Of a DNA stretch of 64,000 nt, positions 1 to 64,000 are shown one piece after another (positions within the stretch are counted from its first letter, which is position 1; each line of letters starts with the position of its first letter). Below the pieces are notes generated by a model. The model was given only the letters and a program-made list of their open reading frames with translations. It ran no database searches and was not told where the DNA came from. Made by a program: the position numbers and the translations under genes. Origin of the DNA: Thermanaerosceptrum fracticalcis. Its GTDB lineage: Bacteria > Bacillota > Peptococcia > DRI-13. The stretch covers positions 1,288,501 through 1,352,500 of the forward strand of contig NZ_CP045798.1 in the NCBI RefSeq assembly GCF_000746025.2, in the 5' to 3' direction.

Positions 1-498
1 GAAATTATTGGAGTGGGCGGGTGTGACCACAATGGCAGCATCAGCTCCTTCTGCCGTCCCTCCTACAGCTATAACCTCTTCCCCGTAAGGAATAAGTCCT
101 GCATCCAGAGCCATGGAGGCTATCTCTATGCTTACTTTTACACCCTGTCCAAAAAGACGTAAGGTAAATCCCATAATCTCAGCAGGATAAATGCCGCCAA
201 ACTTGTTTTTTAAGGACCTGTCCACGCCCGCCAGTAAATGGGTAGTGGTAAGTATCTTGCAGCCGCCTTTCTCCAACATAGCCCTGTTCTCAGGGTCCAT
301 TTCATCTATACCCGGGCCGGCAAAGCCCACATGATGGGTAACACAGACCACATTTAACCCCTTGTCCAGGAATTTCAAGGCCGTTTCACCGCTGCAGGAA
401 GCCACTACCACATGTTTAATTCCCAATTCTTTGGCTTTGGCCAGGACTAATTCCTCTGTTTTTGGGGTATTAATCTTACCTGCTTCAGGAAAGTACAT
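1..498 (-). CDS. Pyruvate kinase alpha/beta (C-terminal) domain protein, partial
   Basis: The reading frame starts at an ATG (498-496) behind a GGAGG box and is open to the window edge, giving 166 codons with the C-terminus missing. The protein begins MYFPEAGKIN and contains VVVASCSGETALKF and, near the edge, VTPAHSNNF. These are typical of stand-alone proteins consisting only of the pyruvate kinase C-terminal allosteric domain. The catalytic barrel of pyruvate kinase is absent, so it is not expected to make pyruvate; the function of such stand-alone domains is unknown to me. It is the third gene of an ACT - UPF0210 - PK-tail series with a 31-bp gap upstream. Confidence 0.8.
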   Translation of the reverse strand, partial: MYFPEAGKINTPKTEELVLAKAKELGIKHVVVASCSGETALKFLDKGLNVVCVTHHVGFAGPGIDEMDPENRAMLEKGGCKILTTTHLLAGVDRSLKNKFGGIYPAEIMGFTLRLFGQGVKVSIEIASMALDAGLIPYGEEVIAVGGTAEGADAAIVVTPAHSNNF

Positions 499-529
499 TG
501 GAACACCTCCGGAAACACTGTATTTTCTA

Positions 530-1897
530 TCAGTTATTCAAGGCCAGAATAGGCGCAGGAATACGGCCGCCCCTTTTCACAAAGGTCTCAGCACTGTATT
601 GATGGACAGGCATAATAGGACCCGTACCCAACAAGCCGCCAAATTCTACCCTTTCCCCAACTTTCTTACCGGGAACGGGAATAATACGCACGGCGGTAGT
701 CTTCTTATTAATCATGCCGATGGCAGCTTCGTCAGCAATAATGGCCGCTATCGTTTCAGTTGAAGTGTCACCGGGTACGGCAATCATATCCAGGCCTACG
801 GAACAGACACAGGTCATGGCCTCTAACTTATCCATACTTAAACTCCCTTCTTCCACGGCTCTAATCATTCCCGCATCTTCACTAACCGGGATAAAGGCCC
901 CGCTCAAACCGCCTACATAAGAGGAAGCCATGGCCCCTCCTTTCTTTACGGCATCATTTAAGAGGGCTAAGGCAGCCGTAGTACCGTGGGTGCCTACTTT
1001 CTCCAGGCCCATAGCCTCAAGAATATCGGCCACACTGTCCCCAATAGCCGGAGTAGGTGCCAGGGATAAGTCTACAATACCAAAGGGAACCTTTAATCTC
1101 TTAGCAGCTTCCCGTCCCACCAGTTCTCCCATGCGTGTGACTTTAAATGCTGTATGTTTGATAATGGTAGCCAGACTGCCAAAATCCACGTTAGGATTCT
1201 GTCTTACTGCATTCAATACAACACCGGGTCCGCTTACTCCTACATTGATGACCGTTTCCGGCTCACCGATACCATGGAAGGCCCCGGCCATAAAGGGGTT
1301 GTCCTCCGGTACGTTGCAAAAGACCACAAGCTTGGCACATCCCAAAGCCCCCTGTTCTTTGGTCAGTTCTGCCGTCTCTTTGATAATCTGCCCCATACGA
1401 TAGACGGCATCCATATTAATGCCGGCTTTGGTGGAAGCCACATTAACCGAGGAACAAACCCTTTCTGTTTCGGCTAGACTTTGGGCAATAGAATCACACA
1501 AATATTCATCACCCTTGGTAAAGCCTTTATGCACAAGAGCGGAAAAACCACCGATAAAATTGACCCCTACTTCCTGGGCTGCTTTGTCCATGGCTTTTGC
1601 CAAGACTGTATAATCCCCGCTCTCACAACCTTCTCCAACGATGGCAATAGGGGTAACTGAAATTCTTTTGTTGATGATAGGGATACCATACTCCCGGGAA
1701 ATGGCTTCACCCACTTCCACCAGGTTTTCTGCTTTCCGGGTTATTTTATCGTATATTTTCCGGGCTACTACCTGAATATCGCTGTGGGTGCAATCTCGCA
1801 GGCTGATCCCCATGGTAATGGTACGTATATCTAAATTTTCCGCTTGAACCATACGGATTGTTTCCATAATTTCCGCCGGTGAAAAAGCAATTGGCAT
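530..1897 (-). CDS. PFL family protein (UPF0210/DUF711)
   Basis: This 455-residue protein begins [17 protein letters not shown] and matches the UPF0210 (DUF711) family from memory, including its usual full length. Gly-rich segments such as [10 protein letters not shown] and [17 protein letters not shown] are conserved family features. Structures of the family show a fold loosely related to glycyl-radical enzymes, but no reaction is assigned, and I see no glycyl-radical RVxGY motif. The ATG is preceded by AGGAGGTAGGATC. It follows the ACT-domain gene by 11 bp, an arrangement conserved in many Firmicutes. This suggests that the ACT protein senses the ligand and that the two work together (inference). 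Confidence 0.88.
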
Positions 1898-1908
1898 GAT
1901 CCTACCTC

Positions 1909-2217
1909 CTAAATGCGGTGCATATATTTGAAGACATCCTCGTGCTGTGCGTTAATACTAACTCCGATTTCTTCCCCTTTATCTTTCAGTAATAATTGAA
2001 GTTCCTGGAGACTAACCTTACAGTGGGCAATATCCACCACCATGATCATGGTAAAGAAATCCTGGAGAATGGTTTGACTAATGTCCAAAATATTAACGCC
2101 CTGGGCGGCTAATATACCGGAAACCCCGGCAATAATACCCACTCTGTCCTGCCCTACCACTGTAACAATCACACGCTGTTGTTCAGGCTGTGGATGTTGT
2201 ACCTTCCATTGATTCAT
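1909..2217 (-). CDS. ACT domain-containing protein (UPF0237)
   Basis: This 102-residue protein is essentially one ACT domain. After about 14 residues the fold begins with [20 protein letters not shown], the usual beta strand and Gly-rich turn that bind an amino acid. Its length fits UPF0237. It is the first gene of the operon with UPF0210 and the PK-tail protein. The ATG at 2217 is preceded by an AAGGAGG box. The likely role is ligand-dependent control of the next gene product; the ligand cannot be read from sequence. Confidence 0.88.
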
Positions 2218-2312
2218 AAACTTTAACCTCCTTGGTATAACCTAATATTAAGTTATTATAACAGCTTATCATTAATATTGCCCACTTTTTTTTCCATTTT
2301 ATAAAAAAAATA

Positions 2313-2396
2313 ATCGAGTAAGGTAAAGCCGAAGTAATTTGCTTCGGCTTTTATCCTTCTCATAGAACCGTACGTACGGGCCTCGTATACGGCTCC
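2313..2396 (-). ncRNA. Group II intron domains V and VI
   Basis: Domain V is the 31-nt hairpin at 2366-2396, slightly shorter than the usual 34 nt. Domain VI follows, with outer pairing GAGAAGG/CCTTACTC around an inner AAAGCCGAAG/CTTCGGCTTT stem. The intron probably ends at the T complementary to 2313. The ribozyme core is separated from its domain I by the insertions, so splicing is unlikely unless it occurs in trans. Confidence 0.7.
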
Positions 2397-2451
2397 TGAT
2401 AAATCTCAGTCACTATTACCTATAGTGATGCAAAATGCCGACATTGTATTT

Positions 2452-3558
2452 TGGAGTGATCTAACTAAACTGGACACACAGAACGGCGCTTTTCTCCTCT
2501 TTTCTTAGAATTACTCATTATTTCATAAAAAGGGGATTCTTTGTATTTTCACTTTTGCTTTGCCGGGGTAATAAGCATAATATTCTGAATATAATCTGGG
2601 TGATATCCATATATTTCCATTCATAGGGCCGACAGAGACCTATCCCAGCTTTTTACTAGTTTTTTCTTTGTGTAAGCTAGGCCGCCAGAGATTTTCTGTA
2701 ATGCCTTTCAAACTCTATGAGAGACATATATCCCAAGGCACTGTGCAGTCGTTTTGCATTGTAGAATGTCTCAATATAGTCTATGATCATTAGCTTAGCC
2801 TCATCCCGTGTTCGGAAACGACGGCCATGGATAAGTTCTTTTTTTAGTGTGGCGAAGAAGGACTCCATACAAGCGTTGTCATAACAATCACCTTTGGCGC
2901 TCATGCTTTGCCATATGCCATTGGAAACAAGCTTATCCTGATAGGCATAGGCTGCATATTGGGATCCCCTGTCGGAGTGAAAGATAAGTCCTTGGGCAGG
3001 TTTTCCCTTCATAATCGCCTGTTCAATGGCATCAATGGTTAGCTGTTTTGTCATACGACTGTCCAGGGTCCAGCCGATAACCTTTTTGTGAAAGAGGTCT
3101 TCTACGGCTGCTAAATATAGCCTGCCTTCGTCTGTCGGAATATATGTAATATCGCCGACCCATTTCTGGTTAGGCCTCTCAGCATTAAAGTCTTTCTCTA
3201 AAAGGTTAGGGGCTACGGGGTAGCCATGGTTTGAGTTGGTAGTAGCCTTGTATTTTCTTTTCAGGCGGCTGATTAACCCGTTTTCTTTCATAAGTCGTGC
3301 TAAACGCCGGTTACTACATTTTATCCCTTTTCTTTTAAGCACTTTCTTTATTCTTCGATGACCATAGGTCTGTCTGGATTCTTGGAATATCTGTTTAATG
3401 ATTTCTGTCAGTTCTTGGTCTTCCTGTCTCCGCATGGTTATAGGTCGGCTGAGCCAGTCATAGTAGGCGCTCCTGTGCATTTTCCTCCTCAAGATCCTTG
3501 ATCTTTCTTTCTAAAGCCTTTCGTTCAGCATCATCACTCTTGAGATTACCTTTGGTTT
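2452..3558 (-). mobile_element. IS3-family element, copy 1 (truncated)
   Basis: The left end TGGAGTGATCTAACTAAACT at 2452 matches the left end of the complete copy at 14723. Identity with that copy continues to about 3555, inside orfA, where it stops abruptly. Roughly 500 bp, carrying most of orfA and the right inverted repeat, are missing. The transposase catalytic ORF is intact. The truncation abuts the palindromic element within the intron remnant. Confidence 0.88.
2677..3492 (-). CDS. IS3-family transposase OrfB (DDE integrase), copy 1
   Basis: This 271-residue protein carries the IS3 OrfB architecture: a helix-turn-helix-like segment (HRRIKKVLKRKGIKCSNRRL) and then the rve integrase core. 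The DDE residues are readable in WVGDITYIPT, IFHSDRGSQY and YDNACMESFFATLKKE. It is nearly identical to copy 2; a 1-nt difference near the end changes the C-terminus to YRKSLAA. OrfA is missing here, so a normal OrfAB fusion transposase cannot be made from this copy. Confidence 0.9.
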   Translation of the reverse strand: MRRKMHRSAYYDWLSRPITMRRQEDQELTEIIKQIFQESRQTYGHRRIKKVLKRKGIKCSNRRLARLMKENGLISRLKRKYKATTNSNHGYPVAPNLLEKDFNAERPNQKWVGDITYIPTDEGRLYLAAVEDLFHKKVIGWTLDSRMTKQLTIDAIEQAIMKGKPAQGLIFHSDRGSQYAAYAYQDKLVSNGIWQSMSAKGDCYDNACMESFFATLKKELIHGRRFRTRDEAKLMIIDYIETFYNAKRLHSALGYMSLIEFERHYRKSLAA

Positions 3559-3622
3559 GCTCCGCATAAACATTCCTCCAAAATGATATTTGGGCGTTAA
3601 GCCCTGTCATCATCTTGGGAGA

Positions 3623-3738
3623 TTATGCAAAGTAAATCAATAAAAAATTCCGTAAACATCAGCATTTCAAAAGTTTACTTTGCATAACTACTTTCTTTGC
3701 ATAAGGCGGATTATGCAAAGCTTTGCATAATCCGCCTT
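3623..3738. repeat. Palindromic TTATGCAAAG element of unknown family
   Basis: Two inverted-repeat pairs share the unit TTATGCAAAG. TTATGCAAAGTAAA at 3623-3636 pairs with TTTACTTTGCATAA at 3674-3687, leaving a 37-nt loop. A perfect 36-bp palindrome, whose left arm is AAGGCGGATTATGCAAAG, occupies 3703-3738. The block lies exactly between the truncated IS3 copy and the point where the intron maturase frame breaks. It looks like the end or footprint of another mobile element, but I cannot name the family. Confidence 0.6.
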
Positions 3739-4324
3739 GCGGGCTCCCCAAGTCTGTTTCTTCCCATGCTCCGTCTTTCATTACTCCAACAGTCAGAAAT
3801 TTCTTTATCAGTTTCAGGATGCTTCCGTCACTGATTTTACGGTTGACTCCTTCCAGGATTAGTTCATGGTCCAGCCGGTCAAAGCATTTGGATAGGTCCA
3901 TGTCTACAACATGATTCAGTCCATATTTGTTTATGAACATCTCTGCCTTGGCTACTGCCTGGTGACAGGAGCGCCCAGGTCTATATCCATAGCTTGACGG
4001 GTGAAAGTCGGGTTCAAAGATTGGTTGTAGGATGTTTAGGAGGGCTTGTTGGACTATCCGGTCCCTGACTGTAGGTATACCTAGCGGGCGTTTACTGCCG
4101 TCCGCTTTGGGTATTTCTACCCGCAGTACCGGTTGGGGTTCGTAAATGCCGGTCTTGAGTTCGTGTTGAAGTTGGCTTAACCTTTCTTGCAGATTTTGGC
4201 CGAAGGCTTCCACGGTCTCCCCGTCTACTCCGGGGGCGCCATTGTTGGCTTTAACGGCTTTGTATGCTTTTTCCAGGTTGTCCATCCGGTATACTTTGTC
4301 TATTAGGCTATACCATTTCTTCAA
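3659..4324 (-). pseudogene. ltrA: Group II intron reverse transcriptase/maturase, N-terminal fragment
   Basis: The frame starts at a TTG (4324) and reads as a normal intron RT for about 195 residues. RPLGIPTVRDRIVQQALLNI, YGYRPGRSCHQA and VDMDLSKCFDRLDH are RT motifs. The catalytic YADD box, thumb and maturase domain X are missing. After LGSPQGG the frame runs into the palindromic element and ends with unrelated residues at 3659. Intact IIC maturases are about 420 residues, so this protein is not functional. Confidence 0.88.
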
Positions 4325-5052
4325 TCACTTCACCCCATTTCGCTATGCTTCCTCTGTAGTCCAGGATTTCGCGCCGGTTCCTTCATGTGCTTTCCAGGCG
4401 TCTCTAGCTCTCTGGCAATCTTACCTCTCCAGTCACTTTACTCCGGCTGAGCGGACGTACTGCCCAGCAGGTTCGTCACCCCCGGTTCAGCCGTTCCCTT
4501 TGGCTTTCCAGCCAAAGTTGTCTTCTCTTCCCATCCTTTGTCTACTTTGGTTGCATTCTTTGATTTATCTTCCTCCCTTCGCAAGTACAGCCGCTTTTGG
4601 CTTGCTGTACCCCACTGCAACCAGGTGCAGTGTCCTCCCGGTTTTGCCCTCCCGTCTGTTACCAGCTTTCATTGGCCGAGAGTTTGTCACTACTACGGAG
4701 TCATCTGCCACCCCACATCACTTCGTCCCGCACTTGTGTTTCCACTTGTTTGGGCCTACCCTCTCTGAGGGATGATGCCGGGCTTCTCCGGTTAAGTCTA
4801 CCTGCCTGAATCTGAACGCATCCGTCTTAACTCCTCAGGTTATCCAGCTTTCGGGCTTTCCCACTTTGTGCAAGGTTACCCACCTGACGAGCCAACCCCG
4901 GTTCGCTTGCGCTATGTTCCAGATTCCCCCTTCAGCTTCCTTCAGACCCCACCGTTGGCCAGTGACGCCCTTGCTTACGGGTTGTCTTCCCGCTGGTTAG
5001 GTGACAGGGTTTCTTTCAACCCATCGGCTCAGTAAACATGCCGGACGAACAC

Positions 5053-5082
5053 AAAAACCCAAGAGTATGAAACTCTTGGGTT
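5053..5082 (-). terminator. Rho-independent terminator of asrABC
   Basis: An 11-bp perfect stem, AACCCAAGAGT (5056-5066) with ACTCTTGGGTT (5072-5082), is followed on the minus strand by TTTTT. The group II intron begins at the next nucleotide. Confidence 0.9.
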
Positions 5083-5104
5083 CAGATTAAGAGGTTTTAA
5101 CCTA

Positions 5105-6109
5105 CTATGCTTTAGTAACATTTTCAAAAATTATTTGACTATCATATATACTTCCGTGAAAGTTAATGAATTTACTAATTCTAATTTCAGGATTTAATGT
5201 AACATCTTCCAGTACCACATTCTTAAATTCACTATAGCCGGTTCTATCAAAAATGTAGCCAACATGCTCTTTTTCCAAGGTTCGATCAATATGTTTATCA
5301 ATATATTTATACATGTTCTTGATTACCCCTAAGACCACATCCTCACTGGCCCACTGTACAAAAGTTTGGGCTAAACGGGGATTGCGTTTACCGGTCCTAC
5401 CCATAATGACCAAGCGATAAAATTTGTTGCCCCGAGTCCAGGCAGCGTTAGGGCATTTGAGAATACATTCGCCACAACCAAGGCAGCGGTGGGGATCTCT
5501 TTCCACTTTATAATTGCCCATGGTAAGGGCGCCAGTGGCCACTTTTTGACAGTTCTTAACACAAGCCTTGCAACTAATACAGCGGGTTTCATCATAGAGG
5601 GGTTCTACCTGAGCAATTACACCAATATCCTGCATGTGAGCCTTAATACAATCGTTGGGACAGCCTGTCACAGCAATTTTGACATGAAAGTCATTAGGGA
5701 ATATTGTTCTCTCTATCTTTTGGGCTAATGCTGTTGTGTCACAATTCGCCATAGTACAAACACGATTGCCGATACAGGCTGACACATTTCTGGTACCGGC
5801 TGCCGGGTAGCCTTTGTCAAAACCGTTTGCCAAAGGAACCCCTATCTCTTTTTCTAATCCAACGATTATTGGGGAAATTAATTGATTAATCACCTCAATA
5901 CTGGAAAAATCAATACCGGGGATTTCAAATCCTTGCCGGGTTGTAAGGTGCACTGTGCCGTTACCGAACTTATCAGCAATTTCTTTAATTATTTCAAGGT
6001 ACTGGCTTGGTAAATGACCACCTGGTACTCTTACCCGTAAACAGGTTTTGCCCCTGGTCTTGGTAACCCTATAGGCATTCTTTTTTATTTTTTTCGTGTC
6101 AACGGACAA
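5105..6109 (-). CDS. asrC: Anaerobic sulfite reductase subunit C
   Basis: This 334-residue protein has the layout of AsrC, the siroheme/[4Fe-4S] catalytic subunit that reduces sulfite to sulfide. An N-terminal ferrite-reductase-like half includes HLTTRQGFEIPG. The siroheme/cluster cysteines are in ACIGNRVCTMANCDT and VTGCPNDC. Two ferredoxin-type clusters follow (CISCKACVKNC and CLGCGECILKC). The start MSVDTKKIKKN gives the family length. It lies 14 bp after asrB and is the last gene before the terminator. The product is cytoplasmic and probably dissimilatory or detoxifying (inference). Confidence 0.95.
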   Translation of the reverse strand: MSVDTKKIKKNAYRVTKTRGKTCLRVRVPGGHLPSQYLEIIKEIADKFGNGTVHLTTRQGFEIPGIDFSSIEVINQLISPIIVGLEKEIGVPLANGFDKGYPAAGTRNVSACIGNRVCTMANCDTTALAQKIERTIFPNDFHVKIAVTGCPNDCIKAHMQDIGVIAQVEPLYDETRCISCKACVKNCQKVATGALTMGNYKVERDPHRCLGCGECILKCPNAAWTRGNKFYRLVIMGRTGKRNPRLAQTFVQWASEDVVLGVIKNMYKYIDKHIDRTLEKEHVGYIFDRTGYSEFKNVVLEDVTLNPEIRISKFINFHGSIYDSQIIFENVTKA

Positions 6110-6123
6110 GCTTTTTCACCCCT

Positions 6124-6918
6124 TTAGTCTAAGAGATTTTTGGCCGTGATATAAGGAAAGACTGGTCCTTCCAGGCAGACATAGGTATCATTAATTCTAC
6201 AGTGACCGCATTTACCGATACCACAGCACATTTTGCGTTCAAAAGAGAGCCAGATATTCTCTTCAGGAATGTTATACTTAATAAATTCCTGGCTTGTAAA
6301 TTTCATCATTAAGGGCGGACCGACAATGATCACCCGGGAAGCTGAAGAATTCTCGCCAACAGCATCTTTCACAAAATTCGTGATCAGCCCCACATGGCCA
6401 GACCAGCCGGGGCTCTCTTTATCTACAGTAAGAAGAACCTTAAATTTACTGCGCCATTTTTCAATATCCTCTTTAAATAATATATCTTCAGGCGTTTTAA
6501 AACCCATTAACAGGCTTAATTGCCTAACTTCACCAGGGTGTTGATAATAGTAGTTGATCAGATTCCGTACAGGAGCTAATCCAGTACCTCCCGCAGCAAT
6601 AATAAGTGACTTATCTCGATATTGCTCTTTAGGGAAGCCCTTGCCGTAGGGGCCTCGAATGAAGAGAAGATCACCAGGTTTTAACTCATGCAGTTCATTG
6701 GTAAGATGCCCTACACGCCTGATGGTTAATTCGATCCAGCCAGGCTGCGCATTGCTTACGGAAATAGGGGCTTCCCCCACTTTGGGTATGGAAACCTCCA
6801 CAAATTGGCCAAAATCAGGCTGTATATCAGTCTTCAGACGGAAGGTATAATCTGTGGTTGTTTCTTTGGTTATGGAGATGATTTCTGCAGGCTGGGGTAA
6901 ATACGGGTTAGTTATCAT
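6124..6918 (-). CDS. asrB: Anaerobic sulfite reductase subunit B (FAD/NAD, 2Fe-2S)
   Basis: This 264-residue protein belongs to the ferredoxin-NADP reductase superfamily. It has an N-terminal FAD-binding barrel, a nucleotide-binding half with IRGPYGKGFP and AAGGTGLAPVRNLI, and a C-terminal cysteine cluster CCGIGKCGHC...C for a 2Fe-2S centre, as in AsrB and dihydroorotate dehydrogenase electron-transfer subunits. It takes electrons from NAD(P)H and passes them to AsrA/AsrC. It overlaps the end of asrA by 11 nt, indicating translational coupling. Confidence 0.94.
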   Translation of the reverse strand: MITNPYLPQPAEIISITKETTTDYTFRLKTDIQPDFGQFVEVSIPKVGEAPISVSNAQPGWIELTIRRVGHLTNELHELKPGDLLFIRGPYGKGFPKEQYRDKSLIIAAGGTGLAPVRNLINYYYQHPGEVRQLSLLMGFKTPEDILFKEDIEKWRSKFKVLLTVDKESPGWSGHVGLITNFVKDAVGENSSASRVIIVGPPLMMKFTSQEFIKYNIPEENIWLSFERKMCCGIGKCGHCRINDTYVCLEGPVFPYITAKNLLD

Positions 6919-7912
6919 GAGCTACTACCCCCTTTAACCCACTGATACACTGACTAAAAGAAATGTACTCCGGACAGACATCGTCACAGCGGCCACAGCC
7001 CACACACATGTGCATGTTAAAGCGCTTAGCAAAATCGTGGATTTTGTGCATTACCTTGAAACGCATCCTTTCCCCTTGCTGTTTTCGATAGGAATGGCCT
7101 CCCGCCATATCTGTAAAGCCGTCTACCTGGCAACTGGCCCACACGCGTCTACGTTCTCCGGCATTTTTGTTATCCCGGTAAAAAATATCCTGCATGGTAA
7201 AACAGGTACAGGTGGGGCAGGAAAAATTACAGCGCCCGCAGCCGATACAACGTTTGCCATACTGGTCCCAGTAAGGATGATCGTAAATTTTCGTACTCAG
7301 TCCTTCGGGAATATCCACTTGTATGTGATTTCTCTCAATAAATTGAGGTAATATGTCCTCGTTTTCTTCGTATCCGGCAAAATATCTTTTAAAGGGCTCG
7401 GAAGGAAATAAGTTGATTTTCTCCCCTTTAAAATTTAAGAAAGCATCATAGCCTTCACACTGGTTAGTTCCCGTGGAAACACAAAAGCAATTCTCGTAAG
7501 ATTTTTCACAACCAAATACGAAAAAATGGGTCTTCTCTCTTAGACGCTTATAATAAGCATCGACAAACTGACCGTTCTCTAAGAATAATAAATCCAACCG
7601 CTTAATTGCATTAAAATCACAAGCTCGTAAAAAGACTATTTGTTTTTGGGGTTCAAATTTGGGTTCTCTGTACTCATCCTCTGTAAAGTAAAAAAGCGTC
7701 TGGCTAGGTGGAAATATGGTCTCTTTCGCTGAGAATTGTGATTTTCCATTAGTCTCTAAGTCTGAAAGAGATTCAATCTGACCATAAGTAATTAAGTCAG
7801 CATCAGAAAATTTCCCTTTATTCTTTTTACGTACTGGACCAATGAGTATATAGTCTTGTTTTAATCGCTGAAGCACAGTGTCAAATTCTGCATGGGTTAG
7901 AATATAGGCCAT
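6908..7912 (-). CDS. asrA: Anaerobic sulfite reductase subunit A (4Fe-4S)
   Basis: This 334-residue protein has C-terminal dicluster motifs CIGCGRCNFSCPTC and CVGCGRCDDVCP, matching AsrA, which relays electrons to the catalytic subunit. I chose the ATG at 7912 (MAYILTHAEF) because GGGGGGTCAAGAGG sits directly upstream; an in-frame start 21 nt earlier is less likely. It is the first gene of asrABC, behind a promoter with a CRP/FNR-type operator. Confidence 0.94.
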   Translation of the reverse strand: MAYILTHAEFDTVLQRLKQDYILIGPVRKKNKGKFSDADLITYGQIESLSDLETNGKSQFSAKETIFPPSQTLFYFTEDEYREPKFEPQKQIVFLRACDFNAIKRLDLLFLENGQFVDAYYKRLREKTHFFVFGCEKSYENCFCVSTGTNQCEGYDAFLNFKGEKINLFPSEPFKRYFAGYEENEDILPQFIERNHIQVDIPEGLSTKIYDHPYWDQYGKRCIGCGRCNFSCPTCTCFTMQDIFYRDNKNAGERRRVWASCQVDGFTDMAGGHSYRKQQGERMRFKVMHKIHDFAKRFNMHMCVGCGRCDDVCPEYISFSQCISGLKGVVAHDN

Positions 7913-7948
7913 CCTCTTGACCCCCCTTTTCACATATTTTTCAACCCA

Positions 7949-7990
7949 ACTGTACCAGTTTCAGAAACCGTTGAAAGTGATATATATCAC
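7949..7990 (-). promoter_or_regulatory. asr promoter with CRP/FNR-family operator
   Basis: GTGATATATATCAC (7977-7990) is a perfect 14-bp palindrome of the TGTGA-N6-TCAC type bound by CRP/FNR-family regulators. Downstream on the minus strand lies an extended -10, TGGTACAGT (TACAGT at 7954-7949), predicting a start near 7942. The palindrome centre is then about 41.5 nt upstream, the classical class II activator position. The regulator itself is not in the window. Confidence 0.65.
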
Positions 7991-8077
7991 AAAATAAAAT
8001 ACATAAGCAGGTTTTATAGTCATAAAGTTATCAACTTTAGTAGAATAGGGAGGCCTCTTGCCCATTTAGGGCCAGTG

Positions 8078-8129
8078 AAAAAATTAGGCGACTGAAAAAC
8101 CCTGATTTTTTGGGTTCTCAGTCGCCTAA
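8078..8129 (-). terminator. Terminator of the creatininase-liv operon
   Basis: A long hairpin has outer arms TTAGGCGACTGA (8084-8095) and TCAGTCGCCTAA (8118-8129). On the minus strand it is followed by a T-rich run at 8078-8083. It separates livF from the asr promoter. Confidence 0.85.
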
Positions 8130-8158
8130 TTATTGTACTGAGCTATTTGGGGTGATTA

Positions 8159-8863
8159 CTACAAGCCGAGATAAGCTTTTTCAACTTCAGGATTCTGCAG
8201 CAGTTCTCTTCCACTACCTGATAATACTATTTTACCTAACTCAATCACATAGGCGTGATGGGCATGGTTTAAAGCCATGGTGGCATTCTGCTCCACCAGC
8301 AGGATGGTCTTCCCCATTTCCTTAATCTGATGGATAACTTTAAAAACTTCCTGGACAATAATAGGTGCTAACCCCATAGAAGGTTCATCCATTAACATCA
8401 GTTCCGGATTCGCCATTAAGGACCTGCCTACAGCAAGCATTTGCTGTTCTCCTCCGGACATGGTACCGGCCAACTGTTTATACCTGGTCTTGAGAACCGG
8501 AAAAAGTTCCAGCACCCATTCCAAATCACGTCTAACTCCCTCTTTATCCTTCCTGGTATAAGCCCCCATCTCCAAATTTTCGGCTACCGTCATTTGCGGG
8601 AAAACGTGCCTTCCTTCAGGAATCAGTGAAATCCCCATTCTCACAATTTGGCTGGGTTTCAGTGTGGTGATATCCTGGCCTTTCCACAGAATCCTGCCTT
8701 CTTGAGGTTTAATTACTCCAGCTATGCAATTTAAGGTTGTAGTCTTACCTGCACCGTTGGCGCCAATTAAGGTGGTTATCTTACCTTCCTCTGCCGTAAA
8801 AGAAACTCCGTGAAGAACCTCCGTATGACCATAGCTTGCTTTAATCCCTTCAACTACCAGCAT
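8159..8863 (-). CDS. livF: Branched-chain amino-acid-type ABC transporter ATPase LivF
   Basis: ABC ATPase of LivF type, 234 residues from the chosen ATG at 8863 (MLVVEGIKASYGHTEVLHGV). It contains Walker A GANGAGKTT, signature TMSGGEQQMLAVGRSL, Walker B LMLMDEPSMGLAP and a switch histidine region. It overlaps the 3' end of livG by 14 nt. It pairs with LivG to power import through LivHM at the cytoplasmic face. Substrate identity is set by the binding protein and is uncertain here because of the linked creatininase. Confidence 0.93.
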   Translation of the reverse strand: MLVVEGIKASYGHTEVLHGVSFTAEEGKITTLIGANGAGKTTTLNCIAGVIKPQEGRILWKGQDITTLKPSQIVRMGISLIPEGRHVFPQMTVAENLEMGAYTRKDKEGVRRDLEWVLELFPVLKTRYKQLAGTMSGGEQQMLAVGRSLMANPELMLMDEPSMGLAPIIVQEVFKVIHQIKEMGKTILLVEQNATMALNHAHHAYVIELGKIVLSGSGRELLQNPEVEKAYLGL

Positions 8864-9641
8864 GGACGAGATCACCCTTTCCCAGATAAGCACTTATGAC
8901 ATCGGGATGCTTGCGAATATGTTCAGGTCTTCCTTCCGCTATTTTCTTGCCGTGATCCAGTACGGAAATGGTTTCACAGATGTTCATAACCAATTTCATA
9001 TCATGTTCAATCAGTACGATAGTATACCCTTTTTCCTGCAGCAGTGAAACCAAGCGCAGCAGATTGGCTTTCTCCGTGGGATTCATACCGGCAGCAGGCT
9101 CGTCCAGGAGAATTAACTTAGGCTTAGCGGCCAGGGCTCTGGCAAACTCCACCAGGCGCTGCTGGCCGTAGGAGAGATTTTTCACCTGTTCATCAGCCTT
9201 TGTCTCCAGGCCCACAAAACGTAAGGCGTCCATAGCTTCCTGGAGGGCTACCTCTTCCCAGTAGCGCGATTTTTTCCCGTTAATCATGATGGAAAAGATG
9301 GGCGTAGGAGTATGAACGTGCTGCCCGATCAGTACATTTTCAATTACGGACATCTCTTTGAACAACCGGATATTCTGGAAGGTCCGGGCCACACCCCGGG
9401 GTACAAGCTGGTAGGGTTTAAGGGAATCTATTCTCCTTCCTTCCAGGTAAAGCCCCCCCTGGTCCGGTTGAATGAGTCCCGTGATAACATTAAAAAGAGT
9501 TGTCTTACCAGCCCCGTTGGGCCCGATAATGCCATGGACCGTTTGAGGTTTGACCCCAATGGTTATATCATCCAGGGCCTGCAGACCGCCAAATCTTTTA
9601 CTGACACCCCTTACTTCGAGGATATTGGTAACTTCCGTCAT
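8850..9641 (-). CDS. livG: Branched-chain amino-acid-type ABC transporter ATPase LivG
   Basis: ABC ATPase with the longer LivG form (about 263 residues). Walker A is GPNGAGKTT, the signature LSYGQQRLVEFARAL and Walker B LILLDEPAAGMNP. The ATG at 9641 (MTEVTNILEV) has GGAG eight bases upstream and is preferred to the GTG at 9650. It is followed by the overlapping livF and preceded by livM with an 11-20 bp gap, all in one transcription unit. Confidence 0.93.
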   Translation of the reverse strand: MTEVTNILEVRGVSKRFGGLQALDDITIGVKPQTVHGIIGPNGAGKTTLFNVITGLIQPDQGGLYLEGRRIDSLKPYQLVPRGVARTFQNIRLFKEMSVIENVLIGQHVHTPTPIFSIMINGKKSRYWEEVALQEAMDALRFVGLETKADEQVKNLSYGQQRLVEFARALAAKPKLILLDEPAAGMNPTEKANLLRLVSLLQEKGYTIVLIEHDMKLVMNICETISVLDHGKKIAEGRPEHIRKHPDVISAYLGKGDLVHAGS

Positions 9642-9661
9642 TCTTATCACTCCATTGTCAT

Positions 9662-10645
9662 TTAGCTGGAATAATCCTTTTTCCCTGCCAGGAACTGCCG
9701 GCTAAACCAATTTTGGCCCTGTTCAACCAGTCCGTACAGTCCTTTGGGCATGTAGATAACTGTAAAGATCAGAATACCGCCGTAGATGACCAGACGCAGG
9801 GCCTGAAAAACACGTAAGGCCTCGGAAAGAAAAGTCAGGACAAAGGCCCCGATGACAGCCCCTACAATAGAACGGTTACCACCTATGACAGACATAGATA
9901 AAAAGGCCACCGATTCATCAAAGGTAAAATTGTCAGGACTGGCCACCCCGGCAAAAGAACCAAAAAGGGCCCCTGCCACTCCCGCATACACAGCGCTAAT
10001 GACAAAAGCAGAAATCTTATAGAGGTTAACTGGTACACCCATGGCTTCCGCGGCCAATTCATCTTCCCTGATAGCCGTAAAAGTCCTGCCGATTTTTGAT
10101 TTAGCTAAACGCTGGGCTACATAGGTCCCCAGGAGCAGGACTATAAAGATAAGGTAAAAGAAGTCCTTTTCTGAGGAAATCCGCATACCCATAAATTCCG
10201 GCAAAGGTATCCCTGTGAGACCTGCGGCACCCTTGGTAACCGGTGTCCAGTTCAGGAGCACCAGCCTGACGATCTCTCCAAAACCCACCGTAGCCAGGAC
10301 CAGATAAGGCCCGGAAAGCTTCATGGCAGGAATTCCGATAATCAGACCGCAGATAGCGGCAGCCACTACAGCCACCAGCAAAGCCGCCCAAAAGGGGAAT
10401 TTCAGGTTCATCATCAAAAGAGAAGAAACATAAGTACCAACGGCAAAATACCCGGCCTGTCCCATGGATACCTGTCCGGTATAGCCCGAGAGCAGGTTGA
10501 GGCCGATGGTAATGAGGGTGTAAATACCGCCCAGGTTAATGATGTGCAGATAATATATATTAGAAACTACCTGTGGTACCAGGAACAAGAGCAGTAATAA
10601 AACTCCCAGGATTCCATAAGTTCTCCATTTCGTTATACCTTTCAT
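9662..10645 (-). CDS. livM: Branched-chain amino-acid-type ABC transporter permease LivM
   Basis: This 327-residue, strongly hydrophobic protein has roughly eight to ten membrane segments. It carries the LivM-type Gly-rich block (NLLSGYTGQVSMGQAGYFAV) and, in the cytoplasmic loop, the ATPase-contact segment FTAIREDELAAEAMGV. It forms the membrane channel with LivH. It lies 21 bp after livH. Confidence 0.92.
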   Translation of the reverse strand: MKGITKWRTYGILGVLLLLLFLVPQVVSNIYYLHIINLGGIYTLITIGLNLLSGYTGQVSMGQAGYFAVGTYVSSLLMMNLKFPFWAALLVAVVAAAICGLIIGIPAMKLSGPYLVLATVGFGEIVRLVLLNWTPVTKGAAGLTGIPLPEFMGMRISSEKDFFYLIFIVLLLGTYVAQRLAKSKIGRTFTAIREDELAAEAMGVPVNLYKISAFVISAVYAGVAGALFGSFAGVASPDNFTFDESVAFLSMSVIGGNRSIVGAVIGAFVLTFLSEALRVFQALRLVIYGGILIFTVIYMPKGLYGLVEQGQNWFSRQFLAGKKDYSS

Positions 10646-10666
10646 AAAAACAGCACCACCAGACCT

Positions 10667-11536
10667 TTAAACTTTTTGCCGGGTTTTACGTAAAAACAGA
10701 CCCGATGGTTTTAACCACAGAACAAGAATCAGTAAAGCAAAAGTTATGGCATCACGGTAACCGGAGCTGATTTTTCCTCCCGCTATGGCCTCCACAATTC
10801 CCAAAAAGAATCCCCCTGCAATGGCACCGGGTATATAGCCCAGTCCTCCGATGACCGCGGCTACAAAACCCTTTAAGCCGATGCCCGCACCCATGTTAAA
10901 GGTAACAAAGAAGATAGGTGCTACCAGGATGCCGGCAGCAGCCCCTAAGACAGCACTGGCGGCAAAGGCTACACCGTCGGAGCGCTGGGTATCAATACCC
11001 ATAAGAATGGCTCCGTAGCGGTCCTGAGCTACGGCTCTAAGGGCCTTCCCTTCTTTGGTCTTCTTCAGGAAATACTGGAGCACCAGCATCAGACCAATAC
11101 CCACTGTTACGATCAAGATGTCCTGAGGAGTAATACTTAACGCACCCAGGGTAATAGGTTTGGCACTCACAGGGGAGGAAAAAATCTGGGCATCCGGTCC
11201 CCAAATGACAAGAGCTATATTTCTCGTAATAATAGCTACCCCCAGGGTAGCGATCACCACGTTAATAGGGGGTGCTTTTCTTTCTCTCAAAGGACGCAGG
11301 ATAAAATACTGGACCAGGACCCCTACGCAGGCCACAAAAGCCATAGAAATAAACAGGGCCGGGGTAAAACCAAGGTTTAAAAGCTGAAACAGAGTGAAAC
11401 CCAAATAGGCCCCCAGCATCACCATATCGCCCTGGGACCAGTTCAGTACCCCTGAGGCAGCATAGATTAAACTATAGCTCAAAGCCACAAGGGCATAAAT
11501 TGCTCCGATAGGCAAACCATTTAAAAAGTATTGCAA
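10667..11536 (-). CDS. livH: Branched-chain amino-acid-type ABC transporter permease LivH
   Basis: This 289-residue membrane protein starts MQYFLNGLPIGAIYALVALS, the hallmark LivH N-terminus, and has the conserved loop GKALRAVAQDRYGAILMGID that docks the ATPases. About eight membrane segments are visible. It is separated from livK by an 86-bp gap containing a hairpin, which may lower expression of the membrane and ATPase genes relative to the binding protein. Confidence 0.92.
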   Translation of the reverse strand: MQYFLNGLPIGAIYALVALSYSLIYAASGVLNWSQGDMVMLGAYLGFTLFQLLNLGFTPALFISMAFVACVGVLVQYFILRPLRERKAPPINVVIATLGVAIITRNIALVIWGPDAQIFSSPVSAKPITLGALSITPQDILIVTVGIGLMLVLQYFLKKTKEGKALRAVAQDRYGAILMGIDTQRSDGVAFAASAVLGAAAGILVAPIFFVTFNMGAGIGLKGFVAAVIGGLGYIPGAIAGGFFLGIVEAIAGGKISSGYRDAITFALLILVLWLKPSGLFLRKTRQKV

Positions 11537-11576
11537 GATCCCACTTCCCTTTAACTGAAATGTTTAATAAAAGAAG

Positions 11577-11609
11577 GCCGGTTCCTTTCAGATCCGGAAA
11601 GAAACCGGC
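11577..11609 (-). terminator. Attenuator-like hairpin between livK and livH
   Basis: A 13-bp stem with one mismatch (GCCGGTTCCTTTC at 11577-11589 with the arm at 11597-11609) is followed on the minus strand by CTTCTTTT. It lies inside the operon, consistent with partial termination that would give more binding protein than permease. Confidence 0.7.
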
Positions 11610-11622
11610 GGCTTTCCTCTGT

Positions 11623-12786
11623 TTATTCATTCGTCATAACAGCTTTAACCAGCTCGAATTTATCACCCTTAATGGTGGTGATTAAAAGGCGCTTACCGAT
11701 GTCATCACCTTTATCATTAAACTTTGGCTCACCTGTGACGAGTTTTAATCCGGCTGTTTTAGCAATAGCATCTCTTAAAGCATCAGGTTTGTTACTATTG
11801 GCCCTTTTTACAGCGTCCGCAATAATGTACACAGTATCGTAAGCCTGGGCAGCATGAGGAATGGGATTCTCATTGTATTTGCTCTTGTACTTTTGCACGA
11901 ACTCCTTAACCTTTTCGTCATTGGAATCAGGCAGGAAGGTCTGGGTTAAAATCAGTCCCTGCACAGCATCGCCACCCAGTTCAATGAGTTTTAAGGCAGC
12001 CATACCGGATGCTCCGAAGAGCTGAGCTTTGACGTCTAACTGCTGGGCTTGTTTGGCGATGAGAGCGGCTTCCGTATAAAGTCCCCACATGAAGATGCCT
12101 TGGGCGCCCTTTTCTTTAATGGTCAAAAGTTGCGGTTTAAAGTCCTTATCGCCGTTGTTATAGGTAGGAGTGGCCACCAGTTCCACACCGTATTTTTGCG
12201 CAGCAGCGGCCAGGAGTTTGGCCCCACTCTGACCATAGTCGTCAGCTGCTGTGAAGGTAGCCATTTTTTTGATTCCCAGGACTTCTTTAGCGTATTTGAC
12301 CAGGGCATTAGCCTGGAACTCGTCGTTTACAGCGGTACGGAAGATCCACTTGTTATTTTGCTCGGTTATTGATGCACCCGTTGACCCTGCAGTAATTTGG
12401 GGAATACCAGCCCGGGAAGTGACAACCATATCAGCAAGAGTAGCGGAACTGTGAATAGCCCCGATAATCACATTAGCCTGGGACTGTTGGAGCAACTTGT
12501 TGGTGGCACTGGCTGACTTGGTGGGGTTTCCCTCGTCATCTTCAAAGAAAACCTCCAGTTTCCATTCGCCGGCACCCTTGTTGGCATTAATCTCATCTAC
12601 TGCCATCTGTATAGCCTTACGCTGTCCCTGTCCCAACTGGGCACCGCCACCGGATTCAGGGCCTACTACACCGATTTTCAAAACTTTTTGAACTGATTTC
12701 TGACCACAGCCTACGGTCCCCAGCATACTGCCCAGTAAGAGGGCCAGCATTAAGATCACAGCGATTTTCTTATGATAGCGAAACAT
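11623..12786 (-). CDS. livK: ABC transporter substrate-binding lipoprotein, Liv type
   Basis: A 387-residue periplasmic-binding-protein fold (peripla_BP_6 type) with a lipoprotein signal: MFRYHKK, a hydrophobic stretch, and lipobox GTVGC. The ATG at 12786 follows GGGAGGAG. Mature sequence begins KIGVVGPESGGGAQLGQGQRK-like and contains the typical AIHSSATLADM hinge region. It captures the substrate outside the membrane for LivHMGF. Family members bind branched-chain amino acids, amides or urea; the upstream creatininase gene makes an amide or cyclic-amide substrate plausible (inference). Confidence 0.92.
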   Translation of the reverse strand: MFRYHKKIAVILMLALLLGSMLGTVGCGQKSVQKVLKIGVVGPESGGGAQLGQGQRKAIQMAVDEINANKGAGEWKLEVFFEDDEGNPTKSASATNKLLQQSQANVIIGAIHSSATLADMVVTSRAGIPQITAGSTGASITEQNNKWIFRTAVNDEFQANALVKYAKEVLGIKKMATFTAADDYGQSGAKLLAAAAQKYGVELVATPTYNNGDKDFKPQLLTIKEKGAQGIFMWGLYTEAALIAKQAQQLDVKAQLFGASGMAALKLIELGGDAVQGLILTQTFLPDSNDEKVKEFVQKYKSKYNENPIPHAAQAYDTVYIIADAVKRANSNKPDALRDAIAKTAGLKLVTGEPKFNDKGDDIGKRLLITTIKGDKFELVKAVMTNE

Positions 12787-12866
12787 CAGTAACTCCTCCC
12801 TTTTCCTACTCTCAATTTTTATCACTACTGGAACGAGACAAGACTTATGTTCTAACAGAGCACCTC

Positions 12867-13640
12867 CTAAATTTTTAATCTTTCAATCACCTTAACCAGG
12901 TTGTCCACAACATGGTCGTGGTAGATTTGGCCTTTTTCTTTGGAACTTTTACTGGGTATACCGGTAGTACCCCCTGCTGCATCCACAGATTTATGCATGT
13001 CCTTTATGGTACTGGGGACATAACACAAAGTATCACCAGGATAAGCAGGGTCAACGGAATACAATTCATGCTTCTGCACCGGGTTATCCTGGGCTTTTTC
13101 CAGGTGAACCAGATGGGGGTGTTTATATAACATGTGGGAAGTTTCTATTTCTTCTGAATGTCCTACCGGACCGTAACCCAATTGAGGTACAATCTCTTTG
13201 GACATATAAGCGGGATCAAAGAGAACTACTTTAACACCTAATACCCGTTGGGCACGTTCCGCCGAGATTTGCATCCAGGGAATATTCACTATTCTATGCC
13301 CGTTAATCACCACGAACTTCTGGAACCCGTGTTTAGATAAGGATTCAATAACATCATATAAAACTTCAATCAAGACCTCAGGTCTTAATGTAATAGTGCC
13401 AGGCAAAACCATATGATGGGGGCTCCAGCCAAACCAGAGGGGTGGTGCAACCGGAATACCTGTTTTTTTAGCAGCATCTTCTGCGAGCATCATGGCCACC
13501 ATGGTATCCGTCCCCAGAGGAAGGTGGCTACCGTGCTGTTCAGTGCTGCCCACAGGAATGACAATCACCCCGCCGGACTTTTCTTTTAGTACTTCAACTT
13601 CATCCCAACTATTCTCCTGTAACCAGACGTTCACTTCCAT
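12867..13640 (-). CDS. Creatininase family protein (metal-dependent amidohydrolase)
   Basis: A 257-residue protein from the ATG at 13640 (GGAGAGGAG upstream). The creatininase-family metal motif is clear: GSTEQHGSHLPLGTDT supplies Glu, His and Asp ligands, and SEEIETSHM supplies a further Glu. The usual NGHGGN box reads NGHRIVN, an unusual departure near the active site. The family includes creatinine hydrolase, the riboflavin-pathway FAPy deformylase and MftE peptidases, so the substrate is not fixed. It is the first gene of the operon with the Liv importer (80 bp before livK), suggesting it processes the imported compound. Confidence 0.85.
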   Translation of the reverse strand: MEVNVWLQENSWDEVEVLKEKSGGVIVIPVGSTEQHGSHLPLGTDTMVAMMLAEDAAKKTGIPVAPPLWFGWSPHHMVLPGTITLRPEVLIEVLYDVIESLSKHGFQKFVVINGHRIVNIPWMQISAERAQRVLGVKVVLFDPAYMSKEIVPQLGYGPVGHSEEIETSHMLYKHPHLVHLEKAQDNPVQKHELYSVDPAYPGDTLCYVPSTIKDMHKSVDAAGGTTGIPSKSSKEKGQIYHDHVVDNLVKVIERLKI

Positions 13641-13682
13641 TTCTCCTCTCCCACAATGACTAAATAAAATGTAGTCAGTCAA

Positions 13683-14072
13683 TAGCGTATTGTCTAAATA
13701 TTATATTGTTATTATTTTACTACCTCCATCTATTGGTAGCAAGCATTTGTTTATATGACATATACATTAAATACAACATACCGAATCTTTTGTATTTTTG
13801 TACTATAACAGCTCAGATATGGGAATAGTAATCCCAACGGGGGGGGGGTTTTAATAAGGAGAGCTTTGCTCCCCTGTTGTCTCATATCTCACTTGCAGTT
13901 GTTCTATCTTATCTGATTCGTAAATATAAGTCCTGTAGATTGCTGGTATATAAAATAACTATGTAAAATTTGTAAATTTACTACAAACCCTCAGTCTGGT
14001 AGTAAGGTTGTCCTGAGACACATAATGTTATAAACTTGATACTGGGAGGAAATAGCAAAATTAGTTAAAGAG
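13683..14072. other. Divergent intergenic region with a G10 tract
   Basis: This 390-bp AT-rich spacer lies between the minus-strand creatininase operon and the plus-strand nitroreductase and must hold both promoters. I could not fix a convincing -35/-10 pair. A run of ten G (13839-13848) interrupts the AT-rich context. A GGGAAT/AATCCC-like dyad sits near 13819-13834. No credible small ORF was seen. Confidence 0.6.
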
Positions 14073-14081
14073 GTGAAGATT

Positions 14082-14663
14082 ATGAGCAATATCAAAGATG
14101 TAATGAGAGAACGCAGGAGTATCAGGAATTATAAAAAGGATGAAAAAATCTCCCAGGAAACTTTGAATGAAATCTTAGATTTGGCTACTACGGCGCCTTC
14201 TGGCTGGAATCTTCAACATTGGAAGTTTATTGTCATTCAGGAGCAGGAAAGGAAGCAACGCCTCCTCCCGATTGCGTACAATCAACAACATGTAGCAGAC
14301 TGTTCCGCTCTTGTAATTGTGCTAGGCGACACTGAAGCCTACAAAAATGCAGAAGAACTTTACAGCGATGCTAATTTAGTTAAACAGATTCAAGGGGGTT
14401 ACATAAACAATGAAGATTCCCGGAAAAAGGGAGCCCTTCTTAATCCTGCTCTTGCTGCCATGCAGTTAATGCTTGCCGCTAAAGCCAATGGTATTGATTC
14501 CTGCCCCATGACAGCCTTCGACCAGGAATCGCTTCGGAAGGAACTACGAATTCCTGAACAATATATTCCAGTAATGATGATCACCCTCGGTTATGCTGCA
14601 GAGCAAACAGCTCCGACCGGTCGTTTCCCATTAGATAGAGTAGTAATTCAGGAAAGTTTTTAG
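14082..14663 (+). CDS. Nitroreductase family protein
   Basis: A 193-residue FMN-dependent nitroreductase-fold protein. The N-terminus has the FMN-binding RRSIRNYKKDEKIS motif; TAPSGWNLQHWKFIVI is the second flavin contact; the C-terminal region has ITLGYAAEQ. I chose the ATG at 14082 (MSNIKDVMRER) with AAAGAGGTG upstream. The family reduces nitro groups, quinones or enones with NAD(P)H; the substrate is unknown. It is a single-gene unit with its own terminator, and the only plus-strand gene in this part of the window. Confidence 0.9.
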   Translation: MSNIKDVMRERRSIRNYKKDEKISQETLNEILDLATTAPSGWNLQHWKFIVIQEQERKQRLLPIAYNQQHVADCSALVIVLGDTEAYKNAEELYSDANLVKQIQGGYINNEDSRKKGALLNPALAAMQLMLAAKANGIDSCPMTAFDQESLRKELRIPEQYIPVMMITLGYAAEQTAPTGRFPLDRVVIQESF

Positions 14664-14672
14664 AGGAATTAC

Positions 14673-14720
14673 AAAGACCCCGTCAAACCTAACTAGCCTG
14701 GTTTGACGGGGTCTTTCTTT
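14673..14720 (+). terminator. Terminator of the nitroreductase gene
   Basis: A perfect 17-bp stem joins AAAGACCCCGTCAAACC (14673-14689) and GGTTTGACGGGGTCTTT (14700-14716), followed by CTTT. The IS3 copy begins six bases further on. Confidence 0.92.
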
Positions 14721-14922
14721 GATGGAGTGATTTAACTAAACTGGACACGCAGAACGGCGCTTTTCTCCTCTTTTCTTAGAAATACTCATTATTTCATAAA
14801 AAGGGGATTCTTTGTATTTTCACTTTTGCTTTGCCAGGGTAATAAGCATAATATTCTGAATATAACCTGGGTCATACCCATATATTACCATTCATAGGGC
14901 CGACAGGAGCCTATCCAAGCCT

Positions 14923-15762
14923 TTAATAGTTTTTCTTTGTGTAAGCTAGGCTTGCCAGAGATTTTCTGTAATGCCTTTCAAACTCTACAGGAGACATATA
15001 TCCCAAGGCACTGTGCAGTTGTTTTGCATTGTAGAATGTCTCGATATAGTCTATGATCATTAGCTTAGCCTCATCCCGTGTTCGGAAACGACGGCCATGG
15101 ATAAGTTCTTTTTTTAGTGTGGCGAAGAAGGACTCCATACAAGCGTTGTCATAACAATCACCTTTGGCGCTCATGCTTTGCCGTATGCCATTGGAAACAA
15201 GCTTATCCTGATAGGCATAGGCTGCATATTGGGATCCCCTGTCGGAGTGAAAGATAAGTCCTTTGTTAGGTTTTTCCTTAATAATCGCCTGTTCAATAGC
15301 ATCAATGGTTAGCTGTTTTGTCATACGACTGTCCAGGGTCCAGCCGATAACCTTTTTGTGAAAGAGGTCTTCTACGGCTGCTAAATATAGCCAGCCTTCG
15401 TCTGTCGGAATATATGTAATATCGCCGACCCATTTCTGGTTAGGCCTCTCAGCTTTAAAGTCTTTCTCTAAAAGGTTAGGGGCTACGGGGTAGCCATGGT
15501 TTGAGTTGGTAGTAGCCTTGTATTTTCTTTTCAGGCGGCTGATTAACCCGTTTTCTTTTATCAGCCGTGCTATACGCCGGTTACTACATTTTATCCCTTT
15601 TCTTTTAAGCACTTTCTTTATTCTTCGATGACCATAGGTCTGTCTGGATTCTTCGAATATCTGTTTAATGATTTCTGTCAGTTCTTGGTCTTCCTGTCTC
15701 CGCATGGTTATAGGTCGGCTGAGCCAGTCATAGTAAGCGCTCCTGTGCATTTTCCTCCTCAA
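14923..15762 (-). CDS. IS3-family transposase OrfB (DDE integrase), copy 2
   Basis: A 279-residue integrase-core protein with DDE residues in VGDITYIPT, FHSDRGSQY and ACMESFFATLKKE. The reading frame overlaps orfA by 35 nt. It can start at an ATG (15750, GAGGAGGAAA upstream) or be joined to OrfA by -1 frameshifting around GAGGAGGAAAATGC, the usual IS3 arrangement. It is nearly identical to copy 1 twelve kilobases away in the same orientation. Confidence 0.93.
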   Translation of the reverse strand: MRRKMHRSAYYDWLSRPITMRRQEDQELTEIIKQIFEESRQTYGHRRIKKVLKRKGIKCSNRRIARLIKENGLISRLKRKYKATTNSNHGYPVAPNLLEKDFKAERPNQKWVGDITYIPTDEGWLYLAAVEDLFHKKVIGWTLDSRMTKQLTIDAIEQAIIKEKPNKGLIFHSDRGSQYAAYAYQDKLVSNGIRQSMSAKGDCYDNACMESFFATLKKELIHGRRFRTRDEAKLMIIDYIETFYNAKQLHSALGYMSPVEFERHYRKSLASLAYTKKNY

Positions 15763-15994
15763 GATCCTTGATCTTTCTTTCTAAAGCCTTTCGTTCAGCA
15801 TCATCACTCTTGAGATTTCCTTTGCCGGGAAAGGCCTGGTCGCCGTGAGCGTTGCATTGTTGTACCCAACGCCGGATTGTTGTAGCACTGACGCCAATAT
15901 CTTCTGCTACTTTAACAGGTTTCTTACCAAGGTCTGTAATAAGCTTAACGATTTCTTTTTTGTAATCAGCGCTAAATTTGTTTTTTTCAGTCAT
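15728..15994 (-). CDS. IS3-family transposase OrfA (helix-turn-helix)
   Basis: An 88-residue protein starting MTEKNKFSADYKKEIVKL. Its helix-turn-helix VAEDIGVSATTIRRWVQQ recognises the terminal repeats, and a Leu/Glu-rich C-terminus (ERKIKDLEEENAQ) forms the leucine-zipper-like region. The C-terminal end overlaps orfB. Present only in this copy. Confidence 0.92.
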   Translation of the reverse strand: MTEKNKFSADYKKEIVKLITDLGKKPVKVAEDIGVSATTIRRWVQQCNAHGDQAFPGKGNLKSDDAERKALERKIKDLEEENAQERLL

Positions 15995-16068
15995 TTGCTT
16001 AACACGCCCTTTCTTTAGGTTCTATTATAACAACCTTTCTGCGTGTCCAGCAAACCGAGTACAGTCCA

Positions 16069-16193
16069 CCTCAGGTGCAGATGCACTGGCCATTGACGTT
16101 TATACCACCGTCAGAAGCGTGGGTTACCCTATCCAAGTTCTCAAAGATTATCATGAAACAATGAATAGATATGCTTTTCTCATGGTTGAGTAA
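16069..16193 (+). pseudogene. DUF2284 metal-binding protein, C-terminal remnant
   Basis: Directly after the IS3 right end an open frame of about 40 codons reads SGADALAIDVYTTVRSVGYP and then IQVL, ending RYAFLMVE and a stop at 16193. From memory this resembles the C-terminal end of DUF2284 proteins, predicted Cys-rich metal-binding proteins. The first roughly 130-150 codons are gone, so the insertion or an associated deletion destroyed the gene. It converges on the SWIM gene with 24 bp between stops. Confidence 0.6.
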
Positions 16194-16217
16194 CTGGGTT
16201 TTATCTTGCCCGCTAAT

Positions 16218-17111
16218 CTACTTCTTTTGCTCAATAGCAGTCCCGGTAACCAGTTCCAAACCTAGCTCCGCTCCTTTGGTATATACGGGTTCCAATGCCG
16301 CCAGCATAGATTCTTTACCCCGCCAAAAGGGCAAATTCCCAAGCTTTCGCAAAAGAGCAAGCCTTTGGCTGGGAAAAGCAATTTCCCCGAAGATATCATC
16401 CTTTATTTTTTCTCCTTCCCAGAAGGCGCTAAGATCCGTGGTGAGAACTCCCCAAGGTTCTTCATTTAAATCTTTAATACCTGATGGTACTGATTCCTCT
16501 GAGGGTTTTCCGGAAACAGTTCCCATTTTCCCTAATCTATCCAATAATTCTTCCCGTTCTATGCCCCGGAGCTTAAAAATCAGAAAAGGGTCCCGGTCAA
16601 ATTCTTTTCCCAAAATATAATACACAGCGGCAATATGTTTACAAGGATTGGACCAATCCGGACAAGAGCAATCGGTTTCCAAGTCATTTTGTTTAGCAGG
16701 AAAAAGGGAAACCCCGGCCTGCTTAAATACTGTCTCGATCTCGTGGGGCATTTCTCCGGTTAAAAGTTTAGTGGTAAAAAGGGCATGGGCAGCTAAGCCG
16801 GTAATAACCCTGTCCCATTCGCCTGTAGAAAGAGTCTTTACCTTGAGTTTTACTGTATAAGGTTTAACCCGTGAGCCCTGGACCCTGGCATTCACTATCC
16901 CCTTCTTAATCTCCACAGATAAAACCTGCCCCTGACGGGCATAGCTCTTTCCCCGGTTAAGCCTGGCCCCCAGGTTAAAGCTTTCCAATACCCCATTCCA
17001 TTGTTTAGCCCACCAGTTCTTACCAAAAGAGCCCTTCTTTCCTTCAGCTTTAATTCCTCCTTTAGCCTTACGGGGTACAGAAGGTGTATAGTCATAAAAA
17101 TCCCATCCCAT
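16218..17111 (-). CDS. SWIM zinc finger protein
   Basis: A 297-residue protein starting MGWDFYDYTPSVPRKAKGG. The SWIM zinc finger CSCPDWSNPCKHIAAVYYIL (CxCx-n-CxH) is at about residues 148-168. SWIM proteins of this form are nearly always encoded next to an SNF2-family ATPase and probably bind DNA or protein partners. It starts 4 bp after the stop of the SNF2 gene, so the two are translated together and likely act as a complex. Confidence 0.93.
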   Translation of the reverse strand: MGWDFYDYTPSVPRKAKGGIKAEGKKGSFGKNWWAKQWNGVLESFNLGARLNRGKSYARQGQVLSVEIKKGIVNARVQGSRVKPYTVKLKVKTLSTGEWDRVITGLAAHALFTTKLLTGEMPHEIETVFKQAGVSLFPAKQNDLETDCSCPDWSNPCKHIAAVYYILGKEFDRDPFLIFKLRGIEREELLDRLGKMGTVSGKPSEESVPSGIKDLNEEPWGVLTTDLSAFWEGEKIKDDIFGEIAFPSQRLALLRKLGNLPFWRGKESMLAALEPVYTKGAELGLELVTGTAIEQKK

Positions 17112-17114
17112 ACC

Positions 17115-20100
17115 TTATTCTCCTATCGCTTCACGGCCAAGGGCCATGATTTCTTTAAGCTCGGCTGTGCTAAGTTCCGTCAGCCATTCCTCGCCGGTTT
17201 TAACCACCTGACCTGCTACTTCTTTTTTCCGTTCAATCATTTCATCAATTCTCTCTTCCAATGTCCCAGCACAGATAAACTTATAGACCTGGACATTTTT
17301 TGTCTGCCCGATGCGAAAAGCCCGGTCGGTGGCCTGGTTTTCCACAGCCGGGTTCCACCAGCGGTCAAAATGGATGACATGATTGGCTTTGGTTAAGTTA
17401 AGTCCAGTCCCCCCCGCCTTCAAAGAAAGAATAAACAAGGGTGGGCCTTCTTCCCTTTGAAAAAGATCTACCATCCGGTCCCTCTCCTTCTTCGGCACAC
17501 CGCCGTGAAGGAAAAGCACCCTGGGGCCAAAGGTTTCCGTAAGATATTTTCTGAGGATTTCACCCATTTCAGCAAACTGCGTAAAGATTAAGGCCCTATC
17601 GCCCACAGCAAGAATCTCTTCACACATTTCTGTTAAACGAGCAAGTTTTCCCGAGCGACCGGCAATAGAGGAACGATCCTTCAAAAACTGAGCCGGATGA
17701 TTACATACTTGCTTCAATTTAGCCAGGGTCGCTAAAATAAGCCCCTTACGCTCCATCCCTTCACTTTCTGCCAAAGCGAGTTCCACTTCTCTGACCACGG
17801 CTGCATAAAGGGAAGCTTGTTCTTTGGTCAAGGTACAATAGGTCTTGATTTCCATTTTTTCCGGGAGGTCATTAATAATCGCCTTGTCACTCTTCAACCG
17901 CCGCAAAATGAAGGGGCCGGTAATACGTTTTAATTTCTCAGCCACAGCTTCATTCCGGTTAACTTGAATGGGAATGTAAAAATCCCGCTTAAACTTGGCC
18001 TGATTTCCTAAAAAACCGGGATTTATAAATTCCATAAGGGACCAGAGGTCGCCCACGTTATTTTCCACCGGGGTCCCTGTCAGGGCCACCTTCCAATCGG
18101 ATTGCAGAGACCGAACCGCCTGGGCTTGCTTGGTTTGGGAATTTTTGATATTCTGAGCTTCATCCAGGACAACCCCTGCCCAGGTTATCTCTCTAAACAG
18201 TTCGAAATCTCTGTGTAATAACGAATAACTGGAGATAACTATGGACCGTTCCCTGACTTCTTGTATAAAAGACGATTTCTCCTTTTCCCGTTCGTTCCCG
18301 TGATGAACCATAAAAGACAAATCAGGGGTAAAACGTTGGACTTCTTTTTGCCAGTTTCCCAAAACTGATGTAGGGCAAATAATCAGCACCGGGCGTTTTT
18401 CTCCTTGTTCCCGTACGTGTTGAATGAGGGCCAGGGTCTGAATGCTTTTTCCCAAACCCATATCATCAGCCAGACAGGTGCCCAGGCCCAGCCTTGTCAT
18501 AAAACCCAGCCAGGAATAACCTTTACTCTGGTAAGGACGCAAGTGACCTTGAAGGCCCTGGGGAGCCGGCAGCTCTGCCCAGGGTGCTGCCCCCTGAAGT
18601 TGCTCAAGTAAATCAGCTATCCATCCGCTGGCCCTAACCCCTTCAAAAGGAATATTTCCTAAAGTATCCCCTGCTCCCAGCGCCATTCGAACGATATCGC
18701 GAGTTCTTACTGAACCCTCCTTTTTATGCCACTGGTTAAGGAGTGTCTGTATCTCCTGAGCATTTACTTCTACCCATTGGCCCCGCATCTTAACCAAGGG
18801 GACTTTCATTTTTACCAGATTCTCCAATTCTTTGTGGGAAAGGGTTTCCTCACCCAGGGCTACTTCCCAGGAAAACGAAACAATACTATCCAATGAAAGA
18901 TGGCCACCGCCCGGATATTTGGGCGTTTCAACCCGTGCGTAAGCCCTCAGTCGGCTACGCTCACCTTTACGGGACCACCAGGCCGGCAAGATTACGGTAA
19001 AACCGGCCTGCTGCAAAACAGGAGCCCTTTCTCTTAGAAATTCATAAGCTCCTGCAGTATCAAGGGTATATCCCGTGGGCAGGGCAGTCTTCAAGCTTTC
19101 CTCAATACGGGGGCAAATTGCCGCCCCCTGTCCCAGAGCAGTCAAAATAAACTCGTGAAGAGAAATCTTTTTGCCTTTAAACAATTTGGTCATTTTTTTA
19201 TCCGCCTGCCAGGCTTCTTTCACGGGAATTAAAAAACTGGGGTCATCCACGGACTGCAGTAAATATGAAACAACCCATTCGTCTTTGTCCTCCTTGGGTT
19301 CTTCTAAACGAAAGCAAAACCGGAAAGGGGCAGTGGCTAAGAAAAAGGCCTTTTTCTTCCATTCAGCCACAGTAGTAATGAACCGGGCTAAAACCTCCGG
19401 ACTGTCTTTCATTTCCCCGGTGGGCGACTGCAGGGCATAGAGCCATTGATCATGAATACTGTCAAAGTCCGGGGCCTTACCCCCTCCCTTGCTTGCTTCA
19501 GGATATTTTTGATTAGCCCCTTCCCTCACAATAGCATCCACCATAAGAGACGTGGCCTGGGATAACAAAGCAAAAGATCCGGCGACCGGTGGCGCTTCAC
19601 TATCTTCATGCAAGGCCTGACAAACGGCCGGCATGGCCTGGGCCAATTGCTTTAAGCTCTTTAACTCGTCATCCGCCAGGAATGGCTCCCAATGGGCATA
19701 ATATATACCTTTTTCTTCCCTCACGCCGGGTAAAAACCTCTCCCGTACGGTAAGGACTGCGGCAAACTGTATGACCTTGGTCCAAAAAATTACATCAGAA
19801 CCCAACATCACACCTAAATCAAGAAACTCTTTTCCAATACAGGCAGATAAAAAGTATATTACCTCTTTTGGTGACAGGGGCAATACCGTTACCCTCCAGG
19901 GACGCAGCACTGGTTCTTCTTTAATTGCAAAGTTCCCTGTATTTATATGCCTTGAGCCTATGGGGCCACTGGCACTGGAAGGCAGCCAGGCTGTGAGATT
20001 CCTGCTCTTTTTTGAACCTGTCTCTATTCCAACAGAAAGAAGAGCCTCTTTTAAAGGAACAGGCCCTATATCACCAGGCAATATCTCCGGTTTAGTAATT

Positions 20101-20207
20101 TTAGTTTTTGGCCGGCCCCTTTTAGCACTGTTGCTTTCATCATTATGTAATATTTCTCCCCAGAGAAACCAACTTCCATCATACATGGCTAAATGTAAAA
20201 CAATCAT
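17115..20207 (-). CDS. SNF2-family DEAD/DEAH-box helicase
   Basis: A 1030-residue Swi2/Snf2 ATPase. The first about 540 residues match the poorly characterised N-terminal region (DUF3670-like) of bacterial SNF2 proteins. The motor follows: motif I DDMGLGKSIQTL, motif II DEAQNIKN, motif III LTGTPVENN, and the C-terminal RecA lobe with ILSLKAGGTGLNLT and DRAFRIGQT. The ATG at 20207 has AAGGAG upstream. It forms a two-gene unit with the SWIM protein. The role is presumably ATP-driven remodelling of protein-DNA complexes, perhaps RNA polymerase or repair (inference). Confidence 0.94.
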   Translation of the reverse strand: MIVLHLAMYDGSWFLWGEILHNDESNSAKRGRPKTKITKPEILPGDIGPVPLKEALLSVGIETGSKKSRNLTAWLPSSASGPIGSRHINTGNFAIKEEPVLRPWRVTVLPLSPKEVIYFLSACIGKEFLDLGVMLGSDVIFWTKVIQFAAVLTVRERFLPGVREEKGIYYAHWEPFLADDELKSLKQLAQAMPAVCQALHEDSEAPPVAGSFALLSQATSLMVDAIVREGANQKYPEASKGGGKAPDFDSIHDQWLYALQSPTGEMKDSPEVLARFITTVAEWKKKAFFLATAPFRFCFRLEEPKEDKDEWVVSYLLQSVDDPSFLIPVKEAWQADKKMTKLFKGKKISLHEFILTALGQGAAICPRIEESLKTALPTGYTLDTAGAYEFLRERAPVLQQAGFTVILPAWWSRKGERSRLRAYARVETPKYPGGGHLSLDSIVSFSWEVALGEETLSHKELENLVKMKVPLVKMRGQWVEVNAQEIQTLLNQWHKKEGSVRTRDIVRMALGAGDTLGNIPFEGVRASGWIADLLEQLQGAAPWAELPAPQGLQGHLRPYQSKGYSWLGFMTRLGLGTCLADDMGLGKSIQTLALIQHVREQGEKRPVLIICPTSVLGNWQKEVQRFTPDLSFMVHHGNEREKEKSSFIQEVRERSIVISSYSLLHRDFELFREITWAGVVLDEAQNIKNSQTKQAQAVRSLQSDWKVALTGTPVENNVGDLWSLMEFINPGFLGNQAKFKRDFYIPIQVNRNEAVAEKLKRITGPFILRRLKSDKAIINDLPEKMEIKTYCTLTKEQASLYAAVVREVELALAESEGMERKGLILATLAKLKQVCNHPAQFLKDRSSIAGRSGKLARLTEMCEEILAVGDRALIFTQFAEMGEILRKYLTETFGPRVLFLHGGVPKKERDRMVDLFQREEGPPLFILSLKAGGTGLNLTKANHVIHFDRWWNPAVENQATDRAFRIGQTKNVQVYKFICAGTLEERIDEMIERKKEVAGQVVKTGEEWLTELSTAELKEIMALGREAIGE

Positions 20208-20433
20208 TAATTAATGCTCCTTGTTTTTTTGAGAATTATGAATCTCTAACATTATTAATATTAAAACAATAATTTAGGGAAAAGTAAACTGAATTAACCA
20301 CATGTTAGTACGAAAATAACCCTATCAAATAATCAATATGCTTGTAAGGCAAAAAAGACAATAACGAACTAGCAGATGCAAGTTCATGCATCTGACGGAT
20401 TAATCCTTCTGGAGGATATAACTGTTAGACAGC

Positions 20434-21671
20434 TTACTGGACTTCTCTCACCTCCAGACCGAGTTTTTTAGCTTCGGCAATAATTCTTTTTACACGGAAT
20501 TTTTCCTGTTTTTGTTTAGCTTTTTCAAAGGATGTCTCGTCGTAGTCAACATCTTTCTTCAATAAGTTGTAAATGATCACGAGGAGCTTTCTGGCTAATG
20601 CAATGAGAGCTTTCTTGGCCCCGCGGCGTTGTTTTATCTTCCAGTACCAAGACGATAAATAGCTATCGCGTATTCGGGTGATGCACCAGGCAATTTCGCA
20701 AAGGATTCGTTTTAGATAGGTGTTGCCATGGGTGGTACGGGTGGACTTTTTTTTCCTGCACTTTCATTATTACCAGGACTTAAGCCCGCCCAGGAACAGA
20801 TATGTTCCGCGGTTTTGAATCGGCTCATATCAATGCCGATTTCCGCCAAGATTGCAGCAGCGGCGGTTTTGTCAATCCCCGGGATGCCGTCCAGTTGCTC
20901 CAGTTGTCTTTGATATTGCTTGAGTTTTTCCTCAAGCTTTTGCTCTACCTGGTGAAGATGCTCGTAGTGCTGATCCAGCCACCCTAGCAAAAGCTTGAGG
21001 AACTCCCTTTGGTGAACATCCATTTTACCATTGACAGCCTGTTTGATCTCATGGAGCTTGCTCTTAGCGCGCCCCTTTACAAATGTTTCTACTTCGCGGG
21101 CAGATATCTTCCCGTAGCAGCAAAGGTGATCTATAATTGCTCGGCCTGATACGCCGAATATATCGGTAAGAAATGTTGACAGCTTAAAGCCGCAGCTTTG
21201 TAAGTGCTTTTCAATCCGATTTTTCTGGGAAGTAATTTCCTCGACGATGCTTTTACGGTACCGGGTCAGATTACGGAGTTCCCGGATAGGTTTCGAGGGG
21301 ATAAAACTTCCTTCTAACAATCCGGCACGCAAGAGAGTGGCTATCCATTCAGCGTCCTTCATGTCGGTCTTTTTGCCAGGAACATTCTTCATGTGCCGGG
21401 CGTTGGTAACAATCAAAACCATACTGCCGTCAAAGGCTTCTTCCAGTACGTTATATACAGGCTGCCAATAAACACCAGTACTTTCCATAGCCACATTCCG
21501 GCAGTTTTCCTCTTCCAGCCAGGCTTTTAGTTCATCAAGTCCAGCAAGAAGGGTGGAAAAAGTGCGGATGGTTTTAACTGGTTCCCCGTCAACATTGCCT
21601 TTTAATAAGCAGGCGACAACAGTTTCCTTGTGGACATCAAGACCACAACAAATTTCCAGAATGTCTTGCAT
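20434..21671 (-). pseudogene. IS110-family transposase, frameshifted in an A8 run
   Basis: The N-terminal DEDD domain (CGLDVHKETVVACLL, KTDMKDAEWIATLLRAGLLE) and the C-terminal transposase_20 domain (LDGIPGIDKTAAAAILAEIG, CSWAGLSPGNNESAGKK) are readable from the ATG at 21671. At 20747-20754 a run of eight A shifts the frame, ending at 20712. With nine A the frame would continue through RTTHGNTYLKRILCEIAW to a stop at 20434, the normal family length. Either the gene is dead, or slippage on the A-tract rescues some protein. Confidence 0.85.
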
Positions 21672-21860
21672 ACGACTCACTCCTGCTCCAATGGATTTCA
21701 GGGATGATTGCCCGAGAAAATATGGAGTTTAGTACCCGTGCTGTTCCCAAGTCCTTAAAAACAAGGGGCGACAATTGGCCGTGCTCAAAGGCAATCAGGT
21801 TAGGTTTTTAGTCGAGGTTATACCATCAAAATACAATCAACCTTTGTCCCTGATAATTCC
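21672..21860 (-). ncRNA. IS110 non-coding end, possible bridge RNA
   Basis: IS110-group elements carry, upstream of the transposase, a non-coding end that is transcribed into a structured bridge RNA pairing with donor and target DNA (established for IS110-family members such as IS621). About 190 bp upstream of this transposase contain no ORF. The minus-strand sequence includes short complementary segments. I cannot fix element ends or loops by eye, so this is assignment by position. Confidence 0.4.
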
Positions 21861-22088
21861 AATGTAGCAGAAAATTAGACCATTGTAATCACTTCTACAT
21901 ATTTTCATAATTGGTTGTGCCTTCTAGGCATGGGTGGTTTTTAGGTAAACCCATCTTGGGCTTTTAATGACTAGGTTTTACGCTCCTTGTTGAAAAATTT
22001 TAATGCTTCATATAGTATTAGTCATGAAGCGATGGAAATGTTTCGTAGGGACAATTTAACAATATAATGCTCAAAGAAGGTGAAACTG

Positions 22089-22397
22089 ATGGAGAACGAA
22101 AGAATTTATAACCTCATGGAAAAGATGTACAGAGAATTCTCCGAATTTAGAAAAGAAATGACTGAATTTAAAACAGAAATGACTGAATTTAAAACAGAAA
22201 CTGGTAAACGATTCGATAAAGTCGAAGAAAGTATTTCCAAGTTTGAAAACGAAACCGTAGATAAAATAAAAGCCCTCTTCGATGCCCGTGAAGTCCAGAC
22301 CGATGTAAACGAAAAAATACTCTCTACCCTGGGCCGTATCGAAGCTAAAGTAGATGTACTGCAAATGGAGACAGCGCATATTCGGAGAATAAAGTAA
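22089..22397 (+). CDS. Small coiled-coil protein, unknown function
   Basis: A 102-residue, highly charged protein from the ATG at 22089 (GAAGGTGA upstream). The sequence is almost all heptads: EFRKEMTEFKTEMTEFKTET contains a tandem 7-residue unit (TEFKTEM) encoded by a 21-bp direct repeat. It continues FDKVEESISKFENETVDKIK and ends METAHIRRIK. No enzyme motif is visible. Such short coiled-coil proteins are common next to mobile elements in Clostridia; I do not recognise a named family. Confidence 0.7.
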   Translation: MENERIYNLMEKMYREFSEFRKEMTEFKTEMTEFKTETGKRFDKVEESISKFENETVDKIKALFDAREVQTDVNEKILSTLGRIEAKVDVLQMETAHIRRIK

Positions 22398-22459
22398 CCG
22401 GGGTAAAATGAGTAACCAGTTACTGGACAAGCAGTATTTAAAAATAGGACACACAACAT

Positions 22460-22486
22460 AAAAAAAGCGCGACCAAGGTCGCGCGC
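22460..22486 (-). terminator. Terminator or end hairpin of the IS91-family unit
   Basis: GCGCGACC (22467-22474) pairs with GGTCGCGC (22477-22484) and is followed on the minus strand by TTTTTT. It can serve as terminator for the transposase/zinc-ribbon pair. IS91-type elements also use a subterminal hairpin at this end, so a dual role is possible. Confidence 0.75.
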
Positions 22487-22496
22487 TCTTTGGTTC

Positions 22497-22751
22497 CTAT
22501 AACTCATATTTAATACCATGCACACCTAAGTATTCTTTTGGGCGCATCTCACCGCCACAAACCTCACAACTAAACCTTGGTGGAACTGAAATATCTCCGT
22601 CATCCATCATATCGCAGTAATCCACCACTTCCTTCGGAATGTCTTCTTCTATGTTACACTGCAAACAAACAAATTTGATGGTTGCCTTGCCGCCTACTTT
22701 AGGCGGCTTTTTCTTTGCGTGTTTCTTTCTTTTTCTGCTTACTGGGCTCAT
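22497..22751 (-). CDS. Small zinc-ribbon protein linked to IS91-family transposase
   Basis: An 84-residue protein with a basic N-terminus (SRKRKKHAKKKPPK) and two cysteine knuckles, VCLQC and CEVCGGEM, forming a likely zinc ribbon. It overlaps the end of the transposase gene by 53 nt in another frame, which implies coupled translation. The function is not known to me; a DNA- or RNA-binding accessory to transposition is a reasonable guess. Confidence 0.75.
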   Translation of the reverse strand: MSPVSRKRKKHAKKKPPKVGGKATIKFVCLQCNIEEDIPKEVVDYCDMMDDGDISVPPRFSCEVCGGEMRPKEYLGVHGIKYEL

Positions 22752-23958
22752 CTATTCCTGCCAACTCCTTTAGTCTTTTTTTAGCAAAGTCATCTACGGC
22801 ATCAACAACTTTCAATATCCCTGATTTTAGACACACTTTCCCCTTGTATTCCATTATCTCTTTACATCTCATACATTCTAACGGGTCTTTTCCTGTGAAT
22901 TCTTCTATTTTATTTCTCCAGCCTATCCGTTGCTTTCCTCTTTGGCCGTTTTTCCTTCTTTTCTGCCTTCCCAGGTATGCTTCCATTAATTTGTCAGCCA
23001 ATCTTTTACTCCTTCTGGAGTAAATTCCATAATACCGGATTGTTTTAAATTGCTCATCCGGTATATGCCTTATTATCCGTGATATGAATTCTTCTACGGT
23101 GATGGTTTCTTGTTTTTCTTTTTGCTCTGTTTTATCAAAGTATTTAAAGGTTACATTTTCCCCGTCATAGTCTACAATTCTGCTTAACGCCATGGCAGGT
23201 CTTCTCATGTACCGCCCTATATATCCTACTTGGGCTTCTACTGACCCTTGTCCTTTTTTATTGGGCGGACCATAGATTACAAATCCTTCAGGGTTATCAT
23301 CCCATATCTTTTGAAACAACTTCTTATATCGTTTAACTTCTTGTTCCGGCAGTTTTTTCTTCAACATCTCCATTACTGCCGCCTGCCACCTTTTCCTCAG
23401 CATTACATATGGGATAAAGTCTTTAACAACCCATTTCCCCGCTCCGTCAAAACCACCTTCAGTTACTAGGATATGTACATGGGGATTGAAGTTCATTCTT
23501 GCTCCAAAGGTATGTATTCCTACCATGGCGCCGGATTTGACTTTTCCTCTTTTCTTCAGCCATTCTAATAGTATTTTTACTGCCAGGTCCATTAGATCTT
23601 TCAAGAGTTCTCTATGACGGGTAAATATTTCCCACAAACGTTCGTCCACTGTAAACATGATGTGGCGATGAGGAACCGGATACATTCTTTTACTGGTTTC
23701 TCGACTCCATTCTTGGGTGTATCCGGTTGCGCACGATGTACAAAAACGTCCCTTACACGTGTGAGGAACTATTTTCATTTCTCCACATACCGGACATGCG
23801 AACAGAGTAAATCCTGCTTCTTTTTGTCCACATCGATTAAATTTATTGATTTCCTTTATCACAACAGGACGTATTCTGTCTTCGTATTTATTAACAAACT
23901 TTTCCCAATGCTTGTTCTCATCAAAAAATATCTCTCTTAAGATATTATCCTGGCCCAT
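22699..23958 (-). CDS. IS91-family transposase (HUH/Y2-type)
   Basis: A 419-residue protein. The N-terminal transposase zinc-binding domain has FACPVCGEMKIVPHTCKGRF and CTSCA. The HUH motif is NPHVHILVTEGG at about residues 153-164, preceded by the conserved HIMFTVDERLW. GYIGRYMRRPAMALSRI contains a candidate catalytic tyrosine region. A second cysteine pair, CMRCKEIM, is near the C-terminus. IS91 elements transpose by rolling circle and lack terminal inverted repeats. Confidence 0.88.
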   Translation of the reverse strand: MGQDNILREIFFDENKHWEKFVNKYEDRIRPVVIKEINKFNRCGQKEAGFTLFACPVCGEMKIVPHTCKGRFCTSCATGYTQEWSRETSKRMYPVPHRHIMFTVDERLWEIFTRHRELLKDLMDLAVKILLEWLKKRGKVKSGAMVGIHTFGARMNFNPHVHILVTEGGFDGAGKWVVKDFIPYVMLRKRWQAAVMEMLKKKLPEQEVKRYKKLFQKIWDDNPEGFVIYGPPNKKGQGSVEAQVGYIGRYMRRPAMALSRIVDYDGENVTFKYFDKTEQKEKQETITVEEFISRIIRHIPDEQFKTIRYYGIYSRRSKRLADKLMEAYLGRQKRRKNGQRGKQRIGWRNKIEEFTGKDPLECMRCKEIMEYKGKVCLKSGILKVVDAVDDFAKKRLKELAGIDEPSKQKKKETRKEKAA

Positions 23959-24005
23959 ATGTTCTCACCTTTCTAACAACTACTTCCTGCTTTCGTTAAA
24001 AAATG

Positions 24006-24030
24006 AAAAAACCCTTGCTTAGCAAGGGCT
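24006..24030 (-). terminator. Minus-strand terminator upstream of the IS91-family transposase
   Basis: CCCTTGCT (24012-24019) pairs with AGCAAGGG (24021-24028); TTTTTT follows on the minus strand. It would block read-through from the tRNA unit into the transposon. Confidence 0.7.
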
Positions 24031-24065
24031 GAGAACCACAAAAATTTTTATACTTTCCTATACGT

Positions 24066-24187
24066 GAACAAAAGCACGTACGTGCACTAAATTAATTGTT
24101 GTGCTTTTGTTCTTTCAAAGGGAACCCATACGTTCCCTATGACGCTCCGCTGTTACCCTCCTTATCTAAGCTTAAGGGACTACGTCC
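24066..24187. repeat. Row of three hairpins near the IS91-family end
   Basis: GAACAAAAGCAC (24066-24077) and GTGCTTTTGTTC (24101-24112) form a perfect 12-bp stem. AGGGAAC/GTTCCCT and GGGAC/GTCCC pairs follow within the next 75 bp. The region from 23959 to 24231 holds no ORF. It may contain the 5' boundary of the IS91-type element, but no target sequence could be confirmed. Confidence 0.5.
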
Positions 24188-24231
24188 CCTAACACCCCTG
24201 TTTAGGAAATTTATATAATTTCCCAAACTAC

Positions 24232-24258
24232 AAAAAAGACACCTCTTTCGGTGTCTTT
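24232..24258 (-). terminator. Terminator of the tRNA-Cys/tRNA-Leu unit
   Basis: AAAGACACC and GGTGTCTTT form a 9-bp stem (24235-24258) followed on the minus strand by TTTTTTGTAG. Confidence 0.85.
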
Positions 24259-24270
24259 ATCTTTTCTAAG

Positions 24271-24359
24271 TGGTGCCCGGAGCCGGACTTGAACCGGCAC
24301 GGGAGGTAAGTCCCGCAGGATTTTAAGTCCTGTGCGTCTGCCTATTCCGCCACCCGGGC
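24271..24359 (-). tRNA. tRNA-Leu (anticodon UAA)
   Basis: The cloverleaf is complete. The 5' acceptor GCCCGGG pairs with the 3' arm TCCGGGC, followed by ACCA. The anticodon loop ACTTAAAAT gives UAA. A long variable arm is typical of tRNA-Leu. CCA is encoded, and the T loop GGTTCAAGTCC is canonical. Confidence 0.95.
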
Positions 24360-24484
24360 ATGTGGTATATATTGTTTGTTTTACTTGTATTCGATAACCG
24401 ATATCCGCTTTCCGATATCCGAAAACTATTAACTTTCCTCGGAAGTCGGAATTCGGTAGTCGGATAATCGTAATATATTAATAT

Positions 24485-24560
24485 TGGAGGTGCGGGTCGG
24501 ATTTGAACCGACGGATGGCGGATTTGCAGTCCGCAGCGTTAGCCTCTTCGCCACCGCACC
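24485..24560 (-). tRNA. tRNA-Cys (anticodon GCA)
   Basis: Acceptor GGTGCGG pairs with CCGCACC, followed by discriminator T and CCA, as expected for Cys. The anticodon arm GGACTGCAAATCC gives GCA. It lies in the same orientation as tRNA-Leu, about 125 bp upstream. The spacer holds imperfect CCGATATCCG-like repeats. Confidence 0.95.
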
Positions 24561-24631
24561 ACACCATGTTTCAATCGGTACAGAAGATATCTTATCAAAA
24601 ATCTCAGCAATCGTCAAGTTAAATATTTTTC

Positions 24632-25588
24632 CTAAAATCCTGTGAGTCGAGCAAGTTCTCTGCCAAGTTCCGGTGTGCCCGCGGCAATGACATTAAACTT
24701 GAGTTTGTTGAGCAAACTAACCTCACGGGTTTTGATTATATCATACAGGAAAGTATCATGCAAGCCGGTATTCGTTTGTCCGTTTAAATAAACTTTCATC
24801 TGAAAATCTCCACCGGCACACTGGACCAGGTGAAAAGGCTGGCAGACATCTGTCACCTTCAAGCGTCTACCCAGGCTGACATAGGCGTCATACTGGCCGC
24901 TGGCCACCTGGCAAAGATCCAGGATAGAAGAACCGGCCCGCCGTAAGACCAGTTCACTGGTCAAGAGATTTAACTGGTTGATGGGCGTTGAACTTTGTAC
25001 ATCAAGATCAATCCCAATCACAGCCTTTTTATACAGTTTGGTGAGAGGTGATGTCCTGAGCTTCAGTTCCTCCCCTTCACTTTGATAATAAGAGCAGTCA
25101 TCGGAGGAATAATACCACTTGTCAGCAAAGATTTCTTTTTGCATGGTGAATTCCAGGGCCCGGTGGTTGCCGGTAATCTCCAGGTCAGCCAATTTACCAA
25201 AGGCAATGGATACAGATAAAACCGGGGAGGGTGTCAACCATGGCCGGACATTATTAGACCCGTCAATAGGATCTACCAGCATAAAATGCCTGGGATTATC
25301 ACCAATTACGTCCACACCCGTCTCTTCACTGACCAGGATAACGGGGAAAACTTCTTTTCTTTCATGCACAAAATTAAGAACAGTCCTGTTTATGATCTCA
25401 TCAAAACCCGTGGGGACGTCTCCCGATACATTAAGACAATCATGTTTAAAAAATAAAGAACATTGGGGAGATTTCATCTCTTCCCGTACTACTCTGTTAA
25501 TTTTCTCTATGAGATCCCTACCATACCGGAAGTAGAAGTGCTTGTCCACCCTCTTCACCATCCCATCCCTAATGATACAGTCCGCCAT
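24632..25588 (-). CDS. Inositol monophosphatase family protein
   Basis: A 318-residue protein with the metal-binding signatures of the IMPase/FBPase superfamily: SEETG, then DPIDGSNN (metal-binding Asp residues and the DGS box), and a later GSSILDLCQVASGQYDAYV block. The C-terminal aspartate motif WDxxAG is altered to TDVCQPFHLVQCAGG, so the substrate may differ from inositol phosphate. It sits between tRNA genes, transcribed in the same direction, with no recognisable partner. The TTATGCC-like upstream region does not decide between the first Met and MVKRVDK. Confidence 0.8.
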   Translation of the reverse strand: MADCIIRDGMVKRVDKHFYFRYGRDLIEKINRVVREEMKSPQCSLFFKHDCLNVSGDVPTGFDEIINRTVLNFVHERKEVFPVILVSEETGVDVIGDNPRHFMLVDPIDGSNNVRPWLTPSPVLSVSIAFGKLADLEITGNHRALEFTMQKEIFADKWYYSSDDCSYYQSEGEELKLRTSPLTKLYKKAVIGIDLDVQSSTPINQLNLLTSELVLRRAGSSILDLCQVASGQYDAYVSLGRRLKVTDVCQPFHLVQCAGGDFQMKVYLNGQTNTGLHDTFLYDIIKTREVSLLNKLKFNVIAAGTPELGRELARLTGF

Positions 25589-25672
25589 CGACAGCCATTA
25601 TTCATTATAGATGATGTGCTCTATGCACTCAATACAGCAAAATCAGTGCAGGCAAGTTTAAATTTAAGCAAC

Positions 25673-25696
25673 AAAAAACCCGGCTTAAGCCAGGTT
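25673..25696 (-). terminator. Terminator of the tRNA-Phe/tRNA-Gly unit
   Basis: On the minus strand AACCTGGCTTAAGCCGGGTT folds into a stem followed by TTTT, immediately after tRNA-Gly. Confidence 0.8.
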
Positions 25697-25705
25697 GTAT
25701 GCTTC

Positions 25706-25780
25706 TGGAGCGGAAGACGGGATTCGAACCCGCGACCCTCGCCTTGGCAAGGCGATGCTCTACCACTGAGCCACTTCCGC
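25706..25780 (-). tRNA. tRNA-Gly (anticodon GCC)
   Basis: Acceptor GCGGAAG pairs with CTTCCGC, followed by TCCA. The anticodon arm TCGCCTTGCCAAGGCGA gives GCC. D and T arms are canonical and CCA is encoded. Confidence 0.96.
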
Positions 25781-25795
25781 ACATTCGTTTTTTAA

Positions 25796-25871
<76 letters not shown>

Positions 25872-26051
25872 AGTTGCTTTCACCAGTTGACAAGTGATAT
25901 TTTAACATTGCTTTTAGCGTCCTGTCAACTTCTTTTTTCTTCTTGCACTGCCGGATTTGCCAGACGAGACTATTTGAGTATAGCAGGGAGACGGGCTCAA
26001 GTCAAGCCCATTCTCCCCGTTAATATATGTTATTCTGTTTTTTTCTGTACC

Positions 26052-26912
26052 TTATTTTACATAAGCTAGAAGTGCTTCCCGTACCAGTTTGGCAGCCAGG
26101 AAAGCGGTTCTTTCAGACTCGTCATTCATGGGAGAAACCTCTACGATGTCCATACCTACCACATTCAATGTTTTCATAGTGTGAATAGCGGCCAGGAGTT
26201 CCCGTGCCGTACAGCCGCCAGGCTCTGGGGTTCCTGTACCCGGGGCAAAGGCAGGATCTACCACATCAATATCCAGAGTGATAAAAATGGGGTTGCCCTG
26301 TAATTCACCTACTACTTTCCCCAGGGCGGGGAAAATTTCATCCACATACATGTGAGTATGTTCTTTAGCAAATTCAAACTCTTCTTTGATGCCGGAACGT
26401 ATACCAAACTGGTAAACCCTTTTGGGTCCTAAAAGTTTGGCCACTTTATTAATCACAGTGGCATGGGACTGTTCCTCACCCTCGTAGTCTTCTCTTAAAT
26501 CTGCATGAGCATCAAAATGAATGACCACCAAATCGGGGTAAAACTTATGACAGGCTTTAACAAGAGGATAAGTCACCAGGTGTTCCCCGCCCAAAAAGAG
26601 GGGAAATTTTTTATCGGCAAAAATTTTTGCAGCCACTTCCTCCATGCGCTGCAGGCTGCCCGCAACGTTGCCGAAAGGCAGAGCCACGTCACCTGCATCA
26701 TAAAAGCTGATGTCATTAAGGCTTCTATCCAAATAAACGCTGTAGTCTTCAATGCCAAAGGAAACGTTCCGGATTTGCTGGGGACCCATCCTGGTGCCAG
26801 GGCGCAGGCTTACGGTGAAGTCCATGGGCAGTCCTACCAGGACAGCTTGAGCTTCTTCATAAGTCTCCCTTGTCCCCATGAAGCCCGTGGGACGGTACAT
26901 ATACTCGTGCAA
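26052..26912 (-). CDS. speB: Agmatinase
   Basis: A 286-residue ureohydrolase. The two Mn-binding signatures are intact: HFDAHADLREDY and LDIDVVDPAFAPGTGTPEPG, with GGEHLVTYP upstream. It hydrolyses agmatine to putrescine and urea. It is the third gene of an arginine decarboxylase - spermidine synthase - agmatinase operon, which makes agmatinase more likely than arginase or formiminoglutamase. The gap to speE is 20 bp. Confidence 0.92.
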   Translation of the reverse strand: MHEYMYRPTGFMGTRETYEEAQAVLVGLPMDFTVSLRPGTRMGPQQIRNVSFGIEDYSVYLDRSLNDISFYDAGDVALPFGNVAGSLQRMEEVAAKIFADKKFPLFLGGEHLVTYPLVKACHKFYPDLVVIHFDAHADLREDYEGEEQSHATVINKVAKLLGPKRVYQFGIRSGIKEEFEFAKEHTHMYVDEIFPALGKVVGELQGNPIFITLDIDVVDPAFAPGTGTPEPGGCTARELLAAIHTMKTLNVVGMDIVEVSPMNDESERTAFLAAKLVREALLAYVK

Positions 26913-26932
26913 AGCTAATACCCTCCCTTATC

Positions 26933-27763
26933 CTACTTGAAAATCTCTGCGGCAAAATTAGGCAGTACAAAGGCAGCGAAATGGATGTTCTTGTTATAGT
27001 AACGGGTGTTGGTATCAGCGATGTCCTCGGGATTAACCTTTTGCGGATCATGTTTTTTCGAAGCCAGGGTAAAGCTCCAGAGTCCTGTGGGATAAGTAGG
27101 AATGGCCGCCAGATATAATTTAACCAGCGGGAAAATGTGCTTCAGATCATTATGTATTCCTTTAATAAGATCCTGGTGCATAAAAGGGGATTCACTTTGG
27201 GCCACCATGATACCGTCTTCTCTCAGGGCATCGTAGACATTTTTGTAAAAGTCGGAAGCAAAGAGCCCTACAGCCGGCCCTACGGGGTCTGTGGAGTCCA
27301 CCAGAATAACATCATACTTGTTCTTATTCTCCTGAATATGTTTAATCCCATCATCGACCAAAACGGTGACTTTCGGATTATCAAAAGCTGCGGCTATTTC
27401 CGGCAAATACTCCTTGGAAGTTTCGATGACACGGCCATCAATCTCTACTAAGGTAGCTGTTTTGACTTTGGGGTGTTTCACTATCTCCCTGATGGCTCCC
27501 CCGTCTCCGCCGCCAATAACCAGGACGTGCTCCGGGTTGGGGTGGGTATTTAGAGCCACCAGGCTGATCATTTCGTGATAAACAAATTCGTCTTTAATAG
27601 AGGTCATGACACAGTTGTCCAAAAAGAGCATACGGCCAAATTCATATGTATCCACCAGAGCCAAATGCTGAAAATCCGTTTGCTCCTCATGAAGAGTCTT
27701 CTTCACTCTAAAGGAAATAGCTAAGTCTTCTGTTTGTTTTTCGGTAATCCACAAATCACTCTT
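26933..27763 (-). CDS. speE: Spermidine synthase (polyamine aminopropyltransferase)
   Basis: A 276-residue protein from the ATG at 27763 (MKSDLWITEKQ; GGAGGAG upstream). It has the aminopropyltransferase signature VLVIGGGDGGAIREIVKHP, EIDGRVIETSKEYLP, and the catalytic DSTDPVGPA loop. It transfers an aminopropyl group from decarboxylated S-adenosylmethionine to putrescine. No speD is present in the window. It begins 13 bp after pdaD. Confidence 0.95.
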   Translation of the reverse strand, partial: KSDLWITEKQTEDLAISFRVKKTLHEEQTDFQHLALVDTYEFGRMLFLDNCVMTSIKDEFVYHEMISLVALNTHPNPEHVLVIGGGDGGAIREIVKHPKVKTATLVEIDGRVIETSKEYLPEIAAAFDNPKVTVLVDDGIKHIQENKNKYDVILVDSTDPVGPAVGLFASDFYKNVYDALREDGIMVAQSESPFMHQDLIKGIHNDLKHIFPLVKLYLAAIPTYPTGLWSFTLASKKHDPQKVNPEDIADTNTRYYNKNIHFAAFVLPNFAAEIFK

Positions 27764-27776
27764 CATTTTTCTCCTC

Positions 27777-28235
27777 CTAATACCATAATGGTACAGCCGC
27801 CAAAGCACAGCCGATTTTTTCCACGGTGTGCTCCACAGCCGCTATCTTTACATCAACCAGTTTCATACCACGCAGTGCAAAGGCTTCCTCCACCATTTTC
27901 CTAATGGTCTCTTCCGCTTCCTGCTTGGTACTATAACCCGAGTACTCCATGATGACACCGAAGTTATTTTCGGAGACACCTACACCAACTGCCGCGGCAA
28001 TCACTTTACCCGGCTCCTTACAAACAATAGATCCGTAAGCCGTCGGTACCAGGGATCCCGGGGGTATTTCCAGATCAGGCTTATACACTGCCCCGGGTGG
28101 TAAAATGCTGCTCACGCGAATGAGATTGATATTACCAATACCGGCTTTCAGCAGCGCTCCATCAAAAGCTGTCAGGGAACTTCTCCCCTCACTGCTGCCC
28201 GCCACAACCTTGTACATTTTAGGTGTTGGCAACAT
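27777..28235 (-). CDS. pdaD: Pyruvoyl-dependent arginine decarboxylase
   Basis: A 152-residue proenzyme. The self-cleavage site is visible in IRVSSILPPG: cleavage between the two Ser turns the second into the pyruvoyl cofactor. Later segments EPGKVIAAAVGVGVSE and MEYSG are conserved. It makes agmatine from arginine, the first step toward putrescine and spermidine with the two genes that follow. The start MLPTPKMYK has GGGGGT upstream. Confidence 0.93.
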   Translation of the reverse strand: MLPTPKMYKVVAGSSEGRSSLTAFDGALLKAGIGNINLIRVSSILPPGAVYKPDLEIPPGSLVPTAYGSIVCKEPGKVIAAAVGVGVSENNFGVIMEYSGYSTKQEAEETIRKMVEEAFALRGMKLVDVKIAAVEHTVEKIGCALAAVPLWY

Positions 28236-28276
28236 GTTTTTACCCCCTTTATTTTCGGATAAAAATTAACAGTGTT

Positions 28277-28285
28277 ATTATACCA
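28277..28285 (-). promoter_or_regulatory. Extended -10 promoter of the polyamine operon
   Basis: On the minus strand TGGTATAAT is an extended -10 (TGn-TATAAT), about 42 nt upstream of the pdaD start. The -35 region is weak, as is common for extended -10 promoters. Confidence 0.5.
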
Positions 28286-28343
28286 GAATCAAGTTGAAAA
28301 TAAACCAGATTTTACCCTCTCTGTTACCCTCGCTATAATATAT

Positions 28344-28370
28344 GAAAAAAAGCCCTAAAGCAAGGGCTTT
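28344..28370 (-). terminator. Terminator of the DUF362 gene
   Basis: AAAGCCCT (28349-28356) and AGGGCTTT (28363-28370) form the stem; seven T follow on the minus strand. Confidence 0.88.
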
Positions 28371-28376
28371 CAGACA

Positions 28377-29477
28377 TTAAATTTTCACCAGTTCATAATC
28401 CCGGGTTCCCAGTCCGATTTCTTCACCGTAGGCCAGCTGTACCCCCCAGTCCACATCGGGATAAAGAGTTCCGAATTTATCCTCGGCCTGGTTCTCTTCA
28501 CCCAGCCGGCTGTTTTTAAGACCCGCCTGCTGGTTCACCAGGTCTATACAGGCCTGGTCCAAAGCCACGGGATCACGGGAAGCCAAGATGCCCACATCCC
28601 CAATAATGGGAGCATCGCTATAACTTACACAGTCACAATCCGGGGTCACACCCATGACAAAGGTAATAAACCCTGCCTTATCCTTCTTATCTTTAAGAAC
28701 GCCATAGGCATATTCCACAATCTTCTCCTGGATCACATCCTGCTGGGTCTTCCAGTTAATGCCGATAGCGCCGTGGGGACAGGTTACAGTACATTCCCCG
28801 CAGCCCATACATTTCTCGTATTCAATAATGGCCTGTTCCGCTACGGAAATTGCCTCGCCAGGACACCATTTGATACACCGCCCGCAGGCCAGGCATTTGC
28901 CATCCTTAATTCTCGGTAATAAATCGGAGTGCATCTGTTGTTTGCCGCTCCGGCTGCCCGAACCCATGCCCACATTCTTCAAAGTACCGCCGAAACCTGT
29001 AGCCTCGTGGCCTTTAAAATGGCTGACAGCGATAAAGCTGTCGGCATGGAAGATGGCACTGCCAATCTTCACTTCTTTAAAGTGTTTCAGGTTTACTTCC
29101 ACTGTCCTGTAATCCTTGCCGTTTAAACCATCGGCAATGACTAAGGGAGCATTCACTACCGAATAGGGAAAGCCGTTTTCGATGGCCGTGATGAGATGGT
29201 CTACAGCATTGGCCCGGCTCCCCACGTAGAGAGTATTGGCATCGGTCAAAAAGGGTTTACCCCCTGCCGTTTTTACCTTGTCGACAATCTTGCGAAGAAA
29301 CTGGGGCCTGATATAAGAAGTATTTCCCCGTTCTCCGAAATGAACTTTTAAAGCCACCAACTCTTTGGGTTTGATAAACTCCTGGAACCCGGCAGCATCA
29401 TAGAGCTTGCCCAGTTTGTCCAAAAGATTCAAACCATGCTTGGCCCGCATATCGGTGAAATATACTTTGCTTGGCAT
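28377..29477 (-). CDS. DUF362 domain protein with two 4Fe-4S clusters
   Basis: A 366-residue protein from the ATG at 29477 (MPSKVYFTDM). This ATG was chosen because AAGGAGGA is correctly spaced, whereas the ATG six bases upstream is too close. The DUF362 body covers most of the protein (KVHFGERGNTSYIRP, GHEATGFGGTLKNVGMG). A ferredoxin pair, CLACGRCIKWCPGEAI and CMGCGECTVTCPHGAIG, lies at about residues 190-235. Proteins of this type are predicted electron carriers of unknown reaction. It is a single-gene unit after ald. Confidence 0.88.
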   Translation of the reverse strand: MPSKVYFTDMRAKHGLNLLDKLGKLYDAAGFQEFIKPKELVALKVHFGERGNTSYIRPQFLRKIVDKVKTAGGKPFLTDANTLYVGSRANAVDHLITAIENGFPYSVVNAPLVIADGLNGKDYRTVEVNLKHFKEVKIGSAIFHADSFIAVSHFKGHEATGFGGTLKNVGMGSGSRSGKQQMHSDLLPRIKDGKCLACGRCIKWCPGEAISVAEQAIIEYEKCMGCGECTVTCPHGAIGINWKTQQDVIQEKIVEYAYGVLKDKKDKAGFITFVMGVTPDCDCVSYSDAPIIGDVGILASRDPVALDQACIDLVNQQAGLKNSRLGEENQAEDKFGTLYPDVDWGVQLAYGEEIGLGTRDYELVKI

Positions 29478-29550
29478 TTTCATTCCTCCTTCAATTCTTA
29501 TCTTTTCGCGGTAAAGCACGGTTATCCTGCCTCTGTCTTAAAATGAAGCA

Positions 29551-29580
29551 AAAGAAAAAGGGTACGCCCTTCGCGCACCC
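29551..29580 (-). terminator. Terminator of ald
   Basis: GGGTACGC and GCGCACCC pair with one mismatch (29560-29580) and are followed on the minus strand by TTTTTC. Confidence 0.75.
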
Positions 29581-29608
29581 CTCTACTCTTCAATTAATGG
29601 GTATTGCC

Positions 29609-30724
29609 TTAGATAGCTTTTTCCAGCGGAGTGTAAGGCAGGTTGTGGGCCTCAGCTACAGCCTGGTAAGTAATCTTGCCGTTTACCACGTTAACACCTT
29701 TGGCCAGGACAGGATTGTCCAGGACAGCCTGTTTCCAGCCCTTGTTGGCAATCTCCACAGCATAAGGAATGGTAACATTGGTGAGGGCGAAGGTGGAAGT
29801 ACGGGCTACAGCTCCGGGCATGTTGGCTACAGAATAGTGAACAACGCCGTGTTTCACATAAATGGGATCGCTGTGGGTGGTAACACGGTCGATAGTTTCG
29901 ATGGAACCTCCCTGGTCAATGGCTACGTCTACAATGACAGAACCCGGTTTCATCTGCTTGACCATTTCTTCCGTTACCAGGCGAGGAGCCCGGGCGCCGG
30001 GAATGAGGACGGCGCCAACCAGGAGGTCGGCCTTGGCCACTTCTTTTTCAATATTATAGGCATTGGACATCATGGTCTTGACGCGGCCCATAAAGAGGTC
30101 ATCCAGGTATCTCAAACGGTCAGGATTTCTTTCAATAATCGTCACCTGGGCACCCATCCCCACGGCCATCTTGGCAGCGTTGGTTCCCACAATACCGCCG
30201 CCGATAATGACGACTTCCGCCGGTTCCACCCCGGGAACGCCACCTAAGAGCACACCCCGTCCGCCCTGGGGCTTTTCCAAGTAGTGAGCACCGATTTGGA
30301 CGGACATTCTCCCGGCTACCTCACTCATAGGGGTTAAAAGGGGCAGAGAACCATTGGGTAACTGGACAGTCTCATAGGCAATGGAGACTACGTTTTTCTC
30401 CATAAGGACTTTGGTTAATTCCGGTTCCGGGGCCAGATGCAAATAAGTATAGAGAATTTGTCCATCCTTAAATAAGTCATATTCCGCGGGTAGAGGTTCT
30501 TTTACCTTGATGATCATATCTGCCTGGGCAAATACTGCCAGGGCAGACCCCACGATTTGTGCTCCTGCCTGGATGTAATCCGTGTCGGCAATCCCGCTGC
30601 CTAAACCGGCTGATTGTTCCACCAGTACGGTATGGCCTGCATTTACCAGGGCTTTGACCCCGGCAGGAGTAATTCCTACACGATTCTCATTATTCTTAAT
30701 TTCCTTAGGTACACCAATAATCAT
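29609..30724 (-). CDS. ald: Alanine dehydrogenase
   Basis: A 371-residue enzyme from the ATG at 30724 ([29 protein letters not shown] upstream). The N-terminal domain has the substrate Arg/Lys in ENRVG and [10 protein letters not shown]. The NAD domain has [35 protein letters not shown] and VANMPGAV are further family motifs. It interconverts alanine and pyruvate plus ammonia. It is preceded by a sigma-54 promoter and a TyrR-like activator gene, suggesting induction by an amino acid. Confidence 0.96.
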
Positions 30725-30761
30725 AGTTAAACCTCCTTCTAATATCGTTGTCATACTTTCA

Positions 30762-30777
30762 TGCAAAAATCATGCCC
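30762..30777 (-). promoter_or_regulatory. Sigma-54 (-24/-12) promoter of ald
   Basis: The minus strand reads TTGGGCATGATTTTTGCA, with GG and GC exactly ten bases apart, matching the TGGCACG-N4-TTGCA consensus except for two positions. The predicted start is near 30751, leaving a short leader with the AGAAGGAGG box. The activator gene directly upstream has the GAFTGA loop that contacts sigma-54. A TGTAAA half-site (30822-30827) resembles half a TyrR box. Confidence 0.72.
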
Positions 30778-30880
30778 AAAAGCAGGAAAAATATTCCTTG
30801 TTTCAACATTGATTTGGCGCCTTTACATTGTTGTTCCCCGGGAGTGTGGCAACTTTTATTGTCACATGTCCAGTTAAAAT

Positions 30881-30920
30881 AAAATTGACGGCGGCACGAT
30901 ATGTTGCCGCCGTCAATTTT
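30881..30920 (-). terminator. Terminator of the TyrR-like regulator
   Basis: AAAATTGACGGCGGCA and its complement (30881-30920) form a long perfect stem overlapping the stop codon; TATTTTAAC follows on the minus strand. Confidence 0.88.
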
Positions 30921-32166
30921 ATTTGCCAGTCTCAATACCCAGCTTTTTAATTTTATTGGATATGGTGGTATGGGATACTCCCAAAGCTTTGGCTGCCTTG
31001 CGCACACTGCCGTACGTTTTCAGAGCCGACAGGATGACTTCTTTTTCCGCCTGAGCTGCTGCCCGTTTTAAATAAATACGTTCGGGAGTACTCTCGACAG
31101 CGACCGCTACCTCCCCTTCCCCATCAAAGATTATATGCTGTGTGGTAATCTCCTGACCTGCGGAAAGATGCAGGGCTCTCTCCAAAACATTTTCCAATTC
31201 CCGGACATTGCCGTACCAGCTGTAGTTGACGAGTTTTTCCACTGCCGGGGCCGTCAGGTATTTTTCCACTCCGCAGCGTTTTTTGTGTTTGGTCAAATAG
31301 TTTTCTGCCAGGAGGACGATGTCTTCCTTGCGCTGGCGTAAAGGCGGTATTTGAATGGGAATGACATTCAGGCGGTAGTAAAGGTCTTCCCGGAAAGTAC
31401 CTTTTTGCACCATTTCTTCAATATTACGATTGGTAGCCGTAATTACCCGGCAATTCACAGGTATCTCTTCATTTGCCCCCAAAGGCCGTACTTTTCCCTC
31501 CTGGAGTACCCGCAAAAGTTTTACCTGCAGGGGCATAGGCAGGTCGCTGATCTCATCCAGGAAGATGGTTCCGCCGCTGGCGAACTGGAAAAGGCCAACC
31601 CGGCCACCTTTTTTGGCCCCGGTAAAGGCTCCTTCCACATAGCCGAACAGTTCGCTTTCCAGGAGACTTTCCGGCAAGGCGCCGCAGTTGATGGGTACAA
31701 ATACTTTATCCCGGCGCCGGCTGTGCATATGAATGGCCCGGGCAAACAGTTCTTTACCCGTGCCGCTTTCCCCCCGCAGCATGATGGTAGTATCCGTATT
31801 GGCCACGTGCTCCGCCAGGGCGATGGCCTTTTTAATAGCGTGGCTTACACCTACAATCTCCCCAAAGCCCTGGGAAGGGTTGGCTGAGGGACTGATGGAG
31901 TTGATGATGGCCTCAATCTGTTTTTCCCTGGACTGGTAGGGCATATCATTAATCCGTTCCACAGAGAGAACGGAATACACACCTTCCAATTCTTCTTTTA
32001 AGAGAGGCCAGGTTTCCGGCAGGTGGTTTTCAATTTCCAGAAACATGACATTGGATACTAACTGGAGAGCCACTATATTCAAGCCATGGTTAAAGAGAAC
32101 CTTGGAAACATCCAGGACCAGGCCCAGGCGGTCTTCATAAGGTATCTTTAACTTGAGTGTATCCAT
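30919..32166 (-). CDS. TyrR-like sigma-54-dependent transcriptional activator (ACT, AAA+, HTH)
   Basis: A 415-residue regulator. Residues 1-70 form an ACT-type ligand domain (IPYEDRLGLVLDVSKVLFNH). The AAA+ domain has Walker A GESGTGKELFARAI, the sigma-54 contact loop GAFTGAKKGG and Walker B GTIFLDEISDLP. The C-terminal helix-turn-helix is SVRKAAKALGVSHTTISNKIKKLG, like TyrR. It has no PAS domain, so signalling is probably by direct amino-acid binding. The gene precedes ald on the same strand, whose promoter is of the sigma-54 type, so ald is the likely target. Confidence 0.93.
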   Translation of the reverse strand: MDTLKLKIPYEDRLGLVLDVSKVLFNHGLNIVALQLVSNVMFLEIENHLPETWPLLKEELEGVYSVLSVERINDMPYQSREKQIEAIINSISPSANPSQGFGEIVGVSHAIKKAIALAEHVANTDTTIMLRGESGTGKELFARAIHMHSRRRDKVFVPINCGALPESLLESELFGYVEGAFTGAKKGGRVGLFQFASGGTIFLDEISDLPMPLQVKLLRVLQEGKVRPLGANEEIPVNCRVITATNRNIEEMVQKGTFREDLYYRLNVIPIQIPPLRQRKEDIVLLAENYLTKHKKRCGVEKYLTAPAVEKLVNYSWYGNVRELENVLERALHLSAGQEITTQHIIFDGEGEVAVAVESTPERIYLKRAAAQAEKEVILSALKTYGSVRKAAKALGVSHTTISNKIKKLGIETGK

Positions 32167-32233
32167 GATCCCCCCCTCCTCCTAGGGTGAAAATTCTACA
32201 CCGCCCGGTAAATTCCTTTATTTCTTAACACTT

Positions 32234-32530
32234 TTACATACTTTTCTCTGCAGGTTCCTGGCTTTTCATCCGGTGCATAATCTCTTTGGACAAAAGTTCC
32301 AGGAGCAACATTAATTTTTCATTGTCTAACTTCCTTACAAATCTTTCCAAAAGGTGTTTCTGTTCCTGGCCGGAAGAGATTTTATCCACATCCTGGGGAA
32401 CCAGGTTATACCTGCGGAATTTGGTCACGGTAAACTTGGCCTGGCAGTAGGTGCATCTGACCATATCCCCGTCACTTATTCCCGGCTCCAGGCTGATCGC
32501 TTTACACATGGGACACTTAATGCCTTCCAT
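32234..32530 (-). CDS. Small zinc-ribbon protein, unknown function
   Basis: A 98-residue protein from the ATG at 32530 (MEGIKCPMCKAIS), nine bases after AAGGAG. CPMC and CTYC about 20 residues apart form a zinc ribbon. A helical C-terminus follows (FVRKLDNEKLMLLLELLSKE). I do not recognise a named family. It lies between the Nudix-like gene and the TyrR-like regulator, all on the minus strand. Confidence 0.7.
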   Translation of the reverse strand: MEGIKCPMCKAISLEPGISDGDMVRCTYCQAKFTVTKFRRYNLVPQDVDKISSGQEQKHLLERFVRKLDNEKLMLLLELLSKEIMHRMKSQEPAEKSM

Positions 32531-32590
32531 TTTCGTCACGCTCCTTAATAGGGTTAAAGCATTCTATGTTTACGCCGCCGGGTTTATACC

Positions 32591-32634
32591 AAAAAAATAA
32601 GGTTTTCCCTTCAGTCTTTGAAGTGAAAACCTTA
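32591..32634 (-). terminator. Terminator of the Nudix-like gene
   Basis: AAGGTTTTC (32599-32607) pairs with GAAAACCTT (32625-32633), and the minus strand continues ATTTTTTT. Confidence 0.85.
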
Positions 32635-32662
32635 CCAGACACTGATGAAGTTGTTGTCGGCT

Positions 32663-33103
32663 TTAGCCCACCGTGGCCACTAATTCTTCGCTCCGGTAAT
32701 AGTTATATTTCCGGTAAGCCAAACGAACAAGTGACCTGTCTTGACTGTAAGTAATTTTCTCTAAAGCCTCTTCGATAGGGAAGAACCCACCATCAGAAAA
32801 GCCTTCCTCCCGGTTCACGGAGTAGGAATCGCTCCCTGCTTCCATAATAAACCAGTCAATTCTGTTGCATACTGGTTGCTTCCGAGAGTAAGAATAGAAT
32901 TCGTAGCTTGTTTCTCCTGCCGGGGAAACAATCTGTGCGGTAACTCCTCCTTCTTCCCTGACACGGTCAATAGCTACTTCCTGAGGTAGCTGGTTAAAGC
33001 GGATAACTCCTTTCGGCAGTACCCATTCACCCTTGTCATTTTTCAGGATGAATACCTGATCCTCAAAAAACACTACACCGCCAGCACAAACTCTCGTCAA
33101 CAT
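32663..33103 (-). CDS. Nudix-fold protein with a degenerate Nudix box
   Basis: A 146-residue protein with the Nudix layout: CAGGVVFFEDQVFILKND, then EWVLPKGVIRFNQLP, then REEGGV. In the box GX5EX7REUXEEXGU the first Glu is Gln and RE is replaced by DR, while the EE and final G are kept. Hydrolytic activity may therefore be reduced or different. The start MLTRVCAGG has AGGAGGGATC upstream. It is a single gene with its own terminator; no substrate can be inferred. Confidence 0.8.
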   Translation of the reverse strand: MLTRVCAGGVVFFEDQVFILKNDKGEWVLPKGVIRFNQLPQEVAIDRVREEGGVTAQIVSPAGETSYEFYSYSRKQPVCNRIDWFIMEAGSDSYSVNREEGFSDGGFFPIEEALEKITYSQDRSLVRLAYRKYNYYRSEELVATVG

Positions 33104-33213
33104 GGTAGATCCCTCCTACTTTTAATTTGGGAACTTCGCCATTACTATTTTCGACAATCCGTCCGGCATCTCCTGCCTTAAATTTAACATTTAATTAAAG
33201 TTTATTTAACCTT

Positions 33214-33384
33214 TTACCCCCTGGCTAAAAACAAATCACAGGAGCCGCCAAACCAATTGACACAGTGCTCACAGCTTGGCATATAACTTTTTGTGTCAAT
33301 AATTCCTGCCTCCCAGCCTCCAGAAGAGCGGATTGATTCGAAATGGGGACATTTTGCTGCGATACGGTAGTTCTTTTCTGTCAA
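33214..33384 (-). CDS. Small cysteine-rich protein (56 aa)
   Basis: A short frame with a TTG start at 33384 behind ACAGGAGGTGTGGC. The product begins MTEKNYRIAAKCPHFESIRS, contains SCEHCVNWFGGSC and ends LFLARG. Four cysteines (CPHF, CEHC, GSCD) suggest a metal-binding knuckle. The ribosome site, Cys spacing and intact frame support it, but there is no homology evidence. It occupies most of the 477-bp gap between the Nudix-like gene and ychF. Confidence 0.6.
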   Translation of the reverse strand: MTEKNYRIAAKCPHFESIRSSGGWEAGIIDTKSYMPSCEHCVNWFGGSCDLFLARG

Positions 33385-33560
33385 AAGCCACACCTCCTGT
33401 TAACCTCAGAAAACAATTGGGTTCATCTCCACTTTGGTAATTTTTCCGAACCAACTTTTTCTATTAGTTTTTCCCAACAGGAAGTGTTTTAGCATTGTTA
33501 GGTAATATATTATTATTTTTTTTCTTTTTTATGTGCTAAATAGCTATAAAGCCCAATAGA

Positions 33561-33582
33561 AAAAGGCCATACCTGGCCTTTT
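33561..33582 (-). terminator. Terminator of ychF
   Basis: AAAAGGCCA and TGGCCTTTT form a 9-bp stem that overlaps the stop codon; the minus strand continues TCTATT. Confidence 0.7.
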
Positions 33583-34663
33583 AAACATTGAATCTGAAGT
33601 TGATGATGTCACCGTCTTCGACTATATATTCCTTGCCTTCCAGGCGGAAAAGTCCTTTTTCCTTAACTTTACTCATAGCGCCCAGTTCGGCAATATCTTT
33701 GTATTTTACGATTTCCGCTCTAATAAAGCCTCTCTCTATATCGGAATGAATTTTTCCTGCGGCTTCCTTGGCATTTGTTCCTTTATCAATGGTCCAGGCC
33801 CGGACTTCGTCCTCACCCACAGTGAAGAAAGAGATTAATCCCAGGTGTTCGTAGACATTTCTGGCTAATAGTTCTATCCCCGTAGCCTCAAGCCCCAGGT
33901 CCTCCATAAACAATTTCTTGTCCTCTTCCTCCAGTTCGCTAATTTCCAGCTCCATCAAGGCACAGATTTCCAGGAGAGGAATATTCTTTTCCCGGCATAA
34001 AGCCTGGAGTTCCTGGCGATGAGGGTATTCTTTCTTTTTAAACTGTTCTTCATCTAAATTAACTACAGCCAGGCGGGGTTTTTCCGTAAGGAAGGCATAG
34101 TTGCGCAAGGAGATCCGTTCTTCCTCCGAAAGCTCCACATCACGCATGGACATGCCTGATTCTAAGACACTGTAGCACTTTTCCAGGATATTTAATTCAA
34201 CCTGATTTTCTTTGGTGATCTTCTTGCCAGTCTTGATCCTTTCCATACGTTTTTCAATGAGCTCCATGTCGGAAAACAAAAGTTCCATCTCTACCGCTTC
34301 CAGGTCCCTGGCCGGGTTAATCTCTCCCACCACGTGGACGACATCAGGATTAGCAAAAGCCCTCAAAACATGAACCAAGGCATCACAGTTTCTCACGTCA
34401 TTGAGGAATTTGCTGGCAGCCTTGTGGTCACCCTCGCTGACCATGAGCCCCGCAATATCAGTAAACTCTATCTGAGCATAGGTAGTTTTTTTAGGTTTGT
34501 AGAGGTTGCTCAAAAAGTCAATCCGCACATCAGGAACCCGGGCCACACCTACGTTGGCCTCTGCCTTACCGGAAAAATTGCCTGTAGCCACCTTGCCGCT
34601 GGTTAACAGGTTAAAAAAGGTAGTTTTCCCTGTCAGGGGTAAGCCTATCAATCCGATTTTCAC
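33581..34663 (-). CDS. ychF: YchF-type P-loop NTPase
   Basis: A 360-residue protein from the GTG at 34663 (MKIGLIGLPLTGKTTFFNLL), with AGGAGGAG upstream. Walker A is GLPLTGKTT, and switch II DIAGLMVSEGDHK lacks the catalytic Gln as in the YchF (OLA1) branch. The C-terminal TGS-like domain (DUF933) is complete and ends EYIVEDGDIINFRFNV. YchF proteins bind ATP or GTP and associate with ribosomes. NVGVARVPDVRIDFL is a typical N-terminal block. Confidence 0.88.
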   Translation of the reverse strand: MKIGLIGLPLTGKTTFFNLLTSGKVATGNFSGKAEANVGVARVPDVRIDFLSNLYKPKKTTYAQIEFTDIAGLMVSEGDHKAASKFLNDVRNCDALVHVLRAFANPDVVHVVGEINPARDLEAVEMELLFSDMELIEKRMERIKTGKKITKENQVELNILEKCYSVLESGMSMRDVELSEEERISLRNYAFLTEKPRLAVVNLDEEQFKKKEYPHRQELQALCREKNIPLLEICALMELEISELEEEDKKLFMEDLGLEATGIELLARNVYEHLGLISFFTVGEDEVRAWTIDKGTNAKEAAGKIHSDIERGFIRAEIVKYKDIAELGAMSKVKEKGLFRLEGKEYIVEDGDIINFRFNV

Positions 34664-34734
34664 TGTCTTTCTCCTCCTAAGCTTGTATGGCACCAAAAAG
34701 ATATTACCATAAAGGAAGCTTGGGAGCAAATATC

Positions 34735-34850
34735 TTACGCTTCCCGCTGCCCGCTTCCCGACGCCCGAATTCAGTGACCAGTAACCGGTGACCGGTTGCC
34801 GGTTAATGATTTCCGCAATCGGATTTCCGACACCTAAAAAACCACTACTA
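34735..34850. repeat. Intergenic degenerate repeats (CTTCCCG / GTGACCAG types)
   Basis: Low-complexity blocks of near-repeats: GCTTCCCGCTGCCCGCTTCC, then CAGTGACCAGTAACCGGTGA, then GGATTTCCGAC. The same word families recur at 37680-37880, 38545-38580 and 24390-24480. No ORF or RNA gene is evident in 34735-34976. Confidence 0.6.
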
Positions 34851-34976
34851 CTCTGAAATTATCAATTAGAATGAAGGTTTTGCCACAAACGATCCCTATC
34901 GGAGCATAGCTAAACAGACTTAAAATGATTTCATTCTTCTGCGGGTGCTGTTAACAGCATGAGTGTCTAATAAATT

Positions 34977-35006
34977 AAAAGGCAAGGTGCGAAACCTTGC
35001 CTTTTT
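34977..35006 (-). terminator. Terminator of the cupin gene
   Basis: AAAAGGCAAGGT (34977-34988) pairs with ACCTTGCCTTTT (34994-35005); A/T-rich sequence follows on both strands. Confidence 0.85.
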
Positions 35007-35011
35007 GCAAC

Positions 35012-35347
35012 TTAGACATGGGGAACATGGGTAAAGACAACTTTGAATTCCTTGTCATAAATATTGTTGAGATAATGGGAAACCCCTTTAGGTACCCGGG
35101 CGATTATCCCCGGTTCCAGGTGATAGGATTCCCCGTTAATGACGATTTCACACTGTCCTTCTACAGGGAAGAATATTTCCACGCTTTTCTCATGAATATG
35201 CTCATTCATGGCCTTTCCGGGTTCCAAACGTAATAAACCCTGGCTCACATCTTCTTCACCAATGGTGTTTTTGGACACTGCCAGGCGGACCCTGGCATTG
35301 AGCCTGTCGATTTCCGTAACATCGGCCAGCTTTACAAGATAACTCAT
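35012..35347 (-). CDS. Cupin domain protein
   Basis: A 111-residue single-domain cupin. The motif HIHEKSVEIFFPVEGQCE supplies the His/His/Glu metal ligands, and PGIIARVPKGVSHYLNN carries the second cupin motif His. Such small cupins bind a metal and a small molecule; the ligand is unknown. It is divergently transcribed from the class V aminotransferase gene (154 bp between starts). Confidence 0.85.
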   Translation of the reverse strand: MSYLVKLADVTEIDRLNARVRLAVSKNTIGEEDVSQGLLRLEPGKAMNEHIHEKSVEIFFPVEGQCEIVINGESYHLEPGIIARVPKGVSHYLNNIYDKEFKVVFTHVPHV

Positions 35348-35501
35348 ACTTACCTCCCCACAATATATAAAATCTGGTAATTCAATTATACTATGATTAA
35401 AGAGCCTTGGGGATTTTATTTTTCTTTTTGTTCAAAGCAGGGAACTCACATTTTTTGTCTAAATATTTTATTGGAATTTTATGATGAAAGGATGAAAGGA
35501 T

Positions 35502-36683
35502 ATGTGTAATGATTATGCAGAACTCAAACCCAGTGAACGCCTGTTGTTAGGTCCCGGGCCCAGTAATGCCGACCCCCGCGTTCTGCGGGCCATGGCTGCA
35601 CCTCTGGTGGGACATTTGGACCCGGAATTTTTACAGATCATGAATGACAATATGTCCCTCTTACGCTATGTGTTTCAGACTAAAAACGAACTGACCATGG
35701 CTATGTCCGGTACGGGCAGCGCCGGTATGGAAACGGTTTTTGTCAACCTGGTGGAGCCGGGTGACAAAGTAGTGGTATGTGTAAACGGCGTCTTTGGCCA
35801 GCGCATGGTGGATGTGGCGCAAAGGGCCGGGGCAGAAGTAACAGTAGTCAACGCACCCTGGGGCCAAATCATTGAGGCCGCCGAAGTGAAAAAAGCCGTA
35901 GAGTCCGTGAAACCCAAGCTGGTTGCTATTGTTCATGCTGAAACATCCACGGGTATTCTCCAGCCCCTGGAGGAAATTTCCGCTATTTGTAAAGAAGCGG
36001 ACTGCCTCCTGGTGGTAGACTGTGTCACTTCCTTAGGCGGTGTGGAAGTTAAAATTGACGAATGGGGGATTGACGCGGCTTACAGCGGCACCCAGAAATG
36101 CCTGAGCTGCCCGCCCGGTCTGGCCCCCGTTACTTTTAACGAGAAAGCCCGGGCTGTTATAAATAAGCGGAAAAACAAAGTACAAAGCTGGTACCTGGAC
36201 CTCACCATGATTCAGAATTACTGGGGCCAGGAGCGCTTCTACCACCATACTGCGCCTATTTCCATGGGTTATGCTCTCCGGGAATGTTTGCGTGTGATTT
36301 ATGAGGAAGGCCTGGAAGCCCGTTTCGCCCGGCATAAACTAAATGCTGAGGCCTTAAAAGCCGGCTTAAAGGCCATGGGCTTTAAGCTATACGCCCAGGA
36401 AGGCCGTCAATTGCCCTCTCTCACTACAGCCTGGATACCTGAAGGCGTGGAAGATGCGTCAACCAGGAAGTTCCTCCTCAACAAGTATAACATCGAGATC
36501 GGCGGCGGATTAGGAGAAGGCAAAGGAAAAGTTTGGCGTTTCGGCCTCATGGGCCATAACTCTACAGAGAAAAATGTCCTGACACTCCTTACGGCCTTAG
36601 AAGCAGCCTTTGTCTACCAGGGTAAAACCGTAGAGCCCGGTGCCGGTATTGCTGCTGCTTTAGAGGTATATAAAAACAAATAA
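35502..36683 (+). CDS. Class V aminotransferase, alanine-glyoxylate type
   Basis: A 393-residue PLP enzyme. The N-terminal [16 protein letters not shown] is the classical alanine-glyoxylate/serine-glyoxylate aminotransferase block. [11 protein letters not shown] binds PLP phosphate, [10 protein letters not shown] holds the Asp, and the PLP lysine is in [12 protein letters not shown]. Substrates could be alanine or serine with glyoxylate; a purine-pathway (S)-ureidoglycine role is also known in the family. The start ATG is behind GATGAAAGGAT. It stands alone on the plus strand. Confidence 0.92.
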
Positions 36684-36693
36684 AAAAATTTAA

Positions 36694-36718
36694 GGAGCCT
36701 ACCAGCTAGGTAGGCTCC
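36694..36718 (-). terminator. Hairpin between the aminotransferase and ribU, probable terminator
   Basis: GGAGCCTACC (36694-36703) pairs with GGTAGGCTCC (36709-36718). The T-rich side (TTAAATTTTTTTA) is on the minus strand, so it mainly ends the ribU transcript. Confidence 0.7.
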
Positions 36719-36786
36719 AAATGTTATTGATAAATGAGAATTTCCACATCTTCCAGTTCTACAGCCAGGATAATTTTTCAAGACTT

Positions 36787-37350
36787 TTACTGTTTATTTT
36801 CCACAACGGGATCATACTTTTCTACCTCTATGATACTCTTGACCTTTTTATAGAGGGCAAAGGTAACAACCGAAGAAAGAGAAAACTTCACAGCATTAAA
36901 AGGTAAGACGGCGCCGGTTAGCATGGGCAGTACCTGATTGGCCGGCACACCCCAGAGCGGCAATAACCAGAAATAGTTGACCGCACCCATGACCAGAGTA
37001 GTTGTCACAACGCCGGCCAAAAGACCTATCACCGCCATTCCTCTGGTTTTCTTCAGGGAGTATACTAAACCTGCCACCAAAGCCATAGTACCCCCGGCAA
37101 TGAAATTGGCAGTGACACCGATGATTCCCGCCTTGGAACCGCCAATCAAAAAGGTAATGACGTTTTTCAACAGCTGCACCAGAACTCCCGCCCAGGGACC
37201 TACTGCAAAAGCGGCGATAAGGGCAGGAATGTCGCCTGGGTCATAAGTAAGAAATTCGGGAAAGAAAGGCAAAGGAAAAGCAACGGCGTACATTAAGAGA
37301 ACCCCAAAACCAGCCAGCAGAGCCAAACGTACCATTTGTTTTGTCGACAT
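36787..37350 (-). CDS. ribU: ECF transporter S component, riboflavin type
   Basis: A 187-residue membrane protein from the ATG at 37350 (MSTKQMVRLALLAGFGVLLM). Five to six membrane segments and the conserved block LTYDPGDIPALIAAFAVGP match RibU S components. VQLLKNVITFLIGGSKAG is also typical. The FMN riboswitch directly upstream fixes the substrate class as riboflavin or FMN precursor. It would work with shared EcfA/A'/T subunits, which are not in this window. Confidence 0.92.
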   Translation of the reverse strand: MSTKQMVRLALLAGFGVLLMYAVAFPLPFFPEFLTYDPGDIPALIAAFAVGPWAGVLVQLLKNVITFLIGGSKAGIIGVTANFIAGGTMALVAGLVYSLKKTRGMAVIGLLAGVVTTTLVMGAVNYFWLLPLWGVPANQVLPMLTGAVLPFNAVKFSLSSVVTFALYKKVKSIIEVEKYDPVVENKQ

Positions 37351-37403
37351 AGGTAAACATCTCCTTTGTAAATGATTATTCGGACTACCGGCAAACTCCA
37401 AAC

Positions 37404-37432
37404 AAAAATCCCGAAGGGGTTAACCTCCGGGA
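37404..37432 (-). terminator. Expression-platform terminator of the FMN riboswitch
   Basis: CCCGAAGG (37410-37417) pairs with CCTCCGGG (37424-37431) with one mismatch, followed on the minus strand by ATTTTTGTTT. It lies between the aptamer and ribU. Confidence 0.8.
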
Positions 37433-37475
37433 GAAAAAGGCAATAACCAACAGCAATACTATTTCAGCATGCTGT

Positions 37476-37592
37476 TTATCTCCTTCTCCCATCCAGACTG
37501 TACTGTCGGCCCTGGAATTACACCAGATCAACCATACGGCTCGCGGGCTTTACCGCCGGTAAGGAATTTCACCTTCCCCGAAGGAGTTTGCT
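37476..37592 (-). ncRNA. FMN (RFN) riboswitch
   Basis: The minus strand shows the conserved RFN core: GGGGAAGGTGAAATTCC, ACCGGCGGTAAAGCCCGCGA and AGGGCCGACAGTACAGTCTG followed by GATGGGAGAAGGA. FMN binding is expected to promote the terminator at 37404-37432 and switch off riboflavin uptake. Confidence 0.97.
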
Positions 37593-37613
37593 TTTCTTTT
37601 GTCCTTAATTAAT

Positions 37614-37641
37614 ATTATATTGATCTTTAACTATTTGACAA
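37614..37641 (-). promoter_or_regulatory. Sigma-A promoter of the ribU leader
   Basis: TTGTCA (37641-37636) and TATAAT (37619-37614) are 16 bp apart on the minus strand, just upstream of the riboswitch aptamer. Confidence 0.7.
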
Positions 37642-37679
37642 TTCCCTTTTAGGGCTTACTTCTGTTAAAATAATAACGA

Positions 37680-37875
37680 CCCTTTCCAACTTCCGAATTC
37701 CGACTTCCGAGGTCCGACATCAAATTTGGGTGACCAGAGACCAGTGTCCGGAGTCCAGTTAAAAAACTGGTCACAGGTCATGGGTCACCGGTCCTAATAT
37801 CTGCCAGCTGCCAACTGTGAACTGCGACCTTCAACTAACAACTAACAACTATCAACTACCAACTAACAACTAAAA
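37680..37875. repeat. Intergenic degenerate repeats (TTCCGA, GACCAG, AACTAAC types)
   Basis: Three low-complexity blocks follow each other: CTTCCGAATTCCGACTTCCG, then GACCAGAGACCAGTGTCCGG, then AACTAACAACTAACAACT with variants up to 37872. The units are 7-8 nt and imperfect, and there are no spacers, so this is not a CRISPR array. It fills the gap between ribU and the HAD gene. Confidence 0.75.
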
Positions 37876-37888
37876 TTGCGGGGTATTT

Positions 37889-38533
37889 ATGAAACGTGTC
37901 TTCTTCGTTGATTTTGATGGGACCATCACCCTTGAGGATACCTGTGATGCTATGACCAAAGCTTTTGCCGGCGAGGGTTGGCAGGAAAGCCTTCACCGCT
38001 GGGAAAAAGGAGAACTGACCACCCAGAGCTGTGCCCGGGAAATCTTTCGCCTGTTTAATGTGACCATAGAGGAACTGGCCTCTTTTCTCGCCAACATACC
38101 CATTGATGAGACTTTCCGCGATTTTGTCGGGTATGTGGAAAGCCGCGGAGAAAAACTTTTCATCATCAGTGACGGGTACGATTTCAATCTATCCATTATC
38201 CTGGGAAAAGCCGGGCTAAGCCATCTCCCCTGTTTCTCCAACCGCCTTGTCATAAGGGATAATCAATATGATATTGACAGCCCTTTTCAATTGACAGAAT
38301 GCAATAAATGCGGGACCTGTAAAAAAGAACTGGTATCCCGGCTAAAAGAAGATGCCGCAGAGGTAGTTTATATCGGTGACGGCTACTCCGATATGTGCGG
38401 CTGCCAGGCTGCCGACCTTATTTTCGCCAAAGGCCGTTTGCTGAACTACTGCCAAAAAGAGAATCTCCCGGTGATTCCTTTTTCCTCCTTTGCCGATATC
38501 CTGAGCTGGCTAAAAGAACATGATGAAAGATAA
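37889..38533 (+). CDS. MtnX-like HAD phosphatase
   Basis: A 214-residue HAD-IB phosphatase. Motif I is VDFDGTITLEDTCD, motif II IISDGYDFNL, and motif IV YIGDGYSDMCGC. NKCGTCKKEL is a distinctive cysteine cluster seen in the MtnX-like branch. MtnX acts in methionine salvage, but no other salvage genes are nearby, so a generic phosphomonoesterase is also possible. The start MKRVFFV has weak ribosome-site similarity (GGGG). Confidence 0.85.
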   Translation: MKRVFFVDFDGTITLEDTCDAMTKAFAGEGWQESLHRWEKGELTTQSCAREIFRLFNVTIEELASFLANIPIDETFRDFVGYVESRGEKLFIISDGYDFNLSIILGKAGLSHLPCFSNRLVIRDNQYDIDSPFQLTECNKCGTCKKELVSRLKEDAAEVVYIGDGYSDMCGCQAADLIFAKGRLLNYCQKENLPVIPFSSFADILSWLKEHDER

Positions 38534-38594
38534 AGCTATGCTGCTTCGACTTCCAACCTCTGATTTCCGACTTCCGCATATTTGTTGGAAACTT

Positions 38595-38620
38595 AAGGCA
38601 CCCACCAGGGTGCCTTTTAT
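38595..38620 (+). terminator. Terminator of the HAD gene
   Basis: AAGGCACCC (38595-38603) pairs with GGGTGCCTT (38608-38616), followed by TTATCTTT. The convergent TVP38 gene may use it from the other side. Confidence 0.85.
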
Positions 38621-38622
38621 CT

Positions 38623-39273
38623 TTAGGTGACATTCTCCATTTTCTCTTTTTTCTTTCTCATTTTCTGCCACACATAATAAATTACCGAAATGACGGCCAC
38701 CCAGACCAGTATTCCTCCCAGGTTAATGTACCAGGCATACTGCTCCCTCCCCCAGAGGGAATAAAAGAGGATAGCGGGAGTTTGACCCAAAGCAGTTCCC
38801 ACCAGGAAAGTTTTCAACCTTACATGGGTTAAGGCAAAAGCGTAGCTGGCCAGGTCAAAGGGAACAAAAGGCAAGACCCGGGCCACAAAGACAGCCTGAT
38901 CCTGGTATTCTTCGATTAATTTGATCATTGACGCTAATATCCGCGGCGGGGCTGTAATATTAAGCCCAAGATAGCGGATTAGCCCGAAACATACCACAGC
39001 ACTGCACAAAGACCCCACCCAGGAGATGAGAAACCCCCCCCAGCTCCCGAAAATGATGCCGTTGGCTATGAAAATCATCACCGAGGGCAAGGGTGAGATA
39101 AAGGCCTGTATAATGATCAGGGCGAAAGATATGAGGGGCGCCAGGTACCCGCCGCGCAGAATCAGCTCCTTGAGAGCTGTCATATTGCCTGTGGCCAGAA
39201 TGGCCACTAGGTCGGCTCCCCAGTAAAAAATAGCTCCTATTGTCAATAAAACAAGAAGTATTTTCTTTATCAT
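38623..39273 (-). CDS. TVP38/TMEM64 family membrane protein (VTT/SNARE-associated domain)
   Basis: A 216-residue membrane protein from the ATG at 39273 (MIKKILLVLLTIG), with GAGGAG upstream. The VTT core includes SPLPSVMIFIANGIIFGSWG, and VARVLPFVPFDLASYAFALT is the hallmark re-entrant block. About six membrane segments are visible. Family members are linked to lipid scrambling or polyprenyl-phosphate transport; the substrate is not evident. Confidence 0.9.
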   Translation of the reverse strand: MIKKILLVLLTIGAIFYWGADLVAILATGNMTALKELILRGGYLAPLISFALIIIQAFISPLPSVMIFIANGIIFGSWGGFLISWVGSLCSAVVCFGLIRYLGLNITAPPRILASMIKLIEEYQDQAVFVARVLPFVPFDLASYAFALTHVRLKTFLVGTALGQTPAILFYSLWGREQYAWYINLGGILVWVAVISVIYYVWQKMRKKKEKMENVT

Positions 39274-39468
39274 ATCAGGCTCCTCATCCATGAGTAGTTA
39301 TCTTAATATACTTCTCCATTCCCGTAGCAAAATCCTATCTCAACAGGGCTTATCTTATGCCAATTTTACAGAAAAATTCTTAAATACCCCTGTTCCATTC
39401 TGACACAATCCGTTGTTTTTGCTGCTCTGTTTTGAAGCAATTTGCCCTTTCCAACCCTGATACGACCA

Positions 39469-39485
39469 TTGGCACGAATTTTGCA
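39469..39485 (+). promoter_or_regulatory. Sigma-54 (-24/-12) promoter of the AOR operon
   Basis: TTGGCACGAATTTTGCA has GG (39471-39472) and GC (39483-39484) ten bases apart and is a full match to TGGCACG-N4-TTGCA. The start is predicted near 39496. The convergent AcoR-like activator at 41802-43406 is the obvious candidate regulator. Confidence 0.88.
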
Positions 39486-39503
39486 ACTGTTTAGAAGATA
39501 AGA

Positions 39504-39594
39504 GCATATTGCTTCCGACTCATCCTGTCCCCCGGGGAAAGGCTGAGCGTTGGGTCAGGGGAGCAATTCCCTGGCCTGCCGGTGCGCAAAGGAA
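39504..39594 (+). ncRNA. Candidate molybdenum/tungsten-cofactor (Moco/Tuco) riboswitch
   Basis: The leader between the promoter start and the AOR gene is GC-rich and structured: GACTCATCCTGTCCCCCGGG, then GGCTGAGC, TCAGGGGAGCAATTCCCTGG and CCTGCCGGTGCGCAAAGGAA. CTCA/TGAG and CAGGGGA/TCCCTG can pair. Size, the AGGGGAGCAA...GGCCTGCCGG core as I remember it, and the position before a molybdopterin/tungstopterin enzyme suggest the Moco RNA family. A terminator follows immediately. I could not run a covariance model. Confidence 0.62.
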
Positions 39595-39595
39595 G

Positions 39596-39628
39596 AGATG
39601 TCTGTGAGAGGGACATCTTTTTTCTTTA
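39596..39628 (+). terminator. Terminator in the AOR leader (riboswitch platform)
   Basis: GATGTC (39597-39602) and GACATC (39612-39617) form a stem followed by TTTTTTCTTT, ending about 28 nt before the AOR start. Read-through must be regulated for the gene to be expressed. Confidence 0.82.
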
Positions 39629-39655
39629 CCAAAATATTTTATGGGGGTGTATATT

Positions 39656-41386
39656 GTGTATATTCTAAGGGTAAACATGTCTGACCTCTCTATCAAAAAA
39701 GAAACGGTGCCGGAGAAGTACCAGTTAATGGGTGGGCGTGCCCTAACGTCACACATCATCAACGCCGAAGTTGATCCCCACAGTCATGCTTTAGGTCCCA
39801 ACAACAAACTGGTCTTCGCCCCAGGGCTTCTGGCCGGGACTCCTGCTCCCAGCTCGGGACGTCTTTCCGTTGGTACCAAAAGTCCCCTTACCGGTACAAT
39901 CAAGGAAAGCAACGCCGGTGGTGTTGCTGCCCAAAAACTGGCCCGTTTAGGTGTGAAAGCGATTATCGTCGAAGGCCAGCCCAAAGACGATAAATGGTAC
40001 ATCCTCAAAATAGATAATGAGGGAGGCCAACTCCTTCCCGCCGATAAAATAATAGGAAAAGGTAATTATGAAACGGGTGAATTGTTAAGAGCCCAATTCG
40101 GGGAAAAAGCCGGTGTCATCTCCATCGGACCAGCCGGAGAAAACAAGATGAGCGCTGCTTCCATTGCTGTAGCAGATATGGAAGGACATCCCGTGCGCCA
40201 TGCCGGCCGCGGCGGTACGGGGGCTGTCATGGGATCCAAAGGACTTAAAGCCCTAGTTATTGACGACACTAATGCCCCAGGTGTAGAAATCAAAGATAAA
40301 GAAGCCTTTAGGGGAGCCGCTCAAGCCTTTAGCAAGATGCTCCTGGCTAACCCTACCTGTGGTACGGGTTTACCCACTTACGGTACAGCTGTTCTGATTA
40401 ACATATTAAATGAAGCAGGTGGACTGCCTACGGAAAACTTTAAGCGGGGACGTTTCGAAGGTGCTGAAAAGATCAGTGGCGAATTCATGTATGACACGAT
40501 TCTGGCCCGGAAAGGCAATCCCACTCATGCCTGCCATCCCGGCTGTGTCATGCGCTGTTCGCAAATTTATAACGACGCTGAGGGCAATTACCTCACAGCC
40601 GGCTTTGAATATGAAACCATCTGGGCCTTTGGAGCCGACTGCTGTATTGACAATCTGGACCAGATTGCCATGGCCGACCGCCTCTGTGATGATCTGGGCC
40701 TGGATACCATTGAAATGGGTGTAACCATGGCAGTAGCCATGGAAGCTGGTGTTATCCCCTTCGGCGATGGGGAAGGTATGCTTAATCTCCTGAAAAATGA
40801 AATTGGCAAAGCTACCCCCCTGGGAAGAATCCTGGGCCAGGGTGCAGCCTTTACAGGCCAAGCCTATGGTATAACCCGGGTACCCGTTGTGAAAAAACAG
40901 GGGATTCCTGCTTATGACCCCCGGGCCGTAAAAGGTATCGGTGTTACCTACGCTACTACCACTATGGGTGCTGACCATACGGCGGGATACAGTGTAGCCA
41001 CTAATATTCTAAAGGTCGGCGGTTTTGTTAATCCTCTCGGCACAGAAGGTCAGGTAGACCTTTCCCGGGGCCTGCAAATCGCCACTGCTGCCATCGACAG
41101 TTCCGGTCTCTGTCTCTTTGTAGCCTTTACTGTCTTAGATGAGCCGGAAGCACTGCCGAAAGTGGCCGATATGCTTACCGCCCAGTACGGGGTAAAAGTA
41201 ACTGTAGATGATATTACAGAATTGGGCAAAGCAGTCTTAAGGGTGGAAAGAGAATTCAATACAAGAGCAGGATTTACACCTGCCCATGACCGCCTCCCCG
41301 AGTTCTTTGCCAATGAACCGGTTCCGCCCCACAACACCACTTTTGACATTGCCGGTGAAGAATTGGATAAAGTATTCAACTTTTAA
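39656..41386 (+). CDS. Aldehyde:ferredoxin oxidoreductase family protein
   Basis: A 576-residue tungsten/molybdenum pterin enzyme. I chose the GTG at 39656 (MYILRVNMSDLSIKKE) with GGGGGTG upstream, because AOR proteins begin close to this ILRVDLS-like strand. The N-terminal AOR domain has FAPGLLAGTPAPSSGRLSVG. The 4Fe-4S ligands are CHPGCVMRC plus a Cys in SSGLCLF. AGRGGTGAVMGSKGLKAL binds the pterin. It oxidises aldehydes to acids with ferredoxin, or works in reverse. The MoaD-like gene follows 13 bp later. The true substrate is unknown because family branches differ. Confidence 0.93.
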   Translation: MYILRVNMSDLSIKKETVPEKYQLMGGRALTSHIINAEVDPHSHALGPNNKLVFAPGLLAGTPAPSSGRLSVGTKSPLTGTIKESNAGGVAAQKLARLGVKAIIVEGQPKDDKWYILKIDNEGGQLLPADKIIGKGNYETGELLRAQFGEKAGVISIGPAGENKMSAASIAVADMEGHPVRHAGRGGTGAVMGSKGLKALVIDDTNAPGVEIKDKEAFRGAAQAFSKMLLANPTCGTGLPTYGTAVLINILNEAGGLPTENFKRGRFEGAEKISGEFMYDTILARKGNPTHACHPGCVMRCSQIYNDAEGNYLTAGFEYETIWAFGADCCIDNLDQIAMADRLCDDLGLDTIEMGVTMAVAMEAGVIPFGDGEGMLNLLKNEIGKATPLGRILGQGAAFTGQAYGITRVPVVKKQGIPAYDPRAVKGIGVTYATTTMGADHTAGYSVATNILKVGGFVNPLGTEGQVDLSRGLQIATAAIDSSGLCLFVAFTVLDEPEALPKVADMLTAQYGVKVTVDDITELGKAVLRVEREFNTRAGFTPAHDRLPEFFANEPVPPHNTTFDIAGEELDKVFNF

Positions 41387-41399
41387 GGAGTGAAAACCA

Positions 41400-41636
41400 T
41401 TGCAAGTGGAGGTTCGCCTCTATGCATATTTACGGGACACCATACCTGAAGCAAAAAAAGGGCCTCTCCTGGTAGATATTCCTGAAGACAGTACGATTGG
41501 TGATTTACTTGCCTATTTGCAATTACCAGATGAATCAAACTTAATTGTGATGGTAGACGGGATACGACAGTTTAATTCCTATCCTTTAAAAAATGGGTCT
41601 CGCATAGCCATCTTCCCTCCTATCGGCGGGGGCTAA
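41400..41636 (+). CDS. MoaD/ThiS-like sulfur carrier protein
   Basis: A 78-residue ubiquitin-fold protein (QVEVRLYAYLRDTIP start, TTG initiation, AAGGAGTG upstream) ending in FPPIGGG. The C-terminal Gly-Gly is thiocarboxylated in MoaD/ThiS proteins. Next to an AOR gene it most likely supplies sulfur for the dithiolene of tungstopterin or molybdopterin, as for the AOR-associated MoaD2 type. It shares the AOR transcript and precedes the operon terminator. Confidence 0.9.
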   Translation: MQVEVRLYAYLRDTIPEAKKGPLLVDIPEDSTIGDLLAYLQLPDESNLIVMVDGIRQFNSYPLKNGSRIAIFPPIGGG

Positions 41637-41655
41637 ACTGAATAGGTGCATTAAA

Positions 41656-41692
41656 GGGGGATGGTACACATGTGCCATCCCCCCCTTTTTCT
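41656..41692 (+). terminator. Terminator of the AOR-moaD operon
   Basis: GGGGGATGGTACACATGTGC and its complement (41656-41685) form a strong stem followed by TTTTTCTT. Confidence 0.92.
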
Positions 41693-41801
41693 TAGCAGAT
41701 TACAACCCCTTGAACCTCTTCCTGTCCTAGTAATTCCTGGATGGTTTGAGCCAGTTCAAACCGCCCCCAATGCTAATAAGGGGTTCTATAAAACCATTAT
41801 C

Positions 41802-43406
41802 TTATATTTTTATCCGGTATTTCTCTATTTTGCGATACAGGGTGTTACGTGAGATACCAAGATAACGGGAGGTCTGGGTGATGTTGTTACCATACCGCTT
41901 CAGAGCTAATCTAATGGTCTGAACCTCCAGGTTATCCATAACCGTACCCCCGCCGTCCTGTGGACTCACATTGTACAAGGTCTGTAAGGTGGTAGGCAGA
42001 TGCTCGGGCAAAATAATTTTGTTATCGGCCAGGTGAATAGCCCTTTCCAGGACATTGACCAGTTCACGGACATTACCCGGCCAGGAATAGGTGTAGAACA
42101 ACTGGTCTACCTGGGGTGAGACCTCCAGGCCAGCATGATGATAGCGGCTGCTCAAATCCGCCAGGATATGGTCCGTAAGAATACCGATATCCTCCCGGCG
42201 CTCCCGGAGGGGAGGGATTTCAATGGTGATCACGTTTAGCCGGTAGTAAAGGTCCAGGCGAAATTTCCCTTGCTGCACCTGTTCATAAAGATTTTTATTG
42301 GTGGCAGCGATAATCCGCACATCTGCGGGAATAAGCTGAACTCCGCCAATACGGTGATAACACTTTTCCTGGAGGACGCGGAGCAGGGCCGCCTGGCAAT
42401 CTAAAGGCAGTTCGGCTATCTCATCCAGAAACAGAGTACCGCCATTGGCCAACTCAAATTTACCTTTGGCCCCCCTGGCCCGGGCGCCGGTAAAGGCACC
42501 TTCTTCATAGCCAAAGAGTTCACTTTCTACCAGGTTCTGGGGTACGCCCCCACAGTTAATGGCTACAAAGGGCCCGTGACAACGGCTGCTTTTATTATGG
42601 ATGGCATGAGCCAGCAATTCTTTTCCCGTGCCGCTTTCGCCCTGGAGCAAAACGGTAGATTCAGTTTGAGCTGCACGCCTGGCCAGCTTTATCACTGTCT
42701 GCATTTTTTCACTTTCAGCGATAATGGAATCAAAAGTATAAACGGCCTTGTGCTGGTAAACCGGCGTCATATTTTTATGTTTCTGGCTCTCCAGCATGAT
42801 CAGGCGGTTTTGTATGGCTTTGGCCCCGGCCACCACCAGAGCCAAATTATGGGGATGAGCCCGGTAGTAATTGCCCGAAATATCCAGTACCCCTGCCACT
42901 TCCCCTTTACTGTTAAAAATAGGAGCGGCAGAGCAGGTCAAAAAATGATTTTCCTTTAATAAATGTTCCTGGGCAAAGATAGTCACCGGTTTCTCTTCTA
43001 CCAACGCTGTTCCGATGGCATTGGTTCCTTTCCTGTGTTCATGCCAGTTAACCCCCTGGGAGAGGTTTACCCGCCGGGCTTTTTCCATAAAACTGGTGTC
43101 TCCCAGCACTTTCAGGATGTAGCCCTGGGGATCTGTAAGAATAACACAGAAGCCGGAACCTTTCATAGAAAGATAGATTTCTTCCATGATTGGTTTAGCC
43201 ACCTCAATAAGCATACTGTATCTTTCCAGTAATTCCTTAAAACGATGTTCCTCCAGCTTATCCAAATGGTTAGCGGTGAAAGGATCCAGCTTAGTCAGAC
43301 ATCTCTCCCAGGAACGGGCTACAACGGTCGGGAGGGTTTTATCCAATTTCCCGTGGTAGACAAATTTTTTCCAGGCTTTTGCTACCTGGGGTGCTTTTAA
43401 AAGCAT
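41802..43406 (-). CDS. AcoR-like sigma-54-dependent activator (GAF, AAA+, Fis-type HTH)
   Basis: A 534-residue regulator. Residues about 50-190 form a GAF-like sensor, as in AcoR (CVILTDPQGYILKVLGD, NEIGTALV-like NAIGTALVEEKPV). The AAA+ domain has GESGTGKELLAHAI, GAFTGARARG and GTLFLDEIAELPLD. The C-terminal Fis-type HTH is NITQTSRYLGISRNTLYRKIEKY. AcoR-family proteins respond to small carbonyl or alcohol compounds, which suits control of the convergent AOR operon and its -24/-12 promoter. The target assignment is inference from adjacency. Confidence 0.92.
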   Translation of the reverse strand: MLLKAPQVAKAWKKFVYHGKLDKTLPTVVARSWERCLTKLDPFTANHLDKLEEHRFKELLERYSMLIEVAKPIMEEIYLSMKGSGFCVILTDPQGYILKVLGDTSFMEKARRVNLSQGVNWHEHRKGTNAIGTALVEEKPVTIFAQEHLLKENHFLTCSAAPIFNSKGEVAGVLDISGNYYRAHPHNLALVVAGAKAIQNRLIMLESQKHKNMTPVYQHKAVYTFDSIIAESEKMQTVIKLARRAAQTESTVLLQGESGTGKELLAHAIHNKSSRCHGPFVAINCGGVPQNLVESELFGYEEGAFTGARARGAKGKFELANGGTLFLDEIAELPLDCQAALLRVLQEKCYHRIGGVQLIPADVRIIAATNKNLYEQVQQGKFRLDLYYRLNVITIEIPPLRERREDIGILTDHILADLSSRYHHAGLEVSPQVDQLFYTYSWPGNVRELVNVLERAIHLADNKIILPEHLPTTLQTLYNVSPQDGGGTVMDNLEVQTIRLALKRYGNNITQTSRYLGISRNTLYRKIEKYRIKI

Positions 43407-43502
43407 ACATCATCCCTCCTCTTAAGGTAGACCAGATCAAAATATTATATTATATATTGTGTTCACAAATTCCTGCAAAGAGCAATATTCCCCGGAATAA
43501 CT

Positions 43503-46500
43503 TTATAAAATTAGGGGCTGGTCCAAGGCAAAGGAATAAAGGATCTTTTCCCGTACCGGTTTTTTTAAGATCTGCTCTGCCGCCCGGCTGTACAACATCA
43601 TTTGGATGTGATAACGGCTTCTTAAGTTTTCCATCGTTTCCTCTGTTACCAGGTCGGTTTTATAGTCCATCAGGACAAAGCCTTCGCTCTCTTCCCACAG
43701 GCAGTCAATGGTCCCCTGGACGAGAATCTTTTCCTCAGGATAATCTTCCACTTCGGGGTATAATTCGGCCACAGGTAAGACAAGGGTAAAGGTGACTTCC
43801 CGCAGCAGCTTCTCTGCCTTTCTCATTCTCTGTCCCAGAGGTGAATGAAAGAATTGTTCTATTTTCCCGGCATCTACGGCTTCTCCCTGGGCAGGCGTCA
43901 GCACTTCCCTTTCCACCAGGCTCCGGATTTGTCCCTCAATGTTTTCCCTACTCAGTTCCTGGGTTACTTCCAGATGCCTCATCACCAGATGGTAAGCGGA
44001 GCCTTTTTCATTAGCTGACAATCCTTTTTTCTCCTGGAGAAAACGGGGCCGCCTGGTTAATTCACGCCAGTGAACAAAAGCAAGGCTGGCACTATGGTCC
44101 TGGGCTAAATACTGGTAACGGTTTTTTATTTCAGTCACCGATAATTTGGCCGGGATATCAGCTAAAGCCCGGTGTGGGTAAGCCCAGGCCAGCCTGTGGA
44201 TTATTCCAGTCGTTTCAACCGGGCTATAAGGCACCGGCTCCAACCGCCTCACCTTATCCAGATAAGTACGGTAATCGCCGCTATTTTCCTCTTGTGTGAT
44301 CTGTAGAGGGGTTTCCCAGAAAGAAATTTTAAAGTCCACGGGATAATCAGCTAAAGAAGGGGCAGGGAATCCAAGCCCTGTACCTTTAGCCCGCAGGGGC
44401 TCACCGGAGCGATGACGGATCAGGCAGGGTCCCAACCAATCCCAGTAGCAGCTGGCCTGTGTTAAAACCCCCAAGGGCAGTTCCCACTCCTCCCGGCCTA
44501 TTACTTTTCCCCAACTTTTTATTTTCTTTTCAGTGTCTTTCAGGGTGCCCACAAGAATTAATTTTTCCCTGGCCCGTGTCATAGCCACATACAAAAGACG
44601 GATTTCTTCAGCCAGGAGATCTCTTTTCAACTTATTTTTTATAGCCATTTTGGCCAACGTGGGGTATTTCAGACGCTGCCGGTAATCCACCCAGACGGGC
44701 CCCAGACCCAGTTCTTTATCAAGCAAAATATCCTGCTGCAGGTCCTGCTGGTTAAACTTCCTGCCCAAGCCGGCCAGAAACACCACGGGAAACTCCAGGC
44801 CTTTGCTCTTATGAACACTCATGATCCTGACCACATCTTCGTTTTCACCCAGGGCCCGGGCTGCCCCCAGGTCGTTGTTGGTCTCTTCTAACTTTTCCAG
44901 GAAACGCAGGAATTTAAAGAGCCCCCGGTAGGTAGTGCTTTCATACTCTTTGGCCCTGTCATGGAGGGCCCGCAGGTTAGCCTGTCTCTGTTTCCCGCCG
45001 GGCATAGCTCCTGCATAATCGTAGTACCCTGTTTCCCTGTATAAAAGCCAGATTAAATCGACCAGGGAATTACGCCGGGCATAGGTGCGCCAGCTCTGTA
45101 ATTTTTGTAAGAAAGCACGGAGTTCTTCCCCCAGCCGCCCACTTTCTTTGCGTGCCGCCAAACGTAAGGAATCATAAAAATCACCATAGGGCCGCTGAAG
45201 CCTGACACTTGTGAGTTCTTCGGCCGTCAAACCCACCAGGGGTGAACGCAAGGTAGCTACCAGGGGTATGTCCTGGCGGGGATTATCAATAACCTGCAGC
45301 AGCGCAACCATGGTCTGTACTTCTTGGGCGGCAAAATAACCTGTCCCTACTTCCGCATAAGCGGGAATCCCCAACTGGCGGAATACTTCCAGGTAGGTAT
45401 GGGCCTGCCCCCTGGTAGTCCTGAGCAGTACCACCATATCCCGGTAAGTGACCGGGCGGTATTCCCCTTTCCCCCGGTCCCAGACCAAAAACGGTCCGCC
45501 TTCGCTTTCCCCCGAGAAGAGCTGCAAGATGCGCCGGCCGATGAGCCGTGCTTCCAGCTCTACAGTATCTAACTCTTCGCTTTCCAGGTAATCTCCTGGG
45601 TTCTCCTCTTTTTCTTCCCGCTGGACCTGTTCCCCTTGATTCCTATTCTTTTGCAGCATATGCACTTCAATGGCAGCGGTCCCAGGACCTGTACCCGGGG
45701 GATAGCTGGCGCCACAGACCAGTTCCGCCTCCCGGTCGTAAATGATACCGCCCACTTTGGGGCTCATCAACTGGCGAAAAATAAAGTTTACCCCCCGAAT
45801 AATCTCCTGCCTGCTGCGGAAATTTTCCGCCAGGATAATTTTTTTGCCCCGTACGCCGGGCTCCTGGCCGTAAGCACGGTATTTGGCCAGGAAAAGACCG
45901 GGCTCGGCCATGCGAAAACCATAAATACTTTGTTTAACGTCCCCCACCATAAACATATTGGGTTTTTCCCCATTCTGGCGCGAGACGAAAGCGAGGATAG
46001 CTTCCTGTACAGGATTGATGTCCTGGTACTCATCGATCAGCACTTCCTCATACCTGGTCCTCAGCTTTTCAGCCAGGGGCGAAGGGAGCCACTGTCCCCC
46101 TTCCTCTTTACGCAGTAAAGCCAGAGTAAAATGTTCGATATCGGAGAAATCGATGATATTACGCTGTAATTTGGCTTTGAGAAAACGGAAAGAAAATTCC
46201 TCCACCAGATGACACAGGGCCCCCATGAGCGGAGCCATGTCACGCATATCCTGGAGCATTTCCACCGGGGAACGATTAAAATATTCCTGCTGCAGCTGCT
46301 GCAGGGATTTTTTTACCTCATCCCTGAGTTCCTGCACTTGCTTTTTTAAAGCTTCGTCTACCTCAGCCCGGCAGGGTTTCAGGGAGTTAAATCTAAAGCC
46401 TTGCATCGCCTCGTAAACAGCCTGCCAGGACACTTTACCCTTAGCCAGGATGTCTTCCAGGAGATGTATTTCTTCCGTCAGGTTCTTGTTATAGAGAGCC

Positions 46501-47249
46501 GGCCCTCCCGGGCTGAGGGCCAGGCGCTGGGCTTCTTTCAGTTTTTCCAGGCCATCCTCCAGGGGTATGATGATACTCTCCAGCATATTGTGGAAGAGGG
46601 ACTGGGTGATTTCATCCTCCAGGTTGGCCTGAAAAGAGTGTTCCACATGGGCGAGCCATAAAGAGGGTCGGGGCTGGCTCCGAGAAAATTCATAAAGCTT
46701 TAATACCAGGTCCTGGAGAATCTTGTCGTCCCTCTCTCCGCCAAACCCCTCCACCAGTTCCAGGAATATTTCGTCTTCCTCCGTATATTTATCTTCAAAT
46801 AGTTCTTCCAGCACCTCCAGTTGCAAAAGCATGGCCTCGGTATCATCGGCAATTCGGAAACGGGGGTCCAGGGCCAACCCTCCCGGTAAGGATAGCTGGT
46901 AATAGTTCTGCCTGATGATTTCCAGGCAAAAAGCATGGAGGGTAGAAATAGAGGCTCTACTGAGCAGTAAAAGCTGGCGCTGTAAGTGTTTATCAGTGGG
47001 GTTATCCTGGTAGCGCCTGGTGAGGGCGCTGTTAATTCTTTCCCTCATTTCCTGGGCAGCGGCGTTGGTAAAGGTTACTACCAGCAGCTTATCCACGTCC
47101 ACGGGCTGGGTGGAATCCAGGACCCGCTGGATGATCCTTTCTACCAGGACGGCGGTTTTGCCCGCTCCCGCGGCAGCAGCTACCAGAATATTCTCACCCC
47201 TGTAATAGATGGCTGTCTCCTGTTCTCTGGTCCAGGCCGGTTTACTCAT
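43503..47249 (-). CDS. addA: ATP-dependent helicase/nuclease subunit A
   Basis: A 1248-residue protein from the ATG at 47249 (MSKPAWTREQETAIYYRG). The UvrD/Rep motor has Walker A AAAGAGKTAVL, DEYQDINPVQ, and RIMSVHKSKGLEFPVVFLAG. The RecB-type nuclease at the C-terminus has the catalytic VLMDYKTDLV. With AddB it processes double-strand breaks until Chi. Its start overlaps the addB stop by 8 nt, so the pair is coupled. An upstream in-frame start would lengthen it by 38 residues but lies within addB. Confidence 0.95.
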   Translation of the reverse strand: MSKPAWTREQETAIYYRGENILVAAAAGAGKTAVLVERIIQRVLDSTQPVDVDKLLVVTFTNAAAQEMRERINSALTRRYQDNPTDKHLQRQLLLLSRASISTLHAFCLEIIRQNYYQLSLPGGLALDPRFRIADDTEAMLLQLEVLEELFEDKYTEEDEIFLELVEGFGGERDDKILQDLVLKLYEFSRSQPRPSLWLAHVEHSFQANLEDEITQSLFHNMLESIIIPLEDGLEKLKEAQRLALSPGGPALYNKNLTEEIHLLEDILAKGKVSWQAVYEAMQGFRFNSLKPCRAEVDEALKKQVQELRDEVKKSLQQLQQEYFNRSPVEMLQDMRDMAPLMGALCHLVEEFSFRFLKAKLQRNIIDFSDIEHFTLALLRKEEGGQWLPSPLAEKLRTRYEEVLIDEYQDINPVQEAILAFVSRQNGEKPNMFMVGDVKQSIYGFRMAEPGLFLAKYRAYGQEPGVRGKKIILAENFRSRQEIIRGVNFIFRQLMSPKVGGIIYDREAELVCGASYPPGTGPGTAAIEVHMLQKNRNQGEQVQREEKEENPGDYLESEELDTVELEARLIGRRILQLFSGESEGGPFLVWDRGKGEYRPVTYRDMVVLLRTTRGQAHTYLEVFRQLGIPAYAEVGTGYFAAQEVQTMVALLQVIDNPRQDIPLVATLRSPLVGLTAEELTSVRLQRPYGDFYDSLRLAARKESGRLGEELRAFLQKLQSWRTYARRNSLVDLIWLLYRETGYYDYAGAMPGGKQRQANLRALHDRAKEYESTTYRGLFKFLRFLEKLEETNNDLGAARALGENEDVVRIMSVHKSKGLEFPVVFLAGLGRKFNQQDLQQDILLDKELGLGPVWVDYRQRLKYPTLAKMAIKNKLKRDLLAEEIRLLYVAMTRAREKLILVGTLKDTEKKIKSWGKVIGREEWELPLGVLTQASCYWDWLGPCLIRHRSGEPLRAKGTGLGFPAPSLADYPVDFKISFWETPLQITQEENSGDYRTYLDKVRRLEPVPYSPVETTGIIHRLAWAYPHRALADIPAKLSVTEIKNRYQYLAQDHSASLAFVHWRELTRRPRFLQEKKGLSANEKGSAYHLVMRHLEVTQELSRENIEGQIRSLVEREVLTPAQGEAVDAGKIEQFFHSPLGQRMRKAEKLLREVTFTLVLPVAELYPEVEDYPEEKILVQGTIDCLWEESEGFVLMDYKTDLVTEETMENLRSRYHIQMMLYSRAAEQILKKPVREKILYSFALDQPLIL

Positions 47250-50200
47250 CTTCCGCCACCTCCTTAACGCCAATCTCATACCAGATTTCTCCCGCTTCCC
47301 GTTCCTTAAGCACACGGTAAGAATTGCCGGGAACACTAAGGTCAAAACGGCAAACACGGGCATACAGGCAGTAGGTGCAGGGCCGTTTCCCTTTGTACTG
47401 GTAGGGCTGAATCCCCACGTCCCCTTCCATAATTTCCTGCCCTATTTCCTTGAGGATTTTCTCCACATGCTGGCGCAATTTCGTGAATTCTTCCAGAGTG
47501 AGGGCATTGGCAGTTCCTTTATAAAATTCCTGCTCTTTACTTAAGCTTACGGGAATTAGGTCCGAAGGGCCGCTAATCTCAGCATCCATCATTTTTGCGA
47601 CCTCAGGATCTTTGAGAAGATACCCTTTCATTTTTAATTCCCGCAGAATTTTCTTTTCAATTTCCGCCGGGGAAAGAGGCCCTTTTTCCGTGATAAAGGG
47701 GTCTTTAATGGTAAAATAGAGCACGCCTCCCGGATAGGCTTCTCCCTCTATGAGATGAGGGGCGTGGGTTAACACCACATCCAGGTAAGTCAAAAGCTGG
47801 AGCTTGAGGCCGTAATAAATCTCCAGGAGGCTGAGAGAAGAAGAGCCCGATTTAAAGTCTATGATCCGCAGGTAATAACCTTTGTCACCGGCGGCTCCGT
47901 CCACCCTGTCAATCCTTCCCTGTAAAATGATGGTGCTTCCGTCAGCCAGGGTTAGCTGCAACCCCGGTAAAGCTCCCTCTTTCCCAAAAGCAATCTCTAC
48001 ACCAAGGGGACGGAATGTCCCACGGCGGGCGTGTTCCCGTAAGACCCAGACGGCCCTTAAGACCGTACGTTTCAGTTTTCCTGTTAAATACCTGTAGCGG
48101 GCCGTACTTAAAAGCAGTTCGTTTTGCAGCTGGGGTACCAGTTCATTCACAATCTCTTCGGTAATCTCCCGGGCCTGTTCCATGGTTAATTCAGCCCACT
48201 CCAGCTCATGGTCCTGCAGGTATTGATAGAAACGCTCCAGGGCTTTATGGAAAAACTGCCCCAGGTCAGGGGCCCCCAATTTAAATTCCGGCCTTGCTTT
48301 GAGTTTTAGCCCGTAGGCCAGGAAATGGGCAAAGGGACAGGCCTTAAACCTTTCCAGCCTTGATATGCTGGCGAGCAAAGTTGTCCCGTATATTTTTCTG
48401 ACCTGTTCCCGGGATATTCTGGCTTCCTGGTTGACATGATAAAGACCCTGGACTACCCTGCTCACGGGCTTCTGCCATTCTTTTTGGTCTATATACCAGT
48501 TATAGACATGCCACCAGAGGGGGTTTATTGCTTTTCCTTCTACAGCCTGGCGCAGAACAGCTGCCAGGTATCCCAGGGTCCGGTAAGAATGAACGACATA
48601 ATCTTCGTCATTATCGCCGGTAGGCTCCACAGTACATACGGCCAGTGCTAACTTCTCTTCCCCCGGGGTGAATAGCTCCCGGAGCCTGGCAATCAAGGGA
48701 GAGGGAGCCAAAGCTTTACCATCCCCATCAGCCATAGGGTAGCTGACCCATAAGAAATCACTGGCTCTGGTCAGGGCAAGATAAATCAAGAACTGTTCAC
48801 CGTACAGTCGCTTCTCACTGCCGGGAGCCAGGGAGATACCTGTCTCCGCCAGGGCTTTTCGTTCATCGTCAAAGAACAGGCCCTCTTCCAGGCTGCGGGC
48901 CGGGAGTACTCCCTCATTAACCCCTAGTACAAAAACCCCTTTTAAATCGGGATTTCGGGACCTTTCCAGGGACCCGACCAGCACCTGATCTAATCCCGGA
49001 GGTATCAAACCTAATTGTATTCCTTCCAAACCACTGTTAAAGACCTGGCTGAATTCCGTGATATTTAACGGTTCCTTTCCCAAAACTTCCGCCGTCTGGT
49101 CCAGGAGTTCCATGACCTTATCCCACACCTGGGCATGAAGCCTGGCTTCTTCCAGGCGTCCTGCTTCCTCGGCTTTTTTGCTCCAGAACTCCAGTTTCCA
49201 GGTAACACCCAGGTCCTCTAAAAGCCTAAAAAGGCTAAAGCAATAATCCTGGGCTGTGTGACTTTTCTTACAGCGGTTTTGCAGGGCCAAAAGGGCGGCA
49301 GCTGCCCGTTCCCTCGCCTTGTTGAGGCGCCGTAATTCCGTCTCTTCTCCCTGGGTTAGTTCCCTTTCTTCACCTAAGGTAAGTGAGCGCCTGTACTGCC
49401 AGGGTCGTCCATCGGTCCAGCGCGAACCTCGGATTCCATGGGCCAGGCAGTAGTTTTCCAAAAGGTCTACATCCTGGCGGGAGAGGGGAACCAAATCCGT
49501 TTTCAGGTAACGGAAAACAGGGTCATAATTCCAGCCTTTTTCCACTACCTCAAGGGCGGCCCGTAATAACTCTAAAAGGGGATGGTGGTGTACGGGACGC
49601 TTCATATCTAAAAAATATGGGATTTCATAATCGGAGAAAATGGTTGGCAGTAACAGCTCATACTGGCTGAAATCCCGCAATAACACAGCTACATCCTGGT
49701 AACGATACCCTTCTTCCCGGCACAGCCTGATAATTTCCCTGGCCACTCCCTCTATTTCTGCCCGCCGGTTGGCAGCGGCCACCAGTTTTAAACCTGCTCC
49801 TGGTGGATGGCTAACTTTTCCCTCTTCCAGGAAACTGTTTTCCAAGAAAGCCAGATCCCTTCGCCGGTAAAAACGATGCTCACCGCTAAAATCCAAAACA
49901 TCATCTTTTTCCAGAGGACAATTCACCTCAAAGGCAAGCTGGCGCAGCCTCTGGTATGTTTCCCAGGGTGGATAAAAGGTGTGAGTTTCCGGCAAAAGCT
50001 TCCTGGTGTGCTCTTCCGCCAGGCAGACAGTGACATTCACCCTAGCACATTTCAGCAACAGTTCCGAGAGAACATGATACTCCTGGGGAGTAAAACCGTG
50101 GAAACCGTCTACCCAGACCTCAGCATCCCGTAAAAATGAAGCCCGGTGAATGTTATTAGCCAGGAGATCTAGATAATCATCGGTATCCAGGTACTGGTTT

Positions 50201-50718
50201 TTGATATAGGCCTCAAATTCCTGATATATTAAGGCCAAATCCGCCAGTTTGTCGGGTAAAGAGGGATGCCTGTTTATTTCTTCATGTTGTAAGCAAGTTT
50301 CCAGCAGTTGGGGAGAGACGGCATACAGTTTAAACTCAGAAATACCTTTAACCAGGGTTTCCAAAAATCCGGGCCGTTCAATGACCCGTCCGAATACCTT
50401 AAACTTCTCTTTATGTATTTCCACAAGGCGCCGCAGGATTAAAATCTTGCCCAGCTCGTTTAAAGGAGGAAACAATCCTCCCCCTGTCTCCTGCAAAACC
50501 CGCCAGGCCAAGCGCTGGAAGCTTAACACCTGAATATTCATGATGCCGCCCGCAGGATGCCGCTGTAGAATGGCTTTCTCTGTTTGAAAGGTGGCCTGTT
50601 CCGGGACGAGATAAATCAGGTTTGTACTGCTGTCCCTTGAGGCCCTTTCTACTATTTCCGTAAGACACGTGTGGGTTTTACCGGTACCGGCCCTTCCGAT
50701 AATGAATCTCAGGGTCAC
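47242..50718 (-). CDS. addB: ATP-dependent helicase/nuclease subunit B
   Basis: A 1158-residue protein starting MTLRFIIGRAGTGKTHTCL. The Walker A is GRAGTGKTH. The C-terminal nuclease has RIIDFKSG. The iron-sulfur cysteines of AddB are seen as FKACPF plus the terminal CTYCLYARVC. The helicase part is degenerate, as is normal for AddB, which serves Chi recognition and the second nuclease. It is the first gene of the addBA pair. Confidence 0.95.
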   Translation of the reverse strand: MTLRFIIGRAGTGKTHTCLTEIVERASRDSSTNLIYLVPEQATFQTEKAILQRHPAGGIMNIQVLSFQRLAWRVLQETGGGLFPPLNELGKILILRRLVEIHKEKFKVFGRVIERPGFLETLVKGISEFKLYAVSPQLLETCLQHEEINRHPSLPDKLADLALIYQEFEAYIKNQYLDTDDYLDLLANNIHRASFLRDAEVWVDGFHGFTPQEYHVLSELLLKCARVNVTVCLAEEHTRKLLPETHTFYPPWETYQRLRQLAFEVNCPLEKDDVLDFSGEHRFYRRRDLAFLENSFLEEGKVSHPPGAGLKLVAAANRRAEIEGVAREIIRLCREEGYRYQDVAVLLRDFSQYELLLPTIFSDYEIPYFLDMKRPVHHHPLLELLRAALEVVEKGWNYDPVFRYLKTDLVPLSRQDVDLLENYCLAHGIRGSRWTDGRPWQYRRSLTLGEERELTQGEETELRRLNKARERAAAALLALQNRCKKSHTAQDYCFSLFRLLEDLGVTWKLEFWSKKAEEAGRLEEARLHAQVWDKVMELLDQTAEVLGKEPLNITEFSQVFNSGLEGIQLGLIPPGLDQVLVGSLERSRNPDLKGVFVLGVNEGVLPARSLEEGLFFDDERKALAETGISLAPGSEKRLYGEQFLIYLALTRASDFLWVSYPMADGDGKALAPSPLIARLRELFTPGEEKLALAVCTVEPTGDNDEDYVVHSYRTLGYLAAVLRQAVEGKAINPLWWHVYNWYIDQKEWQKPVSRVVQGLYHVNQEARISREQVRKIYGTTLLASISRLERFKACPFAHFLAYGLKLKARPEFKLGAPDLGQFFHKALERFYQYLQDHELEWAELTMEQAREITEEIVNELVPQLQNELLLSTARYRYLTGKLKRTVLRAVWVLREHARRGTFRPLGVEIAFGKEGALPGLQLTLADGSTIILQGRIDRVDGAAGDKGYYLRIIDFKSGSSSLSLLEIYYGLKLQLLTYLDVVLTHAPHLIEGEAYPGGVLYFTIKDPFITEKGPLSPAEIEKKILRELKMKGYLLKDPEVAKMMDAEISGPSDLIPVSLSKEQEFYKGTANALTLEEFTKLRQHVEKILKEIGQEIMEGDVGIQPYQYKGKRPCTYCLYARVCRFDLSVPGNSYRVLKEREAGEIWYEIGVKEVAEDE

Positions 50719-50832
50719 CCCAATCCCCCTCTCCTTTATCGACCTCTTTTTAATATCACTGGTGTTTCTTTTATGAATATTTCCACTGCCTATACATAGG
50801 TTCCTGCAATTTGTTTAAATTTAAAATAAAAC

Positions 50833-50865
50833 TAAAAACGGCTGAAAACTTTGCTGTTTCAGCCG
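50833..50865 (-). terminator. Terminator of ilvN
   Basis: CGGCTGAAA (50840-50848) pairs with TTTCAGCCG (50857-50865); the minus strand continues TTTTTAGTTT. Confidence 0.85.
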
Positions 50866-50879
50866 CATTTTATGTATTT

Positions 50880-51374
50880 TCATAAATTTTTGGCAGGCAG
50901 AGGTCCCCGTGAGATCACAATCTTCCCCGTACGAACGATCTCAATGATGCCATGGTCCTGCAGCACTTCACAGAGGGCATCAATTTTATCCTGTGAACCC
51001 GTTAACTCAATGACCATAGTCTCCCGGTTTACATCAACAATTTTAGCCCGGAAAATATCTACGATATCCACAATATCTGAGCGTTTCTCGGGTAATGCTT
51101 TCACCTTGATTAACACCAATTCCCGGTCCAGAGAGTCTACTTCCGTCAGGTTGACAATCTTAATGACATCAACTAATTTTGAAAGCTGATTCACGACCTG
51201 TTCAATTTCCAGGTCATCGCCATTGACTACAATGGTGATCCGGGTCATATCGGGTTCTTCCGTGTAGCCGGCAGCAATACTCTCAATATTAAAGGCTCTC
51301 CGGCTGATCAGCCCGGAAATTCTGGTCAGAACACCAGGGCGATTCTCTACCAGCACAGCTAAAGTATGGGCCAT
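50880..51374 (-). CDS. ilvN: Acetolactate synthase small subunit
   Basis: A 164-residue regulatory subunit with two ACT domains. The first begins HTLAVLVENRPGVLTRISGL with the valine-binding Asn/Gly turn; the second follows after residue 75 (RELVLIKVKALPEKRSDIVD). It modulates acetohydroxyacid synthase in branched-chain amino-acid synthesis. The catalytic ilvB gene, normally adjacent, is not next to it; dapF-like and HAD genes lie upstream. It ends at its own terminator. Confidence 0.93.
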   Translation of the reverse strand: MAHTLAVLVENRPGVLTRISGLISRRAFNIESIAAGYTEEPDMTRITIVVNGDDLEIEQVVNQLSKLVDVIKIVNLTEVDSLDRELVLIKVKALPEKRSDIVDIVDIFRAKIVDVNRETMVIELTGSQDKIDALCEVLQDHGIIEIVRTGKIVISRGPLPAKNL

Positions 51375-51444
51375 AACTTGCCTCCTCCTTCAAAACACGA
51401 TGCATTTGCAGGTATTATATTGAATAGAGGGACAGATTGTCAAC

Positions 51445-52305
51445 CTAAATTTGTAAAGCCGCCAGCAGGTCCGGGCCGAAACAACCTTTGGCTACAGCGG
51501 TAACAGGGCCTGTCATCCGGACATTCCAGTCCTCTGCTATCTCTATCTTAATGGTACCTCCCGGCATATGGACATTAACTTCTTTTTCACATAATCCCAA
51601 CCTGTAAGCCGCACTGGCAGCCGCACAGCTGCTGCTGCCGGAGGCCAGGGTATAGCCGGCGCCCCTTTCCCAGATTTCAATGGCCAGATTTCGAGGGTCC
51701 AAAACCTTAAGAAACTGGACATTTATTCTTTTGGGAAACTGGGGATGGTTTTCCAGGAGCGGGCCATATTTATGAGCTATTTCCCAGGAAATTCCTTCCA
51801 TGGGCACCACACAGTGGGGATTACCGATAGATACACAGGTAACCGGCATTTTTTCTCCACTGGTAAGTGTTAGTTCCCTCGCTACCACTTCACCCTCCAG
51901 TCCGAGAACCGGTATCTCCTCGGCACTAAAGGTTACCCTCCCCATGTCCACTTTAATCAGAGATGCCCCTTCATCCAGGATTTCCACCTGGACAGCACCG
52001 CCCAGGGTTCTTAGCGAAAAGTTTTTACCCTGGACATATTTTCTTTCAAAAAGATACCGGGAAAAAATCCTGATCCCGTTCCCGCTCTTTTCGGCTTCAC
52101 TGCCGTCGGGGTTGTAGATCTTGAGGACCAGTTCTTTTTGCGGGTTTACCAGTGGTCCATAGAGAATACCGTCCGAACCTATCCCAAAATGGCGGTGACA
52201 GATGAGGCGGATGTTATCAGGCGTCATTTTTATGTCACATTCACCAGGGTCAATGACGATATAATCATTGCCTAGCGCGTGATACTTGTAATAATCAAAC
52301 TTCAT
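51445..52305 (-). CDS. Diaminopimelate epimerase-like protein with Ser in place of one catalytic Cys
   Basis: A 286-residue DapF-fold protein from the ATG at 52305 (MKFDYYKYHALGNDYIVIDP; AAGGAAGG upstream). The family HALGNDY opening and two-lobed layout are clear. In DapF two cysteines act as acid and base, in CGNGxRC and GTGACA-type boxes. Here the first box is KSGNGIRIF, so its Cys is Ser, while the second, SGSSSCAAASA, keeps a Cys. It may be a DapF variant with altered chemistry or another amino-acid racemase. It lies between ilvN and the HAD gene. Confidence 0.78.
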   Translation of the reverse strand: MKFDYYKYHALGNDYIVIDPGECDIKMTPDNIRLICHRHFGIGSDGILYGPLVNPQKELVLKIYNPDGSEAEKSGNGIRIFSRYLFERKYVQGKNFSLRTLGGAVQVEILDEGASLIKVDMGRVTFSAEEIPVLGLEGEVVARELTLTSGEKMPVTCVSIGNPHCVVPMEGISWEIAHKYGPLLENHPQFPKRINVQFLKVLDPRNLAIEIWERGAGYTLASGSSSCAAASAAYRLGLCEKEVNVHMPGGTIKIEIAEDWNVRMTGPVTAVAKGCFGPDLLAALQI

Positions 52306-52321
52306 GTCATACACCTTCCTT

Positions 52322-52795
52322 TTAATAAGAACGCAAAGTGGCCCTCATTCTTTGAGGATTAAGGACGAGAGCCAAAGCATCCTCGATGCTTTGGACAATT
52401 ATTTGTGCATTAAAGAGAGCTTCCCGGGCACAACCTTCCCTTCCGATCACGGCAATGGAGAGGATACTGTTTTTTAACATCCTGGCATCATTTACGCCGT
52501 TACCTATGGCCAAAACTTTATGTACTCCCAAAGTTTTAACGTATTCCTCTTTCTCCCGGATATGGTCCCCGGAAGACAGTTTTTTTATCACAAAAGGCAA
52601 ACCCTGACACTGCTCCTCCACGCTGCCGAAAGTATCGGAAGTTATGATATGTACTGTCAGGTTCTCTTGTATTTGTTCCAAAAGTGGAAATACCGCGGGA
52701 ATTATTTTACCATCCACAGCAATAGTCCCGTTTAAGTCTAAAACCAGGTGCTCAATATGAATGATACCCCGTCCAGGTATGTTGTAGCTAAACAT
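52322..52795 (-). CDS. HAD-family protein, soluble P-type-ATPase-like
   Basis: A 157-residue protein from the ATG at 52795 (MFSYNIPGRGIIHIEHLVLD), with AAGGAGGGAG upstream. The HAD core is LVLDLNGTIAVDG (DxNGT), VHIITSDTFG, and a C-terminal IGNGVNDARMLKN. DLNGT and GNGxND are typical of the soluble relatives of P-type ATPase domains. The target is unknown. It is 16 bp upstream of the DapF-like gene, in the same unit. Confidence 0.83.
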   Translation of the reverse strand: MFSYNIPGRGIIHIEHLVLDLNGTIAVDGKIIPAVFPLLEQIQENLTVHIITSDTFGSVEEQCQGLPFVIKKLSSGDHIREKEEYVKTLGVHKVLAIGNGVNDARMLKNSILSIAVIGREGCAREALFNAQIIVQSIEDALALVLNPQRMRATLRSY

Positions 52796-53074
52796 GATTC
52801 TCCCTCCTTGCAAGATCGAATAATCTAATGTTGTCTCAATTCTTTACCAGCTAACCTTTCCCAAGGAAAATTTTTATAAAATCTGTTAATAGTAATCACT
52901 ATCATTTTCTTGCGGTCTATAGTATAATTATGATAGAAATTGGTGAAATAGAGAATATAAAACCAGAAAAAACTATTCTTAAATGATTTGGTATCATAGA
53001 TATACCAACTATTACATGTTGCTATACATTATGTAATATGCTACAATTTAATTCCTTGAAAAAATAAAGCACAT

Positions 53075-53438
53075 GAGTATGCCGGATGATCGCGGGCACA
53101 AATGCCGAAAGGCTGTGTCTGAGGAAAGTCCGAGCTCCGCAGGGCAGGGTGCTGGGTAATACCCAGTGGAGGCGACTCCAAGGAAAGTGCCACAGAGACA
53201 TACCGCCGATGGCGACAGGTTCGCACAGGCAAGGGTGGAAAGGTGAGGTAAGAGCTCACCAGCAGCCAGGTGACTGGCTGGCTCGGTAAACCCCACCTGG
53301 AGCAAGACCGAATAGAGGAGCAATGGAACTGCCCGTTCCGCTCCCGGGTTAGGTCGCTTGAGGTGCCAGGTAACTGGCATCCCAGATAGATGATCATCGC
53401 TCCGCAAGGAGTACAGAACTCGGCTTACAGGCAAACTC
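53075..53438 (+). ncRNA. rnpB: RNase P RNA, bacterial type A
   Basis: The 5' arm GAGTATGCC (53075-53083) pairs with GGCAAACTC (53430-53438) as P1 with one mismatch. Conserved region I, GAGGAAAGTCCGAGCTC, is near 53119. GCGACAGGTTCGCACAGG and AAACCCCACC-type segments follow. Conserved region V, ACAGAACTCGGCTTACAG, is at the 3' end. It is the catalytic RNA that matures tRNA 5' ends. Length of about 364 nt fits type A. Confidence 0.96.
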
Positions 53439-53451
53439 TTGTGCTTCAGTT

Positions 53452-53490
53452 AAGAGCGTGGATATTCCACGCTCTTTTATTTTTTTCTTT
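53452..53490 (+). terminator. Terminator of rnpB
   Basis: AAGAGCGTGGA and TCCACGCTCTT form a strong stem (53452-53475) followed by TTATTTTTTTC. Confidence 0.93.
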
Positions 53491-53579
53491 TCTTCAATTT
53501 TTTTCAACGGTTATAGATATTATAGACCCAATAGTGGTAAAAATAAAATATTCCACTGTTACGCGCGAGAGGTACATCA

Positions 53580-54275
53580 ATGTTCAATCTAGTGCTTTCC
53601 ATGCTTAGTCCCTTGACAGTCAATTACCAAAAACTAAAAACATTACCTTTGCCCATGCATTGTGTTAGGGGAGCAAGCCTTACCCACACTTTTTTAAACC
53701 GACAGGCTAAAGAAATACTGTACAATGACGGTTATCGAAAGGAAGCCGATTTCTTTAGCTATTTTTCAGAAGAACTGGACTTGGGGGTCACCTGGGCGGA
53801 TACGGGATTAAAGGCTTTTTGCCACTTCTATGATAACGAGACCAAAGCCGGTAAATGGCTGTGGCCCAATGCAACCCTGACCTGTGAATATTTTTTGGTG
53901 AAATCCCTTGAACTATGGAAAAATAAACAGTATGAAAAGGCCATGTTTTTTCTGGGAGCGGCCACGCACCTGGTTCAGGATATGTGTGTTCCCCACCATT
54001 CCCGTTGCGTTTTGGGAAAGGGTCACGTTGAATTTGAAAGATGGGTCAGGAAACACCGGGAAAATTACTCCATCACCCATGGTGACATATACCTTGATCT
54101 TAAGAAACCGGAGGAATGGATTCATTTAAATGCTGCTTACTCCTTTGATTATTTTCCATACGTTCAGTTAAACAGTCCTGAAGATCATTATCACCTGGCG
54201 GCAAGTATACTTCTACCACGAGCCCAAGCCAGCACAAGCGGCTTCTGGTTGTGGTTCTACCGGTTAGTTCATTGA
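53580..54275 (+). CDS. Zinc-dependent phospholipase C-like protein
   Basis: A 231-residue all-helical protein. The zinc ligand pattern of the phospholipase C/P1 nuclease family is visible: an early His, then HFYDNETKAG, GAATHLVQDMCVPHHSR and HVEFERW. These correspond to the HxxxD...H...HxxxE set. No signal peptide or C2-like domain is seen, unlike clostridial alpha-toxin (about 370 residues). A similar domain occurs alone in many Clostridia and is probably a lipid-active or nucleic-acid-active hydrolase of unknown role. It is followed by a lipase-like gene 70 bp on. Confidence 0.85.
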   Translation: MFNLVLSMLSPLTVNYQKLKTLPLPMHCVRGASLTHTFLNRQAKEILYNDGYRKEADFFSYFSEELDLGVTWADTGLKAFCHFYDNETKAGKWLWPNATLTCEYFLVKSLELWKNKQYEKAMFFLGAATHLVQDMCVPHHSRCVLGKGHVEFERWVRKHRENYSITHGDIYLDLKKPEEWIHLNAAYSFDYFPYVQLNSPEDHYHLAASILLPRAQASTSGFWLWFYRLVH

Positions 54276-54344
54276 GCACGAGTGACAACATTCTTATGCG
54301 ATATTGCTGCTTTTATTCATAAATATTGCGGTGCTGGGGCGGTT

Positions 54345-55253
54345 ATGAAGAAAAACGGATTATTAATCATCATTCTTACTTTTGTTTTATTTTCATTTAC
54401 AGATATTATCCATATAAAAAATGAGCGGTATGAGGGCCACCGGCCTATTCTGCCACCAGAATCTGTAACTTCTAACCGTAATCTCTATTTTGTGTTTCTC
54501 CATGGTATAGATAGCTGGTGTGATGGCAGTCCTTTTGCCAACATGGGATTTGAAAACATTAGACGTGCCATGTCTGTAGTAGGTTATTCATACCACGATA
54601 ACCGCTTTCTCCTCTATAGTTATATGGGCGGGCACATTGAGAACGGCAATTGGGTCCCCTACCCGTACACCCGTAAAAATACCGGTCAATCCCTTTATCT
54701 TAGTGTATACCAATTAGAACAATTAATTGAAAATATAACTCAGGCTAACCCCGAGGCCCGCTTTATTCTGGTGGGGCATAGTTTAGGGGGCAGAATAGCC
54801 TTGGATTTTGTAAGTACGACCCACCCGGAAAGCAGGAAAAAAATCCATGGTGTTATCACCTTAAATTCTCCTTTAATGGGCTCTACCATCAATGTTCCGG
54901 GAATACTTATGAGAATTCTCGATGCTAGTGGCTCAGTTTGGGGGAGCACTGCAGTTAAAGAACTAATTTATGAATCCCGGTTTTATCAAGATTTCCTTCA
55001 GTTACGCACTTCATCCATCAAACAACTGCAAAGAGATGGGATACAAGTAGCGACCTTCTCACATTATAAAGATTATTTTGTACGCAGCAAAACCTCCTGC
55101 CTAATCGATGCCGAAGGAGATCCTCTCACAGCGGGGTTCATTTTAAACAATAACCCCACCCATTCTAAATACAGATTCAACAGCCATTTGCAAATCTTAG
55201 ATGACCAGAGTGTCATTTCCTATATCGTAACCCTGGCTTCACCCTCCCCCTAA
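54345..55253 (+). CDS. Alpha/beta hydrolase, lipase-like, with N-terminal signal or anchor
   Basis: A 302-residue protein from the ATG at 54345 (MKKNGLLIIILTFVLFSFTD). The N-terminal hydrophobic segment is a signal peptide or anchor. The lipase nucleophile elbow is VGHSLGGRIALDF, with Ser in GHSLGG. FLHGIDSW is the oxyanion-side HG motif. The catalytic Asp and His are not obvious by eye; a candidate His is in NSHLQILDD near the end. It forms a pair with the phospholipase-like protein, suggesting combined lipid metabolism or surface activity (inference). Confidence 0.8.
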   Translation: MKKNGLLIIILTFVLFSFTDIIHIKNERYEGHRPILPPESVTSNRNLYFVFLHGIDSWCDGSPFANMGFENIRRAMSVVGYSYHDNRFLLYSYMGGHIENGNWVPYPYTRKNTGQSLYLSVYQLEQLIENITQANPEARFILVGHSLGGRIALDFVSTTHPESRKKIHGVITLNSPLMGSTINVPGILMRILDASGSVWGSTAVKELIYESRFYQDFLQLRTSSIKQLQRDGIQVATFSHYKDYFVRSKTSCLIDAEGDPLTAGFILNNNPTHSKYRFNSHLQILDDQSVISYIVTLASPSP

Positions 55254-55352
55254 TCATCTGCCAAAAAACAATCACGAATAGTAAGGATATAGGAATATCT
55301 TTATTTAAATCGACAAACAATAAACGCAAAATGTACAAGGAGGTTTTACATT

Positions 55353-55598
55353 ATGTCCAATATCTATTGCAGTGTGAACACTTGTCACTACTGGGACAAA
55401 GGTAACATTTGTGCAGCTAATGAAATTATGGTAACATCCGACAACTTAGCCGCTGAAAGGCCAGATACATTAGATGCACCCAATCATGCCCAATTCCCCA
55501 CTACACCTGTTGACGACTGCATGGCCACCTGTTGTAAAACTTTTGTGCGCAAAGGTTCTGGCGATGAAAGATTAGACGGAGTAAAGAAGACAACCTAA
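55353..55598 (+). CDS. DUF1540 protein
   Basis: An 81-residue protein starting MSNIYCSVNTCHYWDKGNIC, the DUF1540 cysteine pattern, with a later DDCMATCCKTF pair. DUF1540 proteins are small, Cys-rich and widespread in Firmicutes, with no known function. The ATG is behind AAGGAGGTTTT. It has its own terminator. Confidence 0.9.
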   Translation: MSNIYCSVNTCHYWDKGNICAANEIMVTSDNLAAERPDTLDAPNHAQFPTTPVDDCMATCCKTFVRKGSGDERLDGVKKTT

Positions 55599-55633
55599 TC
55601 AGGTAATTACTCCAGGTATTGATATCCTCTAAT

Positions 55634-55675
55634 AAAGATGATCCCCGTGCCGGGGGTCATCTTTATTATTTTTTA
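55634..55675 (+). terminator. Terminator of the DUF1540 gene
   Basis: AAAGATGATCCCC and GGGGGTCATCTTT form a stem (55634-55664), followed by ATTATTTTTT. Confidence 0.9.
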
Positions 55676-55741
55676 TGGCAAAAACTCTGTCATATAAATA
55701 AGTTATTTGGACTCCGTGGAGTCCGGTTCTTTCTTCTTCCT

Positions 55742-58045
55742 TTATTTTTTCTCCAGAATTGCCATTAATACCTTTTCAGGCGTAATGGGCAGATTTCTGA
55801 TGTTAACACCGACAGCATTATAAACAGCATGGGCGATGGCCGGTGAAGGTGTATTAATGACCACTTCACCCACAGACTTGGCGCCGAAGGGCCCCGTGGG
55901 CTCATAACTGGGCTCAAACTCCACCGTAATCTTCCCGATATCCTTCCTGCAGGGGATTTTATACTGCATAAAGGTATCGGTCTGCATTTTGCCACGCTCA
56001 CTGTATTTGACATCTTCATACATGGCCATGCCGATACCCTGGACCAGGCCGCCTTCCACCTGGATGCGGACAAGGTTAGGGTTAATCATGGTGCCGCAAT
56101 CCACAACAGCCACGTATTCAATTACATCTATTTTCCCCGTCTCCGTATCAACTTCTACTTCGGCAAAGCCGGCAATAAATGGCGGAGGACTTGTATCCCC
56201 GCCAAAAGTACCCGTACCTACCAGCTGCAACTTTCCTTCCCCGGAAATTAAACGCCGGGCCATTTCATCAAGGGATAAGGATAGATCTTTATTTATCGCC
56301 CGCACGAACTCACCGTCAAATTCTATTTCTTCAGAATCCACACCTAAAAGTTTAGCTCCGGCCTCTATAATTTTTGTTCTCATGTCTTCGGCAGCCTTGA
56401 TGACGGCATTTCCTGTGACATAGGCAGTGCTGGATGCATAGGAACCCGTATCATAGGGTGAGATATCCGTATCGGCGGCATGGACAATGATTTTGTCCAT
56501 GGTGGTTTCCAATACTTCTGCGGCTATTTGGGCCATGGTGGTGTCGCTGCCGGTCCCCATATCTGTGGAACCTAAGAGCAGGGTATAGAAACCGTCATCA
56601 TTCAACTTGATGACGGCAGAAGCCGTATCAATGCCGGCTATCCCTGAACCCTGCATGGTGATGGCCATGCCCACGGCACGGATTTTGGTGTCACTGACAA
56701 CTTTCCGGGGGTATTTTTCCTCCCAGCCAATGAGTTCTTTACCTCTTTTAATACAGCGGTCCAAGGCACTGCTTGCCAATACAACCGGCTTTCCTTCCGG
56801 GGTTTCACCTAAAACCGGATGGGCGTCCCCTTCCCTGATAATATTCTTTTCCCGCAACTCCGCCGGGTCCATCTGTAGTTTAGCCGCCAGTTCATTGATG
56901 GCTGATTCCAGGGCAAATGTGCCTTGGGTCACGCCATAGCCCCGTAAGGCCCCTGCCGGCATTTTGTTGGTATAGACGGCATGGCCCATATACCTGACGG
57001 CCCTGGCTTTACCATACAGGGGCAGTGTCTTATACCCGGCCACGGCAAAAACCGTAGGGGCGTGTTCGCCATAGGCCCCTGTATCAGACAAAGCCTGCAT
57101 ATCTATCGCTTTGATATTCCCCTCTTTATCGGCCCCCAGTCTTACAGTAATCCGCATGGCATGACGGCTGGTGGTACAGGCAAAGGTTTCCCTTCTGTCG
57201 TAAATGATCTTAGCGGGCTTGCCAGTTTTCAAGGTCACGAGAGCAGGAAAGACTTCCACCGAGGCTGTCTGCTTCCCTCCGAACCCGCCGCCAATCCTGG
57301 GCTTGATGACCCTGACCCTGCTCATGGGGATTTGCAAAGCCCTGGCCACAATCCTTCTCACGTGGAAGGGAATCTGAGTGGAACTGACGATGGTAAGCCT
57401 TCCATTGTGGTCAAAATAGGTTAGGGCACGGTAAGTTTCCATCATGGCATGGGCCTGGGCCTGCGTATAATAGGTTCCTTCCACGACCACATCACTGTTT
57501 TTCAGTTCCCCTTCCACATCACCGACTTCGATTTTACAGGAAGAGGCGATATTCTTTGTTTTATCCATCCCGATGTCCATATTTACTGTGACATCTCCTT
57601 CCGGATGGACTACTGAGGGATGACCGATAGCCTTTTCAAAATCCAGAACGGGCTCCAGGATTTCGTATTCTACTTTAATCAGCTTCATAGCTTTTTCGGC
57701 CGCCTTCTCATCTGCGGCGGCGATAATGGCTACTTCATCCCCCACATACCTCACGTATTCGTCTAAGATTAAACGGTCGTAGGGGGAGGGCTCGGGATAG
57801 GACTGCCCGGCCATGGTAAAACGTGTTTTGGGAACGTCTTGATATGTAAGTATGCACTCCACGCCGGGTATCCGGCTAGCTTTTTCTAAATTAATGGCTT
57901 TGATCCTGGCAAAAGCATAAGGGCTTCTCAGAATTTTTACCACCAGCTCATGGCCGTGAGCCAAATCGTCTGTATAAACAGGCTTTCCCGTGGTAATATC
58001 CATCCCGTCAATCTTAGAGATTGGCTGATTTACTATACGCATCAC
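55742..58045 (-). CDS. xdhA: Xanthine dehydrogenase-family molybdenum-binding subunit
   Basis: A 767-residue large subunit of the molybdenum hydroxylase family. The first Ald_Xan_dh domain covers about residues 15-120. The molybdenum-binding part has PRIGGGFGGKQTASVEVFPA, AGALRGYGVTQGTFALES and the catalytic Glu in GAKSVGEVVINTP. The start overlaps the end of the 2Fe-2S gene by about 1-4 nt. The heterotrimer layout (FAD, 2Fe-2S, Mo) could serve xanthine, nicotinate or aromatic substrates. A nearby permease-like remnant weakly hints at purines. Confidence 0.92.
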   Translation of the reverse strand: MMRIVNQPISKIDGMDITTGKPVYTDDLAHGHELVVKILRSPYAFARIKAINLEKASRIPGVECILTYQDVPKTRFTMAGQSYPEPSPYDRLILDEYVRYVGDEVAIIAAADEKAAEKAMKLIKVEYEILEPVLDFEKAIGHPSVVHPEGDVTVNMDIGMDKTKNIASSCKIEVGDVEGELKNSDVVVEGTYYTQAQAHAMMETYRALTYFDHNGRLTIVSSTQIPFHVRRIVARALQIPMSRVRVIKPRIGGGFGGKQTASVEVFPALVTLKTGKPAKIIYDRRETFACTTSRHAMRITVRLGADKEGNIKAIDMQALSDTGAYGEHAPTVFAVAGYKTLPLYGKARAVRYMGHAVYTNKMPAGALRGYGVTQGTFALESAINELAAKLQMDPAELREKNIIREGDAHPVLGETPEGKPVVLASSALDRCIKRGKELIGWEEKYPRKVVSDTKIRAVGMAITMQGSGIAGIDTASAVIKLNDDGFYTLLLGSTDMGTGSDTTMAQIAAEVLETTMDKIIVHAADTDISPYDTGSYASSTAYVTGNAVIKAAEDMRTKIIEAGAKLLGVDSEEIEFDGEFVRAINKDLSLSLDEMARRLISGEGKLQLVGTGTFGGDTSPPPFIAGFAEVEVDTETGKIDVIEYVAVVDCGTMINPNLVRIQVEGGLVQGIGMAMYEDVKYSERGKMQTDTFMQYKIPCRKDIGKITVEFEPSYEPTGPFGAKSVGEVVINTPSPAIAHAVYNAVGVNIRNLPITPEKVLMAILEKK

Positions 58046-58494
58046 TACACAACCCCCAGATATTTTTTAATTGCTCGCAACTGTCCCTGATACCCTGTGC
58101 AGCGGCAAAGATTCCCTGTCAGATAGTGGATGATATCTTCTTCTGTAGGGTTGGACAACTCTCGCTTCATGGCCAGGACCGTCATGATAAACCCGGGGCT
58201 GCAGAAGCCACACTGGTCTGCGCCTTCCTTGACCAGGAAATCGGCAAACTCCCGGGCCTCTTTCTGCACACCCTCAATAGTGGTAATATTTCCCCCGTTT
58301 ACTCTCATTGTAAGAAAAGAACAGGAGAGTACCGGTTTACCGTCCAGCCAGACGGTACATAAACCACAGGAGCCCGTATTGCACCCCTTTTTCACGCTTA
58401 AAAAACCATGCTTTCTCAATGTATCGGCTAAAAATTCATCATAAGGGGCTTCCATTTCCATCACTTTTTCATTGACCGTCACCTTTATTCGCAC
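58045..58494 (-). CDS. xdhC: Xanthine dehydrogenase-family 2Fe-2S subunit
   Basis: A 149-residue protein with two 2Fe-2S domains. The plant-type cluster is in KKGCNTGSCGLCTVWLDG plus a later Cys. The helical domain has QCGFCSPGFIM and NLCRCTGYQ. It relays electrons between Mo and FAD. It overlaps the FAD-subunit gene by 10 nt on one side and the Mo gene on the other, so all three are coupled. Confidence 0.95.
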   Translation of the reverse strand: MRIKVTVNEKVMEMEAPYDEFLADTLRKHGFLSVKKGCNTGSCGLCTVWLDGKPVLSCSFLTMRVNGGNITTIEGVQKEAREFADFLVKEGADQCGFCSPGFIMTVLAMKRELSNPTEEDIIHYLTGNLCRCTGYQGQLRAIKKYLGVV

Positions 58495-59282
58495 GCTAAA
58501 ACCTCCCCTATGGCTCTTTTTAGAAGAACTTTGCAGACGGCCTCACGGTATTTTTGACTGGCCCGCATGTTACTGCCGAAGGTCAATTCACTGGTGGCCA
58601 GGTTTGCAGCATGTTCGATGTCCTCCGAAGATAAGCTGCTGTTGGCCAAATATAACGAAGCCTCTTTGGCAATTTGGGCCCGCTGGGGTCTGGCCCCTGC
58701 CACTAAAAGCCACCGGTCTCCCTCTTTAGAGACGGCGACATTTACAATGGCATAGTCGCTTTGCGAATTCCGCATGCTGTTAAATACCGCTTTTTTGGCC
58801 GTCTTGGGAATGATTACTTTAACCAGAATATCTTTTGCCGACCCGTTTTCCAGAAAGTTTTCCAGAGAAACCCGCCCGGCCTTAAATAACTCCACCTCAG
58901 CTTCCAGGGAGAGTAGGGCCGTGATGAGATCGGAAAAACCGTAACGGGAATAAACGGTACCGCCTACCGTCACAATATTGCGCAGCTGTACCCCCACGAT
59001 ATGCTTTACCGCTTGGGGTAAAAGACCGTTAAAGTATTCTTTCAAAAGGGGGCTTATCTCAACGTCACGGAAAGTGGTCATGGCCCCAATTTCAATGGTT
59101 TGTTCATACTCGTTGATGAAATTTAAATTAAGCCTGGCTAAATCAATGGCGGTCCCTATTCTTTGAGAACCCAGCCGCAGAAAGGCACATCCGCCAAGAA
59201 TGGTATTATTCCTTTTTGCTTTTAAAATCCCGTACGCTTCTTCCAGCGTTCCGGGAACAACATAGTCCTGAATTGTAAACAT
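58485..59282 (-). CDS. xdhB: Xanthine dehydrogenase-family FAD-binding subunit
   Basis: A 265-residue FAD-binding subunit. FAD contacts are LGGCAFLRLGSQRIGTAIDL and LRNIVTVGGTVYSRYGFSDL. The C-terminal CO_deh_flav_C domain is present but the protein is short for the family (usually about 280-300). It accepts electrons from the 2Fe-2S subunit. It is the first gene of the hydroxylase operon; GGAGG is upstream of the ATG. Confidence 0.9.
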   Translation of the reverse strand: MFTIQDYVVPGTLEEAYGILKAKRNNTILGGCAFLRLGSQRIGTAIDLARLNLNFINEYEQTIEIGAMTTFRDVEISPLLKEYFNGLLPQAVKHIVGVQLRNIVTVGGTVYSRYGFSDLITALLSLEAEVELFKAGRVSLENFLENGSAKDILVKVIIPKTAKKAVFNSMRNSQSDYAIVNVAVSKEGDRWLLVAGARPQRAQIAKEASLYLANSSLSSEDIEHAANLATSELTFGSNMRASQKYREAVCKVLLKRAIGEVLACE

Positions 59283-59328
59283 AATGATCCTCCCTCATCC
59301 CTCAATGGTTAAGCATTACAAGATGTTA

Positions 59329-59530
59329 AGCCTTTTCCGTGATAGATTCGACCTTTTTATTTTGTAATCCTTTTTCCTGGTCTTCGGGTAAAACAATATT
59401 TAAAATCAGGGCAATCAGACCCGTCACCACTTATAACACCTTTCGCGATTTTATAATTCCCACCTTCTATCCTCATGGCCTTGCCTTTGATAATAGCTTC
59501 CGCAATTTTGCTTCTGGCACTCATGAGAAC
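59329..59530 (-). pseudogene. Decayed gene with an NCS2-permease-like C-terminal tail
   Basis: On the minus strand the end of the gap reads VVTGLIALILNIVLPEDQEK and stops at 59326. This tail is like that of nucleobase:cation symporters (xanthine/uracil permeases). Immediately upstream, in another frame, is a short open stretch starting MSARSKIAEAIIKGKAMRIE. A stop (59431-59433) and a frame change separate the two. The fragment length (about 34 codons) makes family assignment tentative. Confidence 0.4.
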
Positions 59531-59591
59531 CCATTAATTATACTATAAACAGGGTTCTATACATATGACCACCTAATGCCCCATACCTTAT

Positions 59592-59987
59592 CTAGATAAC
59601 AGTTACATGCTCTTGCTGTTGCAGCGCTTTTACCAGATAATTAATGATGGCATTTTGTAAAGCACCCGCTCCCAGATTGGAACAGTGGGCCTTTTCCTCG
59701 GGAAGCCCCCCCAGGTACTCCAGTATATCTGCATCGCAAATTTCCGCGGCCTCATCTATGGATTTGCCTTTCGCCAGTTCGGTCATGGCACTGCCACAGG
59801 CAATGGCCGCCGGACATCCGGCTATCTGAAAGCGTATATCACTAATATGATCATCAGTTACCTTAATATAGACTTTTATATAATCTCCACATCCTGGATC
59901 TCCCAATACGCCGATGCCATCGGCATCTTCCAAAACTCCCAGGTTACGCGGATTAGTAAAGTGGTCTAATATCTTCTCGGTATACAT
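59592..59987 (-). CDS. IscU/NifU-like iron-sulfur cluster scaffold
   Basis: A 131-residue scaffold. The three cluster ligands of IscU are at GDPGCGD, AGCPAAIACGSAMTELAKGK, and KAHCSNLGAGAL. The start is MYTEKILDHFTNPRN. No cysteine desulfurase or other isc gene is adjacent. It lies downstream of the Mrp-like remnant and the CoA-disulfide reductase gene, all on the minus strand. Confidence 0.92.
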   Translation of the reverse strand: MYTEKILDHFTNPRNLGVLEDADGIGVLGDPGCGDYIKVYIKVTDDHISDIRFQIAGCPAAIACGSAMTELAKGKSIDEAAEICDADILEYLGGLPEEKAHCSNLGAGALQNAIINYLVKALQQQEHVTVI

Positions 59988-60067
59988 ATAAAAACCTCCC
60001 TCTCTAAGTAAAAGGTACTCTCTATCTATGAGAGCACCTTCTAACTATATGCCTATACGATTGGCTT

Positions 60068-60305
60068 CTAAAACTGAACAAGTAAAAGGTCGGTCTTTAA
60101 GAACTCCTCACTGTTAAATTCTTCTATCCTGCCTTCATCACCCAAGGTACTGAGGGAGGATTGCAAGGGCAGGACACACAGCAAAGGTATTTTAAACTCC
60201 TGACATATGAGGTTGGCTTTGATAACTTTTCTTACCACCATGACATGCATCCTGTCCACATTTCTCTTCGTTACAGCCACGGGTATTACTGTTACATTGG
60301 GCCAT
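60068..60305 (-). pseudogene. Collapsed Mrp/NBP35-like ATPase gene
   Basis: An ATG at 60305 behind GAGGTGG opens a 37-codon Cys-rich frame, MAQCNSNTRGCNEEKCGQDA and on, stopping at 60192. An overlapping frame (GTG at 60280) ends at 60068 with EFKIPLLCVLPLQSSLSTLG, then DEGRIEEF. That tail resembles the C-terminal end of Mrp/NBP35 scaffold ATPases, whose N-terminus is also Cys-rich. Walker A (GKGGVGKS) and the NTPase core are absent. I read this as a gene with a large internal deletion and frame shift, not an intact small ORF. Confidence 0.5.
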
Positions 60306-60326
60306 GATTAACCACCTCTTATCTTA

Positions 60327-62024
60327 TCATTTCTTGACACTACGTTCGAAAGGCCAGCTCACTATGCCGCCATCCATAAACTTGATATTGGTAAATCCCT
60401 TTTCTTCTAATATCCTTTGCGCCTCATATCCCCGCAGGCTAACTTTACAGAATATGATAATTTCCTTATCGCGAGGAAGTTGGTCATACTTTTCTCTTAA
60501 CACACCCAGGGGTATATAGACTACGTTTTTATAAGGTAAAGACATCTCTTCTACTTCTTTAGGGCTTCTCACATCCAATAAGATAAAGTCTTCATTATTC
60601 TCTAACTTTTTCTTTACATCCAATACGGAAATGGATTTGGCAATACCATCAATCTTGTTTTGTATAATATTGGCCGCCGTGATTAAGTTATCCATAGCAG
60701 GCGCAAAAGGTGGAGCATAAGCAAGATCCATCTTGGCCATTTCTTTGGCCGTTATTCCATAATAAAGTCCCAAACTTAACATATTCAACCTTTTGGCCAC
60801 ATCACCAGGTCCGATAACCTGTGCGCCAATAATTTTTCCATCTTTTTTGTTTCCGACCAGTTTAATAAAAATAGTTTTTGCTGTTGGATAAAAATGGGCT
60901 TTATCAGGCCCAGGTGCAAGTACTGTGACCACATCATAATGTAGTTCCCGCGCCCTCTCTTCAGTAAGCCCTACACTACCCGCGTTAAAATCAAAAACCC
61001 TGCAAATAGTTGTTCCCAATACACCTGGAAATTCTTCCGGAGTCCCGGCAATATTATTGGCAATTATCCTTCCATGGATATTGGCCAGATCGCCCAAAGG
61101 GGTATAGACTCGTTTCTTTAAAATTAAATGATAATTATCTACACAATCGCCACCGGCATAGATATCCGGGTCTGTTGTTTGCAGGTATTCGTTTACTTTG
61201 ATGGCGTCATTGTCTGTTATTTCCAAACCTGCTTCCTGAGCAAGTTTACTGTTGGGTCTTACACCAATGGAGACCAGGGCCAGTTGGGCTTCTATGGTCC
61301 CCTGTTCTGTCACAACTGCCTTCAGGTTCCCCTGGTCGTCACCTTCGAAACTTAAAACCTTATTATTGACGGAAATATCGACCCCGTTAACTCTCATGTC
61401 ATGCATTAAGAGACTGGCCATTTCGATATCCAGCATTTTGGGTAAGACACGATCCAGCATCTCCACAATAACGACTTTGATGCCCAGTTTTGTTAAGGAT
61501 TCGGCTACTTCTAAACCTATTAACCCCCCGCCTACAATAACCGCATTTTTAATTTTACCAGTGCCTACAGCTTTTTTAATTCCTTCGGCATCATAGGGAT
61601 GATTCAGTTTATACACATTGTTTAAGTTTTTCCCGGGAATGGGCGGGTCCACGGGTGTGCCCCCAACAGCTAATACCAGCTTGTCATAAGAGATCTCCTG
61701 GACCTCACCAGTTTCCAGTCTCACTACCTCAACTTTTTTCTCTGTACGGTTGATTTTCTGGGCCAGGGTTCTATCCATAATCTCGATATTTTTTACTTTC
61801 TTAAAGAACTGGACGTCACGGGGAACACCTACGGGCGTACTCCACAGTTCCTTGATATCATGCACTTCGTCGGAAATGTAATATGGCATACCACAACCGC
61901 CATAGGAGAGAATTTCTCCCTTTTCAATAATGGTAATTTCCGCATCCAGGTCTAAGCGGCGCAATCTCGCTGCAACCTTAGGTCCACATGCAACCCCGCC
62001 AATAATCACATACTTGTTGGTCAT
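60327..62024 (-). CDS. CoA-disulfide/polysulfide reductase with C-terminal rhodanese domain
   Basis: A 565-residue flavoprotein. The N-terminal FAD domain starts KYVIIGGVACGPKVAARLRR, and the single redox Cys is in LSYGGCGMPYYIS, as in CoA-disulfide reductases. The NAD domain is NAVIVGGGLIGLEVAESL. A rhodanese domain at residues about 470-560 has the active-site IFCKVSLRGYEAQRIL. Fused rhodanese enzymes reduce polysulfide or CoA persulfide with NAD(P)H, which fits a sulfur-metabolising anaerobe. Confidence 0.92.
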   Translation of the reverse strand: MTNKYVIIGGVACGPKVAARLRRLDLDAEITIIEKGEILSYGGCGMPYYISDEVHDIKELWSTPVGVPRDVQFFKKVKNIEIMDRTLAQKINRTEKKVEVVRLETGEVQEISYDKLVLAVGGTPVDPPIPGKNLNNVYKLNHPYDAEGIKKAVGTGKIKNAVIVGGGLIGLEVAESLTKLGIKVVIVEMLDRVLPKMLDIEMASLLMHDMRVNGVDISVNNKVLSFEGDDQGNLKAVVTEQGTIEAQLALVSIGVRPNSKLAQEAGLEITDNDAIKVNEYLQTTDPDIYAGGDCVDNYHLILKKRVYTPLGDLANIHGRIIANNIAGTPEEFPGVLGTTICRVFDFNAGSVGLTEERARELHYDVVTVLAPGPDKAHFYPTAKTIFIKLVGNKKDGKIIGAQVIGPGDVAKRLNMLSLGLYYGITAKEMAKMDLAYAPPFAPAMDNLITAANIIQNKIDGIAKSISVLDVKKKLENNEDFILLDVRSPKEVEEMSLPYKNVVYIPLGVLREKYDQLPRDKEIIIFCKVSLRGYEAQRILEEKGFTNIKFMDGGIVSWPFERSVKK

Positions 62025-62100
62025 AAAAGCCCCCCTCTGCTAATATTTACAATCTGTATTCGTTTATATTATAAACATTTGTTAAATTTAATTCATCTCT

Positions 62101-62129
62101 ATACTAAACCTATTTTGAGCATACGTCAA
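62101..62129 (-). promoter_or_regulatory. Sigma-A promoter of the CoA-disulfide reductase gene
   Basis: TTGACG (62129-62124) and TAGTAT (62106-62101) are 17 bp apart on the minus strand, about 80 nt upstream of the ATG at 62024. Confidence 0.55.
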
Positions 62130-62182
62130 CAATAATTACATGTCCACTTCTCCACTGCACCCGTTAATGACTGCGTGAGCCT

Positions 62183-62213
62183 CTCCCGCCTACGCTTCGC
62201 TTAGAGGCGGGAG
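62183..62213. repeat. GC-rich inverted repeat
   Basis: CTCCCGCCT (62183-62191) and AGGCGGGAG (62205-62213) form a 9-bp stem in an otherwise AT-rich gap. Neither side has a T-tract, so it is not a clear terminator. Confidence 0.6.
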
Positions 62214-62235
62214 TCCTCCGGGCGGATTATGATAT

Positions 62236-62260
62236 CAAAAAAACTGCCGGTAACCGGCAT
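62236..62260 (-). terminator. Terminator of the transglutaminase-like gene
   Basis: The palindrome TGCCGGTAACCGGCA (62245-62259) is followed on the minus strand by TTTTTTT. Confidence 0.85.
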
Positions 62261-62273
62261 TGAGGGAAAAAGA

Positions 62274-63644
62274 TTAAAAGTTGAGATTGATCACTCTGAT
62301 ATTACTATCCCAGTTAACTTGTACCCCCAGGGCTTCGCCAATAAAGCGCAGGGGCACCATGGTCCTGTTGGCAATAATTTGGGGCGGGACATCCAGGACT
62401 ACATTTTGTCCGTTTATTTGTGCATTGGTGCTCCCAATCTTCAGGGTAATTGTTTTAGAGGCTGTCCTGGCTGTTACGGTTTGGGAAGCTTCATCCCAGG
62501 ATACAAGAGCCCCCAGAGTACTGAAAATGCCCCGCAGCGGTACTAAAGTACGTCCTCCGGCAATTACCGGTTCGACATCATAAATAAGGGGCAGTCCTTC
62601 CAGGTAAAGGGTTACCGGTTCCCGGTCGGCATCATAACTGGGGGGAATCTGGCTTTTGGTTAAGGTGATGGTGAAGTATCCTTCCAATTTACCATTATAG
62701 TAACTGTAATAAACCCGGTAACTTTCTGCCTCGCTTTCCTCTGCATAACGCAGTTCATTTAATCCCGTCAACCTGCTGTAATCAACGGTAGGAACCCCAT
62801 TATAGAGATATGTATAAGTGGGATCAGCCGGTATCCAGCCATAACCAGGCAGGTAGTATTCCACCCACATATGACCCGGAAGCTTCTGACCGCTTTCGTC
62901 GGCAATAGTCACCTGGGGTTGGCTTATAGTTCCCATCCACCCGGCCACAGTGCGGCTTGGTACCCCTACAGCCCGCAGAAGGGCTACCATTAAATCAGAG
63001 TAATCCTCACAGACCCCGATCCCTGTTTGCAATGCGGAGAGAGCCCCCTTATTGGCAGGATCTGTGGGTTTATCGGCATAATGCATATGGCTGTTCAAAA
63101 AAGCAAAAATCTTTTTGGCTTTAAGAAAAGGATTGGTTTCCCCTCCGGTTATCTCCTTGGCTTTCTTGATGATTAGGGGATTATCGCTCTCGATGCCCGG
63201 TGCCGGCTTCAAATAAGGAATCAATGCCGGCTCCAGGGGCTTATAACTTTCTATTTTCCCAGGATCAATGGTAAAACTAATCTTACCCACGCGGTAAACT
63301 TGCTGGATACTTAAGCTTTTTTTTTCACCTGGCTTAATAGCCGCAATATTAAACTTACCGGTGCGATTGCCTTTCAGGTCTGTAGTGATTTCCAGGGGCT
63401 CTTGTGAGTATTTGGTGGCTATCAAATGGGAATAGGGCATGTTTTTCGTTAAATAGACATTGGGTAATGTTATGGCAAGATTAATATCCCGGGCAGTCGA
63501 TGTGCCCACGTTTTTAAAGTAATAAGTAGTGGTCACCTGGTAATAGGTTTGATCTTTTATGCTATAGGATAATTCTGCTGCCTGTACATGAAGAGAGATG
63601 AAAAGTAAAAAGATTAGAATGATTATTGTTGCTCTTTTTTTCAT
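62274..63644 (-). CDS. Secreted transglutaminase-like protein with copper-amine-oxidase-type stalk repeats
   Basis: A 456-residue protein from the ATG at 63644 (MKKRATIIILIFLLFISLHV, signal peptide to about VQA). The transglutaminase-like core has the catalytic Cys in GVCEDYSDLMVALL, His in GHMWVEYYLPG and Asp in IPADPTY. The C-terminus has a copper-amine-oxidase N-domain pair: RTLVPLRGIFSTLGALVSWD and RTMVPLRFIGEALGVQVNWD. It likely acts at the cell surface as a peptidase or cross-linking enzyme. Confidence 0.9.
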   Translation of the reverse strand: MKKRATIIILIFLLFISLHVQAAELSYSIKDQTYYQVTTTYYFKNVGTSTARDINLAITLPNVYLTKNMPYSHLIATKYSQEPLEITTDLKGNRTGKFNIAAIKPGEKKSLSIQQVYRVGKISFTIDPGKIESYKPLEPALIPYLKPAPGIESDNPLIIKKAKEITGGETNPFLKAKKIFAFLNSHMHYADKPTDPANKGALSALQTGIGVCEDYSDLMVALLRAVGVPSRTVAGWMGTISQPQVTIADESGQKLPGHMWVEYYLPGYGWIPADPTYTYLYNGVPTVDYSRLTGLNELRYAEESEAESYRVYYSYYNGKLEGYFTITLTKSQIPPSYDADREPVTLYLEGLPLIYDVEPVIAGGRTLVPLRGIFSTLGALVSWDEASQTVTARTASKTITLKIGSTNAQINGQNVVLDVPPQIIANRTMVPLRFIGEALGVQVNWDSNIRVINLNF

Positions 63645-63679
63645 GCTGTCCTCCACTTAACTCAGCTAAAACTAGGTGC

Positions 63680-64000
63680 TTAGGGAATGTTTATTAAAAT
63701 TCTCCCGCAGTTGTCGCAGCGCTGTAAAGTTTTACCCTCTTTGATGCGCAGGACTAAAACCGAGGGGATACTGATGTGGCAGCCTGAACAAGTCCCCCCT
63801 TTGATTTTTGCCACGGCATTCCTGGGAAAACGCCTTTCCGTTTCCGTATAAAGCCGTAATGTCTCAGGACTTAATTGCTCCTCGATTTCCTCCCTCTTTA
63901 GTTTTAGTTCGGCAAGTTTAAAATCCAGCTGGCTTACGGCTTTCTTATACTCCTTCACACCCTCGTTATATTCTTTCTTCAGGGATTTAATAATTTCCTT
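63680..64000 (-). CDS. C4-type zinc ribbon protein, N-terminus beyond the window
   Basis: The frame is open to the right edge with no stop, so the true start lies outside. The visible part is a charged coiled-coil (KLAELKLKREEIEEQL) followed by CSGCHISIP and CDNCGRILI, the C-terminal zinc ribbon of the DUF164/CdsZ-type family. These proteins bind nucleic acid or assist translation complexes. A candidate internal GTG at 63958 is less likely to be the start than an upstream codon. Confidence 0.85.
   Translation of the reverse strand, partial: KEIIKSLKKEYNEGVKEYKKAVSQLDFKLAELKLKREEIEEQLSPETLRLYTETERRFPRNAVAKIKGGTCSGCHISIPSVLVLRIKEGKTLQRCDNCGRILINIP

Follow-up and report, generated by a model that had tools for sequence, protein, structure and literature searches.

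How do anaerobes avoid the wasted expression of aldehyde:ferredoxin oxidoreductase (AOR)? Tungsten is scarce, and an AOR protein that lacks its cofactor can do nothing. We addressed this question at an AOR locus of Thermanaerosceptrum fracticalcis, located in a 64-kb stretch of DNA that is referred to here as the window; its features are collected in Table 1. The locus carries a sigma-54 element, a leader RNA of recognisable family and subtype, a terminator whose overlap with P1 recurs across the class, and a conserved linkage to an activator gene. Sequence and comparison strongly support the presence of two gates in series, the first being enhancer-dependent initiation and the second a Moco/Tuco-type RNA and its terminator. 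We think it likely, though well short of certain, that these form a serial AND gate, in which an effector-driven activator opens the sigma-54 promoter and a Tuco-type RNA then permits expression of AOR and moaD only with cofactor. The enzyme would probably be made only when both the signal and the rare metal cofactor are present. The sequence-only reading had proposed double gating of this module; its two serial gates are well supported, and the direction of the RNA, on which it was silent, is suggested by the architecture of the class, which points to an ON switch. A gate of this kind, protein first and RNA second, would explain how anaerobes avoid wasted AOR expression, and the module would be a clear case from nature in which a riboswitch is joined to sigma-54 initiation.

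Table 1 Features of the AOR module (window positions)
Feature	Position	Strand	Basis or remark
Predicted activator-binding site (UAS), TGTTCCATTCTGACACA	39391..39407	+	2 mismatches to TGTTTC-N5-GAAACA
Sigma-54 (-24/-12) promoter, TGGCACGAATTTTGCA	39470..39485	+	perfect consensus; predicted +1 ~39496
Variant Moco/Tuco-type riboswitch aptamer	39501..39610	+	RF01055, hold-out model, class covariation
Aptamer P1	39512-39516/39591-39595	+	5 bp
Terminator expression platform	39591..39628	+	folding and pair probabilities
Aldehyde:ferredoxin oxidoreductase (tungstopterin AOR family)	39656..41386	+	Pfam AFOR_N and AFOR_C
MoaD/ThiS-like small sulfur-carrier protein	41400..41636	+	TTG start; PF02597; ends in GG
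GAF-AAA+-Fis sigma-54 activator (AcoR/DhaR-like)	41802..43406	-	GAF + Sigma54_activat + HTH_8 (Pfam)

The AOR protein carries both family domains above cutoff (AFOR_N, 217.8 bits; AFOR_C, 270.9 bits) and matches AOR structures in the PDB with a best E of 1.7e-105; its homology to the W-AOR structures suggests a tungsten pyranopterin, aldehyde-oxidising enzyme. The probable start is GTG 39656 behind GGGGG, and the reading frame is also open from ATG 39641. The MoaD/ThiS-like protein falls below the cutoff of TIGR01687. The activator carries PF00158 and PF02954, and the GAFTGA loop is present in its translation. An AOR gene and a MoaD-like gene behind the leader, with an AcoR-like activator convergent downstream, had been read from the letters alone, as had the full-consensus promoter, and the Pfam matches and the exact match at the -24/-12 element bear out each of these. 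The module shares with sigma-54 operons that have convergent or divergent GAF-AAA+-Fis activators (AcoR/DhaR type) the domain order, a perfect -24/-12 and a palindromic upstream site; it differs from them in that initiation is followed by an RNA of predicted cofactor-sensing type. Elsewhere in the window, an FMN riboswitch precedes the substrate-binding component of a riboflavin-type ECF transporter (36787-37589, minus strand), an ordinary arrangement, and a Group II intron D1-D4-3 RNA match of 58 bits lies at 4797-4965 (minus strand).

The first gate is marked by a promoter with 0 mismatches to TGGCAC-N5-TTGCW, in which TGGCAC (39470-39475) and TTGCA (39481-39485) are separated by a 5-base spacer (TGGCAC-N5-TTGCA), and which is the sole perfect match in the 64-kb window. 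The 3.8-Mb genome holds 16 perfect matches against 0 for a reversed-pattern control, which rules out a chance match as an artefact. It encodes one copy of rpoN and more than 20 AAA+ sigma-54 activators related to that of the window. At G000:C1:1532974 and 1542581, 9.6 kb apart, it has a pair of perfect sigma-54 promoters of identical sequence whose activator genes also score identically, apparently a recent duplication. A sigma-54 start is expected about 12 nt downstream of the -12 GC, and the predicted +1 means that very little of the transcript would precede the aptamer. In a set of 78 AOR-homologue loci, an adjacent GAF-type AAA+ activator accompanies 8/9 leaders with a -24/-12 element versus 6/69 without one (Fisher p 1e-6). 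It is very improbable that the RNA gate is real and the -24/-12 element incidental, normal transcription coming from another promoter. Such a reading draws on the AOR leader of L034 (7713-7862), where RNA and terminator come before a -24/-12-like element, so that sigma-54 transcription would bypass the RNA and the two controls would act in parallel. At the window locus it is opposed by the linkage to the adjacent activator, by a perfect consensus so spaced that the RNA would start near +1, and by a search of 39250-39500, which revealed no sigma-70-like promoter ahead of the aptamer.

The serial reading gains further detail from the four nearest modules (L019-L022), whose AOR is 70-74% identical to the window AOR and whose activators occupy the same convergent position and are 54-60% identical, sensor included. 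Paired TGTTTC-N5-GAAACA sites with 0-3 mismatches lie near the promoter in all four. A single site of this kind would arise by chance in the 178-bp region with a probability of 0.015, a modestly significant value, and the site may function as a UAS. These modules share AOR, MoaD, convergent activator and -24/-12 promoter with the window and differ from it in that the aptamer between promoter and AOR is absent; L025, L026 and others show the reverse, an aptamer and no -24/-12 element. The occurrence of promoter-only and RNA-only relatives suggests that the promoter module and the RNA module were combined in this lineage. Within the sampled loci, promoter and then RNA in series before AOR are found only in the window genome and its congener. 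In L019 (11774-16066), a HesA/MoeB-like gene, a Moco RNA and two MoeA-like genes adjoin the AOR-MoaD-activator module, and a comparable HesA/RNA/MoeA cluster lies elsewhere in the source genome (L002).

The second gate depends on the identity of the leader RNA, which had been proposed as a Moco/W-cofactor-like riboswitch. A search of a 501-base stretch with RF01055 supports that proposal, with 36.9 bits (E 3.2e-7) at 39501-39610, over the Rfam gathering cutoff of 36; the P3 columns are deleted in the alignment, i.e. P3 is absent. The faster default Rfam scans of the whole window and the whole genome did not report this RNA, and because its score is barely over the cutoff and is lost to default filters, routine annotation would overlook it. 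When the window RNA is left out and a covariance model is built from 14 relatives, that model matches it at 81.3 bits (E 3.8e-19), as its sole match up to E 10 in the 64 kb. In the alignment of 15 members, 19 of the 29 consensus pairs covary and 91.7% of cells are paired, which 0/500 shuffles reach; covariation is far above both shuffles and slid controls, and the P1-P2-P4-P5 architecture is kept. That the RNA is degenerate or a mere constitutive attenuator, cofactor sensing having been lost under a real sigma-54 control, is distinctly unlikely. The marginal Rfam score would fit such decay, as would the departures from most subtype members ahead of the P4 GGG and within the P5 loop, and they are countered by the score against its own subtype and by the retention of all core positions, including the invariant TCCGA, GCCTGCC and GCAAAGGA. 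The low RF01055 score is better explained by membership of a distinct subtype than by decay.

Judged by its sequence features, the window RNA is a member of a distinct subtype in which P3 is absent, the loop is GYRA, the receptor is absent and P5 is inverted. The GAAA loop and 11-nt receptor in P2, typical but not universal for RF01055, are absent from the window RNA, which has a GCAA loop; GYRA replaces GAAA, and the CCTAAG receptor is absent, in 15/15 subtype members. The P5 closing pairs are GC...GC in place of CC...GG. TCCGA, the GYRA loop in P4, GCCTGC and GCAAAGGA recur together in at least 20 genomes of the phylum. Regulski et al. 2008 (PMC2408646) mention four GCAA RNAs without receptor and do not set them apart as a group, a remark that the 15 members extend; the joint loss of loop and receptor therefore marks the subtype without excluding it from RF01055. 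By their criterion, P3-less RNAs are of the tungsten-cofactor type, an argument for W versus Mo discrimination that is correlative in the original work, and in the sections covered no ON-type or AOR-specific subtype was found. With the P3-less (Tuco) form described there, the window RNA has in common P1/P2/P4/P5, the TCCGA and AAAGG core, a terminator platform and a W-enzyme context; it differs in its receptor-less GYRA loop, inverted P5, use of the P1 3' strand by the terminator, and a predicted sigma-54 start immediately upstream.

Among 25 inspected members of the subtype, 20 lie directly before AOR (9/25) or before a ferredoxin-like subunit and then AOR (11/25). The others precede a ferredoxin-like subunit at a contig end (1/25), NuoE/NuoF-like genes (3/25, with AOR following in one genome) and a sigma-54 activator related to that of the window (1/25). 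In the source genome, three Moco-family RNAs were found for 11 AOR-family genes; the other two lie before a TupA-like substrate-binding protein gene and beside a MoeA gene, and the window AOR is the only one of the 11 under such an RNA. Found almost only before tungstoenzymes, this aptamer subtype offers a handle on how Moco-family RNAs tell the W from the Mo cofactor; the cofactor itself is unstable.

To place the serial combination in a wider context, 398 genomes sampled from the phylum were searched for a -24/-12 element followed by a Moco core, which gave 12 matches against 4 for the control. Half of the 12 hold up on inspection, one being in the window genome, two in genomes of a single family and three in genomes of another. 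The rest (L226, L227, L228, L232, L234, L235) were dismissed, having no Moco features or lying within coding sequence. In the two-genome family (L224, and L225 at 1501-1700), -24/-12, a canonical P3-less Moco RNA and a terminator precede an NAD-type aldehyde dehydrogenase, which is not a Mo/W enzyme; the 5' arm of the L225 terminator is a repeat of the 3' strand of P4 (CATACCTC), and this points to a cofactor-OFF switch, the reverse of the logic proposed for the AOR leader. In the other family (L229-L231, one genus), -24/-12 and a canonical Moco RNA precede MoeA-like genes; L230 appears to carry two tandem Moco RNAs. Some Moco-family RNA was detected by model R1 in 122/398 genomes. On these sequence comparisons, the combination is rare, is present in at least three families and is not unique to the window. 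The sequence-only reading had called it unusual, which holds in so far as the pair is rare and stands before AOR only in this genus, and must be tempered because at least five other genomes of the 398 place canonical Moco RNAs in such series before other genes. A candidate second composite in the source genome, L163 (G000:C1:1550881), was rejected, since the operon there is atoE-atoDA and its short hairpin (CCGAG) comes without any match to the Moco RNA. E. coli moaABCDE likewise has protein-controlled initiation (FNR/ModE-controlled promoters) followed by a Moco-family RNA, and differs from the window in having no enhancer-dependent sigma-54 initiation, in being a biosynthesis operon and in its translational OFF control. 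In the open-licence literature no description of sigma-54 combined with a Moco RNA or other riboswitch was found, nor did one turn up in a 2025 survey of sigma-54 regulons looked through for riboswitch, aldehyde ferredoxin and tungsten.

The relation between P1 and the terminator suggests the probable direction of the switch. The core stem (39596-39602/39612-39618; 7 bp, loop of 9) is followed by a T run, and the extended stem takes in the P1 3' strand; a simple terminator scan with a loop limit of 8 omitted it. Thermodynamic folding of the ligand-free leader gives a terminator probability of ~1 and a P1 probability of 0, in keeping with the terminator previously placed at 39596-39628. In 13/13 scored AOR/W-enzyme leaders, the window included, the 5' arm of the terminator shares 5-9 nt with the 3' strand of P1, these being the leaders in which the automatic caller reached the terminator; in L025, L207, L214, L257 and L262 it missed or misplaced the terminator, and the overlap was read from the sequence. 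In the canonical leaders of TupA-like L001 and L269 and of aldehyde dehydrogenase L225, a gap of 9-23 nt separates P1 and the terminator; in some other canonical leaders the caller stopped at an earlier T run, and these are uninformative. The overlap suggests that the folded, ligand-bound aptamer would block termination, and the subtype most likely acts as a cofactor-ON switch. The direction is less certain for the window leader than for relatives such as L034 and L026. In the window the 7-bp core terminator begins exactly after the 5-bp P1, so both could coexist, and competition would depend on an outer P1 and on the stretch of the stem that reaches into the U tract; P1 with terminator folds at -49.0 kcal/mol versus -55.5 for the extended terminator. 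This compatibility also favours the same two gates with a cofactor-OFF RNA, whose bound aptamer would leave the adjacent core terminator free so that abundant cofactor represses AOR; the OFF-type look of L225 and the OFF action of the canonical E. coli moa RNA (PMC2408646) point the same way. We regard this as unlikely, since no antiterminator pairing is seen in the window leader, the ligand-free fold already terminates, the terminator overlaps P1 in class members, and shutting down a cofactor-using enzyme when cofactor is plentiful makes little sense.

For the favoured AND gate we propose the following course. The GAF domain of the activator would sense an effector, which is probably a metabolite of the aldehyde, alcohol or keto type. 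The activator would then occupy the UAS near 39391 and cause the sigma-54 promoter to open, and RNA polymerase would transcribe the P3-less aptamer almost from +1. Binding of a tungsten (or closely related) pyranopterin cofactor would hold P1 and P5, keeping the purine-rich P1 3' strand out of the extended terminator stem, and AOR and moaD would be made; with cofactor absent, the terminator would win. The effector, the ligand and the ON direction in the window leader, like the function of the UAS, are inferred. A broader proposal, possible if doubtful, is that the GYRA/P5-inverted RNAs form a separate cofactor-ON riboswitch subclass licensing AOR-type tungstoenzymes, possibly for another tungsten-cofactor form than that of the transporter and biosynthesis Tuco RNAs, and that, with sigma-54 composites before AOR (ON) and before the NAD-type aldehyde dehydrogenase of L225 (OFF), one kind of enhancer-dependent promoter would serve a reciprocal choice in which the cell oxidises aldehydes by a W-dependent or a W-independent route.

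At L220/L247 (G355:C1:1059711-1059809), an RNA of the AOR-type subtype precedes the gene of a sigma-54 activator about 50% identical to the window activator, and then an iron-type alcohol dehydrogenase, an arrangement that would put the activator, and not the enzyme, behind the RNA gate.
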